A stretch of 45,726 nucleotides of DNA from Actinomycetes bacterium. GTDB lineage: Bacteria; Actinomycetota; Acidimicrobiia; Acidimicrobiales; RAAP-2. The number at the start of each line of letters is the position of its first letter. The stretch's first letter is position 1. A program made the translations under genes and the position numbers. This document shows, piece by piece, positions 1-45,726 of the stretch. The DNA lies in contig JAJXUK010000014.1 of the NCBI GenBank assembly GCA_021782915.1, forward strand, positions 1 through 45,726, given 5' to 3'. The notes beneath the pieces were generated by a model. It did not search any database, had not been told where the DNA came from, and saw only the letters and a list, made by a program, of their open reading frames with translations.

Positions 1-1
1 G

Positions 2-289
2 ACGAGCACCGCGCCGACCACGACGAGCACATCGACCACGACGAGCACCGCGCCGACCACGACGAGCACCGCGCCGACCACGACGACGAGTGCTACGTCC
101 ATTACGATCCCGGCTGGTCCGGGGACAACGACGCCGTCACCGACGTACACCATTCCGGCTAAGGCACCTCAGACCGGAGTCGGTGGCGCTGCTTCGAGCG
201 ACGCGGGCCGCGTACTCGGCGTGAGTGGTCTGCTGTTCTTGTTGGGTATCGCGATCATGGGCGTCCTGATCCGGCGTCGACGGGCCTAA
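2..289 (+). CDS. Thr-rich surface protein with sortase-like tail (C-terminal part)
   Basis: Open at the left window edge; 95 residues plus stop are visible. The first ~35 residues are a low-complexity Thr/Ser/Ala/Pro linker. Then comes a tail with an APQTG pentapeptide, a Gly/Ala-rich spacer, a hydrophobic segment (LGVSGLLFLLGIAIMGVLI) and a terminal RRRRA. This is the layout of a cell-wall sorting signal (pentapeptide, membrane span, positive tail), though APQTG is not the classic LPXTG. The tail is clearly paralogous to that of the protein at 1242-2288, and a sortase gene lies between the two. Inference: a surface protein anchored by the neighbouring sortase. The N-terminal domain is outside the window, so function is unknown. 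Confidence 0.8.
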   Translation, partial: TSTAPTTTSTSTTTSTAPTTTSTAPTTTTSATSITIPAGPGTTTPSPTYTIPAKAPQTGVGGAASSDAGRVLGVSGLLFLLGIAIMGVLIRRRRA

Positions 290-349
290 TCAATCCGCAG
301 CGTCGTAGGCTTGAGGTCTGAGCTGATAACGAGAAGCGAGGGCTAGCCA

Positions 350-1081
350 GTGCGACGGGTCCACCATCCAGTTCTGTGGTGGGCCCTCGCACTGGCTCTC
401 GTGGCTTCCGGGGTGGTGGGACTCGTGATCGGTCTTAACTCGCCGGCTAAGGGCCCGTCCTTGAGCAGCCCGGTGGGCGTTACCGGTTTGCCCCCGACCT
501 CGGGTGCCGAGCCCTCGGTGACCACGCGGCCCCCGACGACGTCACGCTCGGGTGCCACATCGACATTGGCGGCAATGACGGTGCCGAAGCCCGTGCACGC
601 GTATCGGCACTACGTGGCCCGGTCGAGGCCCGAGTACCTGTACGTTCCCGGCCTGGGCATCTCGGTATCGCTCGGCGTGCTCGGGCTCAACAAGGATGGC
701 ACCGTTCAGGTGCCGACCGACTTCTATCAGCCCGGCTGGTACAAATATGGCCCAAGCCCGGGTCAGCGCGGCTCGGCCGTCATCTTGGGCCACGTGGACA
801 GCTACAAGGGCGTCGCTGTCTTCTTCTACCTCGATCGTCTGCGCCCGGGGAATCCGATCATGGTGCGCCTGCGCGACGGGGTGGTCGTGCACTTCAAGGT
901 GATCGGGGTGCGCGAGTACTCCAAGAGCAACTTTCCCGGCACTGCGGTCTACGGGATGCGCCCCTACGCCGCACTGCAGCTGGTGACCTGCGGAGGAACT
1001 TTCGACCGCGCCACCGGGCACTATCTGTCCAATATCGTGGTCTACTCGGTCATGACTGGCTGGACGCGGCCCGCCCGGTGA
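350..1081 (+). CDS. Class F-type sortase
   Basis: 243-aa membrane-anchored transpeptidase. Residues ~8-28 form an N-terminal membrane segment, ~30-80 a Pro/Thr/Ser-rich linker, and ~95-235 the sortase beta-barrel. The expected catalytic residues are visible: His148 in ILGHVDS, Cys214 in LVTCGG and Arg220 in FDRATGHY. The TCGG-FDR-TGHY arrangement is what I associate with actinobacterial class F sortases. Family role: cleave a sorting pentapeptide and join the protein to the cell envelope. The GTG at 350 is used because the membrane segment follows directly. Flanking Thr-rich proteins with sorting-like tails (2-289 and 1242-2288) are the obvious substrates. Class assignment (F rather than E) is less certain than the sortase call. 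Confidence 0.9.
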   Translation: MRRVHHPVLWWALALALVASGVVGLVIGLNSPAKGPSLSSPVGVTGLPPTSGAEPSVTTRPPTTSRSGATSTLAAMTVPKPVHAYRHYVARSRPEYLYVPGLGISVSLGVLGLNKDGTVQVPTDFYQPGWYKYGPSPGQRGSAVILGHVDSYKGVAVFFYLDRLRPGNPIMVRLRDGVVVHFKVIGVREYSKSNFPGTAVYGMRPYAALQLVTCGGTFDRATGHYLSNIVVYSVMTGWTRPAR

Positions 1082-1162
1082 CCCCGGCAACGTGCTGCGT
1101 CCATAGAACGAAACTTTGACAGTGGACATAACCATCCGTTCATCCGATGGGCAGGATATATA

Positions 1163-1177
1163 CAAGTAATTCACTTG
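1163..1177. repeat. Small perfect inverted repeat CAAGT-AATTC-ACTTG
   Basis: A 15-nt dyad lies just upstream of a possible -35 box (TTGACA, 1181-1186) of the 1242 gene. It could be an operator. The site is short and unproven. Confidence 0.3.
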
Positions 1178-1180
1178 AAA

Positions 1181-1210
1181 TTGACAACTACTCCTCAACG
1201 GCGGGACACT
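1181..1210 (+). promoter_or_regulatory. Candidate sigma70-type promoter of the Thr-rich surface protein gene
   Basis: TTGACA at 1181-1186 is a perfect -35 box. After an 18-nt spacer comes a weak -10 candidate, GACACT (1205-1210). The start codon is about 30 nt further on. The -10 match is poor, so this is tentative. Confidence 0.35.
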
Positions 1211-1241
1211 GGAGGTATCGCGAGGGCTGAGGAGGTGCGAA

Positions 1242-2288
1242 GTGAGGACGTTCAATCGGAGATTGCAGGCGCTTCTTACAATGTCGGGGGCCGCAGCGTT
1301 GGGCGCCGTCGGTTTCCCGCTGCTCTCAGCCAGTGCTTCGCCCACTGTACTCAGCGGTCCGCAGGCGTACGTCGACGGCCCGTCGGGCAACAGTGGCAAC
1401 ATCACGTCCTGCGCGGGCGATGGCGTGAACGACGCGAGTGTGCAGAACGCCGTGCGCCTCGCTGCCGGCTACGCAACGGCCAGTGGTGGAGCAAACCTCG
1501 CCCCGTACTACCCGAGCGTCGCGACGGACTCGCAGGCCTCCACTCCCGGCAGTTACGCGGGCGGTCTGCTAGTGATCAGCGTGGGTGGCGCGTCGATCAC
1601 CGTTGTCTCCTCGGGATCCGTGGTGGTGGACTACATCGCCGTGCACGGCGGCAACGCGGGCTCGGGCCCGTCGACGAACGTCTATTGGGGCGCTCTGCAG
1701 AACCTGGATGAAACAGCTAGCTACGTCGCGGCTCAGGGCTTCAGTGGTTGGTTGGTCTGCTACAACACCAGTGGCACCACCACGTCGAGTACCACCACGT
1801 CGAGCACGACCACGGAGCCGAGCACCACCACGTCGAGCACGACCACGGAGCCGAGCACCACCACGACGAGTACGTCGAGCACGACCACGGAGCCGAGCAC
1901 CACCACGTCGAGCACGACCACGGCGCCGAGCACCACCACGACGAGTAGCGGGAGCGGCACCACGACAACCCAGGCGAGCACAACAACCTCGCTCGTCTTC
2001 CCGCCGCTGACCGTTCTGCCCACCACGAGCGCACCGACGACCACCTCGACGGTGGCGGTCACCACCTCGAGTGCTCCCAGCACTACGACCGAGGTCACCG
2101 TGACTATTCCCGCCGAGCCGGGCACCTCGAGCCCGGAACCGACGTTCACCATTCCGAGCGGGGCCGCTTCAACTGGTGCGGGTGGAGCCGCCCACAGCCC
2201 GGTTGGGCCGATCCTTGGAGTGAGCGGCCTTCTCGTGCTCCTGGGCGCGGGTCTGGCGGGGCTGCTCCTGCGACGTCGTCGGGCCTAG
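1242..2288 (+). CDS. Secreted Thr-rich surface protein with sortase-like tail
   Basis: 348 aa. The GTG start is fixed by a GGAGG at 1231-1235 with 6-nt spacing. Residues ~1-32 form a signal peptide (basic start, hydrophobic core, SASA region). Residues ~33-175 form a small domain, with Cys near residues 57 and 172, that I do not recognise. Residues ~180-300 are a Thr/Ser/Glu/Pro tandem-repeat stalk (TTTSSTTTEPS-like units). The tail has AASTG, a Gly/Ala spacer, a hydrophobic span and RRRRA, matching the tail of the partial protein at 2-289. It lies downstream of the sortase gene. Inference: a stalked surface protein, probably a sortase substrate; AASTG is a non-canonical sorting motif. Ligand or enzymatic role is unknown. 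Confidence 0.85.
   Translation: MRTFNRRLQALLTMSGAAALGAVGFPLLSASASPTVLSGPQAYVDGPSGNSGNITSCAGDGVNDASVQNAVRLAAGYATASGGANLAPYYPSVATDSQASTPGSYAGGLLVISVGGASITVVSSGSVVVDYIAVHGGNAGSGPSTNVYWGALQNLDETASYVAAQGFSGWLVCYNTSGTTTSSTTTSSTTTEPSTTTSSTTTEPSTTTTSTSSTTTEPSTTTSSTTTAPSTTTTSSGSGTTTTQASTTTSLVFPPLTVLPTTSAPTTTSTVAVTTSSAPSTTTEVTVTIPAEPGTSSPEPTFTIPSGAASTGAGGAAHSPVGPILGVSGLLVLLGAGLAGLLLRRRRA
1776..1950 (+). repeat. In-gene tandem repeat encoding a Thr/Ser stalk
   Basis: Imperfect units of about 33 nt (core ACGTCGAGCACGACCACGG, then AGCCGAGCACCACC) recur through this stretch and encode TTTSSTTTEPS. The 5' end of the window (1-100) holds a related array with TTTSTAP units. Such arrays change length by slippage or recombination, so copy number may vary between strains. 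Confidence 0.8.
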
Positions 2289-2301
2289 CTCGACGCGTAC
2301 A

Positions 2302-2335
2302 CGCGTCCGGTCGGCCACGTAGCCGACCGGACGCG
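2302..2335 (+). terminator. Perfect 14-bp hairpin, likely terminator
   Basis: Arms 2302-2315 and 2322-2335 are exact reverse complements around a 6-nt loop, 14 nt after the stop codon at 2288. No T-tract follows, which is common for actinobacterial terminators. Confidence 0.65.
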
Positions 2336-2340
2336 ATGAA

Positions 2341-2388
2341 CTGGCCAGCGCGGGTCTCCTAGCCCCCCGGTTCTCCCGCGCTGGCCAG
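2341..2388. terminator. Perfect 14-bp hairpin with 20-nt loop
   Basis: Arms 2341-2354 (CTGGCCAGCGCGGG) and 2375-2388 are exact reverse complements. It starts 6 nt after the preceding hairpin. It may act as a back-up or opposing-strand terminator. Confidence 0.55.
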
Positions 2389-2397
2389 ACCAGTGAT

Positions 2398-2426
2398 CCG
2401 AGTCGCCGGCACCGCCGGCGACTCGG
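2398..2426. terminator. Perfect 13-bp hairpin with 3-nt loop
   Basis: Arms 2398-2410 (CCGAGTCGCCGGC) and 2414-2426 are exact reverse complements. It is the third strong hairpin in 125 bp and can act on either strand of this convergent region. Confidence 0.55.
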
Positions 2427-2525
2427 TGCGACATCGCTCTCGTCAACAGCCCACGGCCGGCTCGCTGATGTGCCGACGCGGTTCGAAGGAGCGCCCACGA
2501 GTGAGCGACGGTGCGACTGCCACGG

Positions 2526-2546
2526 TGCTCACCTCAGCGGTGAGCA
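2526..2546. repeat. 8-bp inverted repeat (hairpin)
   Basis: TGCTCACC and GGTGAGCA flank a 5-nt loop. A weaker 7-bp hairpin (2636-2642 with 2652-2658) lies just past the stop of the minus-strand protease and could contribute to its termination. Confidence 0.4.
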
Positions 2547-2664
2547 AGTTCAGGCTCCTCAAGGCTGTCATCTAGGTGAGCCCCGACGTCCTCGTTTGGC
2601 GGGCGCACTGTGCCCGGGCGGTGCCGCTGGTGGAGCTCGAACATCTCACGAGTTCGAGGTGGAC

Positions 2665-4032
2665 CTAGAAGCTGGAGGTCCCGTCCGGCGTCCCGTTGCC
2701 CGTGGGACCGTTGAAGTCCACCAGGGTGTGGCCGCTGTAAGAACCACTCAAGCTCTGGGTCGCGTCGCACAAGTAGTTACCGCAGGTGGCATTCGAGCCT
2801 TTGGTCACGGGCCAGAGCCCGCCAGCGCCGTAGAGTGCCGCGGCGCTGAAGGTGCTGGCGTTGCCGGCGAGGGCGATGACCGAGGCGATGATGGGCGAGG
2901 ACACGCTCGTGCCGCCGAAGACCAGCCAGCCCGAGGTCCCGTAGGTGTCGTAGACGGCCACGCCGGTGTAGGGATCCGCCACGGCTGAGACGTCGGCCAC
3001 CGTGCGGGTGCTGCACTGGCTCGTCACGGGCTGCCAGCCCGGGTTGGGCTCGTAGGTCGAGCAGCCCGAGCCCGTGCCCTGGCTCGGGCCGTTGCTCCAG
3101 ACCGTCTCGCTCCAGCCGCGGGCGTTGCTGGCGCTACTGAGGGAGGTTCCGCCTACGGCGATCACGGATGGCGACGCCGCGGGGTAGTCCACCCCGTAGC
3201 CACCGTCACCGGCACTCACCGTGACGGCCGAGCCGGGCTGGTTGTAGTAGCTGTCATAGGAGGTCTCCGAGGAGAACTCGCTCGCGCCGTAGCTGTTGGA
3301 GATGGCGACCGCGCCCATGCTGTTGGCCGTCTTCACCGCGGTGCCCAGGTTGCTGATCGTAGCGGAGGAGGCCTCCAGGAGAAGGATGTTGCAGTACGGG
3401 CAGATCGCCGAGACCATGTCGAGGTCCAGCGAGATCTCCTGGGACCAGGAGGTGCTGTTGTGGGGCAGGCTCGAGCCGCCCGACTGGTTGACCTGCAGGA
3501 AGCAGGGTCCGCTGCCCGTGCTGATCGGGTTGGAGCACGTCGTCAGACTCGGCAAGTTGAACGTGGAGCGGTAGGTGCTCACGTCGCTGTAGGCGCTCGG
3601 GTCGTTGTAGGCGTCCACGATGGCCACCGTCGGACGAGACGATGGCGTGAACTCCGTGACTAGCGATGGCAGGTTGTATGCGCTCTGCAGATCGGACGGG
3701 TAGAAGCCAGAGATGCCCGTCGTGGCGATTGTCGTCGTCGTGGTCGAGGTGCTAGTGGTCGTGCTAGTGGTCGTGCTAGTGGGGTGCCCGTGCCCTGACT
3801 TGTTGGGACCTGACTTTGCGTTCGGGACGTGCTGGCCGACCCAGGTGGCGGGGTTGAGGAGGCGGAAGGCCTCGCAGTGGGCCACGCCGACGGCCTGAGA
3901 CGGCGTGCACACGGCGGCGACACCCGACGCGGGTGCGGCCGTGGCCGTGGCCATGGAGACGCTGAGGCCACCGGCTCCGAGGCTGATGGCGGTCAGCACA
4001 CTGAGAAGTGCAGTTGAACGGCGCAATCGCAT
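2665..4032 (-). CDS. Secreted sedolisin-type (S53) serine-carboxyl protease
   Basis: 455 aa from the ATG at 4032, chosen over an upstream in-frame start because a signal peptide begins there and a GGGGGTGG lies just upstream. Residues 1-33 form the signal peptide and ~85-103 a Thr/Ser-rich linker; the catalytic domain runs from ~108 to 450. The sedolisin tetrad can be placed: Glu199 and Asp203 in SQEISLDLD (E-x3-D), Asp276 in SAGDGG, and Ser376 in GGTSVSSP. The family motif is usually SGTS; GGTS occurs in bacterial relatives. The long activation pro-domain typical of kumamolisins is not evident, only a ~70-aa Cys-containing segment. Family members are often active at acidic pH. Predicted role: extracellular protein breakdown. 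Confidence 0.85.
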   Translation of the reverse strand: MRLRRSTALLSVLTAISLGAGGLSVSMATATAAPASGVAAVCTPSQAVGVAHCEAFRLLNPATWVGQHVPNAKSGPNKSGHGHPTSTTTSTTTSTSTTTTTIATTGISGFYPSDLQSAYNLPSLVTEFTPSSRPTVAIVDAYNDPSAYSDVSTYRSTFNLPSLTTCSNPISTGSGPCFLQVNQSGGSSLPHNSTSWSQEISLDLDMVSAICPYCNILLLEASSATISNLGTAVKTANSMGAVAISNSYGASEFSSETSYDSYYNQPGSAVTVSAGDGGYGVDYPAASPSVIAVGGTSLSSASNARGWSETVWSNGPSQGTGSGCSTYEPNPGWQPVTSQCSTRTVADVSAVADPYTGVAVYDTYGTSGWLVFGGTSVSSPIIASVIALAGNASTFSAAALYGAGGLWPVTKGSNATCGNYLCDATQSLSGSYSGHTLVDFNGPTGNGTPDGTSSF

Positions 4033-4728
4033 GGTCCACCCCCGGCGCTGGTCGGAACACCACGAGCCTAACAAGACACCACGTGACGCGCGAGACCGCA
4101 CGACATGGCGAGGGCTCCGTTCTTCCTGATCAGCTTCGTCGTGCGCCCCACGGCGTCAGAATCATCACTGGTCGCGACGGCTCTTGACAGGCGCACGGGC
4201 GTGCACGTCGCTCCGTGCGATGCCGGTCACTGACCCGCCGTGGATCGCGCCGCTGCCCGGCGCCAGCGGCTCATGTCAATGACCCGAGAGACAACTCACG
4301 AACAACTCTCTAACAAGAGTCTCACAAACTCTCTAATTCTCCCATTTAGAATGTCATGATGAGCCGGCTGCGCATTTTGCGCGGCAGACTCTCAGGTTCC
4401 TGAGGTGGTCCCACGAGCATGCCCTTGCGAGGTGGACCACGCCCAAACGCGGGTCGCCGCGCGGGTTGGTGCCGATTCCATCTACTCGCTATTGAGCCGT
4501 TTGATCAGGTATAAAGAGCATCATACGGCGTGTGCACGAAGGCCCGCGGTTGTTCGCAGCCCCGCCGAGCTGGATGCCACGGCGTCGACGTGACGTTGCG
4601 CGCTGATGAGAAGCTCCACGCGAAAACCACGTGTGGGGCGGTGATGGTCCGCCCGAATTACGTGAGTTGAGAGTTGGGCTCAAGTTTTCTTTATGTGGGG
4701 AACAGGATGATTCCTCTTTTGCACACTT
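4033..4728. other. Long divergent intergenic region
   Basis: About 700 bp between the protease (-) and the CAP protein (+). No convincing gene is visible. The part at 4290-4360 is much more AT-rich than its surroundings and holds a four-unit 11-bp repeat array (listed separately). No clear -35/-10 pair could be assigned to either gene. Confidence 0.6.
4291..4334. promoter_or_regulatory. Four tandem 11-bp direct repeats, OmpR/PhoP-like site array
   Basis: Units start at 4291, 4302, 4313 and 4324, each beginning ACAA: ACAACTCACGA, ACAACTCTCTA, ACAAGAGTCTC, ACAAACTCTCT. The first two share ACAACTC exactly. Direct repeats with an 11-bp period, about one helical turn, are the known layout of sites for OmpR-family regulators such as PhoB and actinobacterial PhoP. 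The regulator and target gene are not identified; the array is ~260 bp from the protease start and ~395 bp from the CAP gene start. Confidence 0.5.
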
Positions 4729-6054
4729 GTGCACATGAAGCAATCGCAAGGGCCCAAGACATTCTCCACCGGTGACGTCGGCGATACGCCGCGCGAGCTG
4801 CCGATCCAGACCCGCCGGGTGCTGCGCAAGCGACACCTCTACTCCGGCACCGCCGCCATGGGCGTGGCTGGTCTCATCCTCGTGGCGACCGCGGTGCCGG
4901 TCGCGGCCATCCTGAGCTCGTCGACCACGACGAGTTCGACTCCGGTGCCCGCCAGCACGACGATCCCGGTGCCGGTGCACCAGGTGAGCGTCACCTCGCG
5001 CGCGCGCATCGTCGCCGCCCGCCAGAGGATCGCCGCGCGCGCCGCGCTCCGCCAGAGCCGCCTCGCCTCGTTGCGGCGCTCGGCCGCGACCTCCACGAGG
5101 GCCACCACCGTGCCGTCGGGGACGAACACCGGTGCCCGGACGGCTCACGTGGCGCCGTCTTCGGCGAGGCCGACAGCTTCGACCACGTCAACCACCGTGG
5201 CGCCCACGCCGGTGCCGGCGACGCACGCGTCGGCGCCACCGGCCAAGAAGCCGGCTCCGCGCGCCAGCGCCTCGGGTCCGAGCGCAGCGGCCCGAGCTCT
5301 GATGGGCCACCTGAACCCCGCGGCCAACATCGTGCCCTCGCCGAACTTCCTCAGCTCGGGCCCGTGCACCACTCAGGGCGGCTCATGGTCCTGTCAGAAC
5401 CCGTGCGTCACCTCGTCGATGTCCTGGCCCACGTTCACTGACGCGTCCGCGTGCAACGACTACGTGCTGGCGGCGATCAACAACGCCCGTTCGAACGAGG
5501 GTCTCGCGGCGATGAATCTGCCGTCGAACTGGTACTCGCTGAGCACGCCTCAGCAGCTGTTCGTCGTGATCAACCTCGAGCGCACCGCCCGGGGTCTGCC
5601 GGCCTACGCGGGCATCAACGCCAGCCTGTCGGCGGTGGCCCAGCGGGCCGCCGGGGCCAACAACGACCCCGGCCTGGCCGGCGGCTTCGCGGTGGCCACG
5701 ACGACGGGCGGCGCGCCCGCCTGGGGCGCCGCGTGGAGCGGTGGGTTCTCGGTGCTGGCCGCTGACTACATCTGGATGTACGACGACGGCTGGGGTGGCT
5801 CGGCCTCGACGACCTCCAACATCGCGTGCACCTCGCCCGGCGCGGGCGGCTGCTGGGGCCACCGTGACGAACTGCTGGGCTATGACCCGGGCTACAACCC
5901 GGGCGTGGGCCTGGACTCGACGAGCGTCCAGGTTGGTGTGGGCTACGCGGTGGTGGGCCGCTGGAGCTCCTTCACGGTCCTGCTCGAGCTGCCGGCGTCG
6001 ACGCCGCCCGCGATGAGCTTCACCTGGACGTCCAACGTCCAGCCGTACCTGTAG
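4729..6054 (+). CDS. Membrane-anchored CAP/SCP-domain-like protein
   Basis: 441 aa from GTG 4729; an ATG at 4735 in the same frame is equally possible and neither has a clear ribosome-binding site. Residues ~1-38 are basic and cytoplasmic, ~40-62 a transmembrane segment, ~63-190 a Thr/Ser/Ala/Pro-rich linker with an Arg/Ala-rich stretch, and ~240-435 a domain resembling CAP (SCP/PR1) proteins. Supporting motifs are NLERTARGLPAY, WMYDDGWGG, CTSPGAGGCWGHRDELLG and the closing VGVGYAVVGRWSSFTVLLE. Bacterial CAP-like proteins are extracellular; some bind lipids or the cell wall, and most are uncharacterised. Inference: a surface-exposed envelope protein. The CAP call rests on motifs only. Confidence 0.7.
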   Translation: MHMKQSQGPKTFSTGDVGDTPRELPIQTRRVLRKRHLYSGTAAMGVAGLILVATAVPVAAILSSSTTTSSTPVPASTTIPVPVHQVSVTSRARIVAARQRIAARAALRQSRLASLRRSAATSTRATTVPSGTNTGARTAHVAPSSARPTASTTSTTVAPTPVPATHASAPPAKKPAPRASASGPSAAARALMGHLNPAANIVPSPNFLSSGPCTTQGGSWSCQNPCVTSSMSWPTFTDASACNDYVLAAINNARSNEGLAAMNLPSNWYSLSTPQQLFVVINLERTARGLPAYAGINASLSAVAQRAAGANNDPGLAGGFAVATTTGGAPAWGAAWSGGFSVLAADYIWMYDDGWGGSASTTSNIACTSPGAGGCWGHRDELLGYDPGYNPGVGLDSTSVQVGVGYAVVGRWSSFTVLLELPASTPPAMSFTWTSNVQPYL

Positions 6055-6059
6055 CTTGA

Positions 6060-6108
6060 CGCCGCCCCTCGGGCCCGCCGGCGTCGCCCCACTCCCCCCG
6101 GGGCGGCG
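6060..6108. terminator. Possible bidirectional terminator
   Basis: CGCCGCCCC (6060-6068) pairs with GGGGCGGCG (6100-6108) across a 31-nt GC-rich loop, between two convergent genes. The large loop makes it weak. Confidence 0.3.
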
Positions 6109-6114
6109 CCGGCG

Positions 6115-6771
6115 CTAGTCGTCAGCGGGTGGTGACGCCGGCGGACTCGGCGCGTGGCGCACGTGGCCGATCGCCGAGGCGAGCATCACCGAGTTGGGGA
6201 TGCGCAGGATTCCGTCGTCCGTCCGCACGGTGACGTAGGTGAGCCCGCTGCCCAGGACCGTGACGTCCAGGACTCCGAGCGTGCCGGAGCGGATGCGGAT
6301 CGTGTCGCCGACGACGAAGGGCCGCGCGAAGAGCAGCACCAGCGCGGCGAAGACGTTCGAGAGGCTCTGCTGGGCGGCGATGCCGAGAATGACGCCCGTC
6401 AGCCCGGCGCCGATGAGCAGGCGCCCGAGTGACGCGCCGAGGACGGCGAAGGCTCCAAAGAGCAGGAGCACCAGCCCGACGCCGTTGGCCACGAGGCGCA
6501 GTGCTCCGCCCGCTCCCGGGTTGCCCCGGCGCGTGAGGAGCCGGCTGAGGCCGTTGGCCAGGTGGCGCACCGCCACGGTGCCAAAGCCCACGAGACAGAG
6601 CGCGCCGATGACCTCGACGCCGCCTGAGTAGCTCGCGTGCGGGCGGAACCGGCCGTAGTGTGAGCCCAGCACGGCGGCGGTGATCGCCGCCGCGCCGGCA
6701 CCGAGGCCCACGGTCCACTCGCGCATCGGGTGGCTGGGGTGGTGGTGTTCGGCCAGCGTCATCGCCCTCAT
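6115..6771 (-). CDS. Small MscS-family mechanosensitive channel
   Basis: 218 aa from ATG 6771, or 215 aa from ATG 6762 in the same frame; neither has a clear Shine-Dalgarno. Three hydrophobic spans are followed by a Gly/Ala-patterned pore-helix-like segment (LLIGAGLTGVILGIAAQQSLSN) and a short MscS beta domain (FARPFVVGDTIRI...GVLDVTVLGSGLTYVTVRTDDGILRIPNSVMLASAI). These match the MscS signature. The protein ends soon after the beta domain, so it lacks the large C-terminal vestibule of full-length MscS (~286 aa). Role: turgor-gated release of solutes at the inner membrane. A frame reading further upstream on this strand is the shadow of the oppositely oriented gene at 6856. Confidence 0.85.
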   Translation of the reverse strand: MRAMTLAEHHHPSHPMREWTVGLGAGAAAITAAVLGSHYGRFRPHASYSGGVEVIGALCLVGFGTVAVRHLANGLSRLLTRRGNPGAGGALRLVANGVGLVLLLFGAFAVLGASLGRLLIGAGLTGVILGIAAQQSLSNVFAALVLLFARPFVVGDTIRIRSGTLGVLDVTVLGSGLTYVTVRTDDGILRIPNSVMLASAIGHVRHAPSPPASPPADD

Positions 6772-6774
6772 GGT

Positions 6775-6797
6775 ACCGAGGCGCCTCGCGCCTCGGT
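6775..6797. promoter_or_regulatory. Perfect 10-bp palindrome in divergent region
   Basis: ACCGAGGCGC and GCGCCTCGGT flank a 3-nt centre. It lies immediately upstream of the MscS start and ~60 bp upstream of the opposite gene. It could be an operator or an RNA hairpin. Confidence 0.35.
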
Positions 6798-6855
6798 GGT
6801 GGTGGCTGGGGGCCGTGCCGACGTAGCGTGGGTTCTGACCAGTACCGGGGGCGAC

Positions 6856-8007
6856 ATGGACGAGCACGAGACCAGCGACGACGACCCCGCGCAGTTGGCG
6901 CCACCCACGCCTGCGGGCCCGAGCGATCAGCTCGTGGTGCGCTGGACGCTGCGCCTGAGCGGCCCAGTAGTCAGCCCGCTGCTCGCGTACGTGCTCACGC
7001 GCGTGACGCTCGTGCTGGCCTGGTACTACGGCTGGGCCGTGAGCCACTTCGCGGGCCTGGGCCAGATGCTCAGCGGCTGGTACGGCCAGTACAACCTCGA
7101 GATCGCCGCCTCGGGCTACGTGCACGGCGCGGGCGCGCCGAGCTCGCCGACTAGCGCCTTCTTCCCCGGGTATCCGATCGCGGTGCGCGTGGCGCACGTC
7201 GTGTCGGGGCTCTCGCTGGTCGAGGCGGGGATCCTCATCTCGTGGGTCGGGGGCGGATTCTTCGTCGTCACGGCCGGACGTCTGGCCGCGACGCTCTACG
7301 GTGACGCCGCCGGGCGGCGCGCGGGAGTCCTGCTCGCGGTCTTTCCGGGCACGCTCGTGCTCGGGCTGCCCTACGGCGAGGGCCTGGCCCTCGCCCTGTC
7401 CGCGTGGTCCCTGCTCAGCGTGGCCCGGGATCGTCCCTGGCGTGCCGGCGTGGCGGGGGCTCTCGCCGGGCTCTGCTCGCCGCTGGCCGCTCCGATCGTG
7501 ATCGTGCTCGGCCTGCGCGCGCTGCGCGAGCGGTCCCGCGAGTACGCCGGTGCCGCCGGCGTCGCGGCGCTGGGTCCCCTCGGCGCGCTCGGCCTCATCA
7601 GCGCGGTGACGGGCAGTCTCCTGAGCTGGCCGCTCTCGCTGCATCGCGGCCTCGGCGCGACCGTCAACGTCGTCAGCCTGCTCACTCACCTGCACCACTG
7701 GCCGGGCACGGCCCTCACGGAGCTGGCCAGTCTGGGCGCGCTGGCCCTGGCCGTGGTGGCCTGCGTGCGCGTGCGCGTGCCGCTGGAGTGGACCGTGTAC
7801 GGCGCCGGCGTGATCCTGGTCGTGCTGATCGACGGGGGATCCTGGCTCAACCCTCGGTTCCTGCTGGACGCCTTCCCGTTGCTGCTCGGACTCGGCGTCT
7901 GGCTCAAGCGGGACGCGTACCGTGCGGCGACCTACGCCTTCGCGGCTCTGCTGCCCGTGGTCTTCTTGCTCTACATGACACTGGGCAACGTGATGGGTCC
8001 GCCCTAG
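6856..8007 (+). CDS. Multi-spanning GT-C-like membrane protein, Gpi18/PIG-V-like
   Basis: 383 aa from ATG 6856, preceded by a GGGGG at 6847-6851; a longer in-frame extension overlaps the divergent gene and is rejected. About nine or ten hydrophobic segments follow a short acidic N-terminus. AFFPGYPIAVRVAHVVSG and GLPYGEGLALALSAWSLL match the FFPxYP and PYxE motifs of Gpi18-like mannosyltransferases. The usual WDxxWYxxIAxxGY motif appears as GWYGQYNLEIAASGY, so the catalytic-type Asp is not where expected. Family role: polyprenyl-phosphate-mannose-dependent glycosylation on the outer face of the membrane. The substrate is unknown, and a loss of activity is possible. Confidence 0.65.
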   Translation: MDEHETSDDDPAQLAPPTPAGPSDQLVVRWTLRLSGPVVSPLLAYVLTRVTLVLAWYYGWAVSHFAGLGQMLSGWYGQYNLEIAASGYVHGAGAPSSPTSAFFPGYPIAVRVAHVVSGLSLVEAGILISWVGGGFFVVTAGRLAATLYGDAAGRRAGVLLAVFPGTLVLGLPYGEGLALALSAWSLLSVARDRPWRAGVAGALAGLCSPLAAPIVIVLGLRALRERSREYAGAAGVAALGPLGALGLISAVTGSLLSWPLSLHRGLGATVNVVSLLTHLHHWPGTALTELASLGALALAVVACVRVRVPLEWTVYGAGVILVVLIDGGSWLNPRFLLDAFPLLLGLGVWLKRDAYRAATYAFAALLPVVFLLYMTLGNVMGPP

Positions 8008-8029
8008 GTCTAGGTGAGAGGGGACGAGG

Positions 8030-8422
8030 ATGGATTTTCGCGATCTGGGGGCGATCACGATCTTCACTGAGGATCTGGGGGCCTCGCGCGCCTTCTACGG
8101 CACCGCGTGGGGGCTGCGAGAGATCTTCGCCGACGACGTCTCGAGCGCCTACGACCTGGGCAACACGATGATCAACGTGCTGGACGTCTCGGCCGCCGCG
8201 GACCTGGTGGCGCCAGCGCACGTGGGCGGGTGCGAGGCCGGCGTGCGCGCCCAGCTGTCGGTCTTCGTCGAGGACGTCGACGCGGCCGGAGCGCAGCTGG
8301 CTCGCGCGGGCGTCGAGGTGCTCTCCGGGCCGATCGATCGCGCCTGGGGCATGCGCACGCTGAGTTTTCTCGACCCGTCCGGACACCTCTGGGAGCTGGC
8401 CCAGGAGATCTTCCCGAGCTAG
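8030..8422 (+). CDS. VOC (glyoxalase/bleomycin-resistance fold) protein
   Basis: 130 aa, ATG preceded by GAGGGGACGAGG. A single two-module VOC domain fills the protein: ITIFTEDLGASRAFYGTAWGL at the start, VFVEDVDAAGAQLARAGVEVLSGP in the middle, and LSFLDPSGHLWELAQE at the end. The DPSGHLWEL segment carries the terminal metal-ligand Glu typical of the fold. Members bind or convert diverse small molecules, and this sequence does not identify the substrate. It is 22 nt downstream of the GT-C gene, possibly co-transcribed, and ends 1 nt before the convergent methyltransferase stop. Confidence 0.85.
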   Translation: MDFRDLGAITIFTEDLGASRAFYGTAWGLREIFADDVSSAYDLGNTMINVLDVSAAADLVAPAHVGGCEAGVRAQLSVFVEDVDAAGAQLARAGVEVLSGPIDRAWGMRTLSFLDPSGHLWELAQEIFPS

Positions 8423-8423
8423 T

Positions 8424-9227
8424 TCAGCGCCGCGCGAGCACCTCGGTGCTCGGCACCAGGAAGCAGCCGTCCTCCTCCTCGGCCCAGGCCAGGAAGGCGG
8501 CCGCGATCTGCTCCAGCTCAGCCGGCCCGGCCAGCCCATCGGCCAGGCACTGCTCGGCGAAGGCGCTGTCGCGCACGCGCTCGGCCCACATCTCGGCCCA
8601 CCAGCGCCGCTCGTCGGCGCGCCAGTAGACCCAGGTGGAGGCCGAGACCGCTTCGAGGCTGAATCCGGCGCGGCGCACCCACTGGTGCAGGTATCGCCCG
8701 GCGTTGGGCTCGCCACGATTGGCGCGCGCCAGGCGTTGGTAGAGGGCCCTCCAGGCGCTGAGGCGCTCGTCCTCGGGTGACCACGTGAAGGCTCCGTAGT
8801 CCGCGTCACGCACCGCGAGCAGTCCGCCCGGGCGAAGCACGCGGCCCATCTCGCGGAGGGCCGCGACGGGATCGCTCAGGTGCTGGAGGAGCTGGTGGGC
8901 GAAGACGACGTCGAAGTGCGCGTCGGCAAAGTCCAGGTGATAGACGTCGCCCACTCGGAACGAGACATTCTCGACGCCACGTCGCTCGGCTCGTTGGGCC
9001 GCCTCGATCGCCGCGGGGGCCACGTCGAGGCCAGTGACCGAGCCATCCGGAACGTGTCGGGCGAGGTCGATGGTCAGAGTGCCCGGGCCGCAGCCGACGT
9101 CGAGGACGCGCTGGTCCGCTTGCAGATGCTCCGCCAGGAACCGTGCCGAGTTCTGCACGTTGCGCCAGCGGTGGGCGCGCAGCACCGACTCGTGATGACC
9201 GTGGGTGTACTGATCCGGCTGTGGCAC
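8424..9227 (-). CDS. Class I SAM-dependent methyltransferase
   Basis: 267 aa from GTG 9227; a longer frame to 9275 adds 16 unconserved-looking residues without a ribosome-binding site. Motif I is VLDVGCGPGTLTIDLA, followed by an acidic SAM-ribose segment (VTGLDVAPAAIEAA), the post-I segment GDVYHLDFADAHFDVVFAHQLLQHLSDP, and LRPGGLLAVRDADYG. The start, YTHGHHESVLRAHRWR, resembles fungal and actinobacterial small-molecule methyltransferases that begin YTHGHHESVL. The substrate is unknown. No SD with proper spacing is visible at either start. Confidence 0.85.
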   Translation of the reverse strand: MPQPDQYTHGHHESVLRAHRWRNVQNSARFLAEHLQADQRVLDVGCGPGTLTIDLARHVPDGSVTGLDVAPAAIEAAQRAERRGVENVSFRVGDVYHLDFADAHFDVVFAHQLLQHLSDPVAALREMGRVLRPGGLLAVRDADYGAFTWSPEDERLSAWRALYQRLARANRGEPNAGRYLHQWVRRAGFSLEAVSASTWVYWRADERRWWAEMWAERVRDSAFAEQCLADGLAGPAELEQIAAAFLAWAEEEDGCFLVPSTEVLARR

Positions 9228-9869
9228 ACCTTCACTGTGACAGCCCCGCGAGAGGGCCCGGACCCTGAGCGGCACTCAGTTGAGCCGCACGCGGGTCGTC
9301 TGAACGTCAGTCGACTAGGTCTCACCTGGTCAACTGAGCCCCAACTGAGTGGCGTTCCTCGAGCGTCATCAGGCAGAGTGTGACGGCTCGGACAGTGCGG
9401 CCTCGACGCTCGTCGCGACCCAGGACTCCTCGTTCTCGCGTGGGGACGTGCTGGTGATGCGGGTGCGCGATCTGAGCTGCTCGGTGCGACTGGCTCGTCG
9501 TGGCTCCGGTCGCCCCTCGTGGCGACCGGCAGAACGAACTCGCCCTCGCGCGGGTCTCACGGCCTCGACGTCGCGCCTGGCCGAGGCGGTGGACCTCGAG
9601 GTCTCGGTGAGTGAGGAGATTCGCACACGCCGTCGGCGCATCGGTCCTTCGGGGTGCCCGAGCCGCTCGGTGACGCTCTACCGGCCGAGCGCTCGAGGCC
9701 ACCGCGCCAGCGCGTCCTCGCTGAGGTCACCGGTGCGGGCCTCGCGTTGTTGTGACGTTGTCGATCGTGGTGGCGTCGTCGTCACTAGGCTGGCTTTAGT
9801 CCTGGTCCGGCTGATGAAATCTCTTCAGGTGGTTCAGTAGCATTTGCGGAGGTGCTCGAGGAGGTGGCC
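9228..9869. other. Unassigned 640-bp region
   Basis: Reading frames on both strands (for example 9349-9840 +) give Arg/Ser-rich products with no recognisable domain and no ribosome-binding site, so I do not call a gene. CTCAGTTG occurs three times: 9275-9282 on +, and on - at 9331-9338 and 9342-9349; the last two are 11 bp apart. 9275-9283 and 9330-9338 form a 9-bp inverted repeat. A decayed gene or a regulatory region are both possible. Confidence 0.5.
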
Positions 9870-11333
9870 GTGGAGTCGTCCAGTGGCTACGACGAACTGA
9901 TCAACGCGCTGATCGATCCGTCCTTCATCGACTCGATCAACCTGGGCCTGGTCCTGCAGGACGTCGACGGGCACATCGTGGAGTGCAACGCCGCCGCGAC
10001 CGAGATCCTGGGCCTGAGCTACGACGAGATCCTGGGGCGCACGTCGCGCGACATCGACTGGGGAGCCGTGCGCGAGGACGGCACGGACTTTCCGGGTGCC
10101 GAGCATCCGGCCATGCTCGCCCTGGACACCGGCGAACCGGTGCGCAACGTCGTCATGGGCGTGGACGCACCCCGGGCGCTGCGGCGATGGATAGTGATCG
10201 ACGCGTTTCCCGTTCGTCGAGCTGGAGAGATCATCGGCGTGATGACGTCCTTTAACGACCAGACCGCGCAGATCACGAGCGAGCGGCTCCTGCGGCTGCT
10301 GGCGGGCGTGAATCAGCTGGTCATCGACGCGAGCAGCGAGGAGCAGTTCTACGCGGACCTCGTGCCCCTGCTGGCCAGGGGCCACGACGCCGTGGGGATC
10401 AGCCTGGTGCTCGAGGACGGGCGCGTCTTCGTGGCGGGGCGTGAACTGCCCGACGCGGTGCTGTGCGCAGGGGCCCTCGACGGCGTCCTCGGCCCGGCGG
10501 CCACCGCGCTGCAGCGTCGCGAGGCCCTCGTTGACAACGACCTCGGCGGGGCCGAGCCGGTGCGCTGGCGCCGCGACTTGCTCGACATCGGCGCCGGAGC
10601 CATCATGACGCTGCCGGTGAACCTGGGGGGCGTGCGCGGGGCGCTCTGTGCGGTCTCGGAGCGGGCGCGGGTCTTCACCGACGCCACGGTGAACGGCTTT
10701 GACGCCGTCATGCGCGAGATCGAGTTCGGGGTCGAGCACGTGCGCTCGCTCCACCGGCTCCAGTCGGCCCTGCACGGCACCCTGGACGCCCTCTCGGGCA
10801 TGACCGAGTCGCGCGACCCCTACACCGTGGGGCATCAGTCGCGCGTGGGCGCCCTGAGTGAGCGAATCGCCCGGCGCCTCGGTCTGGGCGAGGAGCTGGT
10901 GCATCTCATCGGCCTGGCCGCCGAAGTGCACGACGTGGGAAAGATCGGGGTGCCGGTCGAGATCCTGACGCGCCCGGGGCGCCTCGCGCCGGTGGAGATG
11001 GACATCGTGCGCGAGCACGTGCGCATCGGCCATCAGATCCTGCGCCGGGCCCAGCTGCCCTGGCCCATCGCCGAGGTGGCCCTGCAGCACCACGAGCGCC
11101 TGGACGGCTCGGGCTATCCCGAGCACCTGGTCGGCGAGCTCATCATCCTGCCCGCGCGCATCGTGGCGGTCGCCGACGTGGTCGAGGCGGTCACCCAGTC
11201 GCGCCCGTACCGGCCGGGCCTGGGCGTCGAGCGGGCCCTGCAGATCGTTGAGCAGGGAGCCGGTCTGCTCTTTGACCCGCACGTCGTGGCGGCCTGTCGG
11301 GACGAGTTCGCCGCGGGCTTCGGCTTCGAGTGA
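9870..11333 (+). CDS. PAS-GAF-HD-GYP protein, predicted c-di-GMP phosphodiesterase
   Basis: 487 aa from GTG 9870, chosen because GAGGAGG (9858-9864) sits 5 nt upstream; two earlier GTGs lack that spacing. Residues ~20-130 form a PAS sensor domain (GLVLQDVDGHIVECNAAATEILG), ~145-285 a GAF-like domain, and ~310-485 an HD-GYP domain. Catalytic motifs are intact: His322, His354-Asp355 in AEVHDVGKIG, Lys358, the HVRIGHQIL segment, and QHHERLDGSGYP with the GYP signature. Family role: hydrolysis of cyclic di-GMP, here probably controlled by signals sensed by PAS/GAF. No transmembrane segment, so cytoplasmic. A PgaC-like glycosyltransferase at 38 kb is a conceivable c-di-GMP-linked output, but nothing in the sequence connects them. 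Confidence 0.9.
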   Translation: MESSSGYDELINALIDPSFIDSINLGLVLQDVDGHIVECNAAATEILGLSYDEILGRTSRDIDWGAVREDGTDFPGAEHPAMLALDTGEPVRNVVMGVDAPRALRRWIVIDAFPVRRAGEIIGVMTSFNDQTAQITSERLLRLLAGVNQLVIDASSEEQFYADLVPLLARGHDAVGISLVLEDGRVFVAGRELPDAVLCAGALDGVLGPAATALQRREALVDNDLGGAEPVRWRRDLLDIGAGAIMTLPVNLGGVRGALCAVSERARVFTDATVNGFDAVMREIEFGVEHVRSLHRLQSALHGTLDALSGMTESRDPYTVGHQSRVGALSERIARRLGLGEELVHLIGLAAEVHDVGKIGVPVEILTRPGRLAPVEMDIVREHVRIGHQILRRAQLPWPIAEVALQHHERLDGSGYPEHLVGELIILPARIVAVADVVEAVTQSRPYRPGLGVERALQIVEQGAGLLFDPHVVAACRDEFAAGFGFE

Positions 11334-11485
11334 GCCGCGGGTGCTGCTGGCGTGGGCTCGTGGAGCTCGACCGCGACGATCGCGCGGCCAGCGGATAACG
11401 TTCTCGCCATGCTGGTCGTGTGGTCGAGTGACCGCGCGAGGCCGAGAGCGGCTCTCGTGACCGGCGAGACGTGACAGGAGGCCCC

Positions 11486-12025
11486 GTGAGCAGTCTGGAC
11501 GAGCACGGTCGGGTCGAGCCGCCCTCCGACGCGGACGAGGCGGCGACCCTGCTCGGCTTTCTCGACTACCAGCGCGCGACGCTGGCCTGGAAGTGCGAGG
11601 GGCTGAGCGCTGCGCAGCTGGCGAGCACAACGGCGGCCTCGAGCCTGAGCCTCGGCGGACTGCTCAAGCACCTGGCGCTGGTCGAGGACTGGTGGTTCGC
11701 TAGCGCGATCGAGGGCGCGGCGCTGCCCGCGCCCTTCGACGCGGTGGACTTTGACGCGGACCCGCAGTTCGAGTTCCGCACGGCGTCCCAGGACGCTCCG
11801 GAGTACCTGCTCGGCCTCTGGGTGGCGGCCCAGGAGCGCTCGCGCGCGGTCGTGGCGCGCGCCCTGGCGCGCGGGGACCTCGGCCAGCTCGCCCGTCCGC
11901 GCGGCGAGGAGGGACGACGCCCCAGCCTGCGCTGGATCATCACGCACATGATCGAGGAGTACGCCCGGCACAACGGGCACGCCGATCTGCTGCGCGAGGC
12001 GATCGACGGCGAGACGGGCGAGTAG
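11486..12025 (+). CDS. DinB/DUF664-family protein
   Basis: 179 aa from GTG 11486; AGGAGG at 11476-11481 fixes this start over GTG 11471. A four-helix DinB-like fold is suggested by LGFLDYQRATLAWKCEGLS, the central LLKHLALVEDWWF and the closing HMIEEYARHNGHADLLREAIDG. The three His (KHL, EYARH, NGH) are the usual metal-binding positions. Relatives include thiol-dependent S-transferases and isomerases of actinobacteria; the specific reaction is not readable here. The gene stands alone and converges on the exporter gene. Confidence 0.85.
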   Translation: MSSLDEHGRVEPPSDADEAATLLGFLDYQRATLAWKCEGLSAAQLASTTAASSLSLGGLLKHLALVEDWWFASAIEGAALPAPFDAVDFDADPQFEFRTASQDAPEYLLGLWVAAQERSRAVVARALARGDLGQLARPRGEEGRRPSLRWIITHMIEEYARHNGHADLLREAIDGETGE

Positions 12026-12089
12026 GGCCGCCGGCGCCCTCGGGTCGGGCCCGCGGGTGCGCCAGGAGGGCCCGGTGGCGCCTCGGGCC

Positions 12090-15000
12090 TCAGGCCGAGA
12101 CGGTGTCGGCGTACTGCTGGCGGAAGAGGTGTGCGTAGAGCCCGTCGCTGGCCAGGAGGGTCTGGTGGTCACCCGTCTCCACGACGCGTCCCGCGTCGAG
12201 CACGACGATGAGCTCGACGTCGCGGATGCTCGCGAGTCGGTGGGTGACGACGAAGGTCGTGCGACCCTTGGACACCACCTTCATGTTGCGCTGGATCGTC
12301 TGCTCGCTCTCGGCGTCGAGGGCGCTGGTCGCCTCGTCGAGGAAGATGACGGGTGGGTCGCGATAGAGCGCTCGCGCGATGGAGATTCGCTGGGCCTGTC
12401 CACCCGAGAGGGTGATGCCGCCCTCGCCGATGCGCGTGTCGAATCCGAGGGGCAGCAGGTCGACGAACGTGTCCACGTCGGCGATCTGGGCGGCGCGGCG
12501 CAGCGCCGCCGGATCGATCTCGGGATTGCCGAAGGCGATGTTCTCGGCCACCGTGGCGTCGAAGATGTACGGGGTCTGCAGGACGTAGCCGATGCGCGCG
12601 CGCAGGGCCTGCAGGCGCACGTCGGCGATGTCGGTGCCGTCGTACTTGATCGAGCCCTGCGTGGGCGTGATGAGCCCCGAGAGCAGTCGCAGCAGGGTGG
12701 ACTTGCCGCACCCCGAGCGGCCCACCAGTGCCACGCGCGCCCCGGCGGGGACCTCGAGGCTGACGTCGCTGAGGATCGCCTGGTCGGCCCCGGGGGGTCG
12801 ATACGCGACTCCCTCGAGCGAGATCTGCCCGTGCAGTGCCGGCATCGTGACGAGCGTGGAGGCCTCCGACCCCTCGCCCTGCTCGGGCTCTTGGACCAGG
12901 ACGTCGTGGATGCGCGCGAGCAGCACGGTGGAGTTCTGCATGTCGTCCCAGAAGAGCAGCAGCTCGAGGATGGGCGCCGTGGCGATGAGCACCAGTGACA
13001 TGAAGGCGACGTAGTGACCCAGCGAGAGCGAGTTGGCGTGCACCTGCAGCCCGCCCAGGTAGACGAAGAACGCGTACGTGGCCAGCGTGAGGGCGCTGGC
13101 CACGGTGCGGTAGCGGCCCACCGCGAGGTAGGCCGGGGCGAGCTGGGAGTTCAGGTCGCCCAGGAACGAGCGCATCCGCTCCTGCAGTCCCGTCTCGGCG
13201 CCCAGGGTCTTGACCGTCTCCACGCCCTTGAGCAGGTCCACCTGGTGGGCCTGGTAGAGGCCGTGGGCCTCCTCGGCCGAGGCGAAGATGGGGCGCAGCC
13301 TCGTCTTGGACCACCACATCACCGCGCCGTAGATGGGCAGCACGGCCAGGAACGCCACGCCGAGGCGCCAGGAGTACACGAGCATCATCGCGATGGCCAC
13401 GCCGAGCAGCAGGATGTTGGTGCCCGCGCTGACGCCGTCTTGGATCAGCAGCGTGCGAATCGTGCGCATGCCCCCGATGCGGCGCTCGAGGTCGCCAATC
13501 TTGCGACGGGCGAAGTAGCTCATCGGCAGGTGCAGCAGCTTGCCGGTGAGAAAGTCGAGCGAGTGCGTGTCGAAGCCGATCGTGACCTTGACGATCACGC
13601 GGTTGGCGACGATGCTGATGAGGAGGCCGGCGATGACGAGCCCGAGCAGCGCGAGGCCCGACGCGTTCACGCTGGCGAGGCTGCCGTGCGAGGTCAGCGA
13701 GCCGACCAGGCTGTTGATCACCACGGGAACGCCGACCTCGCACCCCGCCAGCGCCAGGGCGAGCACGAGGGAGATCGAGAGTGCGGCGCGCTGCTCCAGC
13801 AGGAACGGCACGAGCCATCCGAGGGCCAGATTGTCCGTGGGCGCCTCGTCGAGCGCGTCGGTGCGAGTCACGAAGGCCGCGTAGCCCGTCCAGTCGCGTT
13901 CGAAGTCGGTGCGCGCCAGCACCCGCAGCCCGATCGCCGGGTCCGCGACGTAGACGTGCGTCGGCGTGATCGCGTAGAGGACGATCCAGTGGTTGCCCTT
14001 GTAGTGCACGATCGCGGGCAGCTGGTAGTCGTCGAGTCGCTCGCTGGACGCGTGCACCGGCTCCACGGCGAGTCCCGCGGCCCGTCCCGCACGCGTGATG
14101 CCGGTCAGTGAGGTGCCCTGGATGCCCGTTCCGGCCGCGTCGCGCAGGAACGCGGTGGAGACCTTGCGCCCGAAGTGGCGCGACACCATCGCGAGGCACG
14201 CGACGCCGCAGTCGGACTCGTCGAACTGTGCGACGAAGGGAAAGCGCGCGACGCGCCGCTTCGGGCTTGAGGTCGCCTTGAGCGGCGCGTGGCCCTGGGC
14301 GATCGCCGCGTCGGTGGCGCTGAGCGCCTCGGCGGAATGCTCCGCTCCGCCTGGCGAGGGCGTCTCGAGGGGTGCCGCGCGCGCGACGTTGGTCAGATCG
14401 GCCATCTCCTGGAGCCGTGCGGCGAAGCGGGGGCTCGCCTGCATCAGCTCGCGCAGGGTCGAGGGGCCCACGCGGATCACCTCGACGTCGCCCTGGGCGA
14501 CGACGGAGGCGTCGGCGACCAGATCGCTCAGCGCGCCGCGCTCGCCGAAGCAGTCACCGCTGCGCAGGAAGCCGACCACCGCGCGCTCCTCGCCGCGCAC
14601 GACGGCCAGCGTGCCTCGCGCGACCACGTAGATCCCGTCGCTCGGGCCGCCCTCCGAGAGGATCGTCTCGTTCGCCCCGACGCTCAGGGCCTCGAACTCG
14701 TCGAAGAATTGCGACAGGACCGTCAGCTGGATCATGGCGAACGCTGGCTGGAGTCGCAGTGTGCGACGGATCTCCTCGAGGCGCACGTGGCGCCGCAGGG
14801 CCTCGGCGATGGCGGGGACCTCGTCGGCCAGGGCGTCGAAGGCCTCGCGGCCCAGTCGGTAGACGGTGACGTCCTCGCTCGCGCGCACGGTCTCGACGCG
14901 CCGGTCGCTCTCGATGAGCGCGTCCTCGCCGAACAGGTCCCCCGGCAGCACCCGGGCCAGCATCACCTCGGCCGTGCCGCGGTGCGTCACGATGCGCGCG

Positions 15001-15209
15001 CTCCCCGAGCCGAGCACGTACAGGCTGTGGGGCACCTCGCCCTCGCGGCAGATCTCGTCGCCGAAGTCGAAGCTCTCGCGCCGAAACATGCGCAGGACGA
15101 GGCTCCTCAGCTCATCGGGCACCAGGGCGATGAAGGGCACCTGGCGCAGGGCGACGAAGTCGGCCTCGTCCAGCATCCCGTCGAGGGGACCTATCTCGGT
15201 GCGTGCCAC
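12090..15209 (-). CDS. Peptidase C39-containing ABC exporter with two cNMP-binding folds
   Basis: 1039 aa. Residues ~20-145 and ~155-275 are two cyclic-nucleotide-binding-like beta barrels. Residues ~320-455 are a C39 peptidase with all key residues: Gln328, Cys334 in ESDCGVACLAM, His407 in GNHWIV and Asp423 in VADPAIG. Residues ~465-755 are the ABC membrane domain and ~795-1035 the ATPase, with Walker A GRSGCGKST, signature LSGGQAQRISIARAL, Walker B VIFLDEATSALD and H-loop VVTHRLAS. Such exporters cleave a leader after Gly-Gly and export the rest. The first nucleotide fold keeps an Arg near the phosphate-cassette position; the second does not (LVADASVV). The start GTG 15209 overlaps the upstream parvulin-like gene by 19 nt, implying coupling. 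The likely substrate is the 39-aa Gly-Gly peptide at 16430-16549. Confidence 0.93.
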   Translation of the reverse strand: MARTEIGPLDGMLDEADFVALRQVPFIALVPDELRSLVLRMFRRESFDFGDEICREGEVPHSLYVLGSGSARIVTHRGTAEVMLARVLPGDLFGEDALIESDRRVETVRASEDVTVYRLGREAFDALADEVPAIAEALRRHVRLEEIRRTLRLQPAFAMIQLTVLSQFFDEFEALSVGANETILSEGGPSDGIYVVARGTLAVVRGEERAVVGFLRSGDCFGERGALSDLVADASVVAQGDVEVIRVGPSTLRELMQASPRFAARLQEMADLTNVARAAPLETPSPGGAEHSAEALSATDAAIAQGHAPLKATSSPKRRVARFPFVAQFDESDCGVACLAMVSRHFGRKVSTAFLRDAAGTGIQGTSLTGITRAGRAAGLAVEPVHASSERLDDYQLPAIVHYKGNHWIVLYAITPTHVYVADPAIGLRVLARTDFERDWTGYAAFVTRTDALDEAPTDNLALGWLVPFLLEQRAALSISLVLALALAGCEVGVPVVINSLVGSLTSHGSLASVNASGLALLGLVIAGLLISIVANRVIVKVTIGFDTHSLDFLTGKLLHLPMSYFARRKIGDLERRIGGMRTIRTLLIQDGVSAGTNILLLGVAIAMMLVYSWRLGVAFLAVLPIYGAVMWWSKTRLRPIFASAEEAHGLYQAHQVDLLKGVETVKTLGAETGLQERMRSFLGDLNSQLAPAYLAVGRYRTVASALTLATYAFFVYLGGLQVHANSLSLGHYVAFMSLVLIATAPILELLLFWDDMQNSTVLLARIHDVLVQEPEQGEGSEASTLVTMPALHGQISLEGVAYRPPGADQAILSDVSLEVPAGARVALVGRSGCGKSTLLRLLSGLITPTQGSIKYDGTDIADVRLQALRARIGYVLQTPYIFDATVAENIAFGNPEIDPAALRRAAQIADVDTFVDLLPLGFDTRIGEGGITLSGGQAQRISIARALYRDPPVIFLDEATSALDAESEQTIQRNMKVVSKGRTTFVVTHRLASIRDVELIVVLDAGRVVETGDHQTLLASDGLYAHLFRQQYADTVSA

Positions 15210-16237
15210 GTCACCAGTCCCTTGGCCGCATTCGCCACCGCCGCGTCCACGAGGGTGGCGGTGGCGTGGGCGCGAACGCTCGGGTCCTCCAGTGAGGCAT
15301 CCGCGCGCTCGCGCACCCAGACCACCGACCAGTCGCCCCCGAGCTGCAGCGGGCCGAGAGCCGTGTCCAGGCCCGAGGAGAGCAGCAGCGAGCCGAGCTC
15401 GTCGCTCAGATCTCCGGAGCGCACGCGACGCTGCTCGATCCTCGAGTGGGCCCGTCGCGCGATCTCGGCGAGCTCCATCGCGTCGTCATTCGCGCACGCG
15501 ATCGCCTCGCGGGCGGCCGACTCACTGGACAGCGCGCAGGTGTCGATCGTCAGCACGGTCCACCTCGACCAGTCCCCCTCGAGCGTGGCCCGCAGCGCGG
15601 CGTCGCTGGCGACCAGATGGTCGAGGTCGCGATAGGCCGCGAGCCACGTCGACACGAGCGCGAGGCGCTCGTCGATCCAGGCGGGGTCGTAGGCGGCCAG
15701 GGGCGTGAGCGGATCGCTCGCGACGGCCTCGCGGCCCCGCGCGAGGTCGCTGGCGTCAGCCTCGGCCGGAGCCAGGCTCGCGGCGACGGCCCAGGACACG
15801 ACGCGGGATCCGACCGAGGACCAGAATCCCTCGCAGTAGGCGTCGGTGTGCAGGGCGCTCGTGAACTCGGCGTCGAGGTCCTCGAGCCGGGGCGCGGGCC
15901 CGGAGGCGTCGTCGGTGAGAACGTGGCGGCGCAGGTGGGCCTCCCAGTCGGCCTGCGAGAGTCCTCGCTCGTCGAGCCAGGTGTGCAGGTCGTGGCCCGC
16001 CTCGAGGTGGCGCTCGCGGCGGAAGCGCTCGGCCGCTCGACGCAGCTCGAGCGCTCCGACCTCGGTGGCGGCGCTCGAGCGCCGGGCACTGGCACAGCGG
16101 CGTACGAGGGCGTCCCACTCGCCGGTGATGTAGCCGGCGAGCACCACATCGGCGAACGTGATCTCGGTCTCGCCGACGCTCACGAGCACGCCGTCGGGCA
16201 CCGCGCTCGCGCCCGGTGTCGTGGGCTCGCTGGTCAC
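15191..16237 (-). CDS. Parvulin/SurA-related peptide-maturation protein
   Basis: 348 aa from GTG 16237; GAAGGAG 5 nt upstream decides this start over an upstream in-frame one. No signal peptide, so probably cytoplasmic. Residues ~50-120 form a SurA-like helical segment (ELRRAAERFRRERHLEAGHDLHTW...LSQADWEAHLRRHVL). Residues ~225-340 resemble a parvulin (PpiC-type) domain: sequential AAREAIACANDDAMELAEIARRA, SGDLSDELGSLLLSSGLDTALGPLQLGG and WSVVWVRERADASLEDPSVRAHA. Proteins of this build are known beside C39 peptide exporters. Whether the prolyl-isomerase site is active is unclear. Inference: holds or delivers the leader peptide to the exporter. It is second in a peptide-parvulin-exporter order and overlaps the exporter gene by 19 nt. 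Confidence 0.75.
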   Translation of the reverse strand: MTSEPTTPGASAVPDGVLVSVGETEITFADVVLAGYITGEWDALVRRCASARRSSAATEVGALELRRAAERFRRERHLEAGHDLHTWLDERGLSQADWEAHLRRHVLTDDASGPAPRLEDLDAEFTSALHTDAYCEGFWSSVGSRVVSWAVAASLAPAEADASDLARGREAVASDPLTPLAAYDPAWIDERLALVSTWLAAYRDLDHLVASDAALRATLEGDWSRWTVLTIDTCALSSESAAREAIACANDDAMELAEIARRAHSRIEQRRVRSGDLSDELGSLLLSSGLDTALGPLQLGGDWSVVWVRERADASLEDPSVRAHATATLVDAAVANAAKGLVTWHAPR

Positions 16238-16429
16238 GCTGACTCCTTCACGTGAGGAACGACGCTGAGTTGCGCCACGCCGCACGCGCGCGGCCCCGAC
16301 GCGCGATCAGGGGCCCTCGGGCATCGAAACGGGCTTGCGCCGCGTCGGTGAGCGCGAGGGCCGTGACTGACGCAACGACGGCCGGCTCCCATGAGGCGAA
16401 CCGACCGTCGTTGGTGCTGAACTGCTTCG

Positions 16430-16549
16430 TTAAAATTCGTGCATTCCGCCGACGACTCCGTCGGTGTCGGACTTCTCGAGCTCAAGGTCCGCGTCGAGCT
16501 CGTCGGTGGTGTCAGTGACTGTGGTGTCCGCTGCTTCTTTCTCAGCCAT
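16430..16549 (-). CDS. 39-aa double-glycine leader peptide, putative exporter substrate
   Basis: A small gene too short for routine calling. The ATG at 16549 follows a strong GAGGGGGG ribosome-binding site with 5-nt spacing, and a near-consensus promoter lies 50 nt upstream. The product starts MAEKEAADTTVTDTTDELDA, is strongly acidic, and ends LEKSDTDGVVGGMHEF. The hydrophobic-acidic stretch before VVGG is what C39 peptidases recognise in leader peptides. Cleavage after Gly-Gly (residues 34-35) would leave only MHEF. The next genes on this strand are a parvulin-like protein and a C39 ABC exporter. Alternatives: the full-length acidic peptide is the product, or MHEF is a very short signal or cofactor precursor. 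No modification enzyme (LanM, YcaO, radical SAM) is nearby. Gene confidence is good; function is inferred. Confidence 0.72.
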   Translation of the reverse strand: MAEKEAADTTVTDTTDELDADLELEKSDTDGVVGGMHEF

Positions 16550-16568
16550 TGTGGCCCCCCTCATTGAG

Positions 16569-16591
16569 AATCCGGCACGTGATGCCGGATT
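16569..16591 (-). promoter_or_regulatory. 9-bp palindrome at the peptide gene transcription start
   Basis: AATCCGGCA and TGCCGGATT are exact reverse complements around a 5-nt centre. The site begins 6 nt after the -10 box (16597-16602) and ends 20 nt before the start codon. It could be an operator over +1 or a 5' mRNA hairpin. Confidence 0.55.
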
Positions 16592-16596
16592 CGCTC

Positions 16597-16625
16597 ATTA
16601 GACCATCGCTGGTGTCGAATGTCAA
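16597..16625 (-). promoter_or_regulatory. Near-consensus sigma70 promoter of the peptide gene
   Basis: On the minus strand, TTGACA (16620-16625) and TCTAAT (16597-16602) are separated by exactly 17 nt. That is 6/6 and 5/6 matches to consensus, unusual in such GC-rich DNA, and it implies strong transcription of the peptide and perhaps the whole export locus. Confidence 0.75.
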
Positions 16626-16995
16626 CGAAAGTTGTGATTGGCCGTGGCCGCAAGAATGCCCCGCCGTGGGCACTTTCGGCGCGGAGACGGGCTGTGACGT
16701 CGCGTTGGCTGAGAACGTCCTCAGACAGGGTGGTGTCCGTGCCCCGTGTCGCCCGTTCAGCTTCGCTCTTCGCACCCGGCGTCGTGAAGCCCCGAGCACG
16801 CCCGAGCGTCGTGAGGCGACGACGACTCCGTCGGTGTCGACGGCTGTGGCGAGTGAAGCTCACCGCGGCCCGGGTCGCTGATCGCGCACGCGCACGCGCA
16901 GAAGCCCGAGCCCGCTCACGGTGGGCCCGTCGCGTCGCCGCGAGGATCACGCTCGGCGCCTGTCGCTCCCGCGTGAGCGTGCAAGGCTCTGCGGA
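16626..16995. other. Gene-free region upstream of the peptide promoter
   Basis: About 370 bp with no credible gene. It holds a second copy (16820-16839) of a 20-nt sequence, CGACGACTCCGTCGGTGTCG, that is also inside the peptide gene at 16450-16469, where it encodes the DTDGVV region. A 7-bp hairpin (16948-16954 with 16975-16981) could terminate the dehydrogenase operon. Confidence 0.5.
16948..16981 (-). terminator. Weak hairpin after the 3-hydroxybutyrate dehydrogenase gene
   Basis: CACGCTC and GAGCGTG flank a 20-nt loop, just beyond the stop codon (16996-16998) of the last gene of the minus-strand operon. Confidence 0.3.
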
Positions 16996-17778
16996 CTACT
17001 GGGCGGTCCATCCCCCGTCGATCGGCAGGGCGGCTCCGGTCATCGTGGCCGCGTCGTTCGAGCACAGGTACTGGGCCAGTGCGCCGATCGCGTCGGGCCG
17101 AGTGAAGCTCAGCATGGGCTGCTTCTCGCTCAGCAGCGCCTCGCTCTCGATCAGGCTCGAGGTGCCGTTCGCCTCGGCCCGCGCGGCGATTTGGGCCTCG
17201 ACCAGCGGGGTGAGCACCCAGCCGGGGCAGATGGCATTCACCGTCACCCCGGAGTTGGCCAGCTCGAGGGCCGCGACCTTGGTCGCCCCGAGCACGCCGT
17301 GCTTGGCGGCCACGTAGGCGACCTTGTGCACGCTGGCCACCAGCCCGTGGGCCGAGGCGATGTTGATGATCCGGCCCCAGCCGCGGCGGCGCATGTGCGG
17401 GATCGCGGCGCGCATGCCGAGGAAGACGGCGCTGAGATTGAGCGCGATGATCGCGTTCCAGCGCTCGATCGGGAAGTCCTCCACGGGCGCGACGTGCTGG
17501 ATGCCCGCGTTGTTCACGAGGATGTCCACCGAGCCGAGGGCCTCGTGGGCCGCCGCGATCAGCTCGCTCGGCCCGTCGGACGTTGCCAGGTCGGCGCCGT
17601 GGAAGGCGACGGGTACGTCGTAGCGCTCGCTCAGGGCCCGGCGCATCGCCTCGATCTGCGAGGGCTCGCCGAAGCCGTTGAGCATCACCGCCGCACCCTG
17701 GGCGGCGAGGGCCTGCGCGACGCCGAGGCCGATGCCGCTGGTCGAACCGGTCACCACCGCGCACTTGTCTCTCAGCAT
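16996..17778 (-). CDS. bdhA: 3-Hydroxybutyrate dehydrogenase (SDR family)
   Basis: 260 aa, ATG 17778 with GGGAGG upstream. A classical short-chain dehydrogenase: cofactor motif TGSTSGIGLG (10-19), NNAG (89-92), Ser142, Tyr155 and Lys159. The C-terminal part, ICPGWVLTPLVEAQI, LLSEKQPMLSFTRPDAIG and IDGGWTAQ, matches bacterial D-3-hydroxybutyrate dehydrogenases closely, including the lid helix and the exact C-terminus. Reaction: 3-hydroxybutyrate + NAD+ to acetoacetate. It is the last gene of the livJ-G-F-H-M operon, 11 nt after livM. An acetoacetate-CoA ligase gene lies at 25987-27942. This context suggests that the transporter imports 3-hydroxybutyrate or a related acid. Confidence 0.9.
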   Translation of the reverse strand: MLRDKCAVVTGSTSGIGLGVAQALAAQGAAVMLNGFGEPSQIEAMRRALSERYDVPVAFHGADLATSDGPSELIAAAHEALGSVDILVNNAGIQHVAPVEDFPIERWNAIIALNLSAVFLGMRAAIPHMRRRGWGRIINIASAHGLVASVHKVAYVAAKHGVLGATKVAALELANSGVTVNAICPGWVLTPLVEAQIAARAEANGTSSLIESEALLSEKQPMLSFTRPDAIGALAQYLCSNDAATMTGAALPIDGGWTAQ

Positions 17779-17789
17779 GTGAGCCTCCC

Positions 17790-18839
17790 TCACTCTTCTC
17801 GTCGACCACGGCGAGGTGTTCGCCATCGCGCGAGGGCACCGGCCAAGCCGCCGGGCACGAAGATCACGAAGAGCACGAAGATCGCCCCGAGAAGGAACTG
17901 GGGCTGCGAGAGCGGCACGCGCAGCACGCTGGGCAGGTTGGCGAAGGCCGGTTCGCTGGCCACCTTCAGCAAGTACTGCTGGAGATAGACGTAGAGGAAG
18001 CCGCCGGCCACGACGCCCCAGCGCGAGCCGGCCCCACCGAGCACGACCATGACGAGCACCGAGATCGTCAAGGTGGTCGAGGCCACGGCACTGGGCACGG
18101 CGGTGCCGATGAGCAGGATGTAGACCACGCCACCGGCCGAGGCGATCAGCGAGGAGAGCACGAAGGCGCCGAGGCGATATCCGAAGGGGCGCAGGCCCAG
18201 CACCTCCAGGCGCGCGTCGTTGTCGCGCAGGGCGCGCCAGACGTGGCCCACGGAGGACTCCGTGACGAGGTACACCACGCCGTAGGTGGCCACGAGGAAC
18301 CCGAGGGCCACCCAGTAGACGTAGCGCGTGTCCACGACCGCTCCGGACAGGAAGCCGGGCAGGCGGCTGGAGGACAGCGCCAAGCCGGTGTCGCCGCCGG
18401 TGAGGCCGTGCGGATTGTCCTCCACCAGGTAGTAGAAGGCCTGGGCGAAGGCCAGGGTCACCATGGAGAAGGCGATGCCGCGCACTCGCAGAGCGATCGC
18501 GCCCAGCACGATGGCGCTGAGGAGCCCGACCAGCCCGGTCACACCGAGCGCGGCACCCAGTGACCAGCCCCAGTGGGTCATCGCCACGTCGAAGACGTAG
18601 ACGCCCTCGCCGAAGAAGAGCACCGAGCCCAGCGAGAGCAGACCGGCGAATCCGAAGAGCACGTCGTAGCCGAGCGAGACGCCGCCGAAGAGGAAGCACA
18701 GGGCCAGCACGCCGAGGGTCCCCGTGGAGTTGACGACGTTCACCGTGCCCGGCAGCACCCAGGGCACCGTGAGGCCGATGAAGGGCACGAGCCCGGCGAG
18801 CAGGATCCCGGCGCCCACGGCGGCGTGCCGGACTCTCAC
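17790..18839 (-). CDS. livM: Liv-type ABC transporter permease (LivM)
   Basis: 349 aa from GTG 18839, which overlaps the livH stop by 4 nt (GTGA); a longer frame extends into livH and is rejected. About nine or ten membrane spans. Family marks include GYDVLFGFAGLLSLGSVLFFGEGVYV near the start, RVRGIAFSMVTLAFAQAFYYL, the EAA-like loop RALRDNDARLEVLGLRPFGYRLGAFVLSSLIASAGGVVY, and LGGAGSRWGVVAGG. It pairs with LivH to form the pore of a hydrophobic-amino-acid-type importer. The substrate of the complex is uncertain because the operon ends in a 3-hydroxybutyrate dehydrogenase. Confidence 0.92.
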   Translation of the reverse strand: MRVRHAAVGAGILLAGLVPFIGLTVPWVLPGTVNVVNSTGTLGVLALCFLFGGVSLGYDVLFGFAGLLSLGSVLFFGEGVYVFDVAMTHWGWSLGAALGVTGLVGLLSAIVLGAIALRVRGIAFSMVTLAFAQAFYYLVEDNPHGLTGGDTGLALSSSRLPGFLSGAVVDTRYVYWVALGFLVATYGVVYLVTESSVGHVWRALRDNDARLEVLGLRPFGYRLGAFVLSSLIASAGGVVYILLIGTAVPSAVASTTLTISVLVMVVLGGAGSRWGVVAGGFLYVYLQQYLLKVASEPAFANLPSVLRVPLSQPQFLLGAIFVLFVIFVPGGLAGALARWRTPRRGRREE

Positions 18840-19741
18840 AGGGTCCTGCCGAAGAGACCGCGGGGCCGCCACTCGAGCACGAGCGCCAGAATGAGCACCA
18901 CCGACAGGTTGCCGACTTCCGCGAAGCCGCTGTGGGCACCGAGGTAGAAGTTGGTGTAGTCCTGCACGAGGCCCACCATCACGGCCGCGACCGCCGAGCC
19001 GCGGATGGAGCCCAGTCCGCCGATGACCACCACGATGAACGCGAAGATCAGCAGCGAGTCACCCTGGGTGGGCGAGACGAGATCGCCGGCGAAGACGACT
19101 GCGTACAAGAGCCCGGCCAGCCCGGCCATGGCGCCGCCGATCACGAAGACGAGCGTGAAGGCGCGTGAGACGTCCACGCCCAGGGCGCGCACCATGTCGC
19201 GGTTCTCCACTCCCGCGCGCACGATGATGCCGTAGCGCGTGCGCTGCAGGAAGTACTCCAGGCAGACGAGGACGACCACGCCGGCCACGAGGGCGACGAT
19301 GTCGGCGTGGGGCAACACGACCTGGCCGACGCGGGTGGCCTCGAGCATCCACAGAGACGTGGGCAGCGACTGGGGGTTCGACCCGAAGCCGCCGAGCAGG
19401 AGGCCCACGACCGCCAGGTCCAGGCCGATCGTGACGAGGATCTGGCTGACCGGTCGGGCGTAGAGCGGTCGGATCAGGAGCAGCTCGGTGAGCAGCGCGA
19501 CCAGAGCGCCCGCGAGCGTGGCGCTGAGAAGCTCGATGACGAACAGCCAGGCGCCGCCCCAGCTCGCGGGCAGGTGGCTGGCCAGATCCCAGCCGGCGTA
19601 GGCGCCCAGGGTCATGAAGAGCCCGTGGGCGAAGTTGAGCACGTCCATCAGGCCGTAGATGAGCGAGAGTCCCGAGGCGGCGAGGAAGTAGATGGACCCG
19701 AGGGCCAGTCCGGCGGCGCTGAGGGAGAGAAAGACGCTCAT
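18836..19741 (-). CDS. livH: Liv-type ABC transporter permease (LivH)
   Basis: 301 aa, ATG 19741 overlapping the livF stop by 4 nt (ATGA). Eight or so membrane spans. Typical LivH sequence: LALGSIYFLAASGLSLIYGLMDVLNFAHGLFMTLGAY near the start, the cytoplasmic loop GIIVRAGVENRDMVRALGVDVSRAFTLVFVIGGAMAGLAG, and FVVVIGGLGSIRGS-like sequence near the end. It forms the inner-membrane channel together with LivM. All five transporter genes are tightly packed, so the complex is made from one mRNA. Confidence 0.93.
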   Translation of the reverse strand: MSVFLSLSAAGLALGSIYFLAASGLSLIYGLMDVLNFAHGLFMTLGAYAGWDLASHLPASWGGAWLFVIELLSATLAGALVALLTELLLIRPLYARPVSQILVTIGLDLAVVGLLLGGFGSNPQSLPTSLWMLEATRVGQVVLPHADIVALVAGVVVLVCLEYFLQRTRYGIIVRAGVENRDMVRALGVDVSRAFTLVFVIGGAMAGLAGLLYAVVFAGDLVSPTQGDSLLIFAFIVVVIGGLGSIRGSAVAAVMVGLVQDYTNFYLGAHSGFAEVGNLSVVLILALVLEWRPRGLFGRTL

Positions 19742-20433
19742 GCGGATCCGGCGACCCCGAGGTGCTGGCGCGTGAGTGCCGGATCGCTCAGGTCCTCTAC
19801 CGATCCGGTGTGCACGACCACGCCGTGGTCGAGCACGACGACGTGCGAGGCGAGGCGGCGCACGAGGGCCAGGTTCTGCTCGACCAGCAGGACGGTCGCG
19901 GCCTCGGCCACTCGTTCCAGTGCCTCTGCTAGCTCGCCGATCACTTTGGGCGCCAGGCCCTTGGAGGGTTCGTCGATGAGCAGGAGCGGCCAGCGGTTCA
20001 GGAGCACGCGCGCGATCGCCAGCATCTGCTGCTGGCCGCCCGAGAGCGTGCCGGCGCGCTGGCGGCGCCGCGTGCGCAACTCGGGGAAGAGGGCGAAGAC
20101 CGTGTCGTAGTCGGGTGTGGATCGCGCCTCGGCGAGTCGCAGGTTCTCCGCCACACTCAGCCCGGCGAAGACGTCACGGTCTTCGGGCACGTAGCCCACG
20201 CCGAGTCGCACGACGCGGTGTGTGGCCAGCTGATCGGTGTCCTGGCCGAGGATCTCGACGTGCCCGGTGCGCGCCGTGAGGTTCATCAGTGCCCGCAGGG
20301 TCGTGGTCTTGCCCACTCCATTGCGCCCGAGGAGCGCGGTCACACCACCGGACGCCACGTCCAGGTCGACGCCCTGGAGCACGTGCGAGCCCGCGAGGCT
20401 CACGTGAAGGTCCTTGACGGTGATCGCGTTCAC
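19738..20433 (-). CDS. livF: Liv-type ABC transporter ATPase (LivF)
   Basis: 231 aa from GTG 20433, overlapping the livG stop by 4 nt. Walker A LLGRNGVGKTTT, the LivF-typical GVGYVPEDRDVFAGLSVAENL (Q-loop region), signature LSGGQQQMLAIARVL, Walker B LLLIDEPSKGLAP and H-loop region VLLVEQN. LivF normally pairs with LivG to drive import by the LivH-LivM pore. Length is normal for the family (~235 aa). Confidence 0.94.
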   Translation of the reverse strand: MNAITVKDLHVSLAGSHVLQGVDLDVASGGVTALLGRNGVGKTTTLRALMNLTARTGHVEILGQDTDQLATHRVVRLGVGYVPEDRDVFAGLSVAENLRLAEARSTPDYDTVFALFPELRTRRRQRAGTLSGGQQQMLAIARVLLNRWPLLLIDEPSKGLAPKVIGELAEALERVAEAATVLLVEQNLALVRRLASHVVVLDHGVVVHTGSVEDLSDPALTRQHLGVAGSA

Positions 20434-21197
20434 AGCGGTTGGCCCAGGTAGGCGCGTTGCACGTCGTCGTTGGCGATCACGTCCTCGGGTGTCCCGCAGG
20501 CGAGGAGGCGCCCGGAGTCCAGGACGGCCACGGTGTCGGCGAGGCCGATGACGACCGAGAGGTGGTGCTCGACCATGACGACGGTGCGGCCCTCGGCGTG
20601 CAGGGCACTGATCAGCGCGCTGAGCTCGGGTATGTCCTGGGTGTTCACGCCCGCCATGGGCTCGTCCAGCAGCAGCGTGCGGGCCTCGCTCGCCAGCAGG
20701 ATCGCCAGTTCCAGCTTGCGCTTCTCGCCGTGTGAGAGCCCCGCGGTGATGCGTGAGGACTGCTCGGTGAGCTGCACCCGCTCGAGGGCCTCGTGTGCGG
20801 CCGCACTCGCGGGGTCGGCTTCTCGCGGTGCGCGCCAGAAGTTCGTCGTTCCGCCGCGCTGGACCTGGGCGGCGAGGCGCACGTTCTCGAAGACGCTCAG
20901 TGACTCGAAGAGGGTGGAGGTCTGAAAGGTGCGACCCAGGCCCAGTCGGGCGCGGCGCGCGGGACGAAGTCGCGTGACGTCCGCACCGTTCAGCTCGATG
21001 GACCCGCTGCTCGGGCGGATGACACCGTTGAGCAGGTTGAGCAAGGTCGACTTGCCCGCGCCGTTGGGTCCGATGAGACCGAGCAGACTGCCGGCAGGCA
21101 CCTCGAGGGTGACGTCCTCGAGGATGATCGCTCCCCCGACGCGATAGCCCAGCGCCCGCGCCGCTAGCGCGGGTGGGGCCATCGCGTCGGGGGTCAC
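20430..21197 (-). CDS. livG: Liv-type ABC transporter ATPase (LivG)
   Basis: 255 aa from GTG 21197; ATG 21182 is an alternative 15 nt downstream. Walker A GLIGPNGAGKST, Q-loop region GLGRTFQTSTLFESLSVFENV, a LivG-style signature LSHGEKRKLELAILLA in place of the usual LSYGxQRxLEIARAL, Walker B TLLLDEPMAGVNTQD and H-loop MVEHHLSVVIGLAD. The MAGVN segment is diagnostic of LivG. Ten nt separate it from the binding-protein gene upstream. Confidence 0.94.
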   Translation of the reverse strand: MTPDAMAPPALAARALGYRVGGAIILEDVTLEVPAGSLLGLIGPNGAGKSTLLNLLNGVIRPSSGSIELNGADVTRLRPARRARLGLGRTFQTSTLFESLSVFENVRLAAQVQRGGTTNFWRAPREADPASAAAHEALERVQLTEQSSRITAGLSHGEKRKLELAILLASEARTLLLDEPMAGVNTQDIPELSALISALHAEGRTVVMVEHHLSVVIGLADTVAVLDSGRLLACGTPEDVIANDDVQRAYLGQPL

Positions 21198-21207
21198 GTC
21201 AGTGATT

Positions 21208-22419
21208 TCAGCCGAAGTGGCCGCTCACCGGGGGCGCGGACTGGGTGGCGCTCAGCGTCGCGAGGTTGACCGGCTTGTAGACGCCGGTCACCGTGGACAC
21301 CAGCTGGACCTGGAACATCGGCTGGAGCATCGCGTGGTCGCTCGTGCGGATCTGCTGGGGTCCCTTGGGCGCGTTGAACTTCCAGCCTTCGAGACCCTTG
21401 ATCATCTTCATCACGTTGGTGCCCTGGCCGGTCTGGATGGCGCGCACCACCATCTGGGCCCAGACGAAGCCGTCAGCCGTGAACAGGTCCGGGTACGCCT
21501 TGTACTGGGCCAGCATCTGCTTGATGAGGTAGGCGTTGACCGCGTTGTGCGGAGACTCCCAGTTGTACAGCGAGATGTAGTAGAACTTCAGGCCCGCGGT
21601 CCCGTAGAACTGGTACGTGGCGGTGTTGGCCAGCCCGGTGATGACCTTCGAGCTCGAGAAGATGCCCTGCTGGTCGAGGGCCTGGGCGAGCGGGGCACCG
21701 GTGGCACCGGCCCACGCCAGGAACACGATGTCCGGGTGGTCGGCCTGCACCTGCAGGGCCGTCGGCGTGAAGTCCGTGGTCGTCAGGGGAACCAGCAGGC
21801 TGGTGACGGTGTCGCCCAGCGCGCTGAAGGCCTGCGTGCAGTCGGTGACGTAGCTCTGGCCGAAGGCGAAGTCCTGGGCCAGCACGAGGACCGTCTTGCC
21901 CGAGCCGAGCGCCTTGACGTAGCTCTTGGCGGCCTGCACGTCCTGGTAGGTCTGGCGACCCGAGCGGAACGTGTAGCGGTTCGCGCCGGTGATCTGGTCC
22001 GCCGCGGCGGGGCCCGAGATGTAGAGGACCTTGTTCTTCTGGGCCAGCGGGGCGAGCTCGGTGGCGATGCCCGAGTCGACGGTGCCGCCGATGATCTTGT
22101 AGCCCGATCCGACGAAGCTGTTGAAGTCGGTGGCTGCCGTGGTCGGGTTGTCGGCGTCATCGACGGTCGTCAGGCGGATCGGGTGCCCGTTCACCTTGTT
22201 CGTGCCCTTGGTGGCGTACTGGAAGCCGATCTTGACCCCCTGGAGCCACTCTTGGGTGTAGGCCGAGAAGATCCCGGTCTTCTCGGTGACGATGCCCACC
22301 TTGACGGCGCTGGCCGCCTTGGTCGCGGCGTTCGAGGTGATGCTCGTGCCCAGCGTCACGCCCAGCATCGCGCTGGCCGCGATGGCGGGCGCCATGACCC
22401 TTCGCACTGTCCTTCTCAT
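21208..22419 (-). CDS. Liv-type substrate-binding protein
   Basis: 403 aa, ATG 22419 with GGGGAGG 4-5 nt upstream. Residues 1-33 form a signal peptide (MRRTVRRVMAPAIAASAMLG, ending near SNAA) without a lipobox, so the protein is secreted rather than a typical lipoprotein. The rest is a type I periplasmic-binding fold: VKVGIVTEKTGIFSAYTQEWLQG at the start, IIGGTVDSGIATELAPLAQKNKVLYISGPAAAD in the middle, and PDLFTADGFVWAQMVVRAIQTG later. It binds the substrate for the LivGFHM complex. Homologues bind branched-chain amino acids, amides, or organic and aromatic acids. The downstream bdhA suggests a short hydroxy or keto acid, but this is inference. Confidence 0.88.
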   Translation of the reverse strand: MRRTVRRVMAPAIAASAMLGVTLGTSITSNAATKAASAVKVGIVTEKTGIFSAYTQEWLQGVKIGFQYATKGTNKVNGHPIRLTTVDDADNPTTAATDFNSFVGSGYKIIGGTVDSGIATELAPLAQKNKVLYISGPAAADQITGANRYTFRSGRQTYQDVQAAKSYVKALGSGKTVLVLAQDFAFGQSYVTDCTQAFSALGDTVTSLLVPLTTTDFTPTALQVQADHPDIVFLAWAGATGAPLAQALDQQGIFSSSKVITGLANTATYQFYGTAGLKFYYISLYNWESPHNAVNAYLIKQMLAQYKAYPDLFTADGFVWAQMVVRAIQTGQGTNVMKMIKGLEGWKFNAPKGPQQIRTSDHAMLQPMFQVQLVSTVTGVYKPVNLATLSATQSAPPVSGHFG

Positions 22420-22461
22420 TGGTCCTCCCCACGTTGGTGTTGGCCGAGGCGGCCTAGGGGC

Positions 22462-22490
22462 AGTACAGCAGGTTGCGACAAAAATGTCAA
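22462..22490 (-). promoter_or_regulatory. Promoter of the liv-bdhA operon
   Basis: On the minus strand, TTGACA (22485-22490) and TGTACT (22462-22467) are separated by 17 nt, with the start codon ~43 nt further on. A GACA-AAAA-TGTC dyad (22477-22488) overlaps the -35 box and could bind the TetR-family regulator encoded at 23808. Confidence 0.6.
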
Positions 22491-22542
22491 GTGAATCAGG
22501 CATCAGTTTCGCGCTACGCTGCCGACGAGGAAGGGAGGCCGC

Positions 22543-23769
22543 ATGGCCCAGCTCGAAGCCCACGTCGAACCCGATCAGGTCGGTCTCGACTCGCGCGCCC
22601 TGGAGCGGGTGAGCGCCTACCTCGACGGCTACGTGTCCACGGGGCGCCTGGCCGGCTGGCTCGTCACGCTCTCGCGTGGTCCCGAGCTGGCCTGGGTGGG
22701 CCGTGGGGGGCACCGCGACCGCGAGGCGAATCGACCCGTGGAGGACGACACGCTCTGGCGCCTCTACTCGATGACCAAGCCGATCACCTCCATCGGCGCG
22801 ATGATGCTCTACGAGGAGGGCGCCTTCGACCTGAACGACGACGTGGGCCAGTGGATCGACGAGCTCGCCGAGCCACGCGTCTACGTCTCGGGTCCGGCCA
22901 GTGACCCGGTCACCATGCCCTCGCCCGAGCCGGTGCGCGTGCAGCACCTGCTGAGCCACACCAGCGGGCTGACCTACGGATTCCAGTACCGCACGCCCGT
23001 GGACGCGATGTATCGCGAGCGCGGCTACGACATGTTCTGGCCCGAGGAGAAGGACCTCGGCGAGGGCGTGCACGACTGGTGCACCCTGCCGCTGCTCTTC
23101 GCGCCCGGCACGGCCTGGAACTACTCGGTGGCCACCGACGTGCTCGGCCGGCTCATCGAGATCTGGTCGGGTCAGAGCCTGGACGACTTCCTCTTCGAGC
23201 GCGTGCTGGGGCCCCTGGGCATGAACGACACGACGTGGTGGACGCGCGAGGACCAGCTCGAACGACTGGCCGCGCTCTACGTGCACGACGGGCAGGCCCG
23301 GCGTCAGGACGAGCTCGGCGCCGTGGCCACGCGGGCCACGAGGCTCCTGTCCGGTGGTGGAGGGCTGCTCTCGAGCGCGGGGGACTACCAGCGCTTCATG
23401 TCCATGCTGCTGGGCCAGGGCCGCCTGGGTGAGACGCGCCTGATCTCCGCGCGCACGCTGGACCTCATGGCGAGCAACCACCTCCCTGGTGGTGCGGACC
23501 TGGCGAGCTTTGCCCGTGACTCCTTCAGCGAGGTCGGCCAGAGCGGGGTGGGCTTCGGGCTGGGCTTCTCGGTGGTGCTGGACCGCGTGGCCAATCGCAG
23601 TCTGGTCTCGCCGGGCACGATCGCGTGGGGTGGGGCGGCCTCGACGTACTTCTGGGTGGACCGCACCGAGGGCCTCGCCGTGGCCCTGTACACCCAGCTG
23701 CTGCCGAGCTGGACCTACCCGTTGCGCCGGGACCTGCAGCAGCTCGTCTACGCCGCCCTGAGAGCGTAG
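22543..23769 (+). CDS. Serine hydrolase of the beta-lactamase/family VIII esterase fold
   Basis: 408 aa, ATG with GGGAGG at 22533-22538. No signal peptide, so cytoplasmic. The nucleophile motif SxxK is Ser76-Met-Thr-Lys79, and the second catalytic Tyr is likely Tyr194 in PGTAWNYSVA, where class C beta-lactamases have YxN and esterases often YSV or YSL. LLSHTSGLTYGF and the late GGAASTYFWVD segment fit the family. Typical activities are cleavage of short-chain esters or beta-lactams. It is transcribed divergently from liv-bdhA and is first in an operon with a TetR regulator and an acyl-CoA ligase. Inference: it may hydrolyse an ester such as a 3-hydroxybutyrate oligomer. Confidence 0.85.
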   Translation: MAQLEAHVEPDQVGLDSRALERVSAYLDGYVSTGRLAGWLVTLSRGPELAWVGRGGHRDREANRPVEDDTLWRLYSMTKPITSIGAMMLYEEGAFDLNDDVGQWIDELAEPRVYVSGPASDPVTMPSPEPVRVQHLLSHTSGLTYGFQYRTPVDAMYRERGYDMFWPEEKDLGEGVHDWCTLPLLFAPGTAWNYSVATDVLGRLIEIWSGQSLDDFLFERVLGPLGMNDTTWWTREDQLERLAALYVHDGQARRQDELGAVATRATRLLSGGGGLLSSAGDYQRFMSMLLGQGRLGETRLISARTLDLMASNHLPGGADLASFARDSFSEVGQSGVGFGLGFSVVLDRVANRSLVSPGTIAWGGAASTYFWVDRTEGLAVALYTQLLPSWTYPLRRDLQQLVYAALRA

Positions 23770-23807
23770 GCACGCCTCGTGCGTCGGTGGGCCTCTATCG
23801 TGGGCGC

Positions 23808-24497
23808 GTGATCGAGGAGTCCTCTCCCGCGTCGAGCGACCTGGGCGGCGCCACCGGGCCGCCCGACTCGAGCGCCGCGCCCAAGACTCGCGTTCGCGCG
23901 CGTCACAAGGGCGAGCGAACGCGCCGCGCCCTGCTCGGCGCGGCCGAGCAGGTCTTCGGCGAGCTGGGCTATCACGAGGCCTCGGTGGCCAAGATCACCG
24001 ACGTCGCCGGGGTGGCCCAGGGGACCTTCTACCTGTACTTCGAGAGCAAGCTCGCCGTCTTCGAGGAGGTGGTCGCAGAGCTGAACCGTCAGGTGCGCCA
24101 CGCCATGAGCGAGGCGGCCGCGGGCGCGACCAGTCGTCTGGAGGCCGAGCGACTCGGCTTCGCCGGGTTCTTTCGCTTCACGGCTGAGCACCCCGCGCTC
24201 TATCGCGTGATCCGTCAGGCCGAGTTCGTCTCGCCGCGCGCGATGCGCCAGCACTACGAGAGCATCATCGCCAGCTACATCCCGGCCCTGCGCGAGGCCA
24301 TGGCCGAGGGCGAGGTGGCCCCGGGCGATCCGGCGGTGCTGGCCTGGGCGCTCATCGCGGTGGGCGAGGCCGTGGGCATGCGCTGGATCCTCTGGGACGA
24401 GGCCAGCGACGTGCCCCCGGCGGTCTTTGACGAGATGGTGAGGATCCTCGCGCGCATGCTCGGCGTTGACTCGACCACGCGCGACCCCGCGCCATGA
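23808..24497 (+). CDS. TetR-family transcriptional regulator
   Basis: 229 aa from GTG 23808; an extended frame upstream overlaps the hydrolase gene and is rejected. A disordered ~30-aa basic/acidic leader is followed by a TetR DNA-binding domain (~38-90): RTRRALLGAAEQVFGELGYHEASVAKITDVAGVAQGTFYLYFESKLAVFEEV. The rest is a helical ligand-binding domain. It lies 38 nt after the hydrolase gene and overlaps the ligase start by 4 nt (ATGA). Likely targets are this operon and the divergent liv-bdhA promoter. Many such regulators next to acyl-CoA ligases sense acyl-CoAs; the ligand here is unknown. Confidence 0.88.
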   Translation: MIEESSPASSDLGGATGPPDSSAAPKTRVRARHKGERTRRALLGAAEQVFGELGYHEASVAKITDVAGVAQGTFYLYFESKLAVFEEVVAELNRQVRHAMSEAAAGATSRLEAERLGFAGFFRFTAEHPALYRVIRQAEFVSPRAMRQHYESIIASYIPALREAMAEGEVAPGDPAVLAWALIAVGEAVGMRWILWDEASDVPPAVFDEMVRILARMLGVDSTTRDPAP

Positions 24498-25990
24498 CGG
24501 CCTCGAGCCCGGTGCCCGTGGGCACGTGGCTCGACGCGAGCCTCGCCACCCGCCCGGACGCGACGGCCATCGAGTTCGGCCAGAGCCGCGTGAGCTACGC
24601 CGAGCTGAGCGAGCGCGCCGACGCGATGGCGGGCGCCCTGTGGCAGCGGGGCCTGCGAGCCGGGGACGTCGTGGCCAGCCTGAGCGAGAATCGCCCCGAG
24701 CACGTCGCGCTGCTCTTCGCCTGCGCGCGCAGCGGCCTCGTGCTCTGTCCGCTCAACTGGCGACTCGCCACGCCCGAGCTGGCCGCACAGGTCGCTCTGG
24801 TCGCCCCGCGCGTCCTGGTGGCGTCGTCGCGCTGGGCCGACACCGCCCGGGCGGGCCTGGGCTCTTTGGTGGCGTGGGTGGCGGGCTTCGACGAGCTCGT
24901 GGCCGGCCCACCCGCTCGGCGCTGGGCGACGCCGGGCGAGGCCGACGGTCTCTTGCTCATCGCGACCTCGGGCTCCACCGGGGCGCCCAAGGGCGTGCTG
25001 CTCAGTCACGCCAACTGTCACTGGACCAACGAGAGCCTCGCCGCGCGCGTGCCCCTCGGTCCCGACGACCGGGTGCTGCAGGCCCTGCCCCAGTTCCACG
25101 TGGGGGGCTGGAACGTCCAGCCGTTGCTCGCCTGGCGCAGTGGGGCTCGCGTCGTGCTCGAGGACGGCTTCGAGCCCGAACGGGTGCTCCAGCTCATCGA
25201 CGCCAAGCGCGTGAGCACGATGATGGGCGTGCCGACCATCTACCTCGCGCTGAGCCAGTCGGAGAGCTTCGCGCACAGCGACCTGTCGAGCCTGCGCGAG
25301 GTGGTGGTGGGCGGAGCGGTCATGCCGTTCGGGCTCGCCGCGCGCTGGGCGGCGCGGGGCGTGCGTGTGTATCAGGGCTACGGGCTCACCGAGGCCGGCC
25401 CGAACGTCTGCTGTCTGCGCCCCGAGGAGGCCGCCGATCACCCGGGCAGCGTCGGCCGGGCGTACCCGCACGTCGAGGTCGCCCTGTACGACGTGGCCGC
25501 CGGAGGCTTCATCGAGGGCGAGGGACGCGGCGAGCTGTGCGTGAGGGGCCCCAACGTGTTCGCCGGCTACGTCGCGGATCCGGCCGCGACCGCGACGGCC
25601 TTCGTGCACGGCTGGCTGCGCAGCGGCGACGTCGCCGAGCGCGACGCCGAGGGCTACTACCGCATCGTCGGGCGCATCAAGGAGATGTACGTCTCAGGGG
25701 GTGAGAACGTCTATCCCGGCGAGGTCGAGCGCGTGCTCGGCGCCTACCCGGGCGTGCTGGACGCCGCGGTGCTCGCGCGTGCCGACGAGCGGTGGGGGGA
25801 GGTGGGTGAGGCCTACCTGGTGCTCGAGGATCCGACGACTCTCGACGAGGCGTCCCTGCGTGGGCACTGTCGCGGCGCGCTCGCCGGCTACAAGGTGCCG
25901 GTCGCGTTCCACGTGGTCCACGAGCTGCCGCGCACGGCGGTGGGAAAACTCGATCGCGTCGCGCTCGCGCGACTCGCGCGCGGGGCCTAG
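24494..25990 (+). CDS. Acyl-CoA ligase (ANL superfamily)
   Basis: 498 aa, ATG 24494 overlapping the TetR stop by 4 nt. All ANL core motifs are present: A3 LLIATSGSTGAPKGVLLSH, A5 YQGYGLTEAGPNV, A7 GWLRSGDVAERDAEGYYRIVGR, A8 IKEMYVSGGENVYPGEVE and the catalytic Lys in PRTAVGKLDR near the C-terminus. Reaction: carboxylate + ATP + CoA to acyl-CoA + AMP + PPi. Length and build fit medium- or long-chain fatty-acid or aryl-acid ligases; substrate specificity cannot be read from the sequence. It belongs to the hydrolase-TetR-ligase operon and ends 4 nt into the convergent acetoacetate-CoA ligase gene. Confidence 0.9.
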   Translation: MTASSPVPVGTWLDASLATRPDATAIEFGQSRVSYAELSERADAMAGALWQRGLRAGDVVASLSENRPEHVALLFACARSGLVLCPLNWRLATPELAAQVALVAPRVLVASSRWADTARAGLGSLVAWVAGFDELVAGPPARRWATPGEADGLLLIATSGSTGAPKGVLLSHANCHWTNESLAARVPLGPDDRVLQALPQFHVGGWNVQPLLAWRSGARVVLEDGFEPERVLQLIDAKRVSTMMGVPTIYLALSQSESFAHSDLSSLREVVVGGAVMPFGLAARWAARGVRVYQGYGLTEAGPNVCCLRPEEAADHPGSVGRAYPHVEVALYDVAAGGFIEGEGRGELCVRGPNVFAGYVADPAATATAFVHGWLRSGDVAERDAEGYYRIVGRIKEMYVSGGENVYPGEVERVLGAYPGVLDAAVLARADERWGEVGEAYLVLEDPTTLDEASLRGHCRGALAGYKVPVAFHVVHELPRTAVGKLDRVALARLARGA

Positions 25991-27942
25991 GCCCGCTTCG
26001 CCAGCGCGAGGAACGGCGCGAGGCTCGAAGGGTCCAGGAGCGACGAGAGCGTCAGCACGCTCTGCGGATCGGCGCCGGCCAGGATGCGCTTGATCGGCAC
26101 CTCGAGCTTCTTGCCCGAGAGGGTTCGCGGGATCGAGGCCACCACGACCACGTGATCAGGCACGTGTCGCGGGGACAGACGCGTGCGCAGCGCCTCGCGC
26201 AGCGTGGCCGCCAACTCCTCGTGGTCGCTCACCCCGGGCGCCACGACGAAGAGCCAGAGCTCGCCCGGGCCGCCCTGGGCGTCCTCGAGGTGCACGACCA
26301 GCGAGTCGAGGACCGCCTCGAGGGATTCGACGACGTTGTAGAACTCGGCCGTGCCCATGCGCACTCCGCCACGATTCAGGGTCCCGTCGGATCGGCCGGT
26401 GATGATGACGGTGCCGCGATCGGTCAGCGTGGCGCGATCGCCGTGAGCCCACAGGCCGGCAAAGCGCTCGAAGTAGGCGGCGCGGTATCGCTCGTCGCCC
26501 GGGTCGTTGAGGAAGCGCACCGGCATCGAGGGCAGGGCGCTGGCCAAGACCAGCTCGCCCTCCACGCCGACGACGAAGCGCCCGTCGTCGTCCACCACGC
26601 GCACGTCGGCGCCCAGGCAGCGACAGCTGATCTCCCCGGCGATGACGTCGTGCAGCGGACTGGCTCCCACGAAGCCCGAGCACACGTCGGTGCCACCGCT
26701 GAAGGACGCGAGCAGGAGGTCCTCCTTGACGCTCGCGTAGGCCCAGCGCGCCGCGTCGGCGGGCAGTGGTGAGCCGGTCGAGCCGAGGGTCGTGAGCTTC
26801 GAGAGGTCGAGCTCACGCCGGGGCTCGAGTCCGGCCTTGGCCGAGGCCGCCAGGTAGGCGGCGCCCAGTCCGCCGACGGTGACGCCCTCGTCGGCCATGA
26901 ACTCCCAGAGGCGACCCGGCGGCGTGTTGGGGTGCCCGTCGAAGAGGGCCACCCGTGAGCCCATCAGGAGCCCGGAGACCGAGAAGTTCCACATCATCCA
27001 GGCCGTGGTCGAGTACCAGAAGAGCGTGTCGTCCGCGTCGACGTCGAAGTGATAGCCGAGAGCCTTGACGTGCTCGAGCACGATCCCGCCGTGGCCGTGC
27101 ACGATCGCCTTGGGCTTGCCGGTGGTGCCCGAGGAGTAGAGCACGTAGAGCGGGTGATCGAAGTCCACGGGCTCGAGGTGCACGTCACCGGCCTCGGCCG
27201 ACAGCTCCTCCCAGGACTCCCAGGCGTCCAGGCGCGACTCGCCGAGCAGTGACAGGCTCACCGCGCTCGTCACGCTGGGCAGCGCCGCGCGCACGCTCTC
27301 GGCCTCGGCGCGCACGTCGCGACGGCGCTCACCGTAGCGGTAGCCGTCGACCGCGACCAGGACGCGCGGCGCGCACTGGCTCAGTCGATCGAGCACGCCC
27401 TCGGGGCCCATCTCGGGCGCGCAGCACGTCCAGGTCGCCCCGAGGCCGACGGTGGCCAACATGAGGGCCACGGTCTCGGGGATGTTGGGCAGGTACCCGG
27501 CCACGGTGTCGCTCGAGGTCACCCCGCGCGCGCGTAGGCCCCGCTGGAGGCGCCCGACCAGGTCCACCAGCTCTCGTCCGCTGAGCGCCACGCGCCCGCG
27601 CTCGTCGTCGTGACCCACGAGCGCGACGCTCTCGCTCTGCGCGCGTCCTCGCAGGGCCATCTGCGCGTAGTTCAGCCTGGCCCCGCGCAGCCAGCGCACC
27701 GCACTGGGTCGCGAGGGGTCGGGCTCACGGATCGCCGACGGGGCCTGAGACAGCGGCACGTCGAAGTCGCGAATCACCTCGGCCCAGAACTCGCTCGCGC
27801 CCTCGGGCGACACCGACCAGTCCCAGAGTTCGTCGTAGTCGGCCGCCCCGCGCCGGCGGCGTAGGTGCTCGAGGCGCGAGGCGGCCCGGCGTGCCGTGCT
27901 CGGTGACCAGAGAGGGTTGGGCTTCGTCACGGCAGCGGCCAC
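25987..27942 (-). CDS. Acetoacetate-CoA ligase
   Basis: 651 aa from GTG 27942; GTG 27930 is an alternative. The N-terminal ~110 aa (PLWSPSTARRAASRLEHLR... ELWDWSVSPEGASEFWAEVIRDFDV ... ARLNYAQMAL) is the extended acetyl-CoA-synthetase-type domain typical of acetoacetyl-CoA synthetases. ATP-binding motifs are YVLYSSGTTGKPKAIVHGHGG, STTAWMMWNF, FSGGTDVCSGF and HGDRATLTDRGTVIITGRSDGTLNRGGVRMGTAE; the catalytic Lys is in PRTLSGKKLEVPIKR. Reaction: acetoacetate + ATP + CoA to acetoacetyl-CoA. It follows naturally from 3-hydroxybutyrate dehydrogenase at 17 kb. There is no SD before the start; TATAGC ~15 nt upstream could be a -10 box for a short-leader transcript. Confidence 0.92.
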   Translation of the reverse strand: MAAAVTKPNPLWSPSTARRAASRLEHLRRRRGAADYDELWDWSVSPEGASEFWAEVIRDFDVPLSQAPSAIREPDPSRPSAVRWLRGARLNYAQMALRGRAQSESVALVGHDDERGRVALSGRELVDLVGRLQRGLRARGVTSSDTVAGYLPNIPETVALMLATVGLGATWTCCAPEMGPEGVLDRLSQCAPRVLVAVDGYRYGERRRDVRAEAESVRAALPSVTSAVSLSLLGESRLDAWESWEELSAEAGDVHLEPVDFDHPLYVLYSSGTTGKPKAIVHGHGGIVLEHVKALGYHFDVDADDTLFWYSTTAWMMWNFSVSGLLMGSRVALFDGHPNTPPGRLWEFMADEGVTVGGLGAAYLAASAKAGLEPRRELDLSKLTTLGSTGSPLPADAARWAYASVKEDLLLASFSGGTDVCSGFVGASPLHDVIAGEISCRCLGADVRVVDDDGRFVVGVEGELVLASALPSMPVRFLNDPGDERYRAAYFERFAGLWAHGDRATLTDRGTVIITGRSDGTLNRGGVRMGTAEFYNVVESLEAVLDSLVVHLEDAQGGPGELWLFVVAPGVSDHEELAATLREALRTRLSPRHVPDHVVVVASIPRTLSGKKLEVPIKRILAGADPQSVLTLSSLLDPSSLAPFLALAKRA

Positions 27943-27963
27943 GGCGCCACGCTATACCGAGAC

Positions 27964-27972
27964 ATGACTCAT
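27964..27972. promoter_or_regulatory. Small palindrome ATGACTCAT upstream of acetoacetate-CoA ligase
   Basis: A 9-nt dyad in a short AT-rich stretch (27961-28000) just upstream of the ligase gene. It may be part of a regulator site, but it is short enough to occur by chance. Confidence 0.25.
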
Positions 27973-28050
27973 ACATCAGTAATACTTCATCTTACCTGGT
28001 CGGGCCCGTTCTCCATGAAGACGTACGCCCGGGACGTCGGGTGTGGCATC

Positions 28051-28082
28051 ACGGGAAGCCGCGCCGCGGCGCGGCTTCCCGT
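28051..28082 (-). terminator. 32-nt perfect palindrome, likely terminator
   Basis: ACGGGAAGCCGCGCC pairs exactly with its reverse complement around a 2-nt GC centre. It lies 7 nt past the stop of the minus-strand gene at 28089. As RNA it would form a very stable hairpin without a T-tract. Confidence 0.65.
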
Positions 28083-28088
28083 GTCTGC

Positions 28089-28913
28089 CTACGGACGACG
28101 GAAGGTGATGCGCGAGATCGCCACGTCGGTGCGCGTGGGTGTGGCGACGAAGATCTCGCAGCGGCTCAGGTTGTTCGCCTTGGTGCCGCACGCGAAGTGC
28201 CCGATGGTGAGCGCGTGCACGACGAAGATCGTCGAGAAGGCCCCGTTGGCTCCCACGGTGACAGAACGGTAATAGTTCATGTCGCACTGGGCCTGAGTCC
28301 TGGCGCCCACGAGGCACTGAATGACGTAGTGCGTCCCGGCGGCGAAGCCGCGGCCCGTGACGCGCACGGACTGGCCGTTTCGCAGACCGGCCTTGGGGTG
28401 CACCAGGATCTGGCGCGGCACGTGCTTCTTGGGCGGCTTCGGGGCGAGGGTCGTGCTGGTCACGACGGGCTGGGCGAACGTGATCGGCGCGACGCCGCGG
28501 TCCGCACCCGTGATGTTGGCCACCACGATCACGCAGCTGGACAGGTCGGAGGCCGACGTGCCGCAGGTGCCGCCGTTACCCGGTGAGCCGATCTGTCCGG
28601 TGCTCACCGTGAAGTTGGTGGACGGCAAGTTGCCGGACGTGTCGATCGTCGCGGGTGTGGCCCCGTTGGTGTCACAGCCGGACTGGTTGGTGGCCGCGGC
28701 GTAGCACTCGATCACGTAGACCTGGTCCGAGGGCGTGAAGCCGCTGCCCGAGACCTGGATCGTCTGGCTGTTGGTCAAAGCCGTGCTCGCCGAGAGGACC
28801 ACCGTGGGCGCGCTCGCGTGCGCGATCGGCTGGGCCGAGGCCCCGACCGTGCTGTACAGAACTCCGCCGGCCGACAGTGCGGCGACGACGAGGCTGATCG
28901 ACACTCTCCTCAT
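28089..28913 (-). CDS. Secreted protein with two neocarzinostatin-like domains
   Basis: 274 aa, ATG 28913 with GGGAGGAG upstream; the longer frame upstream overlaps the prenyltransferase gene and is rejected. Residues 1-30 form a signal peptide. Two related domains follow, ~35-150 and ~175-274. Each begins with a V-x-x-G-x-G-F pattern (QTIQVSGSGFTPSDQVYVIECY, QSVRVTGRGFAAGTHYVIQCL), carries paired Cys (ECY..GC; QCL..QC, then CGT..C) and ends with an aromatic- or Ile-rich strand (APITFAQP, AISRITFRRP). A Pro/Lys linker joins them. This is the macromomycin/neocarzinostatin immunoglobulin-like pattern; in most actinobacterial homologues the ligand is unknown. No enediyne genes are nearby, so an antibiotic-carrier role is unlikely. 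Confidence 0.7.
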   Translation of the reverse strand: MRRVSISLVVAALSAGGVLYSTVGASAQPIAHASAPTVVLSASTALTNSQTIQVSGSGFTPSDQVYVIECYAAATNQSGCDTNGATPATIDTSGNLPSTNFTVSTGQIGSPGNGGTCGTSASDLSSCVIVVANITGADRGVAPITFAQPVVTSTTLAPKPPKKHVPRQILVHPKAGLRNGQSVRVTGRGFAAGTHYVIQCLVGARTQAQCDMNYYRSVTVGANGAFSTIFVVHALTIGHFACGTKANNLSRCEIFVATPTRTDVAISRITFRRP

Positions 28914-29022
28914 GACACTCCTCCCATGACTGGACCGCGCCGGGGCGCCGTCTTGAGGGCAGGCTACTGCTCCGGCGTCGCCAGCGGGCGCCGCCAGGGC
29001 ATTTAGCGTTCGCGGGCGCTCT

Positions 29023-29802
29023 TTAGGCGCCGAAGCGCCTCTCGCGCCGGGCGTAGTCACGCAGGGCTCGCAGCAGGTCGATCTTGCGAAAGTCCGGCCA
29101 GTAGGGATCGACGAAGGCGAACTCGGCGTAGGCGGCCTGCCAGAGCAGGAAGCCCGAGAGGCGCGACTCTCCGCTGGTGCGGATGACGAGGTCGACCTCG
29201 GGCAGGTCGGCGGCGTAGAGGTTGCGCGCGAGGCCCTCAGCGTCGATGCGCTCACCGAGGCGCTCGGGTGCCACACCCGCCTCGAGCAGCTCGCCCACCA
29301 GTGAGCGCGCCGCGTCCACGATCTCCTGGCGTCCGCCGTAGCAGAGGGCGATGTTCACGCTCATCGGGGCCTCGCCGCTCTCGGCGACGCGGTCGACGGC
29401 CTCCTTGGCCACGGCCGAGAGCCGCTCCGGCAGCAGGTCGAGGCTGCCGGAGACCGACAGGGAGAAGCCGACGCGCTGGGCGAGCGAGGGCAGGCGGCCG
29501 AAGAGCTCCTCGAGCACCTCGAGGTACGGGTCGAGCTCACTCGCCGGGCGGCGCAGGTTCTCCGTGGAGAGCACCCACGCGGTCACCGCGGGGATTCGCA
29601 GCTCGGCGCACCAGCCGAGCAGGTCCTCGAGCTTGGACATGCCGATCTCGTAGCTGGCCCGGTACTCGCCGACGCCGCTCACGCGCGCGAAGCGCCGGTG
29701 GCCGTCGAGGATCACGCCCACGTGTCGTGGCACGCGGTCAGCCGGCAGGGCTCGGCCCAGGCGACGCTCGTAGTAGTGGTACAGGGTGCGCTGAAGGTCC
29801 AC
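29023..29802 (-). CDS. Short-chain cis-prenyl (Z-isoprenyl diphosphate) transferase
   Basis: 259 aa from GTG 29802, with AGGAGA 4-6 nt upstream. Homologous to UppS, and from memory most like mycobacterial short-chain Z-farnesyl diphosphate synthase Rv1086: LYHYYERRL start, PRHVGVILDGHRRFAR, VLSTENLRRP, VNIALCYGGRQEIVDAA, DLPEVDLVIRTSGESRLSGFLLWQAAYAEF, and FRKIDLLRALRDYARRERRFG. The region-I motif, normally DGNxRWA, reads DGHRRFA, so the conserved Asn and Trp are replaced. Role: cis condensation of isopentenyl diphosphate for polyprenyl carriers of envelope synthesis, at the membrane surface. The RTSGExRLSGFLLWQ substrate motif is intact. Confidence 0.88.
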   Translation of the reverse strand: MDLQRTLYHYYERRLGRALPADRVPRHVGVILDGHRRFARVSGVGEYRASYEIGMSKLEDLLGWCAELRIPAVTAWVLSTENLRRPASELDPYLEVLEELFGRLPSLAQRVGFSLSVSGSLDLLPERLSAVAKEAVDRVAESGEAPMSVNIALCYGGRQEIVDAARSLVGELLEAGVAPERLGERIDAEGLARNLYAADLPEVDLVIRTSGESRLSGFLLWQAAYAEFAFVDPYWPDFRKIDLLRALRDYARRERRFGA

Positions 29803-29944
29803 GGATCTCCTGGTTCAACCTGATGGTACCGGCACGCGAACATCGGCAAACGTCATCGCAGCGCCAACGAGGACGCCCTCGCAGGGTCCCTGGGGGCGAG
29901 CACTCGCGGCCCCGGGGTGGTCCCGGGCGCCATGCGAATCCGGG

Positions 29945-29994
29945 TTGATTTAGAAAAAGATGAATTAGTGGATACACAAATCAATGGTTACACT
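29945..29994 (+). promoter_or_regulatory. Promoter/operator of the ArsR-hydrogenase-like operon
   Basis: An AT-rich island in GC-rich DNA. TTGATTT (29945-29951) and AAATCAA (29978-29984) form a 7-bp inverted repeat. TACACT (29989-29994) fits the actinobacterial -10 pattern TANNNT and ends 7 nt before GTG 30001, so the transcript could be leaderless. Autoregulation by the encoded ArsR protein would be expected. Confidence 0.45.
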
Positions 29995-30000
29995 GGTGAG

Positions 30001-30345
30001 GTGAAGCCCGTCGCCACCGAGATGCCGGTGTACGTGGCCAAGGCCGAGCTGTTCCGCGCGCTCGGGCACCCGACGCGCATTCGGATCCTGGAGCTGCTCG
30101 TCGAGGGTGAACGCCCGGTCAGCCAGCTCCTCGAGGAGACCGGCGTGGAGGCCTCGTCGCTCTCCCAGCACCTGGCCGTGGTGCGTCGCACCGGCTTGGT
30201 CACGTCGAGCCGGCGCGGCAGCGCCGTCTACTACCGAGTGAACGATCCGACCGTCGCGCGGTTCCTGGGCGCGGCCCGCGCCGTTCTCGCCGGGACCCTC
30301 GGGCGCAGCGCGGAGGCCTTGGCCCACCTCGACGAATCACCGTGA
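30001..30345 (+). CDS. ArsR-family regulator, Rv0081-like
   Basis: 114 aa from GTG 30001. The frame is open further upstream (ATG 29932), but that segment is AT-rich and looks like promoter DNA; ATG 30022 is another option. A winged helix fills the protein: AELFRALGHPTRIRILELLVEGERPVSQLLEETGVEASSLSQHLAVVRRTGLVTSSRRGSAVYYRVNDP, then a C-terminal helix with ARAVLAGTLGRSAEAL. No CxC metal site is seen. From memory it resembles M. tuberculosis Rv0081, a hypoxia-linked regulator that also heads the same operon type. Its stop overlaps the next start by 4 nt (GTGA). Inference: it controls the downstream membrane complex, perhaps in response to oxygen or redox state. Confidence 0.85.
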   Translation: MKPVATEMPVYVAKAELFRALGHPTRIRILELLVEGERPVSQLLEETGVEASSLSQHLAVVRRTGLVTSSRRGSAVYYRVNDPTVARFLGAARAVLAGTLGRSAEALAHLDESP

Positions 30346-30845
30346 GATCACCCCGCAGTGCTCCAGCGCGCCGGGGCAGCATCGTGCGCGGTCTCGTCGC
30401 CGCGCGCGCGACCGAGACCCCGGCGCCGGCCCCAGTGAGAATCGACCACCAGCGACGATTCGGTACGTTGGGCGTGCGCCACGTGGACGCCGGATCGTGC
30501 AACGGCTGCGAGGTCGAGATCGCCAACGCCTTCGGACCGGTCTACGACGCGGGCCGCCACGGCGCGCACCTCGTGGCGTCTCCACGCCACGCCGACGCGC
30601 TCGTGGTGACGGGGGTCGTGAGCGCGAACATGGAGGGCCCGCTGCGTCGCACGCGTGAGGCGGTGCCCGAGCCCAGCGTCGTGATCGCCTGCGGTGACTG
30701 CGCCGTCGATGGTGGTCTGTTCGTTGACGCCTACGCCGTCATCGGACCGCTCGACGCCGTGATGGACGTCACCGCTCGCGTGCCGGGCTGTCCACCGCAC
30801 CCACGTGAGATCGTCGCCGCGCTGCGGGCCTTCACTGGTCGCTGA
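30342..30845 (+). CDS. Hydrogenase-like small (NuoB/HyfI-type) Fe-S subunit
   Basis: 167 aa from GTG 30342, overlapping the ArsR stop. A ~40-aa basic, Pro/Ala-rich extension precedes the domain. The four [4Fe-4S] ligands are in place: Cys53 and Cys56 in SCNGCEVEI, Cys120 in ACGDCAVDGG (Cys117 is extra) and Cys150 in PGCPPHP. CxxCE, GDCA and PGCPP are typical of group 4 hydrogenase small subunits (HycG/HyfI) and NuoB relatives. It sits at the membrane-arm junction and passes electrons to or from the large subunit. Counterpart, from memory, of Rv0082. Confidence 0.9.
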   Translation: MRSPRSAPARRGSIVRGLVAARATETPAPAPVRIDHQRRFGTLGVRHVDAGSCNGCEVEIANAFGPVYDAGRHGAHLVASPRHADALVVTGVVSANMEGPLRRTREAVPEPSVVIACGDCAVDGGLFVDAYAVIGPLDAVMDVTARVPGCPPHPREIVAALRAFTGR

Positions 30846-30847
30846 AC

Positions 30848-32821
30848 GTGGCACTCCTCCTGGTGGCCCTCATCGCGTGCCTGCTCGGTGCGCTGGGTGC
30901 ATTGGTGGCGCCGCGCCCGCTTCGCGCGGGCCTCGTGGGCGCCAGCGGTGCTCTGGCGAGTCTGCTCGGCCTCGCCGGCGCGCTCAGCGTGCTGGTGCGA
31001 GGCGGCACCGAGCGCGCGGGCACGACCGCCCTGGTGCCCTTCAGCGGCGTGCACCTGGCCCTGGACCCTCTCGGGGCGTGGTTCCTCGCCGTGGTTAGCC
31101 TCGTGGCCCTGTCGGCGAGCCTCTTTCACGCCGGCTACGCCCACGATGCGGCCACCAGCCGACCCGCGAGCGTGCTGTTCGTCACGTTCATCGCCACCCT
31201 GCTGGTGGTGCCCTGCGCCGGGGATGTGAGCACCTTCTTCTGGGCCTGGGAGGCGATGGCGCTCTCCTCGTTGGGTCTCTTGCTCGTCGAACACGAGCGA
31301 GCCGCCGCACGAACGGCGGGCCTGTGGTACGCGGCGATGACCCAGGCGGGAGCGGCGTGCATCTTGCTGGGTCTGCTCGTGATGTCGCACGACGCGCACC
31401 TGAGCGCGATCGTGGGCACCCCCTCGGCGGGTCGCGGTGCCCTCGGCACGCTGGCCTTCGCGCTGAGCGCCCTGGGCTTCGCGTCCAAGGCGGGCGCCGT
31501 GCCACTGCACGTGTGGTTGCCGCGAGCCCACCCCGAGGCCCCCACGCCGGTCTCGGCCCTCATGTCCGGGGCAATGGTGGCCCTGGGCGTCTACGGACTC
31601 ATCCGGGTCGATCTCATTGACTTGGCCCACGCGTCGCGCGCCCTCTTCGTGGGCCTCCTTCTGCTCGGCGCGCTCAGCGCGCTCTTCGGCGCACTGCACG
31701 CCGCGGCGGCGAGTGATCTGAAGCGTCTGCTCGCCTTCTCGACGATCGAGGTGAGTGGTCTTGGTCTGATCGGGGTCGGGGCCGCGGGCGTCATGTCCGC
31801 CATCGGTGCAGCCAATGCGGCGCGCACTCTGCTGATTGGCGTGCTGGTCCTCGTGGCCGCGCACGGGGCCTTCAAGGCTCTCCTCTTTCTCGGCGCGGGT
31901 CTCATTGAGCGATCCACGGGCACCCGCGACCTCGATCAACTGGGTGGCCTGGTGCACACCATGCCGCGCACCAGCCTGCTGGTCGGCCTCGGGGCGGCCT
32001 CGGCGGTGGGCGTGCCTCTGTTCGGGGGCTTCGTCGGCGAGTGGATCAGCCTGGAAGGTCTGGTGGGGGCCATGGCGCACCGGGCCGCCGCCACGGTCGT
32101 GGTGCTGCTGGTGGGTCTCGTCGCCCTGGCCCTCGCGGGTGGGCTCTCGGCGATCACCTTCACCAAGCTCATCGGCATCGGACTGCTCGGTCGCTCGCGC
32201 AGCGCCGGCGCCGCGAGCGCGCGTGACGTCAGCGGGGCACCGTGGATCGCACTGGCGCTGCTGGGCTCGGTGAGTGTCGCCCTGGGCGTGGCGCCCGGTC
32301 TGCTGGTGCACCCGCTCGAGCGTGCGAGCCGGGGCCTTCACGGTGCGCCTCACGTGCTGGGAGCGGCGGGTGCGGCGCTGCAGCTGGGCGTCAGTGACTC
32401 GGCGCTGCGGCCCATTTCCCTGCTGGGAATCCTCGCCGTCGGCGGACTCGTCCTGGTCGGTGCGCGCAGTCGAGCGCGCCGCGCGAGCGCGCCGTGGGCC
32501 TGCGGACGTGACGAGCTCAGCGTGCGCATGCAGTACACGGCGACGTCCTTCGCCGAGCCGGTTCAGCGTGTCTTCGCGGACGTGCTGCGCCCTGACGTGG
32601 ACGTCGAGCTGAGCCACGAGGACGAGTCGCGCGAGATCGAGCGGGTGCTCACGTACCAGAGCCGCGTGGACGACGCCGTGGAGCGTACGCTCTACCGCCC
32701 GGCGTTCGGTGCCGTCAACGCCCTCGGGGCACGGGCACGCACGCTGGCCAACGGCTCGGTGCACCGGTACCTGGCCTACGGCTTTCTCGCCCTGCTCGTC
32801 GTGCTGGTGGTGGTGGCGTGA
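30848..32821 (+). CDS. Hydrogenase-4-like antiporter-type membrane subunit (HyfB-like)
   Basis: 657 aa from GTG 30848, 2 nt after the small subunit. About 14-16 membrane spans of the MrpD/NuoL family. The key proton-path residues are visible: Glu in FFWAWEAMALSSL, Lys in LGFASKAGAVPLHVWLPRAHPEAPTPVSALMSG, and a C-terminal Lys-containing span (AAHGAFKALLFLGAGLIERSTGTRDLDQLGG). The last ~130 aa include a cytoplasmic stretch, WACGRDELSVRMQYTATSFAEPVQRVF, typical of HyfB/HycC proteins, and a final membrane helix. Predicted role: ion pumping coupled to the hydrophilic subunits. Length and position match Rv0083 of the mycobacterial operon. Confidence 0.92.
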   Translation: MALLLVALIACLLGALGALVAPRPLRAGLVGASGALASLLGLAGALSVLVRGGTERAGTTALVPFSGVHLALDPLGAWFLAVVSLVALSASLFHAGYAHDAATSRPASVLFVTFIATLLVVPCAGDVSTFFWAWEAMALSSLGLLLVEHERAAARTAGLWYAAMTQAGAACILLGLLVMSHDAHLSAIVGTPSAGRGALGTLAFALSALGFASKAGAVPLHVWLPRAHPEAPTPVSALMSGAMVALGVYGLIRVDLIDLAHASRALFVGLLLLGALSALFGALHAAAASDLKRLLAFSTIEVSGLGLIGVGAAGVMSAIGAANAARTLLIGVLVLVAAHGAFKALLFLGAGLIERSTGTRDLDQLGGLVHTMPRTSLLVGLGAASAVGVPLFGGFVGEWISLEGLVGAMAHRAAATVVVLLVGLVALALAGGLSAITFTKLIGIGLLGRSRSAGAASARDVSGAPWIALALLGSVSVALGVAPGLLVHPLERASRGLHGAPHVLGAAGAALQLGVSDSALRPISLLGILAVGGLVLVGARSRARRASAPWACGRDELSVRMQYTATSFAEPVQRVFADVLRPDVDVELSHEDESREIERVLTYQSRVDDAVERTLYRPAFGAVNALGARARTLANGSVHRYLAYGFLALLVVLVVVA

Positions 32822-33756
32822 GCGTCCTGGCCAGTGTGGCCCAGGTGATCGTGGTCGTCGTCCTCGGACTGGTGCTGAGCGGGCTGATGGCCAAGGTGCG
32901 CGCGCGAGCCGAGGGCCGCGTGGGCGCGCCCGTGCTGCAGCCCGTGCGCGAGGTGCTCAAGCTCTGGGCTCGCCAGAGCCCGCGACCGAGCAGCGCCAGC
33001 GCGTTCTTCGCGCTCGCGCCGCGGCTCAACCTGCTCGTCGCCCTGGCGGCGGCGGGACTCGTGCCGAGTCTCACCACGCGCGCCTCCAGCGCCTCGAGCG
33101 CGGACGCGCTCGTCGTGGTCTTCCTGCTGCTCACCGGCACCCTCGTCAGCGCCCTCGCCGGGCTCGACACCGCGACGGCCTTCGGGGGCATGGGCGCCAG
33201 CCGAGCGGTCACCCTGAGCGCCCTGAGCGAGCCCGCGCTCCTGGTGGGCCTGGCGGCCTTCGCGGTGCCGGGCGGATCGCTCAACCTGGCGATCCTGGTC
33301 GCTCGCTCCGGGGCCTCGCCCTCCTCGCTGGCCAGCCCGGCTCACGTGCTCGCCGGCCTGGGCCTGCTGGTCATCGTGCTCGCCGAGGCCGGACGCTTGC
33401 CCGTTGACAACCCCAGCACGCATCTGGAGCTGACCATGATCCACGAGGCGATGGTCCTCGAGTACGGCGGACGGGACCTCGCCCTCGTGAAGCTGGGCGC
33501 GGCGACGAGGTTGGGCGTGCTGGTGAGCCTGCTCGGCGTGCTGGTCGTGCCCTGGGGTGTCGCGCACACGTGGTCGCCCGCTGCGCTGGCCGGAGCGCTC
33601 GGCCTGGCTGTGGCCAAGGCGCTCGTCGTCGGCCTGGGCATCGCCCTGATTGAGGTGCACAGCGCGAAGCTGCGCCTCTTCCGGGTTCCCGAACTGCTGG
33701 CCGGTGCCTTCGTGCTCGGCGCACTCGGCGTGATGGCCGCCCTGGTGGTGCGATGA
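32818..33756 (+). CDS. NuoH/HycD-like membrane subunit (HyfC-like)
   Basis: 312 aa from GTG 32818, overlapping the previous stop by 4 nt. Eight or so spans of the complex I subunit 1 family. Hallmarks are the first cytoplasmic loop KVRARAEGRVGAPVLQPVREVLKLWAR and the central acidic loop AEAGRLPVDNPSTHLELTMIHEAMVLEYGGRDLALVKLGAATRL. This subunit joins the Fe-S/large subunit pair to the membrane arm, next to the quinone-like cavity in complex I. Counterpart, from memory, of Rv0084 (hycD). Confidence 0.93.
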   Translation: MSVLASVAQVIVVVVLGLVLSGLMAKVRARAEGRVGAPVLQPVREVLKLWARQSPRPSSASAFFALAPRLNLLVALAAAGLVPSLTTRASSASSADALVVVFLLLTGTLVSALAGLDTATAFGGMGASRAVTLSALSEPALLVGLAAFAVPGGSLNLAILVARSGASPSSLASPAHVLAGLGLLVIVLAEAGRLPVDNPSTHLELTMIHEAMVLEYGGRDLALVKLGAATRLGVLVSLLGVLVVPWGVAHTWSPAALAGALGLAVAKALVVGLGIALIEVHSAKLRLFRVPELLAGAFVLGALGVMAALVVR

Positions 33757-34406
33757 GCGCCGTGGACGCCTGGCTGGACCTGGCCGCGGTGGGCGTGCTC
33801 GGGGTGGGCGTGGCGGCCTTGTGGCGACGAGAGGTCTCAGCACTGGTGGGCCTGCTGCGTCTGCAGGGCCTGGCCCTGGCCGCGGTGGCTGGTCTCACCG
33901 CGCTGGCCCAGCGCGATGGGGTCCTCGGTGCGACGGCGCTGGTGGTGCTCGTGGTGAAGGTGCTCATCGTGCCGAGCCTGCTGCATCGCTCCCTCGGTCA
34001 CGGCGAGGCGCAGCGCGAGAGCGAGCCACTGGTGAACGTGCCGTCCTCGCTCGTGGTGGCCGGAGTGCTGGTGGGACTGGCGATCCTGAGCGGCACGGCC
34101 CTCGGGCAGCTGAGCGCGCGCGCGAGCGTCAGTCTCGCCCCGTTGGGTCTGGCCACGGTCCTGGTGGGCTACTTCCTCTTGGTCACGCGTCGTCGCGCGG
34201 TCAGCCAGATCGTGGGTCTGCTCATCGTGGACAACGGCGTGGCCCTCACGGCCTTCCTGCTCACCGCGGGTGTGCCGCTCATCATCGAGCTCGGCGGCTC
34301 CCTCGACGTGATGCTGGTGGTGGTCGTGGCCTACGCGGTCCTGGCGCGCCTGCGTCACGTGGTCGGCGACGTCGAGCTGGACCGGCTCCGAGAGCTGCGC
34401 GACTGA
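33753..34406 (+). CDS. HyfE-like membrane subunit
   Basis: 217 aa, ATG 33753 overlapping the previous stop by 4 nt (ATGA). Six or seven hydrophobic segments. The QGLALAAVAGLTALAQRDGVLGATALVVLVVKVLIVPSLLHRSL stretch and SQIVGLLIVDNGVALTAFLLTAGVPLIIELGGSLDVMLVVVV match HyfE, a relative of NuoK and MrpC with an Asn/Glu-containing ion path (DNGVAL...IIELG). Counterpart, from memory, of Rv0085 (hycP, about 220 aa). Confidence 0.9.
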   Translation: MSAVDAWLDLAAVGVLGVGVAALWRREVSALVGLLRLQGLALAAVAGLTALAQRDGVLGATALVVLVVKVLIVPSLLHRSLGHGEAQRESEPLVNVPSSLVVAGVLVGLAILSGTALGQLSARASVSLAPLGLATVLVGYFLLVTRRRAVSQIVGLLIVDNGVALTAFLLTAGVPLIIELGGSLDVMLVVVVAYAVLARLRHVVGDVELDRLRELRD

Positions 34407-35848
34407 TGGGCGCTCTGATCGTCCTCGTGCCCCTACTCGGTGCGGGCCTCGCCGCGGTGCTGCCGTTGCGGCGCCTCGGTGTGCTCTCCGTGCTCTCGGG
34501 GCTCATCGTGCTCTTGGCGGGCGTCTGGTCGGCCGCGTCGGTCGAGCACGGGCGTGTCCTGTACGGCGCGCACGGCCTGGTGCGCCTCGACGCGCTCAGC
34601 GCCGTCATGGTCCTGCTCATCGGCGCGCTGGCCAGCCTGGCCGGCGCGGCGACCGCGCGCACGGTGGCGCTCGATGCGAGTGAGCCCGAAGCGCGACGAC
34701 GTGGCCGACTCTACGTGGTGCTGGTGCAGCTCTTTCTCGCCGCGATGCTCGGTGCGGTCCTCGCGGCGAACCTCGGCGTGCTGTGGGTCATGATCGAGGC
34801 CACCACCATCGCGACCACCTTTCTCGTGGGACACCAGCGCAGTGCGGGCGCCGTCGAAGCAGCGTGGAAGTACGTGGTGCTCTGCGGGGTGGGCATCGCG
34901 CTCGCCTTCCTCGGCCTCGTGCTGATCTACTTCGCCTCGGCCCACACGCCGGCCGGCGCGCACGCGGCGAGCCTCGACTGGAGCTCCCTGCGCGCTCTGG
35001 CGCCCCACCTGGACCCGCGCGTCACTCGCCTGGGCGTGGCGCTGGTGGTGCTCGGCTTCGGCACCAAGGTGGGGCTCGCCCCGCTGCACGCCTGGCTGCC
35101 CGACGCGCACTCCCAGGCGCCGGCCCCGGTCTCGGCGCTGATGTCCGGGGTGCTGCTCTCGGTCGCCCTCTACGCCATCCTGCGCGTCAGGGTCATCGCG
35201 GACCTGGCCCTGGGGGTGGGCTTCGTGCGCGCCCTGCTGGTCGTGCTGGGCCTGTCGAGCCTGGCGGTCGCGGCGGCGCTGCTCATCGCCCAGCGTGACC
35301 TGAAGCGCCTGCTCGCCTACTCGAGCGTCGAGCACATGGGACTCGCGGCCCTGGGCGTGGCGGCCGGCACGCCGTTGGGCCTGGCGGCGGTTCTGCTGCA
35401 CGTGCTCGGTCACGGCCTGGCCAAGTCCGCGCTCTTTCTCGGGGCTGGTCAGCTGCACCACGACGAGGGCACGACGCGCCTGGATGAGCTGGGCGGGGTG
35501 CTGAGGCGACGCCCGGGCCTCGGCGGAGCGATGACCGCCGGCTTCGCGGCGCTTCTCGGCCTGCCGCCGTTCTCGCTGTTCGTGAGCGAGCTCGCGATGG
35601 CGCGCGCCGAGGTCGCCGCCGGTCTGACCTGGGCCCTCGGCCTGGCGCTGGTTCTGATCAGCGTGGCCTTCGTGGCCATCGCCCGTCACGCGCGCGGACT
35701 GCTCTTCGGCGGTGACGGCCCGTCCCAGCCGACACCGCCCGGCGTGCTGGCGCCCCTCGTGATCGCCCTGGTGGGCTCGCTCGGCCTGGGCGTTCTGGCC
35801 TGGCCGCTGAGCACCTTGCTCCACGCGGCCTCGGGGGTGCTGGCGTGA
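34406..35848 (+). CDS. Antiporter-type membrane subunit (HyfF-like)
   Basis: 480 aa from ATG 34406, sharing one base with the hyfE-like stop (TGATG); a longer in-frame extension overlaps hyfE and is rejected. About 14 membrane spans of the NuoN/MrpD family. Glu in LWVMIEATTIATTFLVGHQRS and Lys in LGFGTKVGLAPLHAWLPDAHSQAPAPVSALMSG are the conserved ion-translocation residues, followed by RDLKRLLAYSSVEHMG and HGLAKSALFLGAGQL. A second antiporter-like subunit next to HyfB suggests at least two pumping channels. Counterpart, from memory, of Rv0086 (hycQ, 488 aa). Confidence 0.92.
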   Translation: MGALIVLVPLLGAGLAAVLPLRRLGVLSVLSGLIVLLAGVWSAASVEHGRVLYGAHGLVRLDALSAVMVLLIGALASLAGAATARTVALDASEPEARRRGRLYVVLVQLFLAAMLGAVLAANLGVLWVMIEATTIATTFLVGHQRSAGAVEAAWKYVVLCGVGIALAFLGLVLIYFASAHTPAGAHAASLDWSSLRALAPHLDPRVTRLGVALVVLGFGTKVGLAPLHAWLPDAHSQAPAPVSALMSGVLLSVALYAILRVRVIADLALGVGFVRALLVVLGLSSLAVAAALLIAQRDLKRLLAYSSVEHMGLAALGVAAGTPLGLAAVLLHVLGHGLAKSALFLGAGQLHHDEGTTRLDELGGVLRRRPGLGGAMTAGFAALLGLPPFSLFVSELAMARAEVAAGLTWALGLALVLISVAFVAIARHARGLLFGGDGPSQPTPPGVLAPLVIALVGSLGLGVLAWPLSTLLHAASGVLA

Positions 35849-37308
35849 GCGGTCTGCGCCGCGTCGAGGAGCTGGACGCGCACGAGCTCGAGGGGCGCGT
35901 GCGCGCGCTGCTGGGCGAGGACTTTCGCCTCGGGGCCGTGGTCGGCCACGACGAGGGCGACCGGCTGCGCCTGGTGTACGTCCTCCTCGCGCCGAGCGCA
36001 GATCTGCGCGTCGAGCTCGTCGTGCGCGTCGGGGCGTCCGAGCCGCGGGTGCCGTCCCTGGCCGGGCTCTCCTTCGCCGCCGGACGCTTCGAGCGCGAAC
36101 TGGCCGACCAGTTCGGAGTCGTGCCGATCGGACACCCCGCGCCGCGTGCGCTCGTGCGCCACGGGCACTGGCCCGTGGCCTGGCACCCGATGCGCCGCGA
36201 CGCCGGCGCTCGTCCCCAGCTCGGCGAGGACGTGGCGAGCTTTCCCTTCAGCCCGGTCTCGGGTCCCGGGGTCTACGAGATCCCGGTGGGCCCGGTGCAC
36301 GCCGGGCTCATCGAGCCCGGTCACTTCCGCTTCTCCGTGGTGGGCGAGCGGATCCTCAAGATGACCCCGCGCCTGTGGTTCGTGCACCGAGGCCTGGAGC
36401 GCCTCGCCCAGGGCCAGCGCGTCGAGGACGTGCTCGCGCTCGCCGAGCGCGTCAGTGGCGACAGTGCCGTGGCGCACTCGCTGGGCTTCGTGCTGGCCGT
36501 CGAGGAGGCTCAGGGGATCACGGTCTCCGGCGCGCAGCGCGCGGCGCGCGCGCGGCTGCTCGAGCTCGAGCGGCTCACCAATCACGTCGCCGACCTCGGG
36601 GCGCTGTGCAACGACGTCGGCTTCTCGGTGGCCCACGCGCGTGCCCTCGTGGTGCGTGAGCGACTGATGCGCGTGGCCGAGGAGCTGACGGGACATCGAC
36701 TCCTGCGAGGGGCGATTCGCCCCTGCGTGACGACGTCGCCGGTGCGTGTCGAGACCCGAACCCTGCGTGAGGTGCGCGAGCGACTCGACGAGATCGTCGA
36801 GCTCGCGCTTGGCCAGAGCATCGTGCGCGAGCGCTTCAGCGGCACGGCGGTGCTCTCGGGCGCCGACGCGCGGCGCGTGGGCGCCCTCGGCGTGGTGGCT
36901 CGGGCCTCCGGACTGGCCATCGACGCGCGTGCGGCGCACCCCTTCGACGTGCCCCGCACCCTGATCACCCAGGAGTCGGGTGACGTGCTGGCGCGCTTTC
37001 AGCAGCGCGTCGCGGAGGCCCACGTCGCTCTCGACGTGCTCGAAGGACGCGACGCCGAGCTCGCGGTGGCGCCCGAGGACACCGGGCCGAGCCGCGACGG
37101 TGCGGGCCTGGGACTGGTCGAGGGCTGGCGCGGCACCGTCCTGCACCGGGTGGAGCTGGAGGACGCCCACGTGCGTCGCTGGCGGGTCGTGGACCCCTCG
37201 TTCTTCAACTGGCCGGCGCTGGCGCTCTGTCTGTCCGACACCATCGTGCCGGACTTTCCCCTCGTCAACAAGAGCTTCAACCTCTCCTACGCCGGCAACG
37301 ACCTGTAG
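35845..37308 (+). CDS. Hydrogenase-like large subunit lacking all Ni-binding cysteines
   Basis: 487 aa from GTG 35845, overlapping the previous stop by 4 nt. Residues ~1-125 are a NuoC-like domain (ERELADQFGVVPIGHP, HGHWPVAWHPMR) and ~138-487 a NuoD/hydrogenase-large-subunit domain with GPVHAGLIEPGHFRFSVVGERIL, WFVHRGLERLAQG and LERLTNHVADLGALCNDVGF. The N-terminal metal motif, R-x-CGIC in hydrogenases, reads ERVSGDS (201-207): Ser204 and Ser207 replace both Cys. The C-terminal DPCxxC reads NLSYAG (479-484): Ser481 and Gly484. No Ni-Fe centre can form in the usual way. The protein ends 3 residues later with no maturation tail. It is thus part of an energy-converting-hydrogenase-related complex, as I recall for Rv0087 (hycE). 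Its redox substrate is unknown. Confidence 0.93.
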   Translation: MSGLRRVEELDAHELEGRVRALLGEDFRLGAVVGHDEGDRLRLVYVLLAPSADLRVELVVRVGASEPRVPSLAGLSFAAGRFERELADQFGVVPIGHPAPRALVRHGHWPVAWHPMRRDAGARPQLGEDVASFPFSPVSGPGVYEIPVGPVHAGLIEPGHFRFSVVGERILKMTPRLWFVHRGLERLAQGQRVEDVLALAERVSGDSAVAHSLGFVLAVEEAQGITVSGAQRAARARLLELERLTNHVADLGALCNDVGFSVAHARALVVRERLMRVAEELTGHRLLRGAIRPCVTTSPVRVETRTLREVRERLDEIVELALGQSIVRERFSGTAVLSGADARRVGALGVVARASGLAIDARAAHPFDVPRTLITQESGDVLARFQQRVAEAHVALDVLEGRDAELAVAPEDTGPSRDGAGLGLVEGWRGTVLHRVELEDAHVRRWRVVDPSFFNWPALALCLSDTIVPDFPLVNKSFNLSYAGNDL

Positions 37309-37326
37309 TCCTGGCAGAGTGCGGGG

Positions 37327-37896
37327 ATGCCCCGTCTTCGTCGCGTCGATCTCGTCGAGCCCGCCGAGCTGGTCGCTCCCCGACTGCTCGGTGCGACCCT
37401 GGTCGTGACGGGCGCGGACGGCCGGCGACGGCTTCGGCTGGTCGAGGTCGAGGCCTACGGCGGCGACGAGGACCCGGCGTCGCACGCCTACCGGGGCCCG
37501 ACGCCGCGCTGCGCGGTGATGTTCGGCCCGCCCGGGCACCTCTACGTCTACCGCAGCTACGGCGTGCACTGGTGCGCCAACGTGGTAACGGGCCCCGAGG
37601 GACGGGCCAGCGCGGTCCTGCTGCGCGCGGGTGAGCTGCTGGATGAGCGCGGGCGGGTGACGGGCCTCGTGCGGGGCCCGGGCCTGCTCACTCGCGCGCT
37701 GGGCCTCTCGGGCACCGACAGTGGCCTGGACGTCGTCGGGCCGGGTGCGCGTCGCGCGTGGCTGCTGGCGGCTCGCGAGCCGGTCCTCGCCACGCGCACG
37801 GGCCGAGTGGGCCTGACGCGCGAGCGCGAGCGGCCGTGGCGCTTCCTGATCGAGGGGCATCGCGCGGCGGGGCGCGGGCCGCGCCCGAGCACGTAG
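37327..37896 (+). CDS. 3-Methyladenine DNA glycosylase (AAG/MPG family)
   Basis: 189 aa, ATG 37327, 18 nt after the hydrogenase-like operon, so it may be co-transcribed. Family motifs are present in order: [87 protein letters not shown] and the C-terminal PWRFLIEGH. The Glu in VEVEAY is the catalytic acid position, and the YVYRSYG Tyr intercalates into DNA in the family. Role: excision of alkylated purines in base excision repair. Length fits bacterial members (~190-210 aa). Confidence 0.93.
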
Positions 37897-38052
37897 GGAT
37901 AAGACCCTGCCGACTCACCCGGAGCCGCGCGGCGCCGTGGCGAGCCCACCGATCAGCTCTGGCGGAGCGAAATTGTGACGACGTGTAGCGACCGTTGGTC
38001 AGAGTGTGCGATTCGCGCGCGACCCTGGTGAGGGGTTGAGCAAGGGCGACAC

Positions 38053-39501
38053 ATGACAACAACCGAGCGCCGCATCCAGGCGCCACCGCGGCGAGAGCAC
38101 CACACCCACGAGTGGCCAGGACTCGTGGAGCCCAACGTCACCGACGGCTCCAGTGGCATGCACCGCAGCTACGTCGCGCCCCTGCTGGAGCACCGTGCGC
38201 GCCGCTACCTGCCCATCGCGAGGAAGTTCTACCTGTCCCTGGCCTTCGCGACGCTGTGGACGGCGGCCTCGACGTGGATCTCGTGGGCCTGGGTTCGATC
38301 CCTCGCTCACGTGCTGAGCCTCGGCCCGGCCCTGCTGGTGGTGGGCGTGCTGGCGCTCATTCCGGGCTTCATCGTCGCGTTTCTCGTGGCGGGCCTGGTG
38401 CTGGATCGTCAGCCGCCGTTTCGCGAGCTGCACCCGCGAGTGGGACTCAGCGTGCTGATCGCGGCGCGCAACGAGGCGAGCGAGATCGGCGAGACCATCG
38501 CGAGTCTGGCCGAGCAGGACTACGAGGGTCCGCTGCGGGTCATCGTGATCGACAACGGCTCCAGTGACGCGACGAGTGACGTGGCGCGCGCGGCGGCGCG
38601 GCGCACGGGGCTGAACCTGCGCGTGCTGCACGAGCCCTCACCGGGCAAGAGCCACGCGCTGAACGCGGGCCTTCAGCACGTGAACAGCGACCTGGTCGTG
38701 ACGCTGGACGCCGACACGCTCCTGCAGCGCTCGGCGCTGCGCCTGCTCGTGGCACGCCTGGTCTCCTCGCCACCCGAGGTGCGCGCGGTCGCGGGTGCCG
38801 TCCTCGTGCGCAACAGTCGCTCGAGCTTCTGGAGTCGTCTGCAGGCCTGGGACTACTTCTTGGGCATCGCCTCGGTCAAGCGCATGCAGGGGCTCTTCCA
38901 GTCCACGCTGGTCGCCCAGGGCGCCTTCAGCCTGTACTCGACGTCGGCCGTGCGCGCCGCGGGCGGCTGGCCCGACGCGATCGGCGAGGACATCGTGCTC
39001 ACCTGGAAGATCATGAACGCCGGCGCGCGCGTCTACTTCGAGCCCCTCGCCGTGGCCTTCACCAGCGCGCCCGAGCGCTTCGGCGTGCTCGCACGCCAGC
39101 GCTCTCGCTGGGCGCGCGGGATGATCGAGGGTCTGCGCACGGTGCCCCCGTGGCGCCACGAGCACGGCTACGCCCGACTGCTCACGGGCTTCAACCTGCT
39201 CATCCCGCTGCTGGACACGGCCTATCTGCTGCTGTGGCTGCCCGGACTCGTGCTGGCCGGCTTCGGGATCTTCTGGTTCGTCGGTCCCATGACCGTGGCG
39301 GTGCTGCCGCTGACGCTGCTGGTCTACGGCCTGCTCTACCGGTACCAGAACCAGCGCGTCTTCAAGCCCCTGGGCCTGAGGGTGCGGCGCAATCTGCTCG
39401 GGCTGTTGCTCTTCGTGGTGATCTACCAGGCATTCATGTCGGCCTTCTCGCTGCGCGGCTATCTCCAGGAGGTCACGCACCGCGCGCGTTCCTGGAAGTA
39501 G
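38053..39501 (+). CDS. Family 2 membrane glycosyltransferase (PgaC/IcaA-like)
   Basis: 482 aa, ATG 38053 with AAGGG upstream. A ~55-aa soluble N-terminus is followed by two membrane spans (~60-115), a GT-A catalytic domain (~128-365) and three or four C-terminal spans. Motifs of processive GT2 enzymes are VLIAARNEASEIGETIASL, VIDNGSSDAT, LDADTLLQ (DxD-type), GEDIVLTW (ED base) and QRSRWARG (QxxRW). The closest functional group I recognise is poly-beta-1,6-N-acetylglucosamine synthases, but cellulose- or hyaluronan-like products cannot be excluded. Makes and extrudes an extracellular polysaccharide. No PgaB or PgaD gene is adjacent. Confidence 0.85.
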   Translation: MTTTERRIQAPPRREHHTHEWPGLVEPNVTDGSSGMHRSYVAPLLEHRARRYLPIARKFYLSLAFATLWTAASTWISWAWVRSLAHVLSLGPALLVVGVLALIPGFIVAFLVAGLVLDRQPPFRELHPRVGLSVLIAARNEASEIGETIASLAEQDYEGPLRVIVIDNGSSDATSDVARAAARRTGLNLRVLHEPSPGKSHALNAGLQHVNSDLVVTLDADTLLQRSALRLLVARLVSSPPEVRAVAGAVLVRNSRSSFWSRLQAWDYFLGIASVKRMQGLFQSTLVAQGAFSLYSTSAVRAAGGWPDAIGEDIVLTWKIMNAGARVYFEPLAVAFTSAPERFGVLARQRSRWARGMIEGLRTVPPWRHEHGYARLLTGFNLLIPLLDTAYLLLWLPGLVLAGFGIFWFVGPMTVAVLPLTLLVYGLLYRYQNQRVFKPLGLRVRRNLLGLLLFVVIYQAFMSAFSLRGYLQEVTHRARSWK

Positions 39502-39533
39502 TGCTCCGCACGGCCCGGGCGTAGTGTCGCCTC

Positions 39534-40478
39534 GTGGTGCAGAGTGATGATCCCCTGATCGGGGTGATCGAGGCGGGCGGCACGTGGGTGCGCGTCGGGG
39601 TCGGGCGAACGTGGCAGCAGGTGCGTGACGCGCCGCACGATGCGATCGCCACGGGCGAGCCCGCCGAGACTCTGCGGGCCACGTGCGCGCTCCTGCGCCG
39701 TCTGGCCGGCTCGGAGAGCCTCGCCGGGGTCGGCGTGGCGTCCTTCGGGCCCCTCGACCTGGCCCGCGGCGTGATCGGGCCGAGCACGCCCAAGCTCGCC
39801 TGGCGCGGCGTGGACTGGCGCGCCGAGCTGGCCTCGCGCCTCGGGGACGTCGCGCTCGGCGTGGACACCGACACCGACGCGGCGGCCCTGGCCGAGGCGC
39901 GCTGGGGCGCGGGGCTCGGTCGCTCCGTCGTGGCGTATCTCACCGTGGGCACCGGGATCGGCGGCGGTCTCGTCGTCGACGGGCGCGTGGTGCACGGTCG
40001 CGGGCACCCGGAGATGGGCCACATGCGAGTGCCCCGCGAGCCCGGCGATCACTTCGCGGGATCCTGCGAGGCCCACGGCGACTGCCTGGAGGGCCTGGCG
40101 AGCGGGGCGGCGATCGCGGCGCGCTACGCCGGAGCGAGCGCTGACTCTCTCGGTCCGGCTCACCGCGTGTGGTCTCTCGAGGCCGGGTACCTGGCCTCGG
40201 CGGTGAGCAACGTGCTGAGCGTCGCCGCGGCACAGGTCGTCATCCTGGGTGGCGGCGTCATGGGAGCCAGCGGACTGCTGGGTCGCGTGCGCGCCACGCT
40301 GGTCGAGCGCGTGCACGGCTACCTCGACTTTGCGGGCTCGCCGGGAGAGCTCTCCGAGGTCCCTCAGGCCCCGGGGCTCAAGGGCCGTGCGGGGCTCGTC
40401 GGCGCCTTCGCGCTCGCTCGCGCGGCGCTGAGCGACGGCGTCGACGAGCCCGGGCGGACCCTAGGAGCCGGCGGGTGA
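39534..40478 (+). CDS. ROK-family sugar kinase, fructokinase-like
   Basis: 314 aa from GTG 39534; GTG 39537 is equally possible and no SD is clear. The ATP phosphate-binding motif is GVIEAGGTWVRVGVG, then ASFGPLDL, VDTDTDAAALAEARWGAG and TVGTGIGGGLVVDGRVVHG. The ROK zinc motif is GHPEMGHMRVPREPGDHFAGSCEAHGDCLEGLASG. The IEAGGTW start and the GDHFxGxCxxHGDCLEGLASG stretch are characteristic of ROK fructokinases (also mannokinases). Reaction: ATP-dependent 6-phosphorylation of a hexose, cytoplasmic. It converges on the secreted protein gene at 40461, overlapping it by 18 nt. Confidence 0.88.
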   Translation: MVQSDDPLIGVIEAGGTWVRVGVGRTWQQVRDAPHDAIATGEPAETLRATCALLRRLAGSESLAGVGVASFGPLDLARGVIGPSTPKLAWRGVDWRAELASRLGDVALGVDTDTDAAALAEARWGAGLGRSVVAYLTVGTGIGGGLVVDGRVVHGRGHPEMGHMRVPREPGDHFAGSCEAHGDCLEGLASGAAIAARYAGASADSLGPAHRVWSLEAGYLASAVSNVLSVAAAQVVILGGGVMGASGLLGRVRATLVERVHGYLDFAGSPGELSEVPQAPGLKGRAGLVGAFALARAALSDGVDEPGRTLGAGG

Positions 40479-42203
40479 GATGCTCGCGAGGTTCGGCACC
40501 GGACGCTCGACGCGCCCGGCCGGTGCGCGCCCGAAGACGCGCAGGATGTTGCCGGTGATGCGAGCGATCGTCGGTGCCGCGCAGCTGACGCCGCGCGCGC
40601 AGGCGCGCAGGTCCGCGATCCAGATGTTGTCACCGGTGTCGAGCACGCCGGCCTGAGAGCGCGGATCGGTGAAGTAGACCATGTCCGAGTAGGAGTAGCC
40701 GGCCCAGACGCCACCGGCCACGGTGGCCAGCGCCGCGGGAATCGGCGAGTGGGCGAGCACCTGCAGGTTGCTCGGCGTCAGCGTCGAGCCGATCACGTGA
40801 TCGAAGTCCGAGCCGATCGCCCCGGGCAGGCTGGACCCGTCGGACAGCCCGGTGCCGGCGAAGACCCAGGACGAGGCGTCGCTGATCAGAAGGGGCACGC
40901 TGACACCCGGGTCCAGATAGCCCGAGTAGTTCACCCCGATCTGGCTGAGTGGGGGCCACGGGGCGGGTCCGTCCCACCACGTGTTGCCGGTGACCTGGTG
41001 CGGGTCGCCCACGCCGTTGAGGGGGTCCTCGTAGGCGTTGCGGTAGTCGACCTCCTCACGGTTGGGCCCCAGCGGCGAGGCCTGCAGGCGCGCGTGGCGC
41101 ACCATCGCCGCCGCGCCGAAGTAGACGACGTTGACCCCGTGCTGGGTGGCGGCCTGCACGCCGAGACGCTCGGCGTAGGTCCAGGTCTCGTCGTGGTCCA
41201 GGCTGAGCAGCACCCGGTGCGCGAGCAGCAGGCTCGGGTGGTCGTTGATCGTCACGTCGCTCACGTACGTCACGTCGAGTCCGTACTGCTCGCACAGTCG
41301 CACCAGCGGGTACTCGTTGCTCAGGAAGTCCGAGGCGCCGAGCCCGGTGCTGTAGGGCCGGTCGAAGGAGACCACGCGGGCCCGATTGCACACGGGATAC
41401 GTGGCCGTGTCCAGGATGCACGGGCCGGTGCCGGCGTAGAAGGAGTAGCCCCCGTAGGTGTTCCAGCCCTGCTCGACCATCGAGCGGTTCGAGATCACGT
41501 AGGTCGCCCGGCTCGAGGGATCCCAGATGGTCAGCGGGACGTAGCTCTGCGCGTGGCTCCCGGCGTCGAGCTTGAGCAGGTAGTCACCGGGCACGAAGGC
41601 CTTCGTGAGGTGCACGCGCAGCGAGAGCCGCCAGTTGGCGCACGAGACCATGTTCACGCGCGAGTCGATGGTGCAGGCCGGCTGGGCGAGGCCGACCTGC
41701 GTCGTGGACTGCCACACCGCTCGCGCGCCGCGGCCGTGGTAGTAGCCCATGCGAAAGGCGATCACCCGCCAGTGCGCGAGACGGGTGCTGACGTAGAGAC
41801 CCACGCTCTGGCCGTCGGCGGCGTAGACGTGATCGGCGAAGCCCTGGATCGCCGTCGGATCGTCGCCGGGCGGGATCTGCCAGGCCGTCGTGCCGGGCCG
41901 GGCGTTCTCGGCGAGCGTGGCGGAGGACACGACGCCGTAGCTGCCGAGCCAGGTGCGCGCGCGCGGCGTCGTGGTGCTCGTCGTAAGTGTGCTCGTCGTG
42001 AGTGTGCTCGTCGTGAGTGTGCTTGACGTGGTCGACGCCGTCGTGGGAGGAGAGCTCGTGCTCGTGCTCGTGCTCGTCGCGTCGGCGCCGGAGGAACCAC
42101 CGGCCGTCAGCGCGTACGCCCCGCACAGCGCCAGCGCGCCGAGCGCCGGCCACCACCCGCGCTGTGCGTTTCGCCGCTGGCCGGCTCTCTCAGCTCGTCG
42201 CAT
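40461..42203 (-). CDS. Secreted N,N-dimethylformamidase large-subunit-like protein
   Basis: 580 aa from ATG 42203; a longer frame upstream has no signal and is rejected. Residues ~16-35 form a signal or membrane segment, ~40-90 a Thr/Ser-rich linker with repeated STLTT units, and ~95-580 the main region. Marks of the DMFase beta C-terminal family include QSVGLYVSTRLAHWRVIAFRMGYYHGRGARAV, PGDYLLKLDAGSHAQSYVPLTIWDP, WNTYGGYSFY, FDRPYS, FLSNEYPLVRLCEQYGLDVTYVSDVTI, VLLSLDHDETWT and VYFGAAAMVRHARL. DMFases cleave formamides, but many secreted homologues have no known substrate, so activity is open. Located between the kinase and a divergent secreted protein. Confidence 0.8.
   Translation of the reverse strand: MRRAERAGQRRNAQRGWWPALGALALCGAYALTAGGSSGADATSTSTSTSSPPTTASTTSSTLTTSTLTTSTLTTSTTTPRARTWLGSYGVVSSATLAENARPGTTAWQIPPGDDPTAIQGFADHVYAADGQSVGLYVSTRLAHWRVIAFRMGYYHGRGARAVWQSTTQVGLAQPACTIDSRVNMVSCANWRLSLRVHLTKAFVPGDYLLKLDAGSHAQSYVPLTIWDPSSRATYVISNRSMVEQGWNTYGGYSFYAGTGPCILDTATYPVCNRARVVSFDRPYSTGLGASDFLSNEYPLVRLCEQYGLDVTYVSDVTINDHPSLLLAHRVLLSLDHDETWTYAERLGVQAATQHGVNVVYFGAAAMVRHARLQASPLGPNREEVDYRNAYEDPLNGVGDPHQVTGNTWWDGPAPWPPLSQIGVNYSGYLDPGVSVPLLISDASSWVFAGTGLSDGSSLPGAIGSDFDHVIGSTLTPSNLQVLAHSPIPAALATVAGGVWAGYSYSDMVYFTDPRSQAGVLDTGDNIWIADLRACARGVSCAAPTIARITGNILRVFGRAPAGRVERPVPNLASISPAGS
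41975..42075 (-). repeat. In-gene short repeats encoding a Thr/Ser linker
   Basis: Near-exact 15-nt units (GTGAGTGTGCTCGTC on +) repeat three to four times, followed by TGCTCGTGCTCG-type units. They encode STLTTSTLTTSTLTT and TSTSTSTS. Slippage-prone; length may vary. Confidence 0.7.
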
Positions 42204-42345
42204 CCTCGTCGGTGTGATGCTACGTCGCGAGCGTGAGGGCTGAGCCGACGGCGCGTGGATGCCCAGGCCACTCGAGCACGCGGCACGGTCTCCGGAATAT
42301 CCCCGAGGCTGAGTTGTGTCTGGGTCCATGTTCGACGATCGTGCG

Positions 42346-42362
42346 TCACGGTGACACCGTGA
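42346..42362. promoter_or_regulatory. 17-nt perfect palindrome in divergent region
   Basis: TCACGGTGACACCGTGA reads the same on both strands apart from the central base. It lies 143 bp upstream of the DMFase-like gene and 137 bp upstream of the opposite gene, almost at the midpoint. A dimeric repressor or activator site controlling both secreted proteins is plausible. The remaining ~280 bp between the genes show nothing else. Confidence 0.5.
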
Positions 42363-42499
42363 ATTCGTGGGGGACCGCTCATCACACGAGAGGAGATGCG
42401 CGGGAGAGTACCTGGTCACGATGGATGGACGTGGGCCCCTGTCTCTCCTAGCATCTCGGGAGGCGGCGACGGAGCCGTGGGTAATGAGGGGGAAATCAC

Positions 42500-43807
42500 G
42501 TGAGATTGCCACGTCTATTTGGTCTGTTGGGTGTCGGCATCCTGGTCGTAGCGGTCGCGGCGCCGGTTGGCGTCGCGAGTGGCTCGTCCATTCCGGTGAT
42601 CAGCGCGTCCAGCATGGTGCCGACGTTCACGACGCTGGGTGGCGCGTCGCCACAGCCCAGCAGCGACACCGTGGCGCACTTCTGGTCCTCGAGCCTCGAC
42701 CCGGCCAACGGGGTGACGTACGGCTACAACATGGTGGGTGCCAACCCGGCGACCTGTATCGGCTCGGGCTGTGTAACCGACGTCACGGTCGACATCACGC
42801 CGATCAATCTCGAGGTCGGGGGGATGATGTTCTCGGCCGGCACGACGTCGTCGGGCGTTCTCAAGGCGACGCTCGACTCGCCGGTCTTTGCGCGCAACGA
42901 CTACGCCTCGACGCCCGCGGCGACCGCGGCCGGCCAGTGGCCGAATGACCCGCAGATGGTCAAGGGCAAGGGTGGCAGACTCCTGCCCGCGATGAAGGGG
43001 CAGGACCTGCAGCTCGAGGATGCCACGATGCGCGCCCAGTTCAACCGGCAGGGCGCGAGTGACCCGTATCACGTGCTGCTCACTCCGAACGTGCAGAGCC
43101 CGATCACCATCACGGTGCCGGGCAACGAGGGCATCCTGCTGCAGACGAAACTCGGCGTCGTCTTCCCCGCCGTGAGCTACAGCTGGTGGGTCAGTCAGAT
43201 CAACGGCTTCATCACGACGGCCACCCCCACGGACCTGCCTCTCTACCTGACGAACAGCGTGATTCTCTACACGGGCACCGGCCTGAAGTCCTGCTGCGTG
43301 ATCGGCTTTCATGGTGCCACTTCCAGCGCCAACGGCAATGGGAGCCAGCACGTGCAGACCTACGCCTGGGCGTCGTGGGTGCAGCCGGGCATCTTCAGCG
43401 CACCCAACGGCGGCACCTACTGGGCCCTGCAGGACATCCACGCGCTGAGCCACGAGATCTCCGAGTGGGCTGATGACCCCTTCGTCAACAATGCCGTTCA
43501 GCCGTGGCTGACGCCGTACGCGCTGCAGTACGGGTGCTCGAGCTACCTGGAGACGGGAGATCCCGTGGTCGGCATCGGCTTCGCCATGGGGACCAACACC
43601 TTCGAGCAGGGCCCCACGCCCAGCGGGGCCACGGTGGCGGATGGCTACTACCACCCCGAGGACGAGGTCTTCTACCCGTGGTTCCTGCGCCTGGACCCGA
43701 GTCCGTCGGCGTCCCCCCAGACACCTACCGCCTACGGCGGGCGCTACACGCTCATGGGAACGCTGAACCCGTTCGCTGGCTTCCAGCAGCCGGCCATGGG
43801 CTGCTGA
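42500..43807 (+). CDS. Secreted protein with HExxE putative metal site
   Basis: 435 aa from GTG 42500, with GAGGGGGAAA upstream. Residues 1-27 form a signal peptide. The mature part has paired Cys (86/91 and 265/266) and no obvious known fold. ALSHEISEWADDPF (His318-Glu319...Glu322) resembles a metal-binding helix like the SHELAEAxTDP motif of poorly studied secreted bacterial proteins. Downstream CSSYLETGDPVVG has acidic residues that could complete the site. The C-terminus (GGRYTLMGTLNPFAG) looks complete. I do not recognise a characterised homologue. Inference: a secreted metal-dependent hydrolase or protease-like protein. It is divergent from another secreted protein around a 17-nt palindrome. 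Confidence 0.65.
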   Translation: MRLPRLFGLLGVGILVVAVAAPVGVASGSSIPVISASSMVPTFTTLGGASPQPSSDTVAHFWSSSLDPANGVTYGYNMVGANPATCIGSGCVTDVTVDITPINLEVGGMMFSAGTTSSGVLKATLDSPVFARNDYASTPAATAAGQWPNDPQMVKGKGGRLLPAMKGQDLQLEDATMRAQFNRQGASDPYHVLLTPNVQSPITITVPGNEGILLQTKLGVVFPAVSYSWWVSQINGFITTATPTDLPLYLTNSVILYTGTGLKSCCVIGFHGATSSANGNGSQHVQTYAWASWVQPGIFSAPNGGTYWALQDIHALSHEISEWADDPFVNNAVQPWLTPYALQYGCSSYLETGDPVVGIGFAMGTNTFEQGPTPSGATVADGYYHPEDEVFYPWFLRLDPSPSASPQTPTAYGGRYTLMGTLNPFAGFQQPAMGC

Positions 43808-43812
43808 GTGTG

Positions 43813-43842
43813 CCGGGCTCCGGTGCGCGCGCCGGAGCCCGG
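43813..43842. terminator. Bidirectional terminator between convergent genes
   Basis: CCGGGCTCCGG (43813-43823) pairs exactly with 43832-43842 around an 8-nt loop, followed by TGTTT on the + strand. It separates the stop at 43807 from the convergent stop at 43855. Confidence 0.75.
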
Positions 43843-43854
43843 TGTTTGAGCCGA

Positions 43855-45045
43855 CTAGCTGACCGAGCGCCCGAGGCGCTCGAGGGCCTCGGTGAGGATC
43901 GCCTCGGTGGTGGCGAAGTTGAGGCGCACCCGTCCGAGGCCCCCGGTGCCGAAGGCGGCTCCGTCGCTGAGGGCCACGCGCGCGTGCTCGAGGAAGTGCG
44001 CGGCCGGGCCCGACATCGAGTCCATACGCCCGCGCGTCGCCCCGATCGCCCCGTGCAGCTCGAGCGCGCGTAGGTCGAGCCAGGCCAGATACGTCGCGTC
44101 CCCGGGACGGTACCGAGCGAGGGGCAGGTGAGCGCCGAGCAGCTCGACGAGCAGGTCCTGGCGCGCGCGGAGGTCACTGAGCAGGCCGGTGAGCCAGGCG
44201 TCGCCCTCGCTCAGCGCGCCCACCTGGGCGATCACACCGAGGTGGCTCGGCCCGGGCACCACGCGGTGCTCCAGGGCGCTCAGGACGTCCGTCGCCGCCT
44301 CGCCCACCACGAGGGCCGCGGCGGGTGCGCCGGCGAGGTTGAAGGCCTTGGAGGCCGAGAGAATGGCGACGGCCCCCTCGGCGCCGGGCAGGCTGAGCAG
44401 GGGTGTGAAGGAGCCGCGCAGCACGAGGGGCGCGTGGATCTCGTCGGCGATCACGCGCACGCCGTAGGCGCCGGCGAGCTCGAGGACGCGCGCCAACTCG
44501 TCGGGCCGATGCAGCGTGCCGGTGGGGTTGTGCGGGCTGCACAGCAGGTAGGCCGGGCGCTGCGAGCTGGCCCGGGCGCGCGCGAAGGCCGCCTCGAGTT
44601 CGCCGAACTCGAGGCGGCCCTCCTCGCTGAGGGCGGCCTCCTCGACGACACGGCCGCTGTTCTCGGTGTAGGAGTAGAAGGGCGCGTACACCGGGCAGTT
44701 GAGAACGACGTGGTCGCCCGGCTCGGTCATCACGGCGATGGCCGCCGCGACACCGCTCATCACGTTCAGTACGGCGCGTGCGCGCCCCGCGGCCACGCCC
44801 TGCCAGGCCCAGTGACGTCGGGCGAAGCCGTCGAGGGCGTCCAGGTAGCGCTCGGAGATCGTGTAGCCGAGGTCCCCGTCGGCCACGGCCCGGGCGAGGG
44901 CCCTCGCGATCGGCTCGGCCAGGGCCACGTCCATCTCGGCGACCCAGAGGGGCAGCACGTCGGGCGGATAGTGCCGCCACTTCTCACTGGTGCGCCGCTG
45001 CAGCTCGGCGAGGCTCAACTGGGCCAGTGGGCTGGGCGCGCTCAT
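43855..45045 (-). CDS. MalY/PatB-type PLP enzyme (C-S lyase / aminotransferase)
   Basis: 396 aa, ATG 45045. Fold type I class I/II aminotransferase family. The start RTSEKWRHYPPDVLPLWVAEMDVALAEPIARAL is the MalY/PatB signature (KW..YPPDVLPLWVAEMD). Further motifs are GYTI, LLCSPHNPTGTLHRPDEL, VIADEIHAPLVL (Asp for the pyridine N) and the PLP lysine in ILSASKAFNLAGAPAAALV; FGTGGLGRVRLNFAT closes the active site with its Arg. Typical reaction: beta-elimination from cystathionine or related cysteine conjugates, giving pyruvate, ammonia and a thiol. Some members act as aminotransferases. Monocistronic as far as seen. Confidence 0.9.
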   Translation of the reverse strand: MSAPSPLAQLSLAELQRRTSEKWRHYPPDVLPLWVAEMDVALAEPIARALARAVADGDLGYTISERYLDALDGFARRHWAWQGVAAGRARAVLNVMSGVAAAIAVMTEPGDHVVLNCPVYAPFYSYTENSGRVVEEAALSEEGRLEFGELEAAFARARASSQRPAYLLCSPHNPTGTLHRPDELARVLELAGAYGVRVIADEIHAPLVLRGSFTPLLSLPGAEGAVAILSASKAFNLAGAPAAALVVGEAATDVLSALEHRVVPGPSHLGVIAQVGALSEGDAWLTGLLSDLRARQDLLVELLGAHLPLARYRPGDATYLAWLDLRALELHGAIGATRGRMDSMSGPAAHFLEHARVALSDGAAFGTGGLGRVRLNFATTEAILTEALERLGRSVS

Positions 45046-45099
45046 CTCGCCCTCGACCCTAGCCAGTCGCGCCTAGGCTCACTGAGGGGTGCACGCCGC

Positions 45100-45726
45100 G
45101 TGCCGATGGAACGCCTTAACAGTCTCGACCAGGTCTTCCTCGCCCTCGAGCGTGCGGACGCGGCCTGGAACGTCGGTGCCCTCGCCGTCTTCGCCGGGGT
45201 GCCCCCGGGCCTCGACGAGCTGCGCGCGTTCTTCGAGGAGCGTCTCCAGCGCGTGGCGCGCTGCCGGCAGCGACTGCGCATCCCGCGCGGGCCTCTGGGA
45301 CGTGCGAGGTGGATCGACGACGTGGACTTCGAGTTGGCCCGCCACGTCGGGAGCGTTGCGTTGACGGACGCCTCGGTCGACGAGCTGGACGCGTGGGTGC
45401 TGGCTCAGATGAGCATCACCCTGGACCGCGCGCATCCCCTCTGGGCCGTCACGCTCGTCGAGGGCCTCGGCGACGGGCACTGGGCACTGCTGAGCCGGGT
45501 GCATCACTGCATGCTCGACGGCATCGCGGGCAGTGACCTGCTGAGCGCCCTGCTGGACGAGACGGCCGAGCCGCTCGGGACCCTCAGCCCGGCGTGGGTG
45601 CCCGAGGCTGAGCCGTCAGCCTGGCGCGTGCTCGGTGAGGATCTCTCCTTTCACCGTCGCCGGGCGCGCGTGCACGCCCGCGCGCTGGTCCGCGCGCTGG
45701 GGCACCCGCGGGCGAGCGCGGCGGCG
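45100..45726 (+). CDS. Wax ester synthase/diacylglycerol acyltransferase (N-terminal part)
   Basis: Cut by the right window edge; 209 residues are visible from GTG 45100 (ATG 45106 is in frame). GAGGGG at 45084-45089 favours GTG 45100. The start MERLNSLDQVFLALERADAAW is typical of the family, and the catalytic HHxxxDG motif is present as RVHHCMLDGIAG at ~residue 140. Reaction in the family: transfer of an acyl group from acyl-CoA to a long-chain alcohol or diacylglycerol, forming wax esters or triacylglycerol storage lipid. Typical length is ~450-480 aa, so over half is missing. Frequent in lipid-storing actinobacteria. Confidence 0.88.
   Translation, partial: MPMERLNSLDQVFLALERADAAWNVGALAVFAGVPPGLDELRAFFEERLQRVARCRQRLRIPRGPLGRARWIDDVDFELARHVGSVALTDASVDELDAWVLAQMSITLDRAHPLWAVTLVEGLGDGHWALLSRVHHCMLDGIAGSDLLSALLDETAEPLGTLSPAWVPEAEPSAWRVLGEDLSFHRRRARVHARALVRALGHPRASAAA

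Follow-up and report, generated by a model that had tools for sequence, protein, structure and literature searches.

C39 exporters have mostly been viewed as secretors of bacteriocins or of longer pheromones. HetC of Anabaena/Nostoc PCC 7120 is a cNMP–C39–ABC exporter with no adjacent membrane-fusion protein; it has been linked to short regulatory peptides, and its cNMP part is required and binds ppGpp in vitro (PMC10986499 and PMC4133259, in excerpt). These excerpts identify no substrate for HetC and report no GG precursor. PCATs with SurA partners occur in cyanobacterial groups I, II, and VI, where a long-type C39 exporter with CAP_ED, a SurA-like protein, and HlyD accompany GG precursors of 39–164 aa with a variable core (from 39 aa in group II); these have been called bacteriocin clusters (PMC3140520, in excerpt). 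In Synechococcus elongatus, the C39 exporter PteB shares the HetC-like domain organisation and serves the GG precursors EbfG1-4, which have a non-bacteriocin (biofilm) role and a mature size of 6–7 kDa, according to the part of PMC4997328 used here. The Micromonospora rosaritide cluster MirA-D unites a precursor, the PpiC-like partner MirC (TIGR04500), a PCAT (TIGR03796), and a graspetide synthetase, with the PpiC-like partner needed for modification (PMC13097080, in excerpt).

A three-gene cassette on the minus strand of the 45,726-nucleotide stretch of DNA analysed here (the window) resembles each of these systems and also departs from each. Unlike HetC as described in those excerpts, it combines genes for a GG precursor and for a SurA-like partner; it lacks the HlyD of the cyanobacterial groups, and its partner, in contrast to that of rosaritide, does not match TIGR04500. 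The residues following Gly-Gly number four to five in the window's genus, as against whole precursors of 39–164 aa in the cyanobacterial groups (a different measure) and 6–7 kDa for mature EbfG. Cyanobacterial SurA and long-C39 clusters, HetC, PteB–EbfG, and rosaritide were known before; what is new is the ultra-short cargo, and nothing fitting an ultra-short GG cargo or an actinobacterial system of this kind was found among the matches listed in the open-licence PMC literature.

The host of the cassette is an uncultured actinobacterium. The cassette spans 12072–16639 (minus strand), and within the window only this block shows DNA homology to two sister neighbourhoods of 19–20 kb each, as mapped by blastn with 1-kb pieces of window positions 1–45000 against loci L032, L033, L034, and L042 (E ≤ 1e-10). 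Homology runs from the promoter to the end of the exporter gene and touches nothing else of the window, so that the block holds the peptide, partner, and exporter genes only. It contains no HlyD gene (nor are the scanned neighbour genes HlyD), no modification enzyme, and no receptor or regulator gene. The initial annotation had proposed the gene order peptide, chaperone, exporter with overlaps. The order stands, as does a 19-nt overlap between the partner and exporter genes; the peptide and partner genes do not overlap, because the partner start is better placed at the GTG at 16237, which leaves a 192-nt gap.

The exporter (12090–15209, minus strand; 1039 aa) carries, by Pfam, two cNMP-binding domains N-terminal to a C39 domain, followed by ABC membrane and ATPase domains, the last with Walker A, signature, and Walker B motifs. 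The peptidase triad, which had been described as intact, is in place as Cys334, His407, and Asp423 together with Gln328, on alignment to the PCAT1 and ComA chains, and these residues are invariant in five aligned proteins. The C39 domain thus keeps Cys-His-Asp and Gln and is joined to the ABC membrane and ATPase parts; a cognate precursor has a leader ending in GG; and cNMP-binding stretches precede C39. The best reading of these features is a peptidase-containing ABC exporter with the domain layout of HetC and PteB. The exporter scores 441.4 bits against the NHLM_micro_ABC1 equivalog TIGR03796, below its curated cut-off of 853.3.

The partner (15191–16237, minus strand; 348 aa) begins at a GTG preceded by the Shine–Dalgarno sequence AAGGAG, within a longer open reading frame from 16285. 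It matches no Pfam family at E ≤ 0.01 and no NCBIfam family at E ≤ 1; against TIGR04500 (PpiC_rel_mature, curated cut-off 180) it gives no match, and the partner of the L034 relative gives 23.8 bits. Its assignment as a parvulin/SurA-like protein nevertheless finds backing in both profile and fold. A SurA profile matches the whole sequence at E 5.4e-4, single stretches being weak (0.08), and the predicted model (pLDDT 90) has a parvulin-like domain matching 3gpk_B (Z 10.1, rmsd 2.6, 94 residues aligned); whole-length SurA/PrsA structural matches (VIA/Foldseek) have a large rmsd, and the solid match is confined to the parvulin-like domain. At the two positions that we take to be the catalytic-site histidines of the parvulin family, each histidine occurs in at most 1 of 17 aligned proteins, and never both in one. 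Isomerase activity on the window peptide therefore appears unlikely, since the partner lacks these histidines and the peptide has no proline.

The peptide gene (16430–16549, minus strand) encodes 39 aa, MAEKEAADTTVTDTTDELDADLELEKSDTDGVVGGMHEF, with an acidic leader of the pattern LDxDLxLEx...VxGG, ending DTDGVVGG, and a tail of MHEF. That this small frame is a genuine gene, as originally read, agrees with its ribosome-binding site, GAGGGGGG (16555–16562, 5 nt upstream of the ATG), and with leader scores above background. A position-specific scoring matrix (PSSM) built from leaders outside the genus scores the genus peptides at 15.8, 21.2, and 29.0 (G021 and G030b share one score), and the precursor is its sole match above 10 in the whole window. 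No match above 14 occurred in a background of 850,213 bp (87 loci averaging 45% G+C, plus the window flanks). Because this background was mostly low in G+C, two controls were added: loci exceeding 60% G+C (117,543 bp) gave no match above 10, and the triplet-shuffled window (685,845 bp) reached at most 13.5. In leave-one-out scoring, the L050 and L053 seeds reach only 6.0 and 6.6, below the background level. A hidden frame extending the tail was considered and rejected: the DNA beyond it shows poor conservation, and the three genomes have no frame extension in common.

The same cassette is present in two other genomes of the genus. Of 99 genus genomes, the three with the exporter are also the three with the leader; the 96 that lack the exporter give no leader-profile match (E ≤ 0.01). 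Loss of the small gene or of its VVGG motif in relatives keeping the exporter, or a different substrate elsewhere, had been named at the outset as grounds for abandoning the proposed substrate; the gene and its GG (as VVGG or VIGG) are kept in both sister genomes, and the window's own genome has no second leader by profile (E ≤ 0.01) or single sequence (E ≤ 10). With one C39 match and one leader match, that genome showed no competing substrate of this kind. Co-occurrence, the conserved leader-GG, and these single matches make it well supported, by sequence comparison, that the 39-aa peptide is the exporter's substrate.

The tails following the conserved leader are MHEF, VMFE, FTFEG, and MNLRE, hence four to five residues in 4/4 copies (a sample of four tails from three genomes only), and none contains cysteine. 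Between the window and G021, 2 of 18 leader residues have changed and all four tail residues. Nucleotide differences in the tail amount to 11/12 for window–G021, 6/12 for window–G030b, and 3/12 for G021–G030b, versus 0.394, 0.414, and 0.173, respectively, at exporter fourfold sites; the tails thus evolve at a rate similar to, or above, that of fourfold sites.

Of 188 relatives, the scan retained the best 80; 61 loci among these (L064–L124) match the C39 part only and were used as background. Among 23 exporter loci, the partner gene adjoins the exporter or lies within about 1.6 kb of it in 21; L058 was retained although it lacks a partner. Left out were L059 (29% identical from residue 46), L060 (matching only from residue 192), and G407 (22.5% over residues 21–695), none of which has a partner match or a precursor by the leader PSSM; with them included, the counts become 21/26 for the partner and 16/26 for the precursor. 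A recognisable precursor is absent at 7 of the 23 loci (five Verrucomicrobia, one Gemmatimonadaceae, and one planctomycete), all in lineages other than the window's genus and some on short contigs, and the accepted precursors of L050, L062, and L134 have weak or different leaders. Weak partner matches in G440 and G322 were set aside, as neither stretch gives a match to a C39-bearing exporter and plain ABC matches occur only in G322. A search of plasmid records returned 1537 matching the query, 7 of them covering at least 80% of it, with identity of at most 30.4% among the 15 matches listed.

Related leaders with longer tails occur in Acidimicrobiia, Mycolicibacterium, and Solirubrobacterales. 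In another actinobacterial family (G784, G823, and G856), the same exporter lies beside precursor arrays, and the 20 precursors read have tails of 7–15 residues, with cysteine in 18. The tail TTFNCPTSH is shared without change by three genera, its coding DNA differing solely by synonymous substitutions or in the stop codon (2–5 of 30 nt), while the 20 leader residues before it differ at 5–13 positions, ungapped. Identity of the tail across three genera while the leader diverged indicates that this tail is under strong purifying selection. Staphylococcal autoinducing peptides, which have 7–9 residues with one internal cysteine and need AgrB, resemble tails of this family such as SLGCITF, but not the cysteine-free tails of the window's genus.

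Comparison thus brings out the gene set, the conserved leader-GG, co-occurrence, hypervariable short tails, and, in a related family, a tail under selection. On this basis the cassette is probably a self-contained system for exporting short peptides. The exporter's C39 domain would recognise the acidic leader; the cytoplasmic partner, its parvulin catalytic residues lost, probably holds the peptide unfolded or hands it over; C39 would cleave after Gly-Gly, and the ABC part would release the tail, MHEF in the window. Export is probably gated by a nucleotide signal through the two cNMP-binding domains. What is released most likely acts as a strain-specific signal, given that species differ in the tail but share its length, the leader, and the machinery. 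More tentatively, and with slightly less than even confidence, the cassette may belong to an actinobacterial micro-peptide pheromone family in which C39 cleavage by a HetC-like peptidase-exporter, teamed with a catalytically dead SurA-like partner, directly yields the finished peptides for release, 4 to about 15 residues long and encoded singly or in arrays, the tails being hypervariable and strain-specific in some lineages and conserved with a single cysteine in others. If so, the window's genus would, to our knowledge, hold the shortest cargo of any known C39 exporter. A lineage exporting peptides of 4–15 residues would widen the range of these exporters, would offer a possible mechanism by which a HetC-type exporter makes very short morphogen-like peptides, and would suggest that Acidimicrobiia, like other little-studied Actinomycetota, use peptide signals; synthetic peptides of such length are cheap to test.

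The tails' rate of change would also suit a vestige, the ancestral cargo having been lost and the leader/exporter pair decaying or otherwise used, with four residues of no role. Neutral simulation (two lineages, 0.3 substitutions per site each) lets a 4–5-codon tail persist by chance with P about 0.20, which is compatible with such decay. Exporter, partner, promoter, and leader are, however, all conserved, four copies retain a 4–5-residue tail, and the 9-residue tail of the related family is under strong purifying selection, so a vestige is judged unlikely.

It is less probable again that this is an ordinary bacteriocin or microcin exporter with its real cargo encoded elsewhere, as the name given to the cyanobacterial clusters (PMC3140520, in excerpt) and the tails of 15 residues and more in several relatives might suggest. 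The window's genome yields no second leader at the thresholds given above, and the shared block comprises the three cassette genes only. Membrane-active bacteriocins, moreover, need more than 4–5 residues. Least probable is a tail modified by an unlinked enzyme, graspetide-like or other RiPP, with the partner as a leader-binding scaffold. The MirC–PCAT–precursor cluster of Micromonospora, in the excerpted account (PMC13097080), offers a precedent, and the L034 partner weakly matches TIGR04500; against this, the window's genome has no match to the graspetide synthetase TIGR04187 (E ≤ 0.001), the homologous block has no modification enzyme, and such tails would leave little room for a ring. The short-peptide export system thus remains the preferred reading.

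The near-consensus promoter noted by the initial annotation (16597–16625, minus strand; TTGACA at 16625–16620, a 17-nt spacer, and TCTAAT at 16602–16597, read from the sequence) recurs before 4/4 copies of the peptide gene across the three genomes; a strict scan, which accepts only A as the second base of the -10 box, found no site there, as TCTAAT does not satisfy this rule. A palindromic 5′ leader hairpin, GAATCCGGCA-TCACG-TGCCGGATTC (16568–16592, minus strand), has a fold z of -1.93 in the window and -4.82 before the upstream G030 paralogue, and is weak before the other two copies (-1.43 and -0.54). Further upstream, 23 nt of the sequence coding for DTDGVV recur at 16817–16839. A decayed second peptide copy was considered here: the upstream region aligns to the G030 peptide gene with a score of 42, a value reached by 6 of 300 shuffles, the highest of which scored 46. 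Directly 3′ of the peptide stop, a hairpin with 16-nt arms, 88% complementary (16373–16413, minus strand; z -5.00), has a stem in the same place in both sisters, there with z of only -0.68 and -1.62, and is possibly an attenuator between the peptide and the downstream genes.

The cassette occupies the minus strand and opens with the promoter predicted in the initial annotation, in which TTGACA (16625–16620) and TCTAAT (16602–16597) are separated by 17 nt; both boxes and the spacing are conserved upstream of all four peptide genes of the genus (the window, sister genome G021, and two in sister genome G030). The precursor peptide gene (16549–16430; 39 codons) carries a ribosome-binding site, GAGGGGGG, 5 nt upstream of its ATG and encodes MAEKEAADTTVTDTTDELDADLELEKSDTDGVVGG followed by the tail MHEF, so that the 39-residue peptide with MHEF after Gly-Gly stands as first described. 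In the window, a stable hairpin (16413–16373; z −5.00), which is weaker in both sisters, lies between this gene and that of the SurA-like partner (ORF 16285–15191, with a better start at GTG 16237 giving 348 residues). The overlaps originally claimed hold for the partner and exporter genes, which share 19 nt, and not for the peptide and partner genes, which are 192 nt apart.

The exporter (15209–12090; 1039 residues) comprises, according to Pfam, two cNMP-binding domains followed by C39, ABC membrane, and ATPase domains. The intact peptidase triad attributed to it was confirmed: in the alignment, Cys334, His407, and Asp423 fall at the C39 positions of the peptidase-containing transporter PCAT1, and they are invariant among five aligned proteins. 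The exporter fell below the curated cut-off of every model among the 25 of 202 NCBIfam models listed, the best being TIGR03796 (441.4 against 853.3).

In a structure model of the partner (alignment of 16 sequences; mean pLDDT 90.2), residues 223–317 match 3gpk_B, a PpiC-type domain, over 94 aligned positions (Z 10.1, rmsd 2.6); the first parvulin domain of SurA, 2pv1_A, is matched by residues 227–312 (Z 9.3, rmsd 2.4). A partner-family profile finds SurA at a whole-sequence E of 5.4e-4 resting on individually weak stretches. Of the two positions that the sequence alignment equates with the parvulin active-site histidines, each has His in at most 1 of 17 family proteins, and never both together. 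Since these histidines are missing, no signal-peptide-like stretch is seen in the partner (top 19-residue hydropathy 1.37), and proline is absent from the window peptide, the partner is best read as cytoplasmic, a putative chaperone or adaptor for the leader whose isomerase fold is catalytically dead. The rosaritide partner MirC offers a functional parallel: it is described as combining a SurA-like C-domain with an N-domain that bears a weak resemblance to an RRE, modification requiring both (PMC13097080); the window partner does not match the MirC family model TIGR04500.

The cassettes of G021 and G030 encode exporters of about 82%–83% and partners of 63%–64% identity, and their neighbourhoods have flanks in common. 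When window pieces (1–45000) were compared with 19–20-kb stretches of the sisters, matches were confined to about 12072–16639, and hence promoter, peptide, partner, and exporter appear, judging from sequence, to form a single unit in two genomic settings; either the cassette moved or its surroundings were rearranged. The homologous block contains no modification enzyme, HlyD, or regulator gene. The scanned window neighbours are metabolic or unrelated: a mycothiol-S-transferase-like protein and a PAS-GAF-HD protein lie on one side, and on the other a set of ABC transporter genes for branched-chain amino acids (permeases, a binding protein, and two ATPases) with a short-chain dehydrogenase (16996–23481), for which the sister neighbourhoods compared gave no DNA match. 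Just past the exporter end, about 4 kb in G021 (L032 5096–9115) versus less than 60 bp in G030 (L033 8784–8840) suggests a further insertion or deletion beside the cassette.

The window's own genome (2.15 Mb, 84 contigs) yields one C39 match and one match to the peptide or leader profile. Across 99 genus genomes, the exporter occurs in three and the leader in the same three; as window-genus peptides were part of the leader profile, this result speaks for the absence of the leader from the other genomes and is not an independent discovery of it. A PSSM seeded from other genera alone and covering the final 18 residues of the leader scores the window-genus peptides at 15.8 to 29.0, and in the window-wide scan the 39-residue peptide (21.2) is the sole score above 10. 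By comparison, no score exceeded 14 across 850,213 bp of other, mostly low-G+C sequence (87 loci averaging 45%) or 10 across 117,543 bp of loci with G+C above 60%, and the top score in triplet-shuffled window sequence (685,845 bp) was 13.5.

Exporter loci were gathered by one contig scan with the N-terminal half of the exporter (best 80 of 188 relatives) and by genome searches in the class (4/395 genomes with exporter), the phylum (5/396), and one further family (4/35), the own genome being counted where sampled. The working set comprised 23 distinct loci, the window among them; three weaker candidates (L059, L060, and G407), without match to partner or precursor, were left out. A SurA-like gene adjoins the exporter or lies within about 1.6 kb at 21 of these; no partner match was seen at L058 or at L134, a 6-kb contig ending at the exporter. 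Gly-Gly precursors were recognised at 16 loci, including L050, L062, and L134 with weak or different leaders. The small gene that the initial annotation proposed to encode the substrate is kept in the genus sisters; no precursor was recognised at 7/23 loci (L051, L052, L055, L056, L057, L058, and L061: five Verrucomicrobia, one Gemmatimonadaceae, and one planctomycete). Several Gly-Gly precursors lie near the exporter in Mycolicibacterium sp. CBMA 234 and 226 (L053 3976–4119, L063 4116–4259), and the tail FNPQPEPPGKPTQRQ is identical between these two isolates. A Pseudonocardia locus (L062 1378–4479) has several precursor-like frames with a common E-T-[ILV]-[AS]-D-L stretch and Cys-containing tails. 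In G816, a possible precursor (L134 5930–6085), for which no ribosome-binding site was seen, has a longer leader ending VVGG, reminiscent of Nif11-type leaders.

Tails measure 4–5 residues in the window genus, 10–12 in G050, and 15 to about 37 in other lineages. Precursor arrays in the relatives G784, G823, and G856 (L135, L136, and L143) were read for 20 precursors, with tails of 7–15 residues such as SLGCITF, SLGCMTF, SLACVTF, TSLDCRRH, and TTWHCMLW; 18 contain Cys, 17 of them exactly one, and the SLGCITF type resembles staphylococcal autoinducing peptides. TTFNCPTSH is common to all three genomes, which represent three genera; its coding sequences differ by 2–5 changes per 30 nt, each of them either synonymous or confined to the stop codon, and the 20 preceding leader residues differ at 5–13 (ungapped). 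In these relatives the tail is more constrained than its leader, which argues that the functional cargo of this family of exporters is the short stretch after Gly-Gly.

Within the window genus, the small gene and its Gly-Gly are kept upstream of the exporter and the tail is replaced: G021 has DTDGVVGG followed by VMFE, and the two genes of G030 have DTDGVVGG with FTFEG and ESDDVIGG with MNLRE. Between window and G021, 2 of the last 18 leader residues and 4/4 tail residues changed (Fisher p 0.0021); the remaining five pairs gave p 0.024 to 0.29, and the pairs are not mutually independent. Nucleotide change in the tail roughly equals or exceeds that at fourfold sites of the exporter (0.394 at these sites for window–G021). 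As a 4–5-codon tail would survive two neutral lineages with a simulated probability of about 0.20 (0.3 substitutions/site each), a length constraint is suggested, not demonstrated, by four sequences. The MNLRE gene (L033 14025–14144) is an upstream, more diverged second copy that has a separate promoter and is preceded by a strong hairpin (z −4.82). Upstream in G021, no clear relic of a second gene was seen; in the window, 23 nt at 16817–16839, upstream of the peptide gene, nearly repeat (96%) the sequence coding for DTDGVV and are possibly such a relic.

In the proposed mechanism, the peptide would be transcribed from its own promoter, with the hairpin perhaps lowering read-through into partner and exporter; the partner would bring the acidic leader to C39, which would cleave after Gly-Gly, and the ABC part would export the tail. 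The cNMP domains may gate export: HetC has the same cNMP-C39-ABC layout, with no membrane-fusion gene adjacent to it, and depends for its function on its cNMP part, which in vitro binds ppGpp (PMC10986499). A four-residue product could hardly be a membrane-active bacteriocin and is most likely a signal; no receptor gene was found near the cassette. Precedent for a non-bacteriocin role comes from PteB of S. elongatus, which is said to resemble HetC in layout and which secretes Gly-Gly proteins required for biofilm formation (PMC4997328). Cyanobacterial groups I, II, and VI combine a SurA-like protein, a long-type C39 exporter, and Gly-Gly precursors, and HlyD is reported for every group (PMC3140520), unlike the actinobacterial cassette, which has none inside. 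With nothing on these features among the matches listed from open-licence PMC literature, the apparently new elements are this actinobacterial form with no HlyD in its cassette, the occurrence of the three genes as a unit in two genomic settings, the precursor arrays whose tails have 7–15 residues and mostly a single Cys, and, most notably, the tails of 4–5 residues.
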